Source: Ectobacillus funiculus (GTDB lineage: Bacteria > Bacillota > Bacilli > Bacillales > Bacillaceae_G). Taken from it: 41,135 nt of DNA. Shown here piece by piece: positions 1 through 41,135 of the stretch. Numbering within the stretch: the stretch's first letter is position 1; every line of letters begins with the position of its first letter. Below the pieces are notes generated by a model that saw only the letters and a list, made by a program, of their open reading frames with translations, searched no databases and was not told the origin of the DNA. A program made the position numbers and the translations under genes. The stretch is from NCBI RefSeq assembly GCF_004138295.1, contig NZ_SCFM01000058.1, positions 1 to 41,135 of the forward strand, given 5' to 3'.

Positions 1-2
1 AT

Positions 3-78
<76 letters not shown>

Positions 79-107
79 TTTATTACATTTTTTGAAAAAA
101 TTATAAT

Positions 108-180
<73 letters not shown>

Positions 181-186
181 TCATGT

Positions 187-271
187 GGAGGGGTAGCGAA
201 GTGGCTAAACGCGGCGGACTGTAAATCCGCTCCCTCAGGGTTCGGCGGTTCGAATCCGTCCCCCTCCACCA
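187..271 (+). tRNA. tRNA-Tyr (GTA)
   Basis: Class II tRNA with a long variable arm, anticodon GTA, acceptor stem GGAGGGG/CCCCTCC and encoded CCA. Confidence 0.96.
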
Positions 272-276
272 TTTAT

Positions 277-350
277 AGGGGTATAGTTTAAAGGTAGAAC
301 AGAGGTCTCCAAAACCTCCAGTGTGGGTTCGATTCCTACTACCCCTGCCA
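277..350 (+). tRNA. tRNA-Trp (CCA)
   Basis: Anticodon CCA, acceptor stem AGGGGTA/TACCCCT, discriminator G and encoded CCA, separated from tRNA-Tyr by only five bases. Confidence 0.96.
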
Positions 351-360
351 TTATTGTAAT

Positions 361-437
361 GGCGGCTGTGGCGAAGTGGTTAACGCATTGGATTGTGGCT
401 CCAACACTCGTGGGTTCGATTCCCATCAGTCGCCCCA
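361..437 (+). tRNA. tRNA-His (GTG)
   Basis: Anticodon GTG. The acceptor stem has eight pairs because the extra G(-1) at 361 pairs with C73 at 434, the hallmark of tRNA-His; CCA is encoded. Confidence 0.96.
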
Positions 438-520
438 TTTAGAACTTTACAGTGATTTTTGAATGGGTTATAATGGAAAGTAGCAGAAATTTGAAGAAGT
501 AAATCATGAATTTTAATTAA

Positions 521-595
521 TGGGCTATAGCCAAGCGGTAAGGCAACGGACTTTGACTCCGTCATTCGTTGGTTCGAATCCAGCTAGCCCAGCCA
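521..595 (+). tRNA. tRNA-Gln (TTG)
   Basis: Anticodon TTG, acceptor stem TGGGCTA/TAGCCCA, discriminator G, encoded CCA. The 83-bp gap before it is the longest in the cluster and holds no recognisable gene. Confidence 0.96.
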
Positions 596-600
596 TATAT

Positions 601-675
601 GCGGAAGTAGTTCAGTGGTAGAATACAACCTTGCCAAGGTTGGGGTCGCGGGTTCGAATCCCGTCTTCCGCTCCA
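601..675 (+). tRNA. tRNA-Gly (GCC)
   Basis: Anticodon GCC, acceptor stem GCGGAAG/CTTCCGC, discriminator T, encoded CCA. Confidence 0.97.
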
Positions 676-683
676 AGATATTC

Positions 684-758
684 GGCGGCATAGCCAAGTG
701 GTAAGGCCAAGGTCTGCAAAACCTTTATCCACCGGTTCGAATCCGGTTGCCGCCTCCA
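684..758 (+). tRNA. tRNA-Cys (GCA)
   Basis: Anticodon GCA, acceptor stem GGCGGCA/TGCCGCC, discriminator T, encoded CCA. Confidence 0.96.
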
Positions 759-759
759 T

Positions 760-840
760 GCCGGTGTGGCGGAATTGGCAGACGCGCACGACTCAAAATC
801 GTGTTCCTCTGGAGTGTCGGTTCGACCCCGACCACCGGTA
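760..840 (+). tRNA. tRNA-Leu (CAA)
   Basis: Class II tRNA. The anticodon loop CTCAAAA gives anticodon CAA, and the acceptor stem GCCGGTG/CACCGGT contains one G-T pair. No encoded CCA. It starts one base after the preceding tRNA-Cys and is followed directly by a terminator, so it ends the operon. Confidence 0.95.
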
Positions 841-841
841 T

Positions 842-877
842 AAAAAACCTTCACTATTAAAGTGAAGGTTTTTTCTT
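842..877 (+). terminator. Terminator of the tRNA cluster
   Basis: AACCTTCACT and AGTGAAGGTT form a GC-containing hairpin with a four-base loop, flanked by an A-run and followed by TTTTTTCTTT. It starts two bases after tRNA-Leu. Confidence 0.9.
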
Positions 878-920
878 TATATAAAGAATGTGACAGCTTT
901 TTGAACGAATGACCTTTCTG

Positions 921-950
921 TTGGACGAGTTTCATCTACATTGGTATGAT
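921..950 (+). promoter_or_regulatory. Probable sigma-A promoter of the bdbD-like gene
   Basis: TTGGAC (921-926) and TATGAT (945-950) are separated by 18 bp, about 80 bp upstream of the start codon at 1033. This is inferred from consensus match only. Confidence 0.5.
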
Positions 951-1032
951 GTGTAATAGAAGATGCTTTCTGAGTATTACATGATGGAATGGCAATACTA
1001 GAAGTAAATACAATAGCAACGGAGAATAAAGG

Positions 1033-1683
1033 ATGAAGTCTAAACAGTTTTCTACATTATTTATAATTTTTTCATTGGCATTCTTAGTTTTGATTGGGGT
1101 AATTGTTTATACAATTATCGGAAAGAAAACAGAGGATAAGCAGGATCCATTCTTATATAAGGAACAGCAAACCTTAGGAGACCAAGATGCGCCTGTCCAT
1201 ATTGTTGAGTTTGCGGATTTTAAATGTCCAGGCTGCCAAAAATGGGATGAGCATGTTTTTCCTGAAATTCAAAAAGAATATATTGAGACAGGAAAAGTTC
1301 AGTTTCATTTTATTAACTTCCCATTCATCGGGGACGATTCGGATTTAGGTGCTGCGGCAGGTGAAGCTATTTATAAACAAGATCATGCAGCTTTTTGGAA
1401 GTTTTACACTGCGTTATTTGAGGCTCAACAATCTACAGATCAAGTGTGGATTACGGAAGAGTTGCTTACGCAAATTGTAAAGGAGCAGCTACCTAAAATT
1501 AATGTAAAGCAGTTTCAAAAGGATTTGAATAGTGAAGCCATTCAAAAGAAGGTTCAGCAGGATAGAGATTTAGCCTTAGGGTTGAAGGTACAGGGAGCTC
1601 CTACTATTTATGTAAATGGAAACCTTGTAGATTCTAGCTATGATGGAATTAAAAATGCAGTTGAAAAGGCATTGAAGAAGTGA
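1033..1683 (+). CDS. bdbD: BdbD/DsbA-type thiol-disulfide oxidoreductase
   Basis: A 216-aa protein with an uncleaved N-terminal membrane anchor (about residues 8-30) and an extracytoplasmic thioredoxin/DsbA fold. The active-site motif CPGC has cysteines at 65 and 68, and a GAPTIYVNG segment near residue 190 supplies the cis-proline loop. Members of this family oxidise or isomerise disulfides in exported proteins. The start ATG follows GGAGAATAAAGG. In B. subtilis bdbD sits with the quinone reductase partner bdbC; no such partner is adjacent here, so the reoxidation partner must be encoded elsewhere or this paralogue works differently. It is monocistronic between the tRNA terminator and its own terminator. 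The family is certain; the exact orthologue (BdbD rather than another DsbA-like paralogue) is likely. Confidence 0.85.
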   Translation: MKSKQFSTLFIIFSLAFLVLIGVIVYTIIGKKTEDKQDPFLYKEQQTLGDQDAPVHIVEFADFKCPGCQKWDEHVFPEIQKEYIETGKVQFHFINFPFIGDDSDLGAAAGEAIYKQDHAAFWKFYTALFEAQQSTDQVWITEELLTQIVKEQLPKINVKQFQKDLNSEAIQKKVQQDRDLALGLKVQGAPTIYVNGNLVDSSYDGIKNAVEKALKK

Positions 1684-1726
1684 CCGGTACTTCTTCTGCT
1701 GAAAAGTTTTTTACTCTCGTGTATAC

Positions 1727-1763
1727 AAAAGGTCTTTGGGGTATTTATCCAAAGGCCTTTTCC
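1727..1763 (+). terminator. Terminator after bdbD-like gene
   Basis: AAAGGTCTTTGG and CCAAAGGCCTTT pair around an eight-base loop and are followed by TTCCTTT, 44 bp after the stop codon. Confidence 0.75.
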
Positions 1764-1928
1764 TTTAGCGGGATATAAGAATCTAAAATTGATGTTGTTA
1801 TGAATATAGCTAAGAGCTTTTGCTTTTTGAAAAATTTTCTTAACCATACTAGAGTCTGCTCGGCATTGGGAATCTTTTCAACAAATTTTGCGAAGACTAA
1901 CTTTTTTCGACTTTTCTCGCTAAAATTC

Positions 1929-1957
1929 TTGTCGATTTTGTTGTTTCGTGCTATACT
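1929..1957 (+). promoter_or_regulatory. Sigma-A promoter of a probable small RNA
   Basis: TTGTCG (1929-1934), an exact 17-bp spacer and TATACT (1952-1957). No open reading frame with a ribosome site follows before the strong terminator at 2087, so the product is likely untranslated RNA. Confidence 0.65.
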
Positions 1958-1963
1958 TCTAAA

Positions 1964-2132
1964 CAGTTAACAAAAACTTCACAATTTCTTGAAGCGCAGG
2001 TATAACTTGATACGCAGTTGTCCAAGCTGATGCTGTGATCTTTATTCTCTTTAATTGCTTCAGAGAAATCTATAACTATTGTGCATAACGCAGTGTTTCG
2101 TTTCTTAGATTAAACGAAGCATTGCGTTTTTT
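1964..2132 (+). ncRNA. Candidate small RNA of about 170 nt
   Basis: Predicted transcript between the promoter at 1929-1957 and the terminator at 2087-2132. Local hairpins are visible: CTTC/GAAG near 1976, GTAT/ATAC near 2000, and TTCTCT/AGAGAA near 2047-2070. I see no start codon with a Shine-Dalgarno site and no match to SRP RNA, tmRNA, RNase P or a riboswitch I recognise. It sits just upstream of the tandem repeat array and queG. The identity is unknown; the case rests on promoter-terminator geometry. Confidence 0.5.
2087..2132 (+). terminator. Strong intrinsic terminator
   Basis: A 17-bp stem (2087-2103 with 2112-2128, two G-T wobbles) with an eight-base loop, running into six T residues. 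Confidence 0.85.
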
Positions 2133-2158
2133 AATGTTTATAAATGAATTATTTATCT

Positions 2159-2830
2159 TAAAGAAAACTCGCCGATTGGCGAGCCCTGTTCTTGGGCGAA
2201 GACAGAGGCGTAGTTGCACTTATACTGTATTCCTAACATTTCTCACTACGTCAAATTGGCTTCGAGCTAGAAATTTATACTTTTTTACAGTGTAAAGAAA
2301 ACTCGCCGATTGGCGAGCCCTGTCCTTGGGCGAAGACAGAGGCGTAGTTGCACTTATACTGTATTCCTAACATTTCTCACTACGTCGAATTGGCTTCGAG
2401 CTAGAAATTTATAATTTCTTACAGTGTAAAGAAAACTCGCCGATTGGCGAGCCCTGTCCTTGGGCGAAGACAGAGGCGTAGTTGCACTTATACTGTATTC
2501 CTAACATTTCTCACTACGTCGAATTGGCTTCGAGCTAGAAATTTATACTTTTTTACAGTGTAAAGAAAACTCGCCGATTGGCGAGCCCTGTCCTTGGGCG
2601 AAGACAGAGGCGTAGTTGCACTTATACTGTATTCCTAACATTTCTCACTACGTCGAATTGGCTTCGAGCTAGAAATTTATAATTTCTTACAGTGTAAAGA
2701 AAACTCGCCGATTGGCGAGCCCTGTCCTTGGGCGAAGACAGAGGCGTAGTTGTATCTATACTGTATTCCTAACATTTCTCGCCACGTCAAATTGGCTTCG
2801 AGCTAGAAGTTTTTATACTTTCTGAAAGTG
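2159..2830 (-). repeat. Tandem array of five 134-bp palindromic elements
   Basis: Units begin at 2159, 2293, 2427, 2561 and 2695, giving an exact 134-bp period for the first four. They are the reverse-complement orientation of the single copies elsewhere in this window. Each unit starts TAAAGAAAACTCGCC and contains a perfect CTCGCC-GATT-GGCGAG hairpin, a CTGTC/GACAG hairpin, ATTTCT/AGAAAT with an inner TCGAA/TTCGA pairing, and the pair TTATACTGTA/TACAGTGTAA. Unit ends alternate between two versions (TACTTTTTTACAG and TAATTTCTTACAG) in the order A-B-A-B, so the array probably grew by duplicating a two-unit block. There are no unique spacers. No coding capacity was recognised. Confidence 0.95.
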
Positions 2831-2884
2831 TAAAAATAAAATTAGAAAAATCGTGTAGAGGCAGAGGAAAGGGGGGTAACAAGT

Positions 2885-4027
2885 ATGAATTGGGAACAGC
2901 TAAAATTAGATCTTATTGAATATAGCAAACACATTGGAATTGATAAAATTGGATTTGCGAGTGCAGAGCCGTTTCAGGAGCTTAAGCATCGCCTTCTTCG
3001 GCAGGAAGAACTTGGGTATCAGTCTGGATTTGAAGAGCCTGATATTGAGAAGCGGACAAATCCTCAACTAGTTTTGTCTGGTGCACAGTCTATTATTGCG
3101 ATTGCACTTGCTTATCCTTCTAAGTTGAAGAATGCCCCACAAAGTAAACGGGGAGAACGCCGGGGGATCTTTTGCCGCGCTTCTTGGGGGCAGGATTATC
3201 ATGCTGTGCTGCGAGATCGTTTACAGAAGCTGGAACAGTTTTTACAAGAGCGGGTGCCAAATGTTCAGGTGAAGTCCATGGTGGATACGGGAGAGTTAAG
3301 CGACCGTGCTGTTGCAGAGCGAGCTGGCATTGGCTGGAGCGGGAAAAATTGTGCGATTATTACGCCTGAGTTTGGTTCGTATGTATACTTAGGAGAGATG
3401 CTGACAAACCTTCCGTTTTCACCGGATATCCCGCTTGAAGAAGGCTGCGGTACGTGTAATAAATGTGTGGAGGTTTGTCCGACAGGTGCGCTTATACAGG
3501 GAGGACAGCTTGATTCACAAAAATGTATTGCGTTTTTAACGCAAACAAAAGGGTTTTTAGCTGAGGAATATCGGGTGAAAATTGGGAACCGTTTGTATGG
3601 CTGTGATACATGTCAAACAGTATGTCCTAAAAACAAAGGCATTGATTTTCATCTTCATCCAGAAATGGAAGCAAATCCAGAACTGGTGAAGCCTTTATTG
3701 AAGCCTCTTCTTACGATTGGGAATCGTGAGTTTAAGGAGAAATACGGTTATATGTCCGGGTCGTGGCGCGGTAAAAAGCCGATTCAGCGAAATGCAATTC
3801 TTGCGTTGGCGCATTACAAGGATGAAACTGCGGTTCCAGATTTAATTGCTGTTATGAAGCAGGATCCGCGGCCTGTTATGCGTGGAACAGCAGCATGGGC
3901 ACTTGGAAGGATCGGAATGAAGGAAGCTGCAGAAGAGATTGAAAAGGCAAAGCAAGCAGAGCAAGATGAACAGGTACTCGCGGAAATGGAAAAAGGTTTA
4001 ATTATGCTGCAAGATATACAAAATTAG
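2885..4027 (+). CDS. queG: Epoxyqueuosine reductase QueG
   Basis: A 380-aa cobalamin- and iron-sulfur-dependent enzyme that reduces epoxyqueuosine to queuosine at position 34 of GUN tRNAs, the last step of queuosine synthesis. The N-terminal cobalamin-binding domain carries Asp134 in MVDTGELSD, the proposed proton donor. Two 4Fe-4S motifs follow: C188-C191-C194-C198 (CGTCNKCVEVCP) and C240-C243-C247, with C214 available as the eighth ligand. Residues 297-375 form HEAT-like repeats that bind tRNA. The ATG follows an AGGAAAGGGGGG ribosome site. It heads the queG-yhbB-trmL run also seen in B. subtilis (yhbA-yhbB-cspR), so two of the three genes act on the tRNA wobble base. Confidence 0.97.
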   Translation: MNWEQLKLDLIEYSKHIGIDKIGFASAEPFQELKHRLLRQEELGYQSGFEEPDIEKRTNPQLVLSGAQSIIAIALAYPSKLKNAPQSKRGERRGIFCRASWGQDYHAVLRDRLQKLEQFLQERVPNVQVKSMVDTGELSDRAVAERAGIGWSGKNCAIITPEFGSYVYLGEMLTNLPFSPDIPLEEGCGTCNKCVEVCPTGALIQGGQLDSQKCIAFLTQTKGFLAEEYRVKIGNRLYGCDTCQTVCPKNKGIDFHLHPEMEANPELVKPLLKPLLTIGNREFKEKYGYMSGSWRGKKPIQRNAILALAHYKDETAVPDLIAVMKQDPRPVMRGTAAWALGRIGMKEAAEEIEKAKQAEQDEQVLAEMEKGLIMLQDIQN

Positions 4028-4068
4028 CAGATTCTTCATCCCTTCTTCATATTGTAAGATGAGGGGGA

Positions 4069-4971
4069 ATGAGAATGGGAGTGAAAGCAGCGCTCGAGAC
4101 AATCATTCGTCATCAAATGAATTTTCTCGTTGGAAATGAACGTGCAAGCGTCCATTTAAAAGGGGATGCTGCCCATGTTTTAAGGCGCAAGAAGGAGCTA
4201 CTGAAGGAACGAAAAGCGGAGATTATAAAATGTGACGCGCGGGTGAGCGTGATTCGGGAGCTTGCTATAGGGCAGCGGAAGGATGTGGACTATGTCGTTC
4301 ACTTTCAATACTTCATTCGTCAAAAGGATCTTTTCTACGCGGAGGAGGAGCAGGTGTATCGCCGTGCAATATTTGAGAGGGGACGGCTCGAGGATGATCG
4401 GTATGCTGCATATGAAACAATGGACGAAGCAGGAGAGACACTAGAGAGAGAAGTGACGAAGGGAAAGGGAAGTCCAATTCCGTATAAATATAGCCGCCTT
4501 GAAGCTGTGAAATACGCTGAAGCCTGGTGGAATGGCCGTAATCCGGCATATAGTAACTTTCAGGATAATTGCACAAATTTTATTTCACAATGCTTACATG
4601 CTGGAGGATCCCCAATGAACGGTTATCCAAGTGTTGGGAGGGGATGGTGGCATCAAAATCAGCAATGGAGTTGGAGTTGGTCAGTTGCTCATTCTTTTCA
4701 ACGGTACTTGACCGGAGCTACTATTGGCCTGCGGGCTCAGCAGGTAGAAAAGCCTGAGGAGCTTCTTCTTGGCGATGTAATTGCGTATGATTTTGAAAAT
4801 GATGGACGGTGGAATCATACGACAATTGTGACGGCAAAGGATGCAAATGGTATGCCCCTTGTGAATGCACATTCAGCCGATAGCCGGAGACGCTACTGGG
4901 CCTACCAAGATTCAAGTAAATATACACCGCAAATGAAATATAAGTTTTTTCGTATTCTTGATAATGTATAG
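4069..4971 (+). CDS. yhbB: YhbB-type putative amidase-domain protein
   Basis: A 300-aa protein. The C-terminal half (about 145-300) matches the putative amidase domain found in Bacillus YhbB and related sporulation-associated proteins: YAEAWWNGRNPAY, then the catalytic-type DNCTNFISQCLHAGG with its Cys, followed by a conserved His in NHTTIVT and a second in NAHS. The charged N-terminal half (about 1-140) has no signal peptide. The ATG follows GAGGGGG. It lies 41 bp after queG in the same order as B. subtilis. The substrate is unknown; a cysteine peptidase or amidase role on cell-wall peptides is an inference from the NlpC/P60-like arrangement. Confidence 0.85.
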   Translation: MRMGVKAALETIIRHQMNFLVGNERASVHLKGDAAHVLRRKKELLKERKAEIIKCDARVSVIRELAIGQRKDVDYVVHFQYFIRQKDLFYAEEEQVYRRAIFERGRLEDDRYAAYETMDEAGETLEREVTKGKGSPIPYKYSRLEAVKYAEAWWNGRNPAYSNFQDNCTNFISQCLHAGGSPMNGYPSVGRGWWHQNQQWSWSWSVAHSFQRYLTGATIGLRAQQVEKPEELLLGDVIAYDFENDGRWNHTTIVTAKDANGMPLVNAHSADSRRRYWAYQDSSKYTPQMKYKFFRILDNV

Positions 4972-5000
4972 GCAGCGCAATGGCTGCCTGTTTTCTTTTT
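4970..5000 (+). terminator. Terminator after yhbB-like gene
   Basis: AGGCAGC and GGCTGCCT pair around a short loop and are followed by GTTTTCTTTTT. The stem begins in the stop codon of the upstream gene. Confidence 0.8.
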
Positions 5001-5009
5001 GTCTGCAGG

Positions 5010-5018
5010 TGATATAAT
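5010..5018 (+). promoter_or_regulatory. Extended -10 promoter of trmL
   Basis: TGATATAAT is an extended -10 element (TGN-TATAAT) with no good -35. A start about seven bases downstream would leave a very short leader, with AGAGGTGA (5025-5032) as ribosome site for the GTG at 5039. Confidence 0.5.
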
Positions 5019-5038
5019 ACTGGGTAGAGGTGAAATTT

Positions 5039-5527
5039 GTGGGAGTACATGTTGTTTTATATCAACCAGAAATTCCAGCGAATACAGGAAATATTGCACG
5101 TACGTGCGCGGTAACAGGTGCAAAGCTGCATCTAATTCGTCCGCTTGGCTTTTCCGAAGATGATAAAACGCTAAAACGTGCAGGGCTTGATTATTGGGAA
5201 TTTGTTGAGATTACATATTACGATTCGCTAGATGAGTTTTATGAAAAAAATGCAGCGGGAGAGTTTTTCTATTTAACAAAGTTTGGAGAAAAAAGGCACT
5301 CTTCCTTTGACTACAGTGATTTGCAAAAGGATTATTATTTTGTATTTGGGAAAGAAACGACAGGCTTACCGAAGGATGTAATTCAAAGGAATTTTGACCG
5401 CTGTCTGCGTATTCCGATGACTGAGCATGTTCGTTCCTTGAATTTATCTAATACGGCAGCTATTCTCGTGTATGAAGCACTGCGTCAACAAAATTACCCG
5501 GAATTATTGAAGGGTTTTAAGAAATAA
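5039..5527 (+). CDS. trmL: tRNA (cytidine(34)-2'-O)-methyltransferase TrmL (CspR)
   Basis: A SPOUT-family methyltransferase that 2'-O-methylates the wobble base of tRNA-Leu isoacceptors. The N-terminal LYQPEIPANTGNIAR, central FGKETTGLP and C-terminal IPMTEHVRSLNLSNTAAIL segments are the family motifs that build the knotted AdoMet site. I chose GTG 5039: AGAGGTGA lies six bases upstream and the protein then starts like B. subtilis CspR. An upstream in-frame GTG at 5030 would overlap that ribosome site. The product has 162 aa. It is followed by a bidirectional terminator. In B. subtilis yhbD-yhbE-yhbF separate this gene from prkA; here they are absent. Confidence 0.95.
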   Translation: MGVHVVLYQPEIPANTGNIARTCAVTGAKLHLIRPLGFSEDDKTLKRAGLDYWEFVEITYYDSLDEFYEKNAAGEFFYLTKFGEKRHSSFDYSDLQKDYYFVFGKETTGLPKDVIQRNFDRCLRIPMTEHVRSLNLSNTAAILVYEALRQQNYPELLKGFKK

Positions 5528-5560
5528 AGAGCTGCCGATTATATGGCAGCTCTTTATTTC
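5524..5560. terminator. Bidirectional terminator
   Basis: AAAGAGCTGCC and GGCAGCTCTTT form an 11-bp stem with A/T tracts on both sides. It serves trmL on the plus strand and the 30-aa peptide gene converging on the minus strand. Confidence 0.85.
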
Positions 5561-5653
5561 TTAATTATTTGCGCCTGGTTTATCGTTATAGCCGGCAGTG
5601 AATATGGCGCTTAGAAATGCGATGATTACGCCTAGAATGAGTATAAATTTCAT
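5561..5653 (-). CDS. 30-aa membrane peptide
   Basis: A short gene: ATG at 5653 preceded by GGGAGG seven bases upstream, 30 sense codons and TAA at 5561. The product is a single hydrophobic segment (about residues 3-19, MKFILILGVIIAFLSAIF) followed by a short polar tail ending TAGYNDKPGANN. The near-consensus ribosome site and the terminator that starts at its stop codon both support a real gene. I do not recognise a function. It could be a small membrane regulator, a spore-associated peptide or a type I toxin-like peptide, but no antisense promoter was identified. Confidence 0.7.
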   Translation of the reverse strand: MKFILILGVIIAFLSAIFTAGYNDKPGANN

Positions 5654-5818
5654 TGTAATTCCTCCCTCTATGTAATATCCCCGCTTTTTTATTATACAGA
5701 AAATTTCTTTTCATTTGTTAGCATAAGCCTTGAAAGCGCTGTAATCTTTTTTGCGGAACAAATATGTGTCTGGTACGAAATAGCAGCAGCCCCAATCTAT
5801 CAAGGCTACTGGCTCTTA

Positions 5819-5954
5819 TTTATACTGTAAAAAATACAAATTTCCAGCTGGAAATGGATTCGACGCAGTCAGAAATTTTAGGAATACAGTATAAGTAGGG
5901 CTACGCCTCTGTCTTTGTCCGAGGGCGGGGCTCACCAATCGGCGAGCTTTCTAT
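5819..5954 (+). repeat. Dispersed palindromic element, single copy
   Basis: A plus-orientation copy bounded by TTTAT at the left and TCTAT at the right. The right part has the GGCTCACC-AATC-GGCGAG hairpin followed by CTTTCTAT. It fills much of the 415-bp gap between the 30-aa peptide gene and prkA; the rest of that gap shows no gene. Confidence 0.9.
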
Positions 5955-6069
5955 AAAAGACCTAAACTTCTAGAATTTTACTCTTTTCTGATTCTTGAGA
6001 ATGTTTAAGGACATCCTCGCATAAAGTTATAATAATCCTTTTGGAACAAGAGAATGGGGGAGGTCCGAT

Positions 6070-7965
6070 ATGGATATTTTAAGAAGGATTGAGCAGCATC
6101 GGGAAGCAGAGCATCGTTTACAGTGGGAAGGCACATTTGCCGAGTATTTGGAAATTGTGAAGGAACAGCCGTGGGTCGCTCAAACTGCCCACTCCCGCAT
6201 TTACAACATGATTCGTGATGCTGGTATTGAGGAAGTTGATGGGCGCAGGCATTATAAATTTTTCAGCAACCAGCTGTTTGGCTTAGAGGAAGCACTAGAA
6301 CGGCTTGTGGAGGAATATTTCCACCCTGCCGCAAAGAGACTTGATGTAAGAAAACGGATTTTACTTCTTATGGGACCGGTCAGCGGCGGAAAATCGACGC
6401 TGGTTACGATGCTAAAACGCGGCCTTGAAGCATATTCACATACAAATCAAGGTGCAATTTATGCAATTAAAGGATGCCCGATGCATGAGGATCCATTGCA
6501 TTTAATACCGCACCATTTGCGAGATGAATTTTACCAAGAATACGGTGTGCGTATCGAAGGTAATCTATCACCATTAAATTTAATGAGACTTGAGAAGGAA
6601 TATGGCGGTCGTATTGAAGATATGCTGGTAGAACGCGTATTTTTGTCCGAAGACCGACGTGTTGGAATTGGAACATTTAGTCCATCCGATCCGAAGTCAC
6701 AGGATATTGCTGATTTAACGGGAAGTATTGACTTTTCGACAATTGCGGAGTATGGCTCTGAATCTGACCCGCGTGCTTACCGCTTTGACGGAGAACTCAA
6801 TAAAGCAAACCGCGGTATGATGGAGTTTCAAGAAATGCTTAAGTGTGACGAGAAGTTTTTATGGCATTTGCTTTCCTTGACGCAGGAAGGAAACTTTAAA
6901 GCAGGCCGTTTTGCCCTAATCTCAGCGGATGAGCTGATTGTGGCACACACGAATGAAACAGAGTATCGTTCCTTTATCTCCAATAAGAAAAATGAAGCCC
7001 TACACTCTCGGATTATCGTAATGCCGATCCCTTACAACTTGCGTGTTAGCGAGGAGGAACGCATTTACGAAAAAATGATCCGTGAAAGCGATGTAGCTGA
7101 TGTTCATATTGCACCGCACACATTCCGTGTCGCAGCTATGTTTACAATCTTAACCCGACTTAAGGATCCAAAACGCCCAGATATCGATTTAATCAAAAAA
7201 ATGCGTCTGTATGATGGAGAAATGGTCGAAGGCTACAACTCTATCGATGTAGAAGAAATGCAGCGGGAGTACCAGGATGAAGGGATGAGCGGTATTGATC
7301 CGCGTTACGTCATCAACCGCATTTCCTCTACAATTATTCGAAAGGAAATACCATCTATTAACGCGTTGGATGTTCTTCGTTCCTTAAAAGATGGTCTCGA
7401 TCAGCATCCATCTATTAGTAACGAAGACCGTGAACGCTATATGAACTTTATTTCCTTAGCTCGCAAGGAGTATGACAATATTGCGAAGAAGGAAGTACAA
7501 AAAGCGTTTGTCTACTCATATGAAGAATCTGCTAAAACATTGATGGATAACTATCTAGATAATGTAGAGGCTTATTGCAATAAGGCAAAGCTGCGTGATC
7601 CATTAACAGGCGAAGAAATGAGCCCAGATGAAAAGCTTATGCGTTCAATTGAAGAACAAATTGGAATTTCAGAAAATGCGAAAAAGGCATTCCGCGAAGA
7701 AATTCTCATCCGTATTTCTGCGTATGCACGCAAAGGAAAGCGATTCGATTACAATTCACACGAGCGCTTGCGTGAAGCGATCCAGAAGAAGCTGTTTGCA
7801 GATTTGAAGGATGTTGTTAAAATCACTACATCAACTAAAACGCCGGATGAACGTCAGTTGAAGAAGATTAATGATGTTGTAGCGAGATTGATAGATGAAT
7901 ATGGCTATAACTCTACATCCGCCAATGAGCTGCTTCGCTATGTAGGGAGCTTGTTAAATCGGTAA
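6070..7965 (+). CDS. prkA: Serine protein kinase PrkA
   Basis: A 631-aa protein matching PrkA along its length. The N-terminal AAA+-like module has a Walker A motif GPVSGGKST at 102-110, and the C-terminal part belongs to the PrkA kinase domain. Family members are cytoplasmic, and in B. subtilis PrkA is linked to sporulation (forespore and mother-cell stages) and depends on sigma-E. The ATG follows GGGGGAGG. It is separated from yhbH by its own hairpin, so the two are co-located but probably not strictly cotranscribed. AAA+ protease activity has also been reported for this family, so the name kinase may be incomplete. Confidence 0.97.
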   Translation: MDILRRIEQHREAEHRLQWEGTFAEYLEIVKEQPWVAQTAHSRIYNMIRDAGIEEVDGRRHYKFFSNQLFGLEEALERLVEEYFHPAAKRLDVRKRILLLMGPVSGGKSTLVTMLKRGLEAYSHTNQGAIYAIKGCPMHEDPLHLIPHHLRDEFYQEYGVRIEGNLSPLNLMRLEKEYGGRIEDMLVERVFLSEDRRVGIGTFSPSDPKSQDIADLTGSIDFSTIAEYGSESDPRAYRFDGELNKANRGMMEFQEMLKCDEKFLWHLLSLTQEGNFKAGRFALISADELIVAHTNETEYRSFISNKKNEALHSRIIVMPIPYNLRVSEEERIYEKMIRESDVADVHIAPHTFRVAAMFTILTRLKDPKRPDIDLIKKMRLYDGEMVEGYNSIDVEEMQREYQDEGMSGIDPRYVINRISSTIIRKEIPSINALDVLRSLKDGLDQHPSISNEDRERYMNFISLARKEYDNIAKKEVQKAFVYSYEESAKTLMDNYLDNVEAYCNKAKLRDPLTGEEMSPDEKLMRSIEEQIGISENAKKAFREEILIRISAYARKGKRFDYNSHERLREAIQKKLFADLKDVVKITTSTKTPDERQLKKINDVVARLIDEYGYNSTSANELLRYVGSLLNR

Positions 7966-7969
7966 CGTG

Positions 7970-8002
7970 CAAAAAAAGTGTGCCTAAAGGCATGCTTTTT
8001 TT
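7970..8002 (+). terminator. Terminator after prkA
   Basis: AAAAAAAGTGTGCC and GGCATGCTTTTTTT pair around TAAA, with a seven-T run, eight bases after the stop codon. The remaining 300 bp before yhbH holds no gene. CATACTAT at 8201-8208 resembles a sigma-E -10 box but no matching -35 was found. Confidence 0.85.
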
Positions 8003-8308
8003 GTCCACATATAAGTAATTTCCTTGCATTCTTGTAGATATGTTTTCTATACGGAGCGGTCGCATTAGAAAAGCATTTTTATGCAAGTCCGCGCAAAAAA
8101 ATGAGGATGTCCAATTCTGAAATTATTTGTCAATTATTTGTGCTGCCTGCATAAGATAGAGTAACCAACCATTCATACCCAAAAGTAAAAAGGCCGACAA
8201 CATACTATATGCATCTGTATGTGAAACGGTGCATCAGCTAAGCGTAATTATATTTAAGTTCTACAGTTGCTTTACAAACCAAACTAAAAATAGAAGGAGG
8301 GAAACACG

Positions 8309-9484
8309 GTGAGTGAAGATAACAACTATAATTATACGATTGCAAGAGAAGATTGGTCCCTCCACCGAAAAGGTCACGACGATCAACAGCGTCATCAGGA
8401 GAAGGTCCAGGAAGCAATTAAGAATAATCTTGCTGATTTAATTACCGAGGAAAGCATCGTCATGTCTAATGGAAAAGACGTGGTGAAAATTCCAATTCGC
8501 TCTCTAGATGAATACAAAATTCGTTATAACTATGACAAAAACAAGCATGTGGGTCAAGGGAGCGGTGACAGCAAGGTAGGCGATGTTGTAGCCCGTGACG
8601 GTTCGAGCGGAGGACAGCAAAAAGGACCGGGAAAAGGCAAGGGAGCAGGTGACCAGGCCGGAGATGATTACTATGAGGCCGAGGTTTCGATTTTAGAGCT
8701 TGAGCAGGCACTATTTAGTGAGCTTGAGTTGCCAGATTTAAAACGTAAGGAAACCGATGAAAATAAGCTAGAGCATATTGAATTTAATGATATTCGCAAA
8801 ACAGGACTCATGGGTAATATTGATAAGAAACGAACGATGATGACTGCTTATAAGCGTAATGCCATGAGCGGGAAGCCATCCTTTCATCCAATTCACCCAG
8901 AGGATTTAAAATTCCGTACATGGAATGAGGTACTAAAGCCTGAATCAAAGGCGGTTGTGCTTGCGATGATGGATACGAGCGGTTCGATGGGGATTTGGGA
9001 GAAGTATATGGCCCGCAGCTTTTTCTTCTGGATGGCTCGCTTTTTACGTACAAAATATGAAACGGTCGATATTGAATTTATCGCCCATCATACAGAAGCG
9101 AAGGTCGTTACAGAAGAGGAATTCTTCTCAAAAGGCGAGAGCGGTGGAACGATTTGTTCCTCAGCTTACAGAAAGGCGCTAGAATTGATTGAAACAAAAT
9201 ATTCACCAGACCGTTATAATATCTATCCATTCCATTTCTCTGACGGTGACAATCTCACATCTGATAACGCACGTTGCGTAAAGCTTGTGCAGGATTTAAT
9301 GAAGGTATCTAACATGTTTGGCTACGGTGAGGTTAACCAATATAATCGCCATTCGACCCTCATGTCAGCGTATAAAAATGTGAAGGATGAGAAGTTCCGT
9401 TATTATATCTTAAAGCAAAAAGCCGATGTGTTTCATGCGATGAAGAGCTTCTTTAAGCAGGAACAGACGGAAAAGAGCAGCTAA
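8309..9484 (+). CDS. yhbH: YhbH family protein (DUF444)
   Basis: A 391-aa protein starting at GTG 8309 behind AAGGAGGG. Residues about 75-120 form a Gly/Lys-rich flexible linker. From about 215 there is a von Willebrand A-like domain with the metal-site motif DTSGSMG (Asp222). YhbH and its proteobacterial relative YeaH are encoded next to PrkA/YeaG and form a conserved pair. In B. subtilis yhbH is a sigma-E-dependent sporulation gene. A partner or adaptor role for PrkA is inferred from conserved neighbourhood. SpoVR, the third partner in many genomes, is not in this window. Confidence 0.95.
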
Positions 9485-9529
9485 AAAAGAGCCTTGCGTA
9501 CAAAGGGAGCATGTACGCAGGGCTTTTTG
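9483..9529 (+). terminator. Terminator after yhbH
   Basis: AAAAGAGCCTTGCGTAC pairs with GTACGCAGGGCTTTTT around an 11-base loop and overlaps the yhbH stop region. Confidence 0.85.
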
Positions 9530-9575
9530 TATCTGCCTCAACCCTAGAAAAAGAGCGATTATGAATAAGGTTCTG

Positions 9576-9836
9576 TCAGATAAACTCTCTATTAATCAAT
9601 TGAATCAAAGCTCTCATGGCTTCCGTTTCATCTTCTCCATCAATCTGTATAGAAATAACCTCTCTTTCTTTAATTTCTAGCTTGAGAAGACCGATAGCGC
9701 TTTTCCCGTTTACAATCCTCCCGTTGTAGCCGATTTTAATATCGGAGGAGAATCCTTGGGCTGCAGCGGCAAACATCGTTGCTGGGCGGAGGTGGAAGCC
9801 AAATGTATTTTTTACTAGCATTTCTTCTACAATCAT
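9576..9836 (-). CDS. HPr-family phosphocarrier protein
   Basis: An 86-aa protein of the HPr family. The phosphoryl-accepting His15 lies in GFHLRPA, and the regulatory serine is conserved at the canonical position 46 (NGKSAIG). It could therefore both take phosphate from enzyme I and be a substrate of HPr kinase. It is the last gene of a minus-strand operon and its start ATG directly abuts the stop of the EIICBA gene, implying translational coupling. General HPr (ptsH) is normally next to ptsI, so this is a dedicated paralogue. It could serve the adjacent permease and the PRD regulator. Confidence 0.9.
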   Translation of the reverse strand: MIVEEMLVKNTFGFHLRPATMFAAAAQGFSSDIKIGYNGRIVNGKSAIGLLKLEIKEREVISIQIDGEDETEAMRALIQLINREFI

Positions 9837-11741
9837 TTAAATTCTATTCCCTTCTCCTTTGTTATGAGACTTAGCCAAGCCATTCTTGATAATTTGAATA
9901 ATTTCCTTACGGGTTGTAGCATGGATTAGCCCATTCACTGTATCCTTTTGTTCAATGATTTCGGCTAAACGTGAAAGAATGGATAATTGTTTTTCTCCCT
10001 TTCCAGCTATAGCTATCAAAATGTAAGCCTTTTGTCCATCCGCGAAAGTGATTCCTTCTGGATATTGTGCAATAGAGATTCCTGCTTTTTTAATCTGATC
10101 ACTTTTGGCATTCATCCCGTGCGGAAGAGCTACTCCGTTTCCAAGATAAGTGGAGAAAACCCGTTCGCGTTGCTTCATTTCCTCGATATAATGACTTCCT
10201 ACATTCCCTCTATGAATCAGTACAGTCCCGACTTGTTCAATCGCTTTCCATTTATCCTTTGCTTTCATATTCAGAAGAACATGTTCTTCATTCAGATCCT
10301 CAAAGGCATCAATTGTGTCAGAATTCCCAACAGGTTCACCCCCCTGTTGAGCTTTAAGCCGCGGAATCAATTCTTCATGAAATGATCGATCTAGAAAGGA
10401 TGTAACAGAAATATGCTCTGCTTGAGGAGCACATGCATGAGCTCGTTCTGTTAACCGAATATTGGATATGACGATATCAGCATCTTGAGGAATATCGTCG
10501 ACGGAAAGGTTATCCACCATTATATCTAAATTTTCCTGCTTTAGCCTTTTTTGTAACGCAGCGGCTCCCATTGCGCTTGAGCCCATTCCTGCATCACAAG
10601 CAAAAATGATATTTTTCACTTCCATCTTTTTCTCCTTAGCTTCCAATGGAGTTAACAGACTATCGTATATGTCTTCGTGTATAACTTCATCTATAACCTC
10701 ATCTATAATTTCAGTTTGATGGATGGCTCTTCTTTTATGATCATAGGAAAGTACAAGGACAGATCCAAAAAAACTCACCGCAGCCGAGGCGAGAAAGCCG
10801 ACAGCAACTGCCATATGTGTTCCTTTTGCTGCCATCATCAGCAATAAAATAACACTGCCCGGTGAAGGAGTAGCAGCTAATCCAGCGTCAAGCAGGTAGA
10901 AGAGTAAATTTCCTGCCATTCCCCCTAGGATAAGAGGAATGAGAAGTAAAGGCTGCATAAGCGCATAAGGAAAATATACCTCATGAATTCCCCCGAGGAC
11001 ATGGACTGGAAGAGCTGCTTTTAGATTTTCCTTTTCCTTCCCGTTTAAATAGAAATAGCACCCTAGTAACATCCCGAATCCTGGACCTGGGTTTGTTTCT
11101 AGAAGAAATAAGAGAGACTTTCCGTTTTCCTGTGCTTGTTGGATACCTAATGGCTCTAAAATACCGTGGTTGATTACGCTATTAAAAAATAAGGCCTTTC
11201 CTGGTTCAATAATAAGAGCTAGTAATGGCAGATAGCCAGATTGGGTCAGGAATTCTACTTGCTGAAGGATAACATTCATCATCTTTATGAAGATAGGGTT
11301 AGCCCACTGAATACCGATACATATAAATAGGATTGCGGTTAGAGCATCAATAATATTATTAAACAGTAGCTCAAACCCTGTCGGTATTCTCCCCTCCAGC
11401 CATCGATTTATGTTCTTAATACTATACCCTATGGCAGGACCGATTACCATAGAGGGCAGGATCATCGGTATGCTTGAGGGATTTTCTATGACTAATACAA
11501 ACATAACGATAGCCGCAACAACGCCTCCCCGATGTTTGCCTAGCATCTGAGCGGAGGTGTAGGCAAACAGGACAGGAATAAAATAGCTGACCATAAGAAC
11601 TGCTACTTGGTAAATTTCTTGATTAGGTGACCAGCCAATAGGACCGAATACTACTCTGATTAGACCTACAAGAATCAACACAGCCATATTTTTGAATACC
11701 ATTCTGCTTATCAAACGGCCAATTCGATCTAAATATTTCAT
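9837..11741 (-). CDS. Mannitol-type PTS permease, EIICBA fusion
   Basis: A 634-aa polyol permease of the mannitol class. EIIC (about 1-335) has the family motifs NPGPGFG (217-223) and GGIHEVYFPY (250-259). After a linker with repeated acidic EVI units, EIIB (about 374-465) has phospho-Cys382 in ACDAGMGSS. EIIA (about 483-625) has phospho-His541 in ALPHG. It would transport and phosphorylate a hexitol or related polyol at the membrane. No mannitol-1-phosphate dehydrogenase accompanies it, so the substrate is uncertain. It lies four bases after the regulator gene and abuts the HPr paralogue. Confidence 0.88.
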   Translation of the reverse strand: MKYLDRIGRLISRMVFKNMAVLILVGLIRVVFGPIGWSPNQEIYQVAVLMVSYFIPVLFAYTSAQMLGKHRGGVVAAIVMFVLVIENPSSIPMILPSMVIGPAIGYSIKNINRWLEGRIPTGFELLFNNIIDALTAILFICIGIQWANPIFIKMMNVILQQVEFLTQSGYLPLLALIIEPGKALFFNSVINHGILEPLGIQQAQENGKSLLFLLETNPGPGFGMLLGCYFYLNGKEKENLKAALPVHVLGGIHEVYFPYALMQPLLLIPLILGGMAGNLLFYLLDAGLAATPSPGSVILLLMMAAKGTHMAVAVGFLASAAVSFFGSVLVLSYDHKRRAIHQTEIIDEVIDEVIHEDIYDSLLTPLEAKEKKMEVKNIIFACDAGMGSSAMGAAALQKRLKQENLDIMVDNLSVDDIPQDADIVISNIRLTERAHACAPQAEHISVTSFLDRSFHEELIPRLKAQQGGEPVGNSDTIDAFEDLNEEHVLLNMKAKDKWKAIEQVGTVLIHRGNVGSHYIEEMKQRERVFSTYLGNGVALPHGMNAKSDQIKKAGISIAQYPEGITFADGQKAYILIAIAGKGEKQLSILSRLAEIIEQKDTVNGLIHATTRKEIIQIIKNGLAKSHNKGEGNRI

Positions 11742-11745
11742 ATGT

Positions 11746-13863
11746 TCACCTACTCAATAATGCGTTTGATTTCAATAAGTATCCTTTTCCGAGAACAGAT
11801 TTAATTTGATTTTTAGCTTCTTCCATATCTGCTCCCCCTAGAGCTCTAACAAAATCATCTTCAATTAATGCTTTACTCACTTCACTAATAATTTCAATAT
11901 GTTCTTTCGGGGCGCCTTTTGGAGCGAGCAGGACTAGTACTGTACGAACGCCTGTGTTATGCTCCCAGTCTACGTCTCTTTCTACTTTAAACAAGCAGAT
12001 ACACATCTGATTGATGAGATGACTGCGGCAATGGAGCATCGCGAGCCTTTCTTCTTCAATAACTAATGCTCCTATTTCTTCTCTTTTCCGCAGCTCTTCT
12101 GCGAGAGATGCAGAATCAATCTCAGTAAACCGGGAGTGTACATATTCTGCTACTTGCTTGATAACTTCTTCCTTTGTTGACGCATCACTATCAGTACAAA
12201 TAAACACATGATTCAATAACTGCGTCATGGCCTCTCCGTAACGATTGACCTTCTGAACGGTGTCTTCAATTTCGATGTTTGTATGCACAATTCCCCGCTC
12301 TCCCTTCTCTAAACTTTTTAATTGTTTTAAATACCCTTCAATTAGTTGAATATCCTGGGGAAGGAGAAACGGATTCACTACAACTACCACTTGTCCTTCG
12401 CATTCAAATGGCACTGTTGAAATAATTAAATCAACTGGCGGATTTTTTCTAATCCATTCACTAAGATGAAGAAGGGAAACAACATCCACAACTTCTATAT
12501 AAGAAAATTGCTTTTCAATCTGGGCTGATAGCAAGTGGGAAGTTCCGATTCCACTCGTGCAAACAAGAAGTACACGATAGGATTTATTCTTGAGCTCCTC
12601 ATTTCTTACCGCTGCAGCACCAAAATGCATAGCCAAATATCCGATTTCCTCTTCTGGGACCCGGCAGTGCAATTTCTTTTCTAAGTATGTGGCTGCCTTA
12701 TTGGTAGCAGCAAAAATATGAGGATATTTTTCTTTAATGTTCCCCAGAAGAGGATTTCGAAATTCCATATTTAACTTAATTCGATGAATAGCTGATCTCA
12801 AATGTGTGCTTAGGTGTTCGATAAGTGAAGAGTCGCTAGCTAAATTGACCCTAATTTCGTTTTCTACAATGTGTATCATATGATACACATATTCATCGAT
12901 TTCATTTGTATAGATAGGAGCTGAATGTAATCTTTTCACCTTGGCTCCCAAAAGATGCATTGTAATATACCCAATTTCACTGTAGGGGATCTGGATTGCA
13001 AGAAGGGAATCCAGGTCTTCCGCCATTTTGCCGGCAGCTTCATATTCCTGCGTATCCTTTATGCTGTTAAAAGCATCTGGAGCAATTGTAATAATCTCAC
13101 CGTTTTTTAAACGTTGAACAGCTAATGCGATATGAACGACTAAACCCACATAGGCGCTATCCGTTAGGATGTAACCCCATTCCTCGGTTTTCTGTACCAC
13201 CGTTTCAATTTTGGATATTGTGTCAGGATCAATAAATTGCAGCAGCCGGTTTCGGATGGAAAGGTGCAGTTTTACCTTATCGGAAGAAGGATCCGAATAG
13301 GTGGAAAGAACCTCCATCAATTGTTCCTGACTAAAATGCTGATAAAATAAATCAACAATTGCCTCTCGAATGCTTTTTTCATTTCCCTCAATATAAACCC
13401 CGAATCCAGGCTTACGGATAAGCTTGATACCATGTTTTTCAAACCAAGGCTCGATCTTTAGCAGGTCATTGCTAATCGTTGCTTCTGTCACATTAAATTT
13501 TGTACTGAAATAGTAAAGCTTGGTTGGTTCTTTTAATGTGAGCAACAATTGCTTCAGAATATATTGACGTTCCTCAGGTGAAAATATTTTATTGGATTGA
13601 TTGATGGACAAGTACTGCAGCAGCTTCTCGCGAGCATACTCCTCACCTTCTAAAGACAGCCCAACTCCTGTCTTTTTATTTAAGATAAGACCATAGGCCT
13701 CCAAAAAATGATCCAATCCGACCAGCTCCCTTTGAACGGTGCGGCCGCTAATTGCAATCTCCTTTGAAATTTCCTTCAATGTTACCGGAGAAGGAGACCT
13801 TAGGAGAAGCAAGAGAATTTGCTGTTGCCTAGAGTTAAGCTGAATTTCTCCTTTTTCGAGCAT
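11746..13863 (-). CDS. PRD-containing PTS-controlled transcriptional regulator (MtlR/GutR type)
   Basis: A 705-aa regulator. N-terminal winged HTH (about 8-70) is followed by a second HTH_11/Mga-like region (to about 165). PRD1 (about 200-305) has His244 and His303, and PRD2 (about 320-420) has His354, His360 and His413. A Gat-type EIIB-like domain has Cys435 (VCTSGIGTS), and a C-terminal EIIA domain (about 555-700) has His611. Such proteins activate polyol PTS operons and are tuned by HPr- and EII-dependent phosphorylation. I prefer ATG 13863, with AGGAG eight bases upstream, over an upstream TTG at 13881. Its position divergent from the sorbitol operon mirrors GutR of lactobacilli, so it may control both the minus-strand operon and the srl operon. 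Confidence 0.9.
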   Translation of the reverse strand: MLEKGEIQLNSRQQQILLLLLRSPSPVTLKEISKEIAISGRTVQRELVGLDHFLEAYGLILNKKTGVGLSLEGEEYAREKLLQYLSINQSNKIFSPEERQYILKQLLLTLKEPTKLYYFSTKFNVTEATISNDLLKIEPWFEKHGIKLIRKPGFGVYIEGNEKSIREAIVDLFYQHFSQEQLMEVLSTYSDPSSDKVKLHLSIRNRLLQFIDPDTISKIETVVQKTEEWGYILTDSAYVGLVVHIALAVQRLKNGEIITIAPDAFNSIKDTQEYEAAGKMAEDLDSLLAIQIPYSEIGYITMHLLGAKVKRLHSAPIYTNEIDEYVYHMIHIVENEIRVNLASDSSLIEHLSTHLRSAIHRIKLNMEFRNPLLGNIKEKYPHIFAATNKAATYLEKKLHCRVPEEEIGYLAMHFGAAAVRNEELKNKSYRVLLVCTSGIGTSHLLSAQIEKQFSYIEVVDVVSLLHLSEWIRKNPPVDLIISTVPFECEGQVVVVVNPFLLPQDIQLIEGYLKQLKSLEKGERGIVHTNIEIEDTVQKVNRYGEAMTQLLNHVFICTDSDASTKEEVIKQVAEYVHSRFTEIDSASLAEELRKREEIGALVIEEERLAMLHCRSHLINQMCICLFKVERDVDWEHNTGVRTVLVLLAPKGAPKEHIEIISEVSKALIEDDFVRALGGADMEEAKNQIKSVLGKGYLLKSNALLSR

Positions 13864-13978
13864 TACGAACACTCCTGACAAAATTTAATATCGAAATAAT
13901 ATTATGCGTATTCATCATGTAAAGTCAACGACAAAATTAAAGAGAGAGACTAGCTAGGAAAAAAAAGAGGTGAATTTT

Positions 13979-14113
13979 TTCTATATTTAAGAAAGGAGAG
14001 GCTTCCAGCTAAGATGTTAACTTGATGTATCTAGAAATTTGAGGGTCGAAATTCAAGTGCAACTAATCCTCTATCTTCACCTGATGGCTCACCAATTAGC
14101 AAGTTTTCTTTAC
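13979..14113 (+). repeat. Degenerate copy of the dispersed element
   Basis: This stretch follows the element consensus from a TATATTTAAGAAAGG-like left end to AGTGCAACTA and GGCTCACCAATTAGCAAG-TTTTCTTTAC, but with many substitutions in the centre. It is the most diverged copy seen and lies 63 bp before a better preserved one, in the intergenic region of the divergent polyol operons. Confidence 0.7.
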
Positions 14114-14176
14114 TACTTCTATGGGAGTAATTAACGTTGAGACTATTCACTTCCTAATATCTGAATCTCTTTTTCC

Positions 14177-14314
14177 TTTACAATTTAAGAAATTATAAAT
14201 TTCTAGCTGGAAGACAATTCGCGTAGTTAGAAATTTTAGGAACAAAGTATAAGTAGGGCTACGTCTCTGTCTTCGCCCAAGGGCAGGGATTGCCAATCGG
14301 CGAGTTTTCTTTAT
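14177..14314 (+). repeat. Dispersed palindromic element
   Basis: A plus-orientation copy from TTTAC (14177) to TTTAT (14310-14314). AATTTC and GAAATT arms are preserved. The right hairpin ends GGCGAGTTTTCTTTAT and runs directly into the TTAAAAAATGTC motif cluster. Confidence 0.88.
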
Positions 14315-14373
14315 TAAAAAATGTCATTATGTCAATCGCGACATTTTTTAATGTATATCCCTTAAAAAATGTC
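14314..14373. promoter_or_regulatory. Three-copy TTAAAAAATGTC motif, probable operator
   Basis: TTAAAAAATGTC occurs at 14314-14325, inverted at 14340-14351 and again direct at 14362-14373. The first two form a perfect 12-bp inverted repeat with a 14-bp gap. They lie 38 bp upstream of the srl promoter -35. This suits a dimeric activator such as the divergent PRD regulator. The first pair could also fold as a terminator for leftward or rightward transcripts because of its A/T tracts. Related TTGTGACAAT (14384) and TTGTCGACAA (14463) palindromes follow. Confidence 0.6.
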
Positions 14374-14410
14374 GTGATTATGATTGTGACAATGTTATAT
14401 ATGTAAGTGA

Positions 14411-14439
14411 TTACATTATCTATTGTGTCGTAATATAAT
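14411..14439 (+). promoter_or_regulatory. Sigma-A promoter of the srl operon
   Basis: TTACAT (14411-14416), an exact 17-bp spacer and a perfect TATAAT (14434-14439), giving a leader of about 70 nt before the GutM start codon. The leader includes the palindrome TTGTCGACAA. Confidence 0.75.
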
Positions 14440-14514
14440 CAATCCATAGAAAGAAATTTAATTTTGTCGACAATCACTTGTTGTTCTGTTCGACTTTTGA
14501 AAGGGAGGGAATTC

Positions 14515-14940
14515 ATGATTTGGTACATCATTGTTTTAATCGGTTGTTCATGGCTTCTCCAAAGTATTTTGGGTTTTTTTCAGATTAGACATTTTAATAA
14601 GAAATATGCCGAGCTGAGAAAACTAGGAAGAGTGGCGATTGGGAAGAAAACGGCAATGTTTCGGGCTGGTACGGTTGTTATGTTTGCAATTGACCGGAAA
14701 AATACTATTTTAAGGGCTGCTAGAATGCAAGGAGTAACAGTCTTCTCGGGAGTAAGAAATTTAAAAGGTTTTGAGGGGAAAAACTTATTAAAATTAAGTG
14801 AAGAGGATCTTCAGAAGGTAAATAAATTAACAAAATTGGCCATTCACGATGCTTTGAACAGCTACCATATCATCGCTAAAGGAGGTGAGTTAAAGGTTAA
14901 GAGAGGATGGATCGACCTATTTATACCAGCTAAAAAATAA
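14515..14940 (+). CDS. srlM: Glucitol operon activator GutM (SrlM)
   Basis: A 141-aa protein with one N-terminal membrane helix (about 2-22) and a cytoplasmic domain typical of GutM, an accessory activator of glucitol/sorbitol PTS operons. It starts at ATG 14515 with AAGGGAGGGAA upstream. An extended reading from a TTG at 14464 lies in the leader palindrome and lacks a ribosome site, so I reject it. First gene of the operon, 27 bp before EIIC. Confidence 0.9.
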   Translation: MIWYIIVLIGCSWLLQSILGFFQIRHFNKKYAELRKLGRVAIGKKTAMFRAGTVVMFAIDRKNTILRAARMQGVTVFSGVRNLKGFEGKNLLKLSEEDLQKVNKLTKLAIHDALNSYHIIAKGGELKVKRGWIDLFIPAKK

Positions 14941-14967
14941 AAATAAATACGTTGAGGTGAAAGCAAG

Positions 14968-15513
14968 ATGGATTACATTGTAAAGTTCGCAGATGGATTT
15001 ATGGGCTTGTTTAGAGCAGGCGCTGAAACTTTCGTAAGCTTAGTAACTGGAATTGTACCATTATTGATTATGCTTTTGATTGCCATGAATGCTCTCATTC
15101 GTCTAGTCGGGGAAGAAAGAGTAGAGAAGCTGGCAAGAAAGTCAGGTAAAAACCCGTTCACAAGATATTTTGTTCTTCCAATCATCGGAACATTTGTGTT
15201 AGCGAACCCAATGACATTATCGCTAGGCAGATTTCTGCCAGAAAAATATAAACCGAGTTATTATGCGGCGGCGTCATTTTCTTGTCACACACACAATGGA
15301 CTGTTCCCACATGTTAATCCAGGAGAATTATTCGTATTCTTAGGAATTGCGGCCGGGATTACAACACTCGGCTTTGAAACGACAGAATTGGCGGTTCGTT
15401 ATTTTCTGGTAGGGATTGTGACGAACTTTCTAAGAGGCTGGGTAACAGATATAACAACAGCCTTTGTAGCGAAACAACAAGGTGTGAAGTTGAAAGAAGC
15501 AGTTGATCTATAA
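14968..15513 (+). CDS. srlA: PTS glucitol/sorbitol EIIC component SrlA
   Basis: A 181-aa integral membrane protein with about four hydrophobic segments and the family motifs [13 protein letters not shown]-like, [23 protein letters not shown] and [13 protein letters not shown]. It forms the membrane channel of the sorbitol permease together with the C-terminal half of SrlE. GAGGTGA precedes the ATG. It ends 13 bp before the SrlE start, so the two are tightly coupled. Confidence 0.95.
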
Positions 15514-15526
15514 GGAGGGGAAACAC

Positions 15527-16576
15527 ATGGGTACAAGCAGCGCAGTAATCGGAGGAGAAGGCAAAGTGGCTCAAAGCTATAACCCTATTCTTGTACAAGC
15601 AGGACCAGGCGGATTTGGTGGTCCGTTAGTAATTACGCCGACAGAAACGAAAAACAAAGTTGTGTATATTACAGGTGGAACGAAGCCTGATATCGCGGAT
15701 CGAATTGCAGAATTAACAGGCTGTGAATTAGTGGATGGCTTTAAAACAAGTGTTCCAGAGAGCGAAATGGCCTGTGTCATTATCGACTGTGGCGGAACCT
15801 TACGATGCGGTTTATATCCACAAAAACGAATCATGACAATTAACGTCATGCCAACAGGAAAGAGTGGTCCATTGGCAAAGCACATTACAGAAGACATTTA
15901 TGTCTCTGGAGTAAAACCGGCGAATATCAGCTTGTATGAAGGTGCGGCAACACCTCAAACAGCTAATGTTCAATCTACTGCTGAAGCAGAAAAAAGCAAT
16001 CAACCTAAGTATAGCGCAGGTAAGAAAATTAGTGAACAGCAAAAACCTAAAGGTGCGATTGCACGTATTGGTATGGCTATGGGCTCCATTGTCAGCGTAT
16101 TTTATCAAGCAGGCCGTGAAGCGATTGATACAGTTATCAAAACGATTTTGCCATTCATGGGATTTGTTGCGATGTTAATTGGTGTCATTAAAGCATCTGG
16201 ACTTGGGGATGTAGTTGCAAAGTATTTGTCACCGTATGCAGGCACCTTACCTGGATTACTCTTAATTTCTCTAGTTTGTTCCTTCCCGTTACTTTCACCA
16301 TTTTTAGGACCTGGATCTGTTATTGCGCAAGTAATCGGTACATTGATTGGTGTGGAAATTGGAAAAGGGAACATTCCAGCTCATCTGGCATTACCAGCGC
16401 TTTTCGCAATTAACTCTCAAGCTGCGGCAGACTTCGTTCCAGTAGGGCTAGGACTAGCAGAGGCCGAGGTTGAAACGATTGAAGTCGGAGTACCCGCTGT
16501 TTTATATTCCCGTTTCTTAACAGGAGCACCAACGGTATTTATTGCATGGCTCGCAAGCTTTGGAATGTATGAATAA
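15527..16576 (+). CDS. srlE: PTS glucitol/sorbitol EIIB component SrlE
   Basis: A 349-aa protein. The EIIB domain (about 1-140) starts with a Gly-rich [10 protein letters not shown] segment and has candidate phospho-Cys in [11 protein letters not shown]. The C-terminal half (about 180-349) is the second membrane part of the transporter, with [14 protein letters not shown] and [16 protein letters not shown] chose ATG 15527 behind AAGGAGGGG. The TTG-initiated extension back to 15503 would overlap the end of srlA and the ribosome site. Confidence 0.94.
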
Positions 16577-16622
16577 AGCTTGAAAAGGATAAATAATTAT
16601 TTGATTCATCATGAAGAAGGCG

Positions 16623-16662
16623 GAGAGAAATACAATCAATTCATCTTGATGTTATTTCTCTC
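16623..16662 (+). other. Hairpin between srlE and srlB
   Basis: GAGAGAAATA (16623-16632) and TATTTCTCTC (16653-16662) are perfect inverted repeats with an inner ATCAA/TTGAT pairing. No T-run follows, so it is more likely an mRNA processing or stability element than a terminator. Confidence 0.55.
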
Positions 16663-16695
16663 TATAAACTCACATAGGATGTTGGAGGAATTAAT

Positions 16696-17061
16696 ATGCA
16701 AACAGTTTACCAAACTACAATTAATAAAATTGGTTCATCTGTATCAGACTTTCTTGGAGAAAAAATGTTTATTTTATTCGGAGATAATGCTCCTGCTGAA
16801 CTAGCGGACTACTGCTTATTAATTAATGTAAAAGAAATTGACGGTGAAATTGGACAAGGGGACGTTTTAGTATTCAATAACAAAGAATATAAAATTACAG
16901 CTGTAGGCGATGCAGTGAAAAAGAACTTGGGATCACTAGGACATATTACATTGAACTTTAATGGCTTCGATACTCCTGAACTGCCAGGGACTTTATATCT
17001 TGAGGATACTGACATTCAAGTTCCAGAAGTGGGCTCGCAGATTCAGATCCTTAGAAAATAG
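16696..17061 (+). CDS. srlB: PTS glucitol/sorbitol EIIA component SrlB
   Basis: A 121-aa cytoplasmic EIIA of the glucitol family. The conserved GSLGHITLNF segment carries the His expected to receive phosphate from HPr. The ATG follows GTTGGAGGAA. The 119-bp gap from srlE holds a hairpin, which may allow unequal expression of this subunit. Confidence 0.94.
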   Translation: MQTVYQTTINKIGSSVSDFLGEKMFILFGDNAPAELADYCLLINVKEIDGEIGQGDVLVFNNKEYKITAVGDAVKKNLGSLGHITLNFNGFDTPELPGTLYLEDTDIQVPEVGSQIQILRK

Positions 17062-17210
17062 AGTTAGTAATTTAATAGTAATAGAAAGACTTTTCCTAGA
17101 GGATCATTCAGGAAATCCAAAAATTACAAGGAAGAATCGGAAGTTATTTCGTATTTTCGCTTTTCTAAATCATACTCAATTTTATATAGCTAATTAAGGG
17201 GGAAAAGAAA

Positions 17211-18011
17211 ATGAATCAATCATGGTTACAATTAGAAAATCAAGTAGCAATTGTTACAGGCGGCGCATCTGGAATCGGCTTAAAAATAACAGAGAATTTG
17301 GTAAAGAACGGCGCAAAGGTTATTGTTGCTGATCTGAGTGTAAGTACTGGGGAACAAGCTGATGGAACATACCATATCCAATGCAATGTCACGAATAAAC
17401 AAAGCGTTGAGAATATGATAAGCCAAGCCGTAGAACGATTTGGAACAGTAGACATTTTGGTTAACAATGCTGGTGTGAACTTACCGCGTTTACTTGTTGA
17501 CTTCCGTGGCGAAAAGCCGGAGTACGAGTTAAATGATAAGGATTTCGACTTCATGGTTGCTGTGAATCAGAAGGGACCATACCTTTGTGCACAAGCAGCT
17601 GCGCGAGTAATGATCAAAAATAATAAGGGTGTTATTATTAATGTTTCCTCCGAAGCGGGCATGGAGGGATCTGCCGGGCAAAGTGCTTATTCTGCTACAA
17701 AGGGTGCTGTTAATGGATTCACCCGTTCTTGGGCTAAAGAACTTGGGAAATTTAACATCCGTGTAGTTGGTGTTGCACCAGGGATTAATGAACAAACTGG
17801 TTTAACAACACCTGCTTATAATGAAGCATTAGCTTATACACGGGGAGTAACAGTAGAGGGTCTTGGAACAGATTACAGTAAAGCAATCCCGCTTGGGCGT
17901 CCCGGACAGCTGGATGAAATCGGTGAACTGATTACGTATCTGGCTTCAGACCGTGCAAGCTATATCACAGGTACGACTGTAAACATTTCAGGTGGAAAGT
18001 CCCGCGGGTAA
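17211..18011 (+). CDS. srlD: Sorbitol-6-phosphate dehydrogenase (SDR family)
   Basis: A 266-aa short-chain dehydrogenase: cofactor motif TGGASGIG (about 17-24), NNAG (about 86-89), catalytic Ser in NVSSEAG and YSATK as the Tyr-Lys pair. It would oxidise the sorbitol-6-phosphate made by the adjacent permease to fructose-6-phosphate. It resembles lactobacillar GutF. AAGGGGGAAAAG precedes the ATG. The operon position makes the substrate assignment strong; the SDR fold alone would not. Confidence 0.9.
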   Translation: MNQSWLQLENQVAIVTGGASGIGLKITENLVKNGAKVIVADLSVSTGEQADGTYHIQCNVTNKQSVENMISQAVERFGTVDILVNNAGVNLPRLLVDFRGEKPEYELNDKDFDFMVAVNQKGPYLCAQAAARVMIKNNKGVIINVSSEAGMEGSAGQSAYSATKGAVNGFTRSWAKELGKFNIRVVGVAPGINEQTGLTTPAYNEALAYTRGVTVEGLGTDYSKAIPLGRPGQLDEIGELITYLASDRASYITGTTVNISGGKSRG

Positions 18012-18084
18012 ATCCTGTAACAAGCATAAGCATTCCTGCCAAATAGTTGAGAAGGAATAAATAGCGTTTCTGTATTTTTCTAGG

Positions 18085-18116
18085 AGGATAACCTAAACGG
18101 TTATCCTTTATTTTTT
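18085..18116 (+). terminator. Terminator of the srl operon
   Basis: AGGATAACC and GGTTATCCT form a perfect 9-bp stem with a five-base loop followed by TTATTTTTTAT. The 260 bp between it and the next repeat shows no gene. Confidence 0.85.
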
Positions 18117-18382
18117 ATATAAGGAATAATAGTTTTCGGGATTTTTGATACACTCAGCAAATTCAACAAATATTTGGGAGCTGCATAAATTTAAATGGAT
18201 TCTCTCCTAATTTGTAGTGATTCTTATAATCGGAGAAGGGAACGGGCATAAATATAACTATATTTTGGATAATCTAAACAGCATAAGAGGTCAAAGCCAT
18301 TATTCTAAAGGTAAGAAAAAGCAAAGGGAAAAATGTAATTTGATTTTAGGGCTAGATTTTTAGAGAATTATGGAACATTAAA

Positions 18383-18522
18383 TTTATACTGTAAGAAAGT
18401 ATAAATTTCCAGATAAAAGTTCATTCGACGTAGTGAGAAATTTTAGGAATACAGTATAAGGGCAACTACGCCTCTGTCTTCGCCCGGGGAGCAGGGCTTG
18501 CCAATCGGCGAGTTTTCTTTAT
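18383..18522 (+). repeat. Dispersed palindromic element with TTTAT at both ends
   Basis: A well preserved copy with TTTAT at 18383-18387 and 18518-18522. The left half pairs TATACTGTA with TACAGTATA and AAATTTC with GAAATTT. The right hairpin is followed by TTTTCTTTAT. It ends about ten bases before the promoter of the germination genes. Confidence 0.92.
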
Positions 18523-18531
18523 CAAAAAAGA

Positions 18532-18560
18532 TTTATAAACGCATTTTACAATTCATACTT
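18532..18560 (+). promoter_or_regulatory. Possible sigma-G-type promoter
   Basis: TTTATA (18532-18537) and CATACTT (18554-18560) are 16 bp apart. The -10 is one base from the sigma-G/F consensus CATACTA; the -35 match is poor. Forespore expression would fit the two germination genes that follow. Confidence 0.35.
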
Positions 18561-18589
18561 TTGTAAGTGACACAAAGGAGCAAACATAC

Positions 18590-18823
18590 ATGTGGTCAGT
18601 CTTAGGAATGCTCTTTGTAGCCATAGTCATTTTAATCATTGAAGTTCCTTCGCTTTGGAAAGCGAAAATGAAAAAGGAATTATGGATATTTTCATTCTTA
18701 CTCCTGTGTAGTACCGTGTTAGGTATTGCAAAGGGTTTACAGCTGGATATTCCAAACCCTCTAGATTGGGTGGCAGTCATTTTTGAGCCGTTAGGTTACA
18801 TCTTGCAAGGTTTATTAAAATAA
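18590..18823 (+). CDS. Small two-helix membrane protein, germinant-receptor D-subunit-like
   Basis: A 77-aa protein with two hydrophobic segments (about 1-22 and 29-48) and a third weaker one near the C-terminus. It has the IPNPLDWVAVIFEPLG segment that I associate with the small D proteins encoded beside GerA-type receptor operons, such as GerKD of B. subtilis. Those proteins modulate germination rate. An AAAGGAG site precedes the ATG. It lies 22 bp upstream of a GerAB permease gene, which supports the assignment. Sequence recognition alone is moderate. Confidence 0.7.
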   Translation: MWSVLGMLFVAIVILIIEVPSLWKAKMKKELWIFSFLLLCSTVLGIAKGLQLDIPNPLDWVAVIFEPLGYILQGLLK

Positions 18824-18845
18824 AAAGAGGGGATAAGGGGATAAG

Positions 18846-19955
18846 ATGCTCAAGAAAAGGAAAGTATCCTTTTATCAATTTGTGGCATTAGTGACGCTAT
18901 ATACTGTCGGCAGTACGATCTTAGTTGTCCCGGGAAGTATGGCTGCTAATTCAAAACAAGATGCCTGGATAGCAGCAACCATTGGTGTGGGGGCAGGTTT
19001 ATTATTGGTATGGTTGTATAGCGCTGTAGGGAACCATTTTCCTAATCAGAACCTGATTGAATTAAATGAGACACTTTTAGGGAAATGGTTGGGCAAAACT
19101 GTTTCTCTCGTATTTATTTTCTTTACATTAACTTCTTGTAGTCAGGTCGTGTTTTATTTAGGGAATTTTTTGCTTTCAGAAATTATGCCTGAAACTCCAA
19201 TGATATGGATCCACATTCTCTTTATGATTGTTGTTGTTACGGGCGTGCGTCTTGGGATTGAATCATTAGCTCGTTGTGCGGAAATTTTGTTCCCATTTTT
19301 TATTATCCTTTTTATAATTTTAATACTTTCTACCTTTCCTCAAATAAAGGCTAACAACATACAGCCTGTCTTAGAAACAGGAATGAAGCCTATAGTATGG
19401 TCTGCCTTAGTATTTTTAAGCATAGCTTCCCTAACCCTTATTGCTTTACTAGTGGTTTTTCCTGCTTATGTGAATAATTGGAAAGAAATGCGCAAAGCCT
19501 TTTTTATTGGTCATTTTATTGGCGGACTTATTATGGTTATGATTATAACTTTGAGCATTTTCGTTCTTGGCCCTTTTCATACAGCAAGATATTTATATCC
19601 AAGCTATGAGTTGGCTAGAAGAGCAACTATCGGAAATTTTCTAGAACGAATTGAAGCTATTCTAGAAGTTATGTGGTTATTTTCGCTCTATATCAAAACA
19701 TCGCTTTATTTTTACGCTACTGTTTTAGGTCTAGGGCAAATGTTCAAATTAAAAGATTATCGACCATTAACTTTCCCTATTGGAATGATGATAGTTATTC
19801 TTTCTGTTAGTGTGTATCCGAATTTTACTTATCAACAGAAGTGGGATACTCTAACTTGGGTACCTTATATTTTAACAATAGGCTTTTTCTATCCTGTTCT
19901 TTTATTAGTAGTTGCTATATTTCGAAAGAACCACCTGGCTAGAGTTAAAAAATAA
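18846..19955 (+). CDS. GerAB-family spore germination permease (orphan)
   Basis: A 369-aa integral membrane protein with about ten helices, of the endospore germination permease family (APC superfamily). B subunits bind the amino acid or sugar germinant in the spore inner membrane. The ATG follows AGGGGATAAGGGG. Only the D-like gene accompanies it; there are no A or C subunit genes here. It may work with subunits encoded elsewhere, including the separate operon at 22542-26561. Confidence 0.92.
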   Translation: MLKKRKVSFYQFVALVTLYTVGSTILVVPGSMAANSKQDAWIAATIGVGAGLLLVWLYSAVGNHFPNQNLIELNETLLGKWLGKTVSLVFIFFTLTSCSQVVFYLGNFLLSEIMPETPMIWIHILFMIVVVTGVRLGIESLARCAEILFPFFIILFIILILSTFPQIKANNIQPVLETGMKPIVWSALVFLSIASLTLIALLVVFPAYVNNWKEMRKAFFIGHFIGGLIMVMIITLSIFVLGPFHTARYLYPSYELARRATIGNFLERIEAILEVMWLFSLYIKTSLYFYATVLGLGQMFKLKDYRPLTFPIGMMIVILSVSVYPNFTYQQKWDTLTWVPYILTIGFFYPVLLLVVAIFRKNHLARVKK

Positions 19956-20021
19956 AGTGATGAATACTCATTTTTTATGATGTAGAGAAAGTAAAGTCGA
20001 TGGAAATAGGCTAGATTTTTT

Positions 20022-20152
20022 TCTTGCACTTTAAGAAAGAAGTTTCTAGCTGGAGACCGTTCGACGTAGCGAGAAATTTTAGGAATAAAGTGTAAGTGCA
20101 ATTGCGCTTCTGTCTTTGCCTAACGGCTCGCCAATCGACGAGTTTTCTTTAT
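20022..20152 (+). repeat. Dispersed palindromic element
   Basis: A plus-orientation copy with a degenerate left boundary and TTTAT at 20148-20152. The left part reads CACTTTAAGAAAG and its partner AATAAAGTG is changed in a compensating way, so the TATACTGTA/TACAGTATA pairing is kept as CACTTTA/TAAAGTG. It lies downstream of the permease gene. Confidence 0.85.
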
Positions 20153-20171
20153 GAAGAGCAACTCTGTGTAA

Positions 20172-20214
20172 AAGACCTGAAGGCCTCGGCGCTGTACAGC
20201 GAGGTCTTGTTTTG
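20172..20214 (+). terminator. Terminator downstream of the gerAB-like gene
   Basis: AAGACCT (20172-20178) pairs with AGGTCTT (20202-20208), and CCTCG with CGAGG, followed by GTTTTG. Confidence 0.65.
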
Positions 20215-20370
20215 TATTCTAATGTTCCGATATAAAGAATGAATGTAATACATCGATAGATATGTCAGTTAAGTAGATCATCATGTCGAGAAACTAAATA
20301 AGATTTTATATATGTTTATATACTTTATGTTATGACAGTAGAAAAGAATAGGATAGAGGTGATGTAGACT

Positions 20371-20442
20371 ATGGTAAAAATGGATAATTATATTGATTCT
20401 CTCTATCTTTCTAGTTACTGTAATAGGGAGTACAGTAACTAG
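20371..20442 (+). CDS. Possible 23-codon leader peptide upstream of xylB
   Basis: ATG 20371 with GAGGTG upstream, 23 codons and TAG at 20440-20442. Its last 13 codons overlap the large perfect inverted repeat at 20402-20451. A leader whose translation melts the hairpin would be a way to regulate the kinase gene 100 bp downstream. No similarity is recognised and the peptide may not be made. Confidence 0.25.
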   Translation: MVKMDNYIDSLYLSSYCNREYSN

Positions 20443-20451
20443 AAAGATAGA
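20402..20451. repeat. Perfect 21-bp inverted repeat
   Basis: Arms 20402-20422 and 20431-20451 are perfectly complementary around an eight-base loop, ATAGGGAG-like. There is no following T-run, so it is not an intrinsic terminator. It lies 93 bp upstream of the xylulokinase start codon. Confidence 0.9.
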
Positions 20452-20543
20452 AGGTAGACCTAAAGCAATCATTATTTTACCTGATTAGACTCATAGAACT
20501 GGAATTTTATCGAAATGGGAGCAAGAAAGGGGCATAAGTAAAT

Positions 20544-22031
20544 ATGAAATATCTAATAGGTATTGATTTAGGGACTTCAAGTGTAAAAGCAATTGTAATG
20601 GACGTGGAAGGGGATGTAATCGCAGATGCGCAAGAAAGTTACTCTATTCAAGTGCCTGAAATCGGTTATGCGGAGCAATCCCCTAATGTATGGTGGTCTG
20701 CAACTGTTAATGTATTGAGAACAATACTAGAAAAAGAACATGTAGATCCAGCTTTGATAGGTGGAATCGGATTATCAGGCCAAATGCATGGTCTTGTACT
20801 AGTTGACCATAAAGGAGAAGTAATTCGTCCCGCCATTATTTGGTCCGATCAACGTTCAAAAACACAAGTGGAAAAGATCAATCAACTTATTCAGCAGGAA
20901 CAGGTAATCGACAGCATGATGAATTCGGTTTCAACAGGTTTTGCAATTTCCTCTTTATTATGGGTAAAGGAAAATGAACCGGAAAACTATGCAAAAGCTG
21001 ATACGATTCTTCTGCCGAAAGATTATATACGCTATCGATTAACAGGGGAGCTCGCAGTTGAAGTAACAGATGCCTCCAGTACACTTGCATTTGATGTTGC
21101 CAAGCGAAAATGGGCCACTTCTTTAATTAACAAGCTGGGGATTAAGGAGAATTTGTTCCCGCCTTGTTATGAACCATACGAAGTGGCTGGTGAAATTACA
21201 ACATGTGCTGCTGAAGAGACTGGGTTACAGAAAGGGATCCCTGTTGTATTTGGCGGTGGAGATCAATTTATGCAGGCGGTAGGAAATGGGATTGTCTTCC
21301 CCGGCATTGTTTCTTCAAATATTGGAACAGGCGGACAAATTGCGGTAATGGTTGAGAAACCGGCGTATGACCCGCAACTAAGAACCAATACATTTTGCCA
21401 TATCCACCCTGATACTTGGAATATTCAAGGTTCGAGTTTAAATAGCGGTCTTTCTCTGGGGTGGCTAAAATCAAATGTTTTGCGAGCGAATGATTTTCAA
21501 ACATTAACGAAAATGGCAGAAACTATTGCACCGGGAAGTGAAGGCCTTATCTTTTTACCTTATTTAACTGGGGAAAGAACGCCACATTTAGACCCAAATG
21601 CAAAAGGGATTTTCTTTGGCTTAACGCTCAAGCATCGAGATGACCATCTTGTGAGGGCAGTAATGGAAGGAGTGACGTATTCTCTAAGAGACTCTTTGGA
21701 AATTATTGAATCACTAGGCATTCCTGCTAATAGAGTCATTGCATCAGGGGGCGGAGCGAAAAGCAGATTATGGCTGCAAATACAAGCAGATATTTTCAAT
21801 AAGCCCGTGTATACGACTAAAACAAATGAAGAGGCTTGTGTAGGTGCTGCGATTATCGCTGGTGTCGGGGTAGGCATATATCCTTCGCTTGAAGAAGCTT
21901 GTAAAAAGCTGATTTCATTTCATTCAGAGATAGTCGAGCCTATCCGAGAGAATGTAGAGATATATAGTCATTACTATGAATTATTTAAAGAATTATATAA
22001 ACGAAATCAGGATTTATTTGTGTTTGTATAG
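20544..22031 (+). CDS. xylB: Xylulokinase
   Basis: A 495-aa FGGY-family sugar kinase that phosphorylates D-xylulose to D-xylulose-5-phosphate. The N-terminal phosphate motif GIDLGTSSVKA, the MHGLVLVD segment and the C-terminal ASGGGAKSRLWLQI motif are typical of XylB. AAAGGGGC precedes the ATG. It stands alone, without xylose isomerase, transporter or XylR, so its substrate may come from another polyol such as xylitol or arabitol. It is flanked by repeats and germination genes. Confidence 0.92.
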   Translation: MKYLIGIDLGTSSVKAIVMDVEGDVIADAQESYSIQVPEIGYAEQSPNVWWSATVNVLRTILEKEHVDPALIGGIGLSGQMHGLVLVDHKGEVIRPAIIWSDQRSKTQVEKINQLIQQEQVIDSMMNSVSTGFAISSLLWVKENEPENYAKADTILLPKDYIRYRLTGELAVEVTDASSTLAFDVAKRKWATSLINKLGIKENLFPPCYEPYEVAGEITTCAAEETGLQKGIPVVFGGGDQFMQAVGNGIVFPGIVSSNIGTGGQIAVMVEKPAYDPQLRTNTFCHIHPDTWNIQGSSLNSGLSLGWLKSNVLRANDFQTLTKMAETIAPGSEGLIFLPYLTGERTPHLDPNAKGIFFGLTLKHRDDHLVRAVMEGVTYSLRDSLEIIESLGIPANRVIASGGGAKSRLWLQIQADIFNKPVYTTKTNEEACVGAAIIAGVGVGIYPSLEEACKKLISFHSEIVEPIRENVEIYSHYYELFKELYKRNQDLFVFV

Positions 22032-22070
22032 GTGGATTATAGTCTGATAGCTATTCAAAAACGAGAAAGG

Positions 22071-22105
22071 ACTGAGCGAGGATAATTTTCCTGTGCTCAG
22101 TTTTG
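22071..22105 (+). terminator. Terminator after xylB
   Basis: ACTGAGC and GCTCAGT enclose AGGA/TCCT pairings and are followed by TTTTGCTT. The next repeat element starts directly after it. Confidence 0.75.
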
Positions 22106-22244
22106 CTTACACTGTAGTAAGGTGTAAATCTCCATCTGGAAGTGAATTCGACGTAGGAGGGGATTTTAGGAACACAGTATAAGTACAACTACGCCTCTGT
22201 CTTCGCCCAAGGGCGGGGCTCACCAATCGACGAGTTTTCTTTAC
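22106..22244 (+). repeat. Dispersed palindromic element with TTAC ends
   Basis: A plus-orientation copy bounded by CTTAC (22106-22110) and TTTAC (22240-22244). The right boundary overlaps a second left-end-like stretch, ACCTTAAGAAAGTCTAAT, at 22244-22262, suggesting that part of another copy follows. Confidence 0.88.
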
Positions 22245-22265
22245 ACCTTAAGAAAGTCTAATCCA

Positions 22266-22391
22266 TTATTTCTTTTGTCGTTTCCAAGAAATAATGGACA
22301 AAGGGATGGAAAGAATGATAAAAAATGCAAGCAGTGCCCATGGGTATTGCAGCATCACATGTGTTTGCCATGGCCATAGGTATTGATTCAT
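22266..22391 (-). CDS. 41-aa membrane protein, last gene of the ger operon
   Basis: ATG at 22391 behind GAGGAG, 41 codons and TAA at 22266-22268. The product is a Trp-rich N-terminus (NQYLWPWQTH), one membrane helix (about 17-34) and a basic tail SWKRQKK. It lies downstream of the gerAB gene on the same strand, separated only by an inserted repeat element. It may be an accessory subunit of the receptor, but it is shorter than known D proteins. The stop codon lies in a 12-bp inverted repeat (22263-22274 with 22286-22297). Confidence 0.6.
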   Translation of the reverse strand: MNQYLWPWQTHVMLQYPWALLAFFIILSIPLSIISWKRQKK

Positions 22392-22412
22392 TTCTGTTAC
22401 ACTCCTCGCAGG

Positions 22413-22545
22413 TTTATTCATTTTGCACAGAAAGTATAAATAGACCATTCGACGTAGTGAGAAATTTTAGGAATACAGTATCAGTGCAACTACGCTTCTG
22501 TCTTCATCCGGGGAGCAGGGCTTGCCAATCGGCAAGTTTTTTTAT
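22413..22545 (+). repeat. Dispersed palindromic element between gerAB and the small gene
   Basis: Bounded by TTTAT at 22413-22417 and 22541-22545, with a slightly shortened and altered left arm. The right TTTAT encodes the stop and part of the last codon of the gerAB gene on the minus strand. Inserted inside what looks like a single operon. Confidence 0.88.
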
Positions 22546-23639
22546 AAGTGTGTTTTAAGCAATTTTCTTCTTATCACTGTAACAATTAATAGTGGAATCG
22601 GTAGAATGATTAATAAGGGTACCCATACATAAAGAGGAAACGCAGTGATACCAATATAGAAATGTTCATTTATATTTTGGGACATTGTCATACCTAACAA
22701 ATATGTAACAACTGCCACAGGGAAGATAATAAGGCGATTATCAAGCATATTCAGTAAAATTTGAATCGCGCGAATTGCTACAAATAAGTAAATGGTCACC
22801 TTAACATAGGCCATGATGATCATAGTTAAAGCTACCATTGCATCTAAATTTTCTAGGAAATCTGCAATTGATATTTGTCTAACTAATACATACAGGGGAT
22901 ATACTGTATGACTGACTATACCTTCACCCAAAACGAGAATCGCCATTAGGCTAAAAGCAGTAATGGTAAGCCCTGATAGCAAGGTTGCGATAAAAGTTGT
23001 TTTTCTGACTTTTTCCGGTTTTTTTACAGAGGGCCAAAGCATAGCTAAGATCAAAGTTTCTGCAAACGTTTGGGTGATACCTGTCGGCCATACAGCCGAC
23101 CAAATCTTTCCCCAGCCTTGTCCTAAAATAGGCCGCACATGTTTAAAGTCGACAACTCCTGAGCTAAATAACAGGATAATCTCTAGTATGAATAGCAAAA
23201 GCAGAACGGGTAACAAATACTCTGTGAACCGCGCCAATACTTCAATTCCAGAAAATAGACAATATACAATAACTAATAACATGCTTATAACAACAAACCA
23301 TGGCGGTGTACCTGGCAGAAGCGTTGCTGGTATTAGCGACTTTAAGTCAGAAAATATACGTCCTGCCACATATAGAAATAAAAGAGGGTAGAGCCATGCA
23401 AGAGGTATACCTAGCCATCGACCAAATTGCGCAGGGAACCATTCTACAAGCGTTAAACCAGGGTTCATTTTCATAAGGGTCGTATATAGTAAAATGATGC
23501 TCATGCCTATAACTGTAGAGATTAAAATAGAAAGCCAGGCATCTCTACCTGCAGCTGAAGCAAAGCCAAATATAACTGTTGTGCCAATCTGTAAGAACAT
23601 TGTGATTGTAAAAAGTTGAAAATTAGAAATCCGTTCCAT
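22542..23639 (-). CDS. GerAB-family germinant receptor permease subunit
   Basis: A 365-aa protein with about ten membrane helices of the endospore germination permease family. As B subunit it would hold the germinant-binding pocket in the spore inner membrane. Third gene of an A-C-B operon on the minus strand, 76 bp after the gerAC gene. Its final Leu-stop codons overlap the boundary of a repeat element. It is distinct from the orphan permease at 18846-19955. Confidence 0.93.
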   Translation of the reverse strand: MERISNFQLFTITMFLQIGTTVIFGFASAAGRDAWLSILISTVIGMSIILLYTTLMKMNPGLTLVEWFPAQFGRWLGIPLAWLYPLLFLYVAGRIFSDLKSLIPATLLPGTPPWFVVISMLLVIVYCLFSGIEVLARFTEYLLPVLLLLFILEIILLFSSGVVDFKHVRPILGQGWGKIWSAVWPTGITQTFAETLILAMLWPSVKKPEKVRKTTFIATLLSGLTITAFSLMAILVLGEGIVSHTVYPLYVLVRQISIADFLENLDAMVALTMIIMAYVKVTIYLFVAIRAIQILLNMLDNRLIIFPVAVVTYLLGMTMSQNINEHFYIGITAFPLYVWVPLLIILPIPLLIVTVIRRKLLKTHL

Positions 23640-23715
23640 GTCATCTTCCCCTTGAACTATAGATAACTTGCATAATAGTTGATGTTAGCCAGACAGGGTA
23701 TGTAAAAGAATATTG

Positions 23716-24918
23716 TTAATTTTTGATATGATCTGGTATCAGTAGCGGTTTTGTAGTGAATCCCGTCCCTTGTATTTTCACATGAGACTCGATTGTTACT
23801 TCTAAATCAGGGAATATTTTATACCACCTCTGTTTATAATACGTCTCCCATTTCTTTGGGTATGCTCGATAGACAGCCTGTCCAAATCCAAATATGTCTG
23901 ATTTAAATTGTTTTTGCGTTTTATTTAGAGCTAGTTGGATTCTTTCCTCCACATCTTTTTCAAAGACGGATTGCAGAGTATGAAGTACCATTGGATTGCT
24001 TAAATCTAATTTTGAAGAATTCTCAAATATTTCTATTTCACCATAAGCTTCGATTTTTATTGCTAGCTTGTCATTACGTAATACGGGGTTAACCTTGGTG
24101 GATGCCTTCCATATTCGAGCGCCGACCCTTCCGCCGCCTTTTTCCTTTGGTATGGGTACTGCCAAGACTCCAGATTCCAATTCACTCCGAATCCACAAAA
24201 TTCCGCGAGTTTCTTTATCATTCAACCAGCCAATTAGCCGATCTCCTCGAAAGATTGCAGTTCCATGAATAGAAGGGATTTTTTTTGATGCTCCAGAGTC
24301 TTTTCTTTCATTCTGGCTTGCAGCTTCTACAGGCAGATTTGACACTTGGGCTGCAACAGGCTCTTCTCCATCTGTCAGCATTCGATCCCAAAACTCCCTT
24401 ACTCGAACCTTTACCCCAACTTCCATTTTTTCCTTTTCCCTAAGTTCTTCTGATGTAATTGCTTCAAAGTGAGGATTTGTCCGTAAGATGTCAACTGCCT
24501 TTCCTTTCGTAAATAGAAGATAATTACGCAGGTGTGCCTGCCGATGTCTTGAAAAGAAATCCAGAATAGGAGAAACCCCATCTCTTGCCAGTTTTTCTCC
24601 CACAATAATTACACGGCCATGAGCAAAAAAAACTTCCCGTGAAATTTTCTCTTGAATGATTCGATATGCTTCTATGATAGATGCTCCTTCTGCAGAAACC
24701 ATCATCGTTGATTTTGTGGTCCCAGAAGCTTGGTTGGCCTCGCTCGCTCCTCCGGATGCCTTGGGAACTGCAATCTGCAAGGTAAGCAAGAGATTTCCAT
24801 TCTTCGCCTTATCTAAAGCTACCCCGAGAACAATCGCCACATCATTGACCTCCTGCCGACTCCAACAGCCAGTTAGTAACGGTACTAGCACTATAAGTAA
24901 TGTGAAGATTCTTTTCAT
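23716..24918 (-). CDS. GerAC-family germinant receptor lipoprotein
   Basis: A 400-aa Ger(x)C-family lipoprotein. The signal peptide ends in lipobox LLTGC with Cys18 as the lipidated residue, followed by WSRQEVNDVAIVLGVALD, the family signature. C subunits are anchored on the outer face of the spore inner membrane and are needed for receptor function. 35 bp separate it from the gerAA gene. Confidence 0.94.
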   Translation of the reverse strand: MKRIFTLLIVLVPLLTGCWSRQEVNDVAIVLGVALDKAKNGNLLLTLQIAVPKASGGASEANQASGTTKSTMMVSAEGASIIEAYRIIQEKISREVFFAHGRVIIVGEKLARDGVSPILDFFSRHRQAHLRNYLLFTKGKAVDILRTNPHFEAITSEELREKEKMEVGVKVRVREFWDRMLTDGEEPVAAQVSNLPVEAASQNERKDSGASKKIPSIHGTAIFRGDRLIGWLNDKETRGILWIRSELESGVLAVPIPKEKGGGRVGARIWKASTKVNPVLRNDKLAIKIEAYGEIEIFENSSKLDLSNPMVLHTLQSVFEKDVEERIQLALNKTQKQFKSDIFGFGQAVYRAYPKKWETYYKQRWYKIFPDLEVTIESHVKIQGTGFTTKPLLIPDHIKN

Positions 24919-24953
24919 CCGTTTTCCTCATCTCATCTAGTTTAAATACTCAT

Positions 24954-26561
24954 TTACTTCTGATGAGGTCCAGGACGCAGTGTGTCCTTCATCCGCTTAG
25001 TCTTGTGGTTTACTCCGAGCCCTGGGCGTTTCACCATAGCCCACCGAGGAGCGCGGATGATGACGTCTTTCAGGATGCTATCGGCATCCATAGGGGCCAC
25101 GGGTGAAAAATATGGCACCCCAAAGGAGCGAAGACGGCAAATATGAATTTGGAGAGCGATTGCCCCTAATAATACCCCGTACAATCCCATCACCCCTGCT
25201 AGTATCATCATAGGAAACCGAAGGATGCGGATAGAGTTCCCTAGGTTATAGCTTGGATTGATAAATGATGCGATACCAGTCAGTGCTACGATCATAACCA
25301 TTGGACTTGAAACAATTCCAGCTTGTACGGCTGCTTGACCGATTACGAGGGCACCTACGATACTAACAGCTTGCCCGACTGGACGCGGCATACGAACGCC
25401 CGCTTCTCGTAATCCTTCAAATGAGATTTCCATAATTAACGCTTCTACAAACGCTGGAAACGGCACAGTCTCACGTGAGGAAGCGACGCTAAGCAGCAGG
25501 CTTGTTGGTATCATCTCCTGATGGAATGTTGTCACCGCAATATAAAGAGAGGGCAAAAGCAAGGAAATAAGCAAAAATAGATACCGAATGAAACGAATAA
25601 ACGAAGCTACAGGGTAACGCAGGTAATAATCCTCCGTGCCTTGAAGAAATTGAAAAAATGTTTGCGGAGCAATCAGACAAAAAGGTGTGGTATCAATTAA
25701 AATGCCAATTTGTCCTTCCAGTAAGTTTCCCACTACTTTATCAGGCCGTTCCGTATATGCGACTTGAGGAAAAATAGAAAAAGGATTGTCTGAGATGAGC
25801 TCTTCAATATATCCGCTTTCCAAAACGGCATCAATGTCAATTCGGTGGATTCTTTTGCGGACTTCTGCCACTAAGGATTCGTCTGCAATGTCTTCGAGAT
25901 ATGTCATAACAATATTTGTTTTCGATAACCTTCCCACGGTTGCGGACTCCATCTTCAGTTTAGGAGTTTTTAGTCTTCTCCGTATTAAAGTTGTGTTTGT
26001 TCGTAAGTTTTCGGTAAATCCTTCCCGTGGTCCGCGCACCACCGGTTCTGTTGAAGACTCCTCTACGCTGCGTTTATCCCATTGTTGCAGGCTAATAAAT
26101 AATGCTTGCTGCATTCCATCAATGAGCACTGCCGTATCACCTGATAAAACATGATCAATCACGTCCCCAATTTTTTGTCCCTCACTGATTTGAGCAGCCG
26201 TAATGACTTGTTCCAGAAGCAGTTGTTTGATGAGATGGATTTCGGAAGGACATACTTGGTCTTTTCCATAGTTAAATAACGGCTTTAATATATCTGCATC
26301 CATTAATTCTGTACTAACAAGGCCATCCAAAAAAATAAGAGTTCCCTTTTGGCATCCCACTTGGAATTCGCGATATACAATATCGGAGGAACGCTCGAAA
26401 ATCATTTTGAATTCTTGTATGTCATGATTTAAATTTCCAGTTAGTATTTGATTGTTTAGTACATTTTGTTCGTCTTCAATAGGGTGTTCTTTGTTATAGG
26501 AGCGGCTGCTGTGATAAAGAAATGTAATGAATTCCTTGATGCTTTTAATGATATCAATCAC
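24954..26561 (-). CDS. GerAA-family germinant receptor subunit
   Basis: A 535-aa GerA-family protein: an N-terminal cytoplasmic domain (to about 290), with GTLIFLDGLVS and QIGILIDTTPFCLIAP segments, then about five membrane helices (from about 315) and a short charged tail. A subunits oligomerise and form the ion channel of the germinant receptor. The start is GTG 26561; AGAGG lies nine bases upstream and a closer GGGGAGG overlaps. First gene of the operon. Confidence 0.93.
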   Translation of the reverse strand: MIDIIKSIKEFITFLYHSSRSYNKEHPIEDEQNVLNNQILTGNLNHDIQEFKMIFERSSDIVYREFQVGCQKGTLIFLDGLVSTELMDADILKPLFNYGKDQVCPSEIHLIKQLLLEQVITAAQISEGQKIGDVIDHVLSGDTAVLIDGMQQALFISLQQWDKRSVEESSTEPVVRGPREGFTENLRTNTTLIRRRLKTPKLKMESATVGRLSKTNIVMTYLEDIADESLVAEVRKRIHRIDIDAVLESGYIEELISDNPFSIFPQVAYTERPDKVVGNLLEGQIGILIDTTPFCLIAPQTFFQFLQGTEDYYLRYPVASFIRFIRYLFLLISLLLPSLYIAVTTFHQEMIPTSLLLSVASSRETVPFPAFVEALIMEISFEGLREAGVRMPRPVGQAVSIVGALVIGQAAVQAGIVSSPMVMIVALTGIASFINPSYNLGNSIRILRFPMMILAGVMGLYGVLLGAIALQIHICRLRSFGVPYFSPVAPMDADSILKDVIIRAPRWAMVKRPGLGVNHKTKRMKDTLRPGPHQK

Positions 26562-26933
26562 CCTCCCCAGCCTCTAAATGACTTCATTTTCTTACTTTAT
26601 TGTTGTTGCATTAACTACCAATTATGCATAACTATGTAAATGAATCCGATAATGCTTTTGGAGAGGTTTTAATAAGGGAGAAAATCTGTAAGTATTTAAG
26701 AAATAGTGTGGTGAAAAGAAATGATTCTGAGGGGATGAATCAAATATCCGAATATCGTACAAAAATAAAATGTGGTCTTAGATTAGAGCATATCCGGCTG
26801 GATATGCTGTCCGTATAAAAATACATAGTTTAGTTTATCCATTCCTTCAAGAGAAATCCCTTAAAGGAACGGGGATTATTTGTCTGTATGCAGAGCCTGT
26901 TATATGCAGCATTTTATCTCATATGGGTAATCG
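26562..26933. other. Intergenic region with a hairpin
   Basis: There is no convincing gene. AGCATATCC and GGATATGCT (26787-26808) form a perfect 9-bp stem with loop GGCT. AATCCC and GGGGATT (26855-26877) form a second, weaker one. The promoter of the ger operon must lie here on the minus strand. A 64-codon open frame at 26624-26818 lacks a ribosome site. Confidence 0.5.
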
Positions 26934-27602
26934 TTATTCGTTGTTTCCATTGACATGCTGCCGCATATATCGCTTTTCCTTATATCGTTGATAAAACCAA
27001 ATGAGCGTGGTTAACCAAAATGTACTAATAAAATAGCCGCCTATGATATCGCTAGGATAATGTACGCCTAGATAAATGCGGCTTATTCCAATTGCAAGAA
27101 TCATTACGATACTGATAATAATTAAGATGGTACGCCCCCAACGAGTAGGAATATGCCGCCATAGTAGGAAGGAGAGAGTTCCATATAGCGTACATGCATT
27201 TGTTGCATGGCCGCTCGGAAAGCTGTAGCCGCTTACCTCGATCAGACGATGTAAATCCGGACGGGCTCGCTGAAAAAACAGCTTTAATGTGATAAAAAGG
27301 AGGTTGCTTCCTAAAACGGCAGTAAGTAATAGAATCAGCTCTGATCGATGCTTGAGTACAACATAGAGAAAAAATAAGGCAATCATAGCAAGTATCGCAA
27401 CAGAACTTGTCGATCCAATAAAGGTGAAGAATTTCATAATAGCTGTCAGAGCTGGGGACTCAAGGCCTTGAATAAAGGCTATAACGGTACTATCAAATGA
27501 AATAATCCTTTGCTTGCTAATCAGAATAGCCATAAGGCTGAAGCCGATAAGAGCTAACAAACTTATTATAAAAGCAGTAGTAAGTTGAAGCTTTAAATTC
27601 AT
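26934..27602 (-). CDS. PAP2-family membrane phosphatase
   Basis: A 222-aa lipid phosphatase with about six membrane helices and the three PAP2 signatures: KLFFQRARP (motif 1), SGYSFPSGHA (motif 2) and SRIYLGVHYPSD (motif 3). Likely substrates are undecaprenyl pyrophosphate (as for YodM/BcrC-type enzymes) or phosphatidylglycerol phosphate. I chose ATG 27602 with AAGGTGG eight bases upstream; a GTG at 27614 falls inside that ribosome site. It follows the DedA gene by 19 bp, so the two are an operon. Confidence 0.9.
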   Translation of the reverse strand: MNLKLQLTTAFIISLLALIGFSLMAILISKQRIISFDSTVIAFIQGLESPALTAIMKFFTFIGSTSSVAILAMIALFFLYVVLKHRSELILLLTAVLGSNLLFITLKLFFQRARPDLHRLIEVSGYSFPSGHATNACTLYGTLSFLLWRHIPTRWGRTILIIISIVMILAIGISRIYLGVHYPSDIIGGYFISTFWLTTLIWFYQRYKEKRYMRQHVNGNNE

Positions 27603-27621
27603 ATAAATAACCACCTTAGAT

Positions 27622-28218
27622 TCATTGCAATTTTTGTCTTCTCTTCCAAAATAAATAGGCGCCCCAGATAATACTAACCGCAGCTAGCATAAGGTATATA
27701 CGATATTTAGAGATATACATAGCAATGATTTTCCAATTTCCTCCTAATGATCTTCCTAACGTAATAAAGGTAAAAGACCAGAGCAATGCCCCAGGGTATG
27801 CATACCGTGCAAACTTCTTAAAGGAGTACCCGTTAATTCCTGCAAGATAGGCGGTAATATGGCGGATGCCAGGAATAAAGTATCCAATAAAAAGCAGATA
27901 AGGACCTAGTTTTGTGAATAATTGTCTTGTTTTATTAATTCTGTCTTCTGTAATATGGAGCCTTGGTCCAAACCTTGTTAAAAATGGCAAACCCAATTTG
28001 ATTCCTAATAGATAGCTAAGCGAAATGCCGCCACTTGTCCCTAAAAAAGCACTTAGTAAGGAAGGAATATAAGCTATGTTTCCCTGAAAGACGCAATATC
28101 CAATAAAGGTAAGAAGGATTTCATCCGGCAGAGGGAGTCCGATAATGCCTCCAATTAAGGCTAATATAATACCATAATATCCAAAATGTGAAAGAAGATA
28201 GGTTAATTGGTGCTCCAT
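27622..28218 (-). CDS. DedA-family membrane protein
   Basis: A 198-aa DedA/SNARE-associated-family protein with GLPLPDEILLTFIGY, the re-entrant loop GTSGGISLSYLLGIKLG and the FIGYFIPGIRHITAYLAGINGYS signature. Recent work shows that DedA proteins such as UptA of B. subtilis recycle undecaprenyl phosphate across the membrane, while others move phospholipids. Cotranscription with a PAP2 phosphatase supports a lipid-carrier recycling role. The ATG at 28218 has AGGAG nine bases upstream. Confidence 0.9.
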   Translation of the reverse strand: MEHQLTYLLSHFGYYGIILALIGGIIGLPLPDEILLTFIGYCVFQGNIAYIPSLLSAFLGTSGGISLSYLLGIKLGLPFLTRFGPRLHITEDRINKTRQLFTKLGPYLLFIGYFIPGIRHITAYLAGINGYSFKKFARYAYPGALLWSFTFITLGRSLGGNWKIIAMYISKYRIYLMLAAVSIIWGAYLFWKRRQKLQ

Positions 28219-28556
28219 CCATTCACACTCCTATGCTATTGGAATAAAAGAATCGGTCGGAGATGATGCTTTTCTCAGTATTCTTTTTTTATGCGCGGTT
28301 TATACCTGTTACAATGTGCTTAGTATTTGGGCTAGGAGGGTTATGGCCTGTATAAGAGGAGTGTGATGATGGGGGGAGTAAAGGTAGTAGGTAGTTCAAC
28401 TCGTAAAACTTTCTAAAAACTATAATTGAAAAAAATGTAAAAATATGAGAAAATGATTAAAGAGAACGACTGAGCCATTTGGTGTTGATGGATTCTATAG
28501 AAATAATTTTGTAGAGGCTACTAGTGCAGCAAATAGTGATTCTTGTTACGCCTATA

Positions 28557-28584
28557 TTGACAAAATAAAGTATATTTATATAGA
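28557..28584 (+). promoter_or_regulatory. Promoter of the riboswitch transcript
   Basis: A perfect -35 TTGACA (28557-28562), 16 bp and TATAGA (28579-28584). The predicted start near 28591 lies just before the riboswitch aptamer. The 340 bp upstream, back to dedA, shows no gene. Confidence 0.65.
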
Positions 28585-28599
28585 TAAAAAATAAAGTTT

Positions 28600-28695
28600 C
28601 GATAAAGGCAAACCTATTGAAAGATAGGGACGCAAAGCTACAGGTCTAAGGTGGGAGAGGTATGCCGCTCCCACTATGATTGCTGGGCTGCCGTA
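28600..28695 (+). promoter_or_regulatory. Cyclic-di-GMP-I (GEMM) riboswitch
   Basis: The aptamer reads GGCAAACC (28607-28614), then hairpin CCTAT-TGAAAG-ATAGG with a GAAA tetraloop, the hallmark GGGACGCAAAGC (to 28638), the P3 hairpin GTGGGAG/CTCCCAC (28651-28674) and TGGGCTGCC (28684-28692) closing P1 by GGCA/TGCC. These are the conserved elements of the class I c-di-GMP riboswitch. No terminator hairpin follows. The ribosome site GGAGGG at 28700 lies only eight bases after P1, so control is probably translational. Confidence 0.93.
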
Positions 28696-28715
28696 ATACG
28701 GAGGGAACTACAGGG

Positions 28716-28949
28716 GTGAAGGTGCTAGTTGAATTACCGATGGAAGACAAGCAAGCTGATTCTAATGATTTGAAATGGATGGACGTACTTTTGGATGCTA
28801 AACAAAATAACCCAGCCATTATTGAGCAAAAAAGAAGGCAACTACTTCATCTAGGTAAACTATATGGATTAACTCATCCTAAAACTATCAAATGCAGTCA
28901 ACAACTAGACAAATTAATCAACCTATCTATGAGGGGACAAATTGTATAG
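28716..28949 (+). CDS. Spo0E-like aspartyl-phosphate phosphatase
   Basis: A 77-aa protein with the Spo0E-family helix-loop-helix: EQKRRQLLHLGKLYGLTHP, then the signature CSQQLDKLIN with the catalytic-type SQxLD core near the C-terminus. These small proteins dephosphorylate Spo0A-P and delay sporulation. GTG 28716 is preferred, ten bases after GGAGGG; an in-frame ATG at 28740 is an alternative, and reading from 28680 would start inside the aptamer. An N-terminal extension of about 30 residues precedes the family core. The gene sits directly behind the c-di-GMP riboswitch. Confidence 0.82.
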   Translation: MKVLVELPMEDKQADSNDLKWMDVLLDAKQNNPAIIEQKRRQLLHLGKLYGLTHPKTIKCSQQLDKLINLSMRGQIV

Positions 28950-29160
28950 GTATTATTAATGTGTGCAGCATCTAAATGATAAGGGATAAGCAAACATAGG
29001 ATTAATGGAGATGGTATAAGCGTTTCTATCGGGGATTGTTCAACTGCCTGAAGTAGTGATTAGCTAGCTAAAGTTAAATTAGGTTGCATGTTAAAACTCC
29101 AAGTTTGTCCTATAACTCATAGTATTTGTGACGAGGTAGGGAAAATGGTTGTCATCAGAT

Positions 29161-29203
29161 AAAAAGGGACAGATTCGTAAGTGTATGAATCTGTCTCTTT
29201 TTG
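29161..29203. terminator. Bidirectional terminator
   Basis: GACAGATTC and GAATCTGTC form a 9-bp stem flanked by AAAAAGG and TCTTTTTG. It lies between the Spo0E-like gene and the convergent ywbE. Confidence 0.85.
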
Positions 29204-29210
29204 TTTGTTA

Positions 29211-29408
29211 TTAGTTAACGATTGTTTGTACCCTGCCTACTTGTCCATCTGTAAGACGAACCTTGATTCCATGAGGATGAAATTGCGAATTCGTCAGCAG
29301 GTCCTTTACAATTCCACGCGTCGTATTTCCTGTACGCTGATCCTTTTTTAGTACAATATCCACTTCTAGACCAGCCTGAATATTTTTTCTATATCGTCCA
29401 TCATTCAT
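29211..29408 (-). CDS. ywbE: YwbE-family protein
   Basis: A 65-aa protein of the conserved YwbE family: GLEVDIVLKKDQRTGNTTRGIVKDLLT and HPHGIKVRLTDGQVGRVQ. It looks like a small all-beta protein; its function is unknown. GAAAGAGGAAAT-type ribosome site upstream of ATG 29408. Monocistronic. Confidence 0.92.
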   Translation of the reverse strand: MNDGRYRKNIQAGLEVDIVLKKDQRTGNTTRGIVKDLLTNSQFHPHGIKVRLTDGQVGRVQTIVN

Positions 29409-29447
29409 AAATCATTTCCTCTTTTCCAACTAAGAATTTCCTTAGTT

Positions 29448-29476
29448 TTGGTGTTATCTTCTACTAATGGTATAAT
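29448..29476 (+). promoter_or_regulatory. Sigma-A promoter
   Basis: TTGGTG (29448-29453), an exact 17-bp spacer and perfect TATAAT (29471-29476). The predicted start near 29483 excludes an upstream ATG at 29480 and supports ATG 29513. Confidence 0.75.
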
Positions 29477-29512
29477 AATTTGAACTATAATGCACATCTA
29501 CATGGAGGTAAC

Positions 29513-29983
29513 ATGTTAACTTTTGAACAAAAACTCGCTATTATTGAATCTTTTCCAGAGCTTAAGCGCAAGGATGTATCGATGAAACGTGTAAATTTTC
29601 ATTATGAGGAAAGTGCAAGCGATAAGAAAAATGTCGTATACCACTTGCATCCAAACGGAAATGGATTTGTTTATGCAGAATATGTAAGCAGCTATAATAC
29701 AGATGACAGAGGTATGATTAATATCCGAGATTTCTCAGAGGAAGAGCTGCGCACAGTGATTGCAAAATCGATTCAATCCCTCGCACCCCGATCAACTGCT
29801 GAAGTGGCAATCGTTGGAGATTTGGAGGAGGAGCGCTGGGTGAATGAAGATAACGCATCGCTTATTTTAGTCCAAGAGGATGAGATGTGGAATGTGTATG
29901 CAGGTTTAAACCTTGATGGAACGTTTCCTTCCTATAATGAAGCGAAGCAGTATTTGGAGGAAGAAGGGTTTAAGCGGGCATGA
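29513..29983 (+). CDS. Conserved-looking cytosolic protein of unknown function
   Basis: A 156-aa soluble, acidic protein starting at ATG 29513 behind GGAGGTAAC. It has no signal peptide or membrane helix. Visible segments are an N-terminal helix (LTFEQKLAIIESFPEL), a YHLHPNGNGFVYAEY beta region and a C-terminal FPSYNEAKQYLEEEGF. I do not recognise the family with confidence. It has its own promoter and terminator. Confidence 0.8.
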   Translation: MLTFEQKLAIIESFPELKRKDVSMKRVNFHYEESASDKKNVVYHLHPNGNGFVYAEYVSSYNTDDRGMINIRDFSEEELRTVIAKSIQSLAPRSTAEVAIVGDLEEERWVNEDNASLILVQEDEMWNVYAGLNLDGTFPSYNEAKQYLEEEGFKRA

Positions 29984-29989
29984 GTCTTA

Positions 29990-30036
29990 CAAAAAAGCCC
30001 ATGATTTATATACAACGTAAATCATGGGCTTTTTTG
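29990..30036 (+). terminator. Strong terminator
   Basis: AAAAAAGCCCATGATTTA and TAAATCATGGGCTTTTTT form a perfect 18-bp inverted repeat with a nine-base loop. Confidence 0.92.
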
Positions 30037-30055
30037 CTTATAGACACCATCTGAT

Positions 30056-30286
30056 GTTAAACCCACATTTGCGGCAATTCGAGAACAGCTTTCAAAGTTA
30101 AACTCGGTTGTACAGGAAAATATAAGTGGAATCGGGTTGTAAAAGCTTTTGCTAGAGAAGATTATGAAATTGAAGAGTTTTCTATGGAAAATGATTCCTT
30201 TAAGGAGAAAAGCCTTCAGTTCGCAAAGATTTGGGAAAAGTATTTATCGGTTCTTGATTCGCTTGCCGGAATCAGTAACCAAGCTA
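30056..30286 (+). pseudogene. Relic of an ABC transporter membrane domain (frameshifted fragment)
   Basis: From 30062 the sequence encodes PTFAAIREQLSKLNSVVQENISGI, then a stop. Shifting frame at 30133 continues RVVKAFAREDYEIEEFS and on to LSVLDSLAGISNQAN. Together this reads as the intracellular loop and following helices of an ABC exporter transmembrane domain (the VQENISGIRVVKAFAREDYE signature). A single C missing in the GGAATC-CGG context explains the shift. There is no start, no upstream TMD and no ATPase domain. A short decayed remnant. Confidence 0.85.
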
Positions 30287-30288
30287 AC

Positions 30289-30318
30289 CTCTGTAGCGCT
30301 AAAGCATACGCTACAGAG
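30289..30318. repeat. 10-bp inverted repeat
   Basis: CTCTGTAGCG and CGCTACAGAG are perfect arms around a ten-base loop, just after the ABC relic. No T-run follows. Possibly the end of the deleted gene or a small insertion scar. Confidence 0.6.
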
Positions 30319-30358
30319 CAAGAAGCTGCGAAAGAAGAAACGAAATAACGCAAGGAAA

Positions 30359-30392
30359 ACGCCTGTAGCTTAACGCTGCGGGCGTCTTTTTT
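30359..30392 (+). terminator. Terminator downstream of the ABC relic
   Basis: ACGCC-T-GTAGC pairs with GCTGC-G-GGCGT around TTAAC and is followed by CTTTTTT. It overlaps the left boundary of the next repeat. Confidence 0.75.
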
Positions 30393-30529
30393 ACATTGTT
30401 AGTAAGGTATAAGTTTCCAGCTAGAAGCGAATTCGGCGTAGTCGGAAATTTTAAGAATACAGTATAAGTGCAGCCACGTCTCTGTCTTCGCCTAAGAGTG
30501 GGGCTCACCAATCGGCGAGTTTTCTTTAT
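30390..30529 (+). repeat. Dispersed palindromic element
   Basis: Left boundary TTTAC (30390-30394), right boundary TTTAT (30525-30529). The element is inserted in the T-tract of the preceding terminator, and its own right hairpin ends GGCGAGTTTTCTTTAT. Confidence 0.88.
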
Positions 30530-30609
30530 TGGAATTATGTAGCAGTTATCAAATTACCACCTTGCTGAATAATACAATAGTACGAATAAAATTGAAGGGG
30601 GCACTTGTT

Positions 30610-30741
30610 ATGGAAGACCTAGAATTTTATAGACGAATACCTGCGAAGGTCTGCCGCGGCTGTGGCTGGAAGATCGAAGAGCAACACGAATCATACTTAC
30701 ACGAATGCGAACATTGCAAGGAAGTAATTGATGAAGGTTGA
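30610..30741 (+). CDS. YhfH-like small zinc-ribbon protein
   Basis: A 43-aa protein with CxxC pairs CRGC (15-18) and CEHC near the C-terminus, the spacing of a zinc ribbon. The FYRRIPAKVCRGCG and IEEQHESYLHEC segments resemble Bacillus YhfH. I chose ATG 30610 behind AAGGGGG; the longer frame from a TTG at 30529 begins inside the repeat. The function is unknown. Confidence 0.75.
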   Translation: MEDLEFYRRIPAKVCRGCGWKIEEQHESYLHECEHCKEVIDEG

Positions 30742-30867
30742 TGACGTTTTGTAATTCGCCTTTCATGCGCTTATAAGAAGTATGCGGATTATAGCGCATG
30801 TCCATCAAGTTAAAGCAAATAGAGTAACTGAGTTACGAACGAGAAATTTTTATTTTTTATAAACTGA

Positions 30868-30896
30868 GAAACAGGCAGGAAATGCCTGTTTTTTTT
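30868..30896 (+). terminator. Terminator
   Basis: AACAGGCA and TGCCTGTT with a five-base loop are followed by eight T. The next repeat element is inserted in this T-tract, as seen at 30390. Confidence 0.85.
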
Positions 30897-31032
30897 ATAC
30901 TTTAAGAAAGTATAAATTTCTAACCGAGAAGTCATTCGACGTAGCGAGAAATTTTAGGAATAAAGTATAAGTACAACTACGCCCCTATCTTCGCCCAAGA
31001 GCAGGGCTCATCAATCGGCGAGTTTTCTTTAT
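30894..31032 (+). repeat. Dispersed palindromic element with TTTAT at both ends
   Basis: TTTAT at 30894-30898 and 31028-31032. The left-half stem is kept with compensating changes: TATACTTTA pairs with TAAAGTATA instead of TATACTGTA with TACAGTATA. The remaining sequence to the EamA gene is very AT-rich. Confidence 0.92.
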
Positions 31033-31148
31033 GGAGTTCATTTATAATAAAAATATAAAAAAATGAATTATAATAAATATATGTTTTATTTACAGTTAAT
31101 TGTGACTTTCTTTTTTGTTTGTCACTATATGTTAAAATTAGAGAACTG

Positions 31149-31271
31149 TTGAATGACAATAAAGTTGTTCCGCAAACGGGCCATTTAGTGGAAGAAGACT
31201 TCCATAGAACAACCTCCATACCAACTGTAATGATAATACTAGGGATGATTTTAAACTTTAATTACTGTTAG
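31149..31271 (+). CDS. Possible 40-aa peptide or gene remnant
   Basis: From TTG 31149 an open frame reads NDNKVVPQTGHLVEEDFHR and then the hydrophobic IPTVMIILGMILNF to TAG 31269-31271. GAGAAC is a poor ribosome site. The polar-then-hydrophobic pattern looks protein-like, but there is no family match I know. It may be a remnant. Confidence 0.3.
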   Translation: MNDNKVVPQTGHLVEEDFHRTTSIPTVMIILGMILNFNYC

Positions 31272-31305
31272 ATATATTAGGCTAAAAGACATAGGGGAAT
31301 CATTA

Positions 31306-32202
31306 ATGAATGGATTGATGCTTTTTTTATGTATGATTTGGGGTTTTAATTTTGTTATTATGAAACTGGGCAATGGTGTGTTCCCGCCTGTTTTATTTGC
31401 AGCCTTTCGGTTTTTGCTTGGGGTAATTGTCCTTTTTGGATTAAGTTATTTTAAAAAAATCCCGATGCCAGGTAAACGGGAACTGAAATGGTATATCCTA
31501 TGTGGAATTCTGCAGACAACTTATTTTAATATCGCAATCCAAATTTCTTTAAATTATATAAGCGCGGGACTTACTTCTGTTCTAACATATAGCATGCCGT
31601 TGTTTCTTTCACTTATGGCTCATTATTTCATTCCCGGAGAAAAATTAACTGCTGGTAAGACGGGTGGGATCTTGATCGGAATATTTGGCTTGTTTTTAGC
31701 AATGAATATTCATCTTGGAGAAAATATCTGGGCTCCCATTCTTGCGTTAAGCTCTGCAATAGCGTGGGCGCTATCTAGTTTGATTTTCAAAAAGAAATTG
31801 CAAGGCTGTGATAATGTTCAATTCACTACATGGCAAATGGGTGCGGGAGCAATTGGCTTGTTTTTGTATTCCTTCAGTTTTGAACATGGAGAGTCACATT
31901 GGAGTCTCATGGCTGTAGTATACCTTTTATATTCCGGAATTTTAGCCTCTGCATTAGCTTTTGTTATATGGTCACATATTCTTTCTAAAATGGAAGCCAG
32001 TAAAGCTTCAATTTCTTTGCTAATTGTACCAGTAGTTGGTACTTTATCAGGATTCCTATTTTTAAAGGAAGATTTAAGTGCTATTACATTACTAGGAATC
32101 ATTTTGGTGCTTTCAGGAATTTGGCTGGTAAATCATACAGGCTCTGCCCATTCCACGTTACAAAATCAGCGATTCTTAATAGGTAAAAAAGATAAATACT
32201 GA
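31306..32202 (+). CDS. EamA/DMT-family transporter
   Basis: A 298-aa protein with ten hydrophobic segments in two homologous halves, each an EamA domain: FLCMIWGFNFVIMKLG at the N-terminus and SSAIAWALSSLIFKKKL in the second half, with VPVVGTLSGFLFLKE before the last two helices. The family exports metabolites such as amino acids; the substrate cannot be told. AGGGGAATC lies upstream of the ATG. Monocistronic. Confidence 0.92.
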   Translation: MNGLMLFLCMIWGFNFVIMKLGNGVFPPVLFAAFRFLLGVIVLFGLSYFKKIPMPGKRELKWYILCGILQTTYFNIAIQISLNYISAGLTSVLTYSMPLFLSLMAHYFIPGEKLTAGKTGGILIGIFGLFLAMNIHLGENIWAPILALSSAIAWALSSLIFKKKLQGCDNVQFTTWQMGAGAIGLFLYSFSFEHGESHWSLMAVVYLLYSGILASALAFVIWSHILSKMEASKASISLLIVPVVGTLSGFLFLKEDLSAITLLGIILVLSGIWLVNHTGSAHSTLQNQRFLIGKKDKY

Positions 32203-32302
32203 AGACGAGATAAATGGAATCAAACTTAGATTTTTAAACGACTTTATTGTTATTTTTTGAGTTCGGTGAAGCATTTTCTATCCAAAATTAAATAGCTTTA
32301 TT

Positions 32303-32334
32303 TTACCCCCATCCTAAAATCAGGACGGGGGTAA
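32303..32334. terminator. GC-rich hairpin, possible terminator of the EamA gene
   Basis: TTACCCCC-A-TCCT pairs with AGGA-C-GGGGGTAA around a six-base loop. It is a strong stem but is followed by GTGTGTTTGAGG rather than a clean T-run, so termination efficiency is uncertain. Confidence 0.55.
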
Positions 32335-32421
32335 GTGTGTTTGAGGTTTTTGAAATTAAAGAACTTTATTGTTATTCTACAAAACATTTCCTCTGTTTTA
32401 TTGTCCAGAAAGTCACTGTTT

Positions 32422-32505
32422 TCTGAACATAGAAATATAACAAGTAGTTTACATATTTTTAGATTGAATTGTGTTCAAAAACTCATAAAGTATTCTATGT
32501 TCAGA
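32422..32505. repeat. 13-bp perfect inverted repeat spanning 84 bp
   Basis: TCTGAACATAGAA (32422-32434) and TTCTATGTTCAGA (32493-32505) enclose 58 AT-rich bases without a reading frame. The layout is that of a tiny MITE-like element or a long-range operator. Confidence 0.6.
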
Positions 32506-32622
32506 TAACCCCATGTGTCTTAAGGTATGTTACAATTCAGGGCCGATAAGTAAGATGTGCCATACAAGAATACAGCATTGGGTTGTATTTTTTCGTGAAA
32601 ATGGTAATAAAACACGGAAAAA

Positions 32623-32639
32623 TTTACATAAAATTAACA
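32623..32639 (+). promoter_or_regulatory. PhoP-box-like pair upstream of ppk
   Basis: TTTACA and TTAACA are separated by exactly five bases (11-bp period), as in Bacillus PhoP boxes. TATGAT at 32682-32687 is a candidate -10, which would put the boxes about 55-71 bp upstream of transcription start. Phosphate control of polyphosphate kinase would be plausible. Two boxes only, so moderate support. Confidence 0.45.
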
Positions 32640-32745
32640 AAAAAAATAAATAGAGATAAAAAATGGTTCTCCTTCTTCTGGTATGATAAAGGCGGATGAA
32701 GAATAATATCAAAAAAATATAGAGATGAAGGGGAAGTAAGTAAGT

Positions 32746-34857
32746 ATGAACACACTCCAAACCGATTTCATTAATTTAAACAACACAGATTATTACAACA
32801 ATCGTGAGCTTAGTTGGCTTGCCTTCAATGAGCGTGTATTGCGAGAAGCGTTGGATGAACGTAATCCGTTGTTGGAACGTTTTAAGTTTATTAGTATTTT
32901 TAGCTCTAATTTAGATGAGTTTTTTATGGTTCGGGTAGCTGGCTTACAAGATCAAGTAAGGGTGGGCTTTAACCAGCCTGAAAATAAAGCTGGTCTGACG
33001 CCGAGGCGGCAGTTAAATCAAATTTCACAAAAAACCCATGAACTGGTAGACCTGCAATACAATACATTTCAATCTGTATTACTTCCGAAGTTGGAGGAAG
33101 AAGGAATATTCCGGCTTTCCTTTGATGAATTAACACCAGAACAGCGAGTTTTTATAGAGGAATACTTTGATGAACAAATCTTCCCCGTTCTAACCCCCGT
33201 TGCCATTGATGCATATCGGCCATTTCCTATGTTGCTTAACAAGAGTCTAAACTTAGCGGTTATGCTGTATGACGATGTAGAAGAGCTTGAGGAAAATCGT
33301 ACGAAGCTCGGAATTGTGCAAGTGCCGTCCGTGCTGGAACGCTGTATTTTTCTTCCCGGAGAAGAAGAACAAAAGTTTATCTTTTTGGAGGATGTAATCA
33401 GTAACCTCGTTCATAAAATGTTTACTGGCTACGGCGTGTTGTCTGTTACTCGTTTTCGCATTACACGTAACGCTGATTTAACCATTCATGAAGAGGGTGC
33501 TCGTGATTTATTAAAAGTTATTGAAAAGGAATTGAAAAAGAGAAAACGGGGAGCTGCCGTTCGCTTGGAAATAGGAAAACAAGGATTGGACGAGCAGGTG
33601 CTGGATTTCTTGCTTACAACCCTAGAAATCCATGAAAAAGATGTGTACAGAATTGACGGACCTGTGGATTTGACCTTTTTATTTGCGTTATATAAGGTAT
33701 TGTCTAAAACACACGAACATTTAATGTACCCTGCCTTGATTCCGCAGCCCCCTAGAGACATTCGCTCAGACGAAGCTATTTTTGAAAAAGCTTTAGAGCA
33801 GGATATTCTTTTGCATCATCCGTTTGAGTCCTTTCAACCAGTAATTGACTTTGTCACAGAGGCTGCCGAGGACCCAGACGTATTGGCGATTAAACAAACT
33901 TTATATCGTGTAAGTGGTGATTCTCCTGTTATTTCCGCTTTGAAAACAGCAGCAGAGAATGGGAAACAAGTTGCTGTTCTTGTTGAGTTGAAGGCGCGTT
34001 TTGATGAAGAAAACAACGTACATTGGGCAAAGGAGCTCGAGCAAGCAGGGTGCCAAGTGATATATGGGATGAGCCATTTAAAGACGCACAGTAAAATTAC
34101 GCTTGTCGTTCGCCGCAAGAACGGAAAAATTGAGCGTTTTGTTCACCTGGGCACAGGAAATTATAATGATGCGACGGCGAAATTCTATACAGATTTAGGT
34201 TATATTACATCGAGGAAAGAGATTGGAATTGATGCCACAAACTTTTTTAACTATTTAACAGGATACGGAGAAATACCGAGTTATCATCAATTGTCAGTTG
34301 CGCCTTTTGATATACGCGATCGTTATATCGAGTTAATCGATGCGGAAATTTGTTATCACAAGCAATACGATAACGGACACATTATTGTCAAAATGAACTC
34401 TTTAACGGATAAGGTGCTCATTCGGAAACTTTATGAGGCTTCTCGCGCAGGGGTGAAGGTCGATGTAATTGTGCGGGGAACGTGCTGCTTAAAGCCAGGA
34501 ATCCCGAATGTGAGTGAGAACATACGGGTAATCAGCGTAGTTGGGCGCTACTTAGAGCATAGCCGTATTTTTTATTTTCATCACAATGGAAAAAACAATG
34601 TGTTTTTATCATCTGCTGACTGGATGACACGCAACATGGAAAAGAGGGTAGAAATTTCATTCCCGATTGTAGAAGAAAGCATGAAACAACGGATTATAAA
34701 AATACTAGAGCTCATTCTGTCTGATAATGTGAAAGCACGAGAACAAGACAATAACGGTGAATACCATTACGTAATCCGAAAAGAAAACGATCCCGAAATT
34801 GACAGTCAAACTGAGATTTTTTCTATGGCTTACCATATTTCGGAAGATGAGGAATAG
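32746..34857 (+). CDS. ppk1: Polyphosphate kinase Ppk1
   Basis: A 703-aa enzyme that makes polyphosphate from ATP reversibly. It has the N-terminal helical domain (NRELSWLAFNERVLREA, SSNLDEFFMVRVAGL) and two PLD-like catalytic domains. His448 (SHLKTHSKITLV), the autophosphorylated residue, and His467 (VHLGTGNYND) keep the 19-residue spacing of E. coli His435 and His454. Near the C-terminus are the HSRIFYFHHNG and SSADWMTRNMEKR motifs. GAAGGGGAAG lies upstream of the ATG. No exopolyphosphatase gene is adjacent. Confidence 0.97.
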   Translation: MNTLQTDFINLNNTDYYNNRELSWLAFNERVLREALDERNPLLERFKFISIFSSNLDEFFMVRVAGLQDQVRVGFNQPENKAGLTPRRQLNQISQKTHELVDLQYNTFQSVLLPKLEEEGIFRLSFDELTPEQRVFIEEYFDEQIFPVLTPVAIDAYRPFPMLLNKSLNLAVMLYDDVEELEENRTKLGIVQVPSVLERCIFLPGEEEQKFIFLEDVISNLVHKMFTGYGVLSVTRFRITRNADLTIHEEGARDLLKVIEKELKKRKRGAAVRLEIGKQGLDEQVLDFLLTTLEIHEKDVYRIDGPVDLTFLFALYKVLSKTHEHLMYPALIPQPPRDIRSDEAIFEKALEQDILLHHPFESFQPVIDFVTEAAEDPDVLAIKQTLYRVSGDSPVISALKTAAENGKQVAVLVELKARFDEENNVHWAKELEQAGCQVIYGMSHLKTHSKITLVVRRKNGKIERFVHLGTGNYNDATAKFYTDLGYITSRKEIGIDATNFFNYLTGYGEIPSYHQLSVAPFDIRDRYIELIDAEICYHKQYDNGHIIVKMNSLTDKVLIRKLYEASRAGVKVDVIVRGTCCLKPGIPNVSENIRVISVVGRYLEHSRIFYFHHNGKNNVFLSSADWMTRNMEKRVEISFPIVEESMKQRIIKILELILSDNVKAREQDNNGEYHYVIRKENDPEIDSQTEIFSMAYHISEDEE

Positions 34858-34987
34858 GATCCTAACGACACTATGTGCGTTTGTTCACAAAGTGTAAAAA
34901 ACTATTTGAGCAAAATCACGTACAAAAATGATAAATATGTAGAAGATAAGGGAGAAAATCGAAGTAAGACGAATGGATAAAAAATAG

Positions 34988-35230
34988 TTCAGTCCATGTA
35001 GTTACGCGATTCTTGGTAATATATTTATCTATCATTGGTATCTATTTCAAGCATTGAAGATCAAGAAAGTCCTTTATTTTGTATATTGGACAATAGTTTT
35101 ATTATTGTATGAACGGTTTATATTGTTACCACAACCATTTGGTTATTTTACCTATGGTTGGTGGACAATAGGGCACTCCGTTGTGGCAGACCCTATCTTA
35201 TTGTTCCTGCTATTGATGTATTACAAATGA
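34988..35230 (+). pseudogene. 5'-truncated membrane protein remnant
   Basis: An 80-codon frame without a start codon runs from 34988 to TGA 35228-35230 and reads YAILGNIFIYHWYLFQALKI, then YFVYWTIVLLLYERF and GYFTYGWWTIGHSVVADPIL before a hydrophobic end. This is clearly membrane-protein sequence with an intact-looking C-terminus, but no upstream portion or ribosome site is present. I do not recognise the family securely. Confidence 0.6.
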
Positions 35231-35309
35231 ATATGTAGGATTGAAAATGCATCGTAAGATAAGTAAAGTGACTTCCTTCCTACATCATATTGATTATTGA
35301 TTACGTGAA

Positions 35310-35340
35310 TAAAAAGCCCTCCAGTTGGAGGGCTTTTTAT
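35310..35340 (+). terminator. Terminator
   Basis: AAAAAGCCCTCC and GGAGGGCTTTTT form a perfect 12-bp stem with loop AGTT. It would have served the truncated gene upstream and can still stop ppk transcripts. The following 140 bp to the PhoP-like boxes shows no gene. Confidence 0.9.
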
Positions 35341-35486
35341 ATTTTAGTTACATTGATTCTTGATAATGCAGGGGTATGTTAACTGGATTTGTATAGAATA
35401 TACATTATTCTTTATTCAATTAACTCATCTTTCTTTCCTGTATGTGCCCAAATCTCAACAAGAAAAATATTTATTTATAAACTTTT

Positions 35487-35525
35487 TGTAAATTTTACGT
35501 AAATTTTTTGTGAACTTTTTGTACA
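35487..35525 (-). promoter_or_regulatory. Four PhoP-box-like repeats in 11-bp register
   Basis: TGTAAA (35487), CGTAAA (35498), TGTGAA (35509) and TGTACA (35520) repeat with an exact 11-bp period. On the minus strand they read TGTACA, TTCACA, TTTACG and TTTACA, two perfect and two one-base variants of TT(A/C/T)ACA. They lie 175 bp upstream of the small membrane protein gene. Confidence 0.5.
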
Positions 35526-35699
35526 CATTTATTTGTTTTTGGATTAAAATAATTAAGTGAGAAATTATCTCAATTATAGCAAGAGTATGTTGATGTAATT
35601 GAGAGATGTATAGAATATACAATTTAAGCTAAAATAGGGCTCTTTACATTGAATGTTATCCTCTACAACGAATGAAGATCAGATAAGGAGGAGAGAAGC

Positions 35700-35954
35700 A
35701 TGCCTCACTATTATATAGATAGACATACTACAGTTATGGCTATTATCGTTATCACTTGCGCTGTGTCATATATCCTTTTTCTTATCTATGTGTGGGTTCG
35801 AAGATCCTTGCAAGAACGTAAATTAAAGCGAACAGCGTTTGATGCTGAAATCGATCTCATAGATGAAAAAATCTTAAAAAAAAGAAAAGAAAGGCAATTT
35901 CCTCGTGAGTTCAGTTCAGTAGACAAATTAAAAAATGAACAAGATACTAAATAA
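35700..35954 (+). CDS. 84-aa membrane-anchored protein of unknown function
   Basis: ATG 35700 follows AAGGAGGAGA. Residues about 11-33 form one membrane helix; the rest is a very charged, probably helical cytoplasmic tail (RRSLQERKLKRTAFDAEIDL and KKRKERQF). I do not recognise the family. PhoP-box-like repeats upstream suggest a link to phosphate response. Confidence 0.7.
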   Translation: MPHYYIDRHTTVMAIIVITCAVSYILFLIYVWVRRSLQERKLKRTAFDAEIDLIDEKILKKRKERQFPREFSSVDKLKNEQDTK

Positions 35955-36075
35955 TTGCTTTGTCTTACTCTCGCTAACGGTGGTGATGTAAATAAGAGGG
36001 ACGTTCTGACAGGGCTATTTTTAGCTTACTAATGTATATTAACAACGGGATGATTAGGATAAAGCCTAATTATCT

Positions 36076-36188
36076 TTTACATCTCACTGTAGGAAAGTGT
36101 AAATTTCCAGCTCGAAGTGAATTCGATATATATGGAAATTTTAGGGGTGTAGTATAAGTACAACTACGCCTCCGTCCTCGCTCAAGGC
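36076..36188 (+). repeat. Right-truncated copy of the dispersed element
   Basis: Left boundary TTTAC (36076-36080), arms AAATTTC and GGAAATTTT, and TACGCCTCCGTCCTCGCTCAAGGC-like right half are present. The terminal hairpin and TTTAT end are replaced from about 36189 by unrelated sequence with an AAAAGGC/GCCTTTT palindrome (36221-36241). The 200 bp from there to msrA has no recognisable gene. Confidence 0.8.
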
Positions 36189-36397
36189 CCAAAATGGCAG
36201 ACTTCGAGCTGAACCTCCGCAAAAGGCAAAAAGCGCCTTTTACACTCCGGCTCGCCTCTACGCTGTGCTGCCATAAAAGACGGGCCTTGTCCGCCATTTC
36301 TTTATTCATCGTGCTCTGTTCAATAAGACCTTCAGTTCTATCGCACATCAAAACTAAAAAATGAACAGCCTTTCTGAATAACTTAACATCATTTGAT

Positions 36398-36925
36398 TTA
36401 ATCCCAATGTTTTTCAATAAATTCATCTCTGCCGGAAATTTTCCGATCCTCTTTATATGCTTTCGGTTTCTTTTTGTAAAAATCTTGATGGTAATCCTCG
36501 GCTGGATAAAAAACCGCAGCAGGAATGATTTTCGTAACAATAGATTTACTAAAAATCCCGCTTTGTTCAATTTTTATTTTTGACTCTTCAGCTCTTTGTT
36601 TTTGTTCTTCGGAGTGGTAAAAAATAGCTGTTCGGTAGCTGTCTCCCCTATCTTGGAATTGTCCGCCTTCATCAGTAGGGTCTATTTGTCTCCAATACAT
36701 TTCAAGTAAATCCGTATAGAGGAAAACTGAAGGGTTGAATGTGATTTGGACGACCTCATAATGCCCTGTATTCCCTTCTTTTACTTCTTCATAAGTTGGA
36801 TTATCAATGTGCCCACCCATATAACCTGAAACTACCTTATGAATTCCCAGCAATTGGTCAAATGGTTGAACCATACACCAAAAACAACCTCCGGCAAATG
36901 TTGCTACCTCTAATGGATGATCCAT
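36398..36925 (-). CDS. msrA: Peptide methionine sulfoxide reductase MsrA
   Basis: A 175-aa MsrA. The catalytic motif GCFWC has nucleophile Cys14, followed by [29 protein letters not shown] and the [10 protein letters not shown]-like [14 protein letters not shown] segment. It repairs methionine-S-sulfoxide in proteins. I chose ATG 36925 with AAGGAA ten bases upstream, rather than GTG 36934. No MsrB domain or gene is adjacent. Confidence 0.95.
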
Positions 36926-36963
36926 TTTATTCACGTTCCTTCTCGTAACTTTTTATTGAATTT

Positions 36964-37194
36964 TTGATGCGTTGCATCGCTTTGTTCATTTTTATTTTAT
37001 TACTTACTAGTGCTTTTGTATATCTTTGCTGCTTTTGGTATCCCATTAGAGCAAAAGGATTACCATCTTATATTTTGTTGTTTTATATTGGAACTGTTGC
37101 GTATCGGAATAATTGGCTTGAGAGTATAACTCCTGCTATTTTAAAAGTATGGAAAAGGATCACCCTCATTGCTCTTCCTGTTTTCCCTATTTGA
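36964..37194 (+). pseudogene. Fragment of an acyltransferase-3-like membrane protein
   Basis: A 76-codon frame with two hydrophobic stretches. The central RAKGLPSYILLFYIGTVAYR resembles the internal region of integral membrane acyltransferase family proteins, which normally exceed 330 residues. The fragment lacks the N-terminal catalytic His region and ends early. There is no ribosome site at its TTG/ATG. Most likely a remnant; less likely a small membrane protein. Confidence 0.45.
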
Positions 37195-37254
37195 CTCAAA
37201 TCCAGGTCTTAATTAACATATGCTATAGTGTAAAAATATCTGATAAGGACTGAT

Positions 37255-37965
37255 ATGATGAAAAAGGTTGGAATTATTGGAGGTACTGGACCAGAATCAA
37301 CAGTAGATTATTACAAATCAATCATTTCTAAATTCCAAGAAAAGATTGGAAGCAAAGAAGATTTACCAGAACTTTTTATTAACAGCATTAATATGTACAA
37401 GATGTTTAATTTGCTTATGAATAGACAGACAAAAGAGTTAATTTATTACTTAACTGATGCTGTGCAAAAATTAGAAAGTGTTGGCGTTGATTTTGTGGTG
37501 TTTACTGGAAACACACCACATATTGTTTTTGAACGAGTTCAAGAAAAAGTCCAAGTACCTATGATAAGCGCGGTAGAAGAAACATATTTAAAAGCACAAG
37601 AATGGAACTTAGAAAAGGTTGGCCTTATAGGAACTAAGTTTACGATGGAAAATGATTTTTTCAAAAAACCATTTATTTCTCATAATATAGAGATAGTAGT
37701 ACCGAATCAATCGGAACAGGAATACATCCATAGAAAAATTGTTGAAGAATTAGAAAATGGCATCGTGAACAATGAAACAAAAAGAGGTTTTTTAAATATC
37801 ATTGAACAAATGACAGATAGAGACGGTATACAAGCGATCATATTAGGTTGTACAGAACTCCCTATGCTGATTAAAAATGAGGATTTAAACATTCATTCAT
37901 TAAATACAGCAGAAATTCACATCAATAAGATTGTCGATACTATTTTTATGGACAAAACTCATTGA
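37255..37965 (+). CDS. Aspartate/glutamate racemase family protein
   Basis: A 236-aa two-domain protein with the N-terminal KVGIIGGTGPESTVDYY and C-terminal LGCTELP motif (Cys199). The partner catalytic position in the first domain, usually CNT, is GNT here (FTGNTPH, Gly85). Members with only one Cys include the YgeA type. It may therefore be a broad-specificity or one-base racemase, or have another role. AAGGA is upstream; ATG 37255 and 37258 are both possible starts. Confidence 0.85.
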   Translation: MMKKVGIIGGTGPESTVDYYKSIISKFQEKIGSKEDLPELFINSINMYKMFNLLMNRQTKELIYYLTDAVQKLESVGVDFVVFTGNTPHIVFERVQEKVQVPMISAVEETYLKAQEWNLEKVGLIGTKFTMENDFFKKPFISHNIEIVVPNQSEQEYIHRKIVEELENGIVNNETKRGFLNIIEQMTDRDGIQAIILGCTELPMLIKNEDLNIHSLNTAEIHINKIVDTIFMDKTH

Positions 37966-38018
37966 CCTTATTGAACTATAGGATGCTTAAGTTAAAGAGT
38001 AAAATAAAAAACGAATCA

Positions 38019-38666
38019 TCAAATAACTTCTTTTTCCTGTGCAACCTGTGAAAAAGCAGCCATTAGAATCATCCCTACTTTATTTGTTTCCATTCCATGG
38101 TATATCGATGAAAATTCAATCGTATTCAGTTGTCTAGTATCACCTATTAAATTTAAACCATTTAAATAATGTAAATCATTGATATATTCAGCTGAAATGG
38201 GCATAGGGATAAATGGAGGACGAGTGAGAATATCTCTTTCTAACAAGTATTGTGTACACTCATTGTAACAACCCTGAGTAATAGCTGTTAAATCCTTGTA
38301 GATGTTTATAACATCTGTTCGATAGGAATTTCCCATATTCAGAGTATATAAAGCCATGCTTATTTCTTTGATTGTCCGAACAAACATAATATCAAAACCA
38401 TTTTCGAACAATTTAGGGGCGTGTATATTTACATCTTGGGAAGAAAAGCCTATTGGAACTGAGGCTCCTTCGTTTTCGAAAAGGGTTTTTATTTTTTCTA
38501 CATATGTACTTAAGTTTTTATATAAAGCAGTCATAATCTGTTCTGCTTTTTGATCATCTGCGTTTGGAATTAAATATTCTAATATGCGTAAAATGAATGT
38601 TTTTTCCCGATAGGTTGACCATAACGTACCTATTTCGCTGGAGGTAATTTTAGGTTTTTCTGGCAT
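38019..38666 (-). CDS. DUF3231-family protein, possibly C-terminally shortened
   Basis: A 215-aa protein of the DUF3231 family common in Bacillaceae. It shows IPNADDQKAEQIM, GASVPIGFSSQDVN and MALYTLNMGNSYRTDVI in the first repeat, then PFIPMPISAEYINDL starting a second repeat. Family members usually have about 330 aa with two complete repeats; here the second stops after AAFSQVAQEKEVI. The gene may be truncated. AAGGAGC precedes ATG 38666. The function is unknown. Confidence 0.8.
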   Translation of the reverse strand: MPEKPKITSSEIGTLWSTYREKTFILRILEYLIPNADDQKAEQIMTALYKNLSTYVEKIKTLFENEGASVPIGFSSQDVNIHAPKLFENGFDIMFVRTIKEISMALYTLNMGNSYRTDVINIYKDLTAITQGCYNECTQYLLERDILTRPPFIPMPISAEYINDLHYLNGLNLIGDTRQLNTIEFSSIYHGMETNKVGMILMAAFSQVAQEKEVI

Positions 38667-38750
38667 GAAAACTGCTCCTTACTTTAATATTCAATACTCA
38701 ATATATTGTTTATAATTACCAATAATTGGAACGTATTCATAGTATTTATT

Positions 38751-38773
38751 TTGTAAGCGCTTTCTGTTATAAT
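38751..38773 (+). promoter_or_regulatory. CcpA-type cre site overlapping an extended -10 promoter
   Basis: TTGTAAGCGCTTTCT (38751-38765) matches the cre consensus WTGNAARCGNWWNCA except for the last base. It directly precedes TGTTATAAT (38765-38773), an extended -10. A bound CcpA would block this promoter. Confidence 0.6.
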
Positions 38774-38779
38774 AAGAAT

Positions 38780-38990
38780 TGGGTTGGGCGGCGCGTGTGG
38801 CTGCCAGTGGTACAAAGCGTAGGTGGGGCTTGTACTAGGGACGAATTGATGGAAGTCCTTTTATTCTATAAGTTAAAGATAAATAAGTTGTTTCTAAAAG
38901 CTTTCCAAATATGCTTGATAGAAAAAACACCAGTCGTTCCAACGGTTCTGGTGCAAGCTTGATAGCTTAGAGGAGAAGCCCCCTCTAAAC
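38780..38990 (+). other. Structured transcript region, possible IS200/IS605-type right-end relic
   Basis: The transcript from the cre promoter passes a GC-rich stretch (38783-38850) and ends in two hairpins: CACCAG/CTGGTG (38930-38955) and TTAGAGG/CCCTCTAA-like (38967-38989) with GAAGCCCCC in its loop. A GAAGCCCCC hairpin is reminiscent of right ends and guide RNAs of TnpB-encoding elements, but no tnpB remains. A 37-codon frame from ATG 38850 lacks a good ribosome site. The identity is uncertain. Confidence 0.3.
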
Positions 38991-39013
38991 CATCCAATTA
39001 ACCTCCATATATT

Positions 39014-39664
39014 CTATAGCGAGTGCGCATTTTGTGTCGGAGCTTTATGAATCACAATCCAGCGGTTATAATGATCAATTAAAAAACCAATTCCAAACAT
39101 AAACAAAATTGTTCCTATACCTAGACCAGCTACATGGTGCTGAAAGACAATAATAAGAATGCTAACGGATAACGGAATGGACATACAAAAGATTGTACCG
39201 ACCGTATAATTGTTCTTTAGCTTCCCAAATGCCTGCAGCAAATAGTCAAACGGCAAGTACACCGAGCCTGCCTGAAAGTAAATGCTCACAGCAACTGCGA
39301 CAAGATTGATTCCTATTAATGAATATAAACAACGAATCCATATATTCTCTGGTACATACACAATATGATGTACATACACAAACAAATCAATAAACATTCC
39401 AAAAAAGAAGGCGAGAGCCATACTTTTGATGATCGTCATCAAGGTAAGTCTTGTTTTCATCAAATAGCTAAGTATAAATGAAAAGAAATTCAAAATAATA
39501 ATGCAGACACCAATGGAAACAGGTAATATGGACACAAGATTTTGCCCGGCAGCTGTCCAAGGAGCACTTCCTAGATTAGCTACTATCATAAAGCTATTTC
39601 CTAAAGCATTTAATGTAATGGAACAAACAAACCATAATATGTTTACAGGTAGACTTCTCATCAT
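39014..39664 (-). CDS. YczE/YitT-like membrane protein
   Basis: A 216-aa protein with about five to six membrane helices, starting NILWFVCSITLNALGNSFMIVANLGSAP, which matches the YczE/YyaS family. A B. subtilis member (YczE) is linked to lipopeptide production, but the biochemical role is unknown. AGAGG lies upstream of ATG 39664. It follows the RpiR gene on the same strand after a 146-bp gap with a hairpin. Confidence 0.8.
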   Translation of the reverse strand: MMRSLPVNILWFVCSITLNALGNSFMIVANLGSAPWTAAGQNLVSILPVSIGVCIIILNFFSFILSYLMKTRLTLMTIIKSMALAFFFGMFIDLFVYVHHIVYVPENIWIRCLYSLIGINLVAVAVSIYFQAGSVYLPFDYLLQAFGKLKNNYTVGTIFCMSIPLSVSILIIVFQHHVAGLGIGTILFMFGIGFLIDHYNRWIVIHKAPTQNAHSL

Positions 39665-39783
39665 GACCTCTGCTTTCTCACAGTATTTTGTATCTATTGT
39701 AGATAAGTATACTGCTAAAAAAGGATCTGATGTAAAAAAAATCTATGGAAACTGTACATATTACTGCTAATTTTTCAACATTT

Positions 39784-39812
39784 TGATGATGTGAGGGATC
39801 ACCCCTCACATC
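39784..39812. terminator. Hairpin after the rpiR-type gene
   Basis: GATGATGTGAGGG and CCCCTCACATCATT form a stem of about 12 bp at the stop codon of the regulator gene. On the minus strand it is followed by CAAAATGTTG, so the T-tract is poor. Confidence 0.5.
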
Positions 39813-40572
39813 ATTTGTTTTTACAAAGCTTATACACTTCCCGTGCCATAAACTCCAAGATGTACATCGCAGGAAGCTGGGTGGTGATGTTAATGGGTAC
39901 GTTTGGTATATTTGAAAGGTGCGTTCGCTCTTCCGTTACATAATAAGAAATGTTACTATCTGAAATTTTAGCTAGCGTACAGTTTTTATTATTTGTAATG
40001 CTAATAATTTTATTTCCTTCTTCTTTTAATTTGCTAACTTGCTGAATAGTATGTTCGGTTTCACCCGAAACAGAAAGGGCAACTATAATACTGTTATGCA
40101 GGTAGTGGGAATGGATAGGAAAATAAGGATCATTAATATAAAGTGAAAACTTCCCCAAACTAGAGAAGTATCTTGCTCCATACTGCGCTAATATCCCAGA
40201 ATTCCCAATGCCTACAAATAAGACATTGTCTGCAGATTGAATTAATTTGACGGCCTCATGTATATGTAGTTCGAAATTTCCTTGTAATGTACGTTCAATA
40301 AATTCTGATAGGAAGTGCTGCATGCCTTTTAACGGAAGGTCTCTATCCTGCTCTTGTTCCAAATAGAGCTTTAATTTCACCTTAAACTCTGAGAATCCAT
40401 CGCAATGCAGCTTTCGGCAAAAGCGTAAAATTGTAGATGTTGAAACATGGGCTTGGTCAGCCAAATCGCGGATACGCATATAGATAACCTTGTCTCCATT
40501 TGCAATAACATAGTTGTATAACGAGTATTCTAATTCATTAAAGGTCGCAAGAATTTCACTCGGGAACATCAT
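39811..40572 (-). CDS. MurR/RpiR-family transcriptional regulator
   Basis: A 253-aa regulator: N-terminal HTH of the RpiR class (about 1-75, with LADQAHVSTSTILRFCRKL as recognition region) and a C-terminal SIS domain (about 95-235, with VLFVGIGNSGILAQYGARYF and ALSVSGETEHTI) that binds a phosphosugar. AGGAGG is five bases upstream of ATG 40572. It is divergent from the gene starting at 40993 and probably regulates it. Confidence 0.92.
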   Translation of the reverse strand: MMFPSEILATFNELEYSLYNYVIANGDKVIYMRIRDLADQAHVSTSTILRFCRKLHCDGFSEFKVKLKLYLEQEQDRDLPLKGMQHFLSEFIERTLQGNFELHIHEAVKLIQSADNVLFVGIGNSGILAQYGARYFSSLGKFSLYINDPYFPIHSHYLHNSIIVALSVSGETEHTIQQVSKLKEEGNKIISITNNKNCTLAKISDSNISYYVTEERTHLSNIPNVPINITTQLPAMYILEFMAREVYKLCKNK

Positions 40573-40670
40573 AGGTTCCTCCTATAATAGTCATATTTAT
40601 CTTTTACTGCCCAGTCATACACGTAGTTTATTTTACATTGTACTATATGAATTCTACTTAAGAAACATCA

Positions 40671-40770
40671 TGTGTTTTTGATGATATCGAATGTTTTTGG
40701 ATGTTTATGATTGTTTTTAATTATTTATTGATTGGTTTTGAAAGTATATGATTGTTTTTTGCCGTTTTTT
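40671..40770. promoter_or_regulatory. Phased T-tracts, probable bent DNA
   Basis: GTTTTT-like tracts start at about 40674, 40693, 40703, 40713, 40734, 40754 and 40764, that is on a 10-bp register over about 100 bp. Such phasing produces intrinsic curvature. It is located in the 419-bp intergenic region between the divergent regulator and the last gene. The repeated ATGTTTTTG/ATTGTTTTT words could also be operator sites. Confidence 0.6.
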
Positions 40771-40818
40771 ACGTTAGAATGCTTGTAGGTAGAAATGCAG
40801 TGTAAAATGAATATTGAA

Positions 40819-40833
40819 TTGAAAGCGGAAACA
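40819..40833 (+). promoter_or_regulatory. Perfect cre (CcpA) site
   Basis: TTGAAAGCGGAAACA matches WTGNAARCGNWWNCA at every position. It is 160 bp upstream of the last gene, implying carbon catabolite control of that gene. Confidence 0.65.
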
Positions 40834-40992
40834 AGAGATAGGAATGGAGATGTTAAGCGGAAAGTAGTTTATCAATTGAGGTGCAACAATTTGATATGTG
40901 AACAATAAACTCAATGGCATAAATCGCTTAATAGGGATATAGGATTGCTGGACTGTTTAATTACAAATTATGTAGGGGAGAGGAAAGATAGT

Positions 40993-41135
40993 ATGAAACT
41001 ATTAGATGCAAAAGTAATTAGTACTGTACAGGGGTTAGAGATATATTCAGATTCGGTAAAAAATATTGAAATAAAAGAACTTCATGTTCCAACTATAGAT
41101 AGCCCTTTTTATGAAGTTCAGTTTGGGATCGGATA
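40993..41135 (+). CDS. Partial gene, product not recognised
   Basis: ATG 40993 follows GGGGAGAGGAAAG. The visible 47 codons read MKLLDAKVISTVQGLEIYSD and go on through IEIKELHVPTIDSPFYEVQFG to the window edge. No signal peptide or membrane helix. The RpiR neighbour and cre site point to sugar or amino-sugar metabolism, but the family cannot be told from this much. Confidence 0.6.
   Translation, partial: MKLLDAKVISTVQGLEIYSDSVKNIEIKELHVPTIDSPFYEVQFGIG

Follow-up and report, generated by a model that had tools for sequence, protein, structure and literature searches.

The Spo0E proteins of Bacillus and C. difficile belong to a family that carries the SxxxD signature and represses sporulation, Spo0E acting by inactivation of Spo0A (PMC11115286), and, according to a review, it is not yet known which signals act on Spo0E (PMC12471899). 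The question raised by the locus described here is whether one such signal could be cyclic di-GMP, sensed by an RNA lying directly in front of a Spo0E-like gene. The locus belongs to a contig of 41,135 nt from Ectobacillus funiculus, hereafter the window (the whole stretch of DNA analysed), for which an original prediction had proposed that a c-di-GMP riboswitch sets the threshold for sporulation through a Spo0E-family phosphatase. Our analysis supports that interpretation in part. With rather better than even confidence, we favour the reading that a class I c-di-GMP riboswitch controls the translation of the Spo0E-like phosphatase, and that it does so as an ON switch, delaying sporulation via Spo0A-P. 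The aptamer-Spo0E pair names one signal, one RNA and one target for the control of Spo0E.

As an RNA it belongs to a known class, GEMM-I, and is an ordinary representative of it. Positions 28597 to 28695 of the forward strand match the c-di-GMP-I family over its full length (RF01051, model positions 1-87 of 87; 83.3 bits compared with a gathering score of 35, E 4.2e-15), and the alignment marks no non-standard pair, so that the well-formed aptamer originally proposed is confirmed by the covariance model. It is the only c-di-GMP-I aptamer in the window and the top scorer among the seven RF01051 matches of the genome. The two sequence blocks common to the aligned aptamers, GGCAAA and GACGCAAA, are both present, and the likeness to GEMM-I extends to the GAAA loop, the core formed by the second block and the usual P1 register; the difference lies in the target, a Spo0E-like gene, which appears undescribed. 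The c-di-GMP contacts, which in Vc2 numbering are G20, A47 and C92 (PMC11218506), are predicted to fall at G28607, A28634 and C28691 by our own mapping to the Rfam consensus, made on sequence only.

The gene that follows on the same strand occupies positions 28716 to 28949, its GTG start lying 20 nt beyond the end of the aptamer, and encodes a protein of 77 aa in which residues 36-73 match the Spo0E family (PF09388; E 2e-15, 56.9 bits compared with a curated cut-off of 23). The solved chains 2c0s (E 2.2e-6) and 2bzb (E 6.6e-4), both of which we take to be Spo0E-like proteins, match over residues 36-72. A terminator scan found no terminator between aptamer and gene, and the placing of a Spo0E-family gene directly downstream and in the same orientation is thus upheld. 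The likely Shine-Dalgarno sequence (SD), GGAGGG at 28700-28705 (+), is separated by 4 nt (28696-28699) from the aptamer as delimited by Rfam; the adjacency had been correctly foreseen, and the distance of eight bases given for it is to be replaced, the two figures differing because each depends on where the aptamer is taken to end.

The original prediction also gave the RNA a promoter of its own. The hexamer TTGACA is present at 28557-28562 on the forward strand, and together with the best -10 sequence seen, TATAGA at 28579-28584 after a spacer of 16 nt, it matches the promoter consensus at 10 of 12 positions by our own count. This putative promoter at 28557 would plausibly let transcription begin directly ahead of the aptamer and its P1 helix; we do not count it as shown, because a promoter scan, which found one site where shuffled sequences gave a mean of 3.1, did not list the pair of hexamers. 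On the 3' side of the gene, an inverted repeat, GGGACAGATTC / GAATCTGTCTC, with flanking A- and T-runs (29161-29204, either strand) is terminator-like on both strands as judged by eye; it is missing from the terminator scan, which ended at 29200, inside the repeat. The Spo0E-like gene looks monocistronic. Elsewhere in the window, nine tRNA genes are clustered at positions 3-840.

Dephosphorylation of Spo0A-P by the 77-aa protein is what we infer from its family, since the protein is, like the Spo0E of Bacillus and C. difficile, a small member with the SxxxD signature (SQQLD, residues 61-65). Its best named match is a protein of Ectobacillus panaciterrae, 74% over residues 35-72. The genome, of 5.4 Mb in 146 contigs, contains 15 matches to PF09388 and, in favour of the preferred reading, five to GGDEF (one with internal stops) and one Spo0A. 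The abundance of Spo0E-like proteins, together with the lack of any Pfam match for residues 1-35 and of any NCBIfam name for the five aptamer-linked Spo0E proteins considered below, lends some weight to the alternative that the riboswitch is functional and the Spo0E paralogue acts on a response regulator other than Spo0A. The signature itself and the match of the solved relatives over the core speak against this alternative, which we regard as a minority reading to be taken seriously, and Spo0A-P is retained here as the probable substrate.

How could ligand binding reach the ribosome site? In the lowest-energy fold of the window RNA the end of the aptamer forms a hairpin, CCGU-AAU-ACGG (28691-28701, +), which overlaps both the 3' strand of P1 and the first two bases of the SD, and a second helix, AGUUUC:GGAACU, joins 28595-28600 to 28704-28709. 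The segment 28595-28601 (+) is in this way the 5' strand common to the competing helix and to P1, which pairs 28596-28601 with 28692-28697 in five of six positions around one U-U mismatch; P1 and the SD-covering hairpin are mutually exclusive in the folds. The P1 register has support beyond the window, for over 157 of 158 aptamers (one lay too near a contig end) it gives 58% standard pairs, compared with a mean of 46% and a maximum of 49% when the partners are shuffled. We would accordingly picture a switch in which, in the absence of ligand, the aptamer end (28691-28694) pairs with ACGG at 28698-28701 and AGUUUC (28595-28600) with GGAACU (28704-28709), the two pairings together covering four of the six SD bases, and in which, with c-di-GMP, P1 would take up both competing strands and free the SD. 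More Spo0E would then be made, Spo0A-P would fall and sporulation would be delayed.

An ON sign is predicted because the mean unpaired probability of the SD, 0.36 in the free RNA and 0.35 with the aptamer core enforced, rises to 0.77 when core and P1 are both enforced. Enforcing P1 costs 8.9 kcal/mol (ensemble energy -48.1 to -39.2), which is much to ask of the ligand, and when only the core is enforced the hairpin's two outer C-G pairs have probabilities of 0.98-0.99. Across 24 leaders (the window, L002, L237 and, from the 34 SinI leaders introduced below, 21), the aptamer tail pairs with 6.7 SD bases on average, compared with 4.3 when the tail is shuffled; seven of the 24 reach p <0.05, and the tail-to-SD pairing taken singly is not above shuffles in the window (p 0.24), L002 (0.75) or L237 (0.70). 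P1 is poor in L002 (three of the first six pairs) and in L237 (two of six), and in the lowest-energy fold of L002 a helix between the aptamer arm CUCCAGAUC and GAUCUGGGG covers the SD of its first small ORF. From these models we lean, weakly and by a little over even, towards a window riboswitch that is ON with c-di-GMP.

The reverse arrangement, in which a helix of the bound state covers the SD, so that c-di-GMP would lower Spo0E and favour Spo0A-P, draws on two observations. A shorter fragment of the window RNA pairs UUUCG with CGGAG over the SD, and two leaders of other families, L318 and L410, have a terminator-like hairpin 3' of the aptamer, whose modelled behaviour we read as OFF. The first of these folds breaks the GC:GC pairs of the aptamer's P1b and so is not the ligand-binding form, and the P1 register supported over the 157 aptamers frees the SD; we therefore consider the reversed sign unlikely for the window. 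In the nascent folds of L318 and L410 an antiterminator overlaps the 3' strand of P1, equally with or without the aptamer pairs enforced, and their equilibrium folds are silent on the sign, since the terminator is kept in both states. Because these two look OFF, an ON or OFF sign is not a property shared among the pairs, and our ON reading is one for the window alone.

Whether the adjacency of aptamer and gene is itself more than an accident can be asked within the same genome, which holds a second such pair. On contig C56 an aptamer at 32507-32597 (- strand) has a Spo0E-like gene behind it, the ATG lying 106 nt further on; between them is a short ORF with a start of its own, in frame with the Spo0E core and ended by a TAG. 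The window and C56 aptamers are mutual best matches among the 158 aptamers compared, which makes a common origin of the two pairs likely. In the core, two further Spo0E-like genes of this genome are closer to the window's protein (71% and 69%), and no aptamer was seen at either. With two of seven aptamers preceding Spo0E the binomial P is 1.7e-4 (for the 15 Spo0E-like matches, with about 5300 genes in all assumed), a figure to be read in the light of the probable kinship of the copies, which are not independent events; the adjacency in this genome is more than chance. The contrary view is that the aptamer once served another gene, behind which a Spo0E-like gene landed, leaving a chance neighbour or a decaying copy free of selected regulation. 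The TAG before the core in C56 is what such decay would look like, and the keeping of two related pairs in one genome speaks against this view.

Recurrence elsewhere bears on the same choice. Our survey joined 158 aptamers from 48 genomes to 123 from 84, that is 281 aptamers in 132 Bacillales genomes, drawn from the best-scoring matches listed (100 of 108 and 100 of 105 further places read); two loci cut by contig ends (L316, L320) were dropped. It used a widened Spo0E profile that may miss odd Spo0E types, L237 having been scored weakly by the narrow profile and placed by Pfam. Among the matches listed, five of the 281 aptamers have Spo0E as the first clear gene downstream on their own strand: the window, C56 (after its short ORF), L237 (genome G051), L318 (G113) and L410 (G233), the last three confirmed by Pfam at 3.3e-10, 5.5e-13 and 1.2e-15. 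These three belong to three other families (f34, f20 and f2), which makes four families in all. Outside the source genome there are thus three pairs among 274 aptamers, compared with 0.33-0.78 expected by chance (P 0.0045-0.045, assuming 5-12 Spo0E genes per 4200 and counting related genomes as independent), and this, too, disfavours a fortuitous adjacency. Within the window's own family, where 33 of 36 aptamer matches were read, no Spo0E was seen behind the 26 aptamers read of the 29 listed from other genomes, and the pair was not seen in congeners. The expectation that the pair would be conserved beyond this genome is consequently borne out in part, because it is absent at the family aptamers read and recurs in three other families.

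Wide conservation of the pair was set aside when the search was begun from the other side. In 80 Spo0E loci taken from at least 277 in relatives, an aptamer occurs only in L123 and L135 (records of L055 and L064), and in both it lies 3' of the gene. Among the 30 loci L052-L081, five have an aptamer 3' of Spo0E, and only the window's own L052, whose DNA was examined as L001 and L008, has it 5'. These Spo0E-then-aptamer loci (Anaerobacillus L054, L055, L060, L064 and L080, and the viral L297, the one match in nine viral contigs scanned for aptamers) were rejected as instances of the same system, the aptamer following the gene. By eye, a clear short ORF stands 3' of the aptamer in L055 and L064; no clear gene was found there in the other three Anaerobacillus loci or in L297. 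The upstream position of Spo0E looks incidental, because the next gene in genome G210 (L319) is folE-like. Spo0E-like genes were also noticed on Geobacillus phage TP-84 (KY565347.3, 33868-33990; two records) and on 19 Priestia plasmid records. Orthologous replacement at the window locus was considered and set aside as well, there being no empty site for comparison among eight DUF2196 loci of other family genomes; three of the eight (L291-L293) have the window's 154-aa gene, three congener loci share DUF2196 alone with the window, and neither the VTT gene nor Spo0E was matched at any of the eight, none of which holds an aptamer.

The commoner partner of this aptamer class is SinI. Among the matches listed, a SinI-like protein is encoded directly behind 34 of the 281 aptamers (L049, L051, L082-L095, L097, L098, L100, L204, L205, L217, L225, L233, L242, L253, L254, L256, L257, L258, L278, L282, L377 and L415); a stricter filter gives 30, the count by rows adding L233, L257, L282 and L377, whose frames open earlier and end behind the aptamer. 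All 20 proteins submitted to Pfam were confirmed as SinI (E 0.01 or better), half of the 34 cases come from the window's family, and a SinR-like protein stands next after SinI in several loci. Aptamer to SinI looks like a general wiring in Bacillales. SinI leaders often carry an SD-covering hairpin; several fit the switching scheme drawn above for the window, with hairpins such as CCUGAAAUAC...GUAUUUUAGG joining the 3' strand of P1 to the SD. A putative c-di-GMP riboswitch before sinI, whose product antagonises SinR, is listed for Bacillus methanolicus MGA3 (PMC4342826). That system and the window share the ligand class and its place ahead of a small regulatory gene in the Spo0A/SinR network, and they differ in the target, SinI antagonising SinR and the Spo0E family inactivating Spo0A. 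The open-access literature searched, most subscription papers lying outside its scope, yielded no description of Spo0E as a c-di-GMP riboswitch target, and in its available text a review naming both Spo0E and riboswitches does so in unrelated places. Within that literature, the view that the wiring to Spo0E is not an established one stands; what the original prediction had missed is the commoner arrangement with SinI and its listing for B. methanolicus.

All three congeners have the aptamer-SinI arrangement (L094, L095, and L082 with L098), at loci that by our own reading have a pckA-like gene on one side and an ABC transporter on the other, and their SinR proteins match at E 1.7e-37, 4.1e-36 and 2.4e-35. 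The window's genome gave no SinI match and no SinR orthologue at E 0.001 (a draft of 146 contigs, completeness 100), the best SinR match reaching E 1.3e-5. Aptamer and SD region of the window are 84% identical to the congener SinI leaders L082, L094 and L095, and a change of target from SinI to Spo0E in this lineage would be possible; it is put no higher because similar identities are reached by unrelated leaders (L031 83%, L033 85%). The same figures, and the fact that SinI is usual behind the congener aptamers read and Spo0E is not seen there, count in favour of a Spo0E-like gene having landed behind another gene's aptamer. Weighed with the pairs in other families, that explanation seems to us improbable, and regulation of Spo0E by the aptamer remains the preferred reading. 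A broader proposal, which we offer only tentatively and hold to be the less probable side of the matter, is that the output of the riboswitch moved from SinI/SinR to Spo0E in this lineage, both former partners being lost and two aptamer-Spo0E units carried, with c-di-GMP then setting the Spo0A-P threshold itself, and that the c-di-GMP-I riboswitches of Bacillales repeatedly plug into the SinI/Spo0E layer that decides between biofilm and spore. The presence of SinI and Spo0E behind the same aptamer class suggests an RNA control layer over the antagonists of SinR and Spo0A.

The adjacency suggests a direct link from a biofilm signal to the decision to sporulate, and it has a parallel in C. difficile, where c-di-GMP inhibits early sporulation (PMC8653836), just as less sporulation at high c-di-GMP is predicted for the window. 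The difference is that no riboswitch appeared to affect sporulation genes there, and Spo0E is absent from the available text of that paper; conversely, the main text of the Spo0E study (PMC11115286), in the form available, has neither c-di-GMP nor a riboswitch, unlike the window pair. As cited in PMC8653836, deletions of single c-di-GMP enzymes in B. thuringiensis and B. anthracis had no effect on sporulation, and sporulating B. subtilis cells have high c-di-GMP, so that a simple c-di-GMP brake on sporulation fits poorly; the same source describes the bearing of c-di-GMP on sporulation in B. subtilis as relatively unexplored. A further point against the preferred reading is the Bc1 c-di-GMP-I riboswitch, which binds its ligand although no accompanying change in expression was measured (PMC11218506).

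Other aptamers of the survey stand before quite different genes. Eight (L027, L041, L042, L198, L216, L218, L220 and L232) precede a small protein that is presumably DUF192-like, and three (L036, L210 and L319) a folE-like gene for GTP cyclohydrolase I, as read from the protein. In the source genome itself, an aptamer on contig C82 (L005) lies 27 nt before a 93-aa regulator, ArsR-like by eye, and on contig C78 two aptamers (L006, L007) stand in tandem about 200 nt apart, with a long repeat protein made of ELGISTDGKDSETLQKEIRDTKVKAEAK units read upstream of them.
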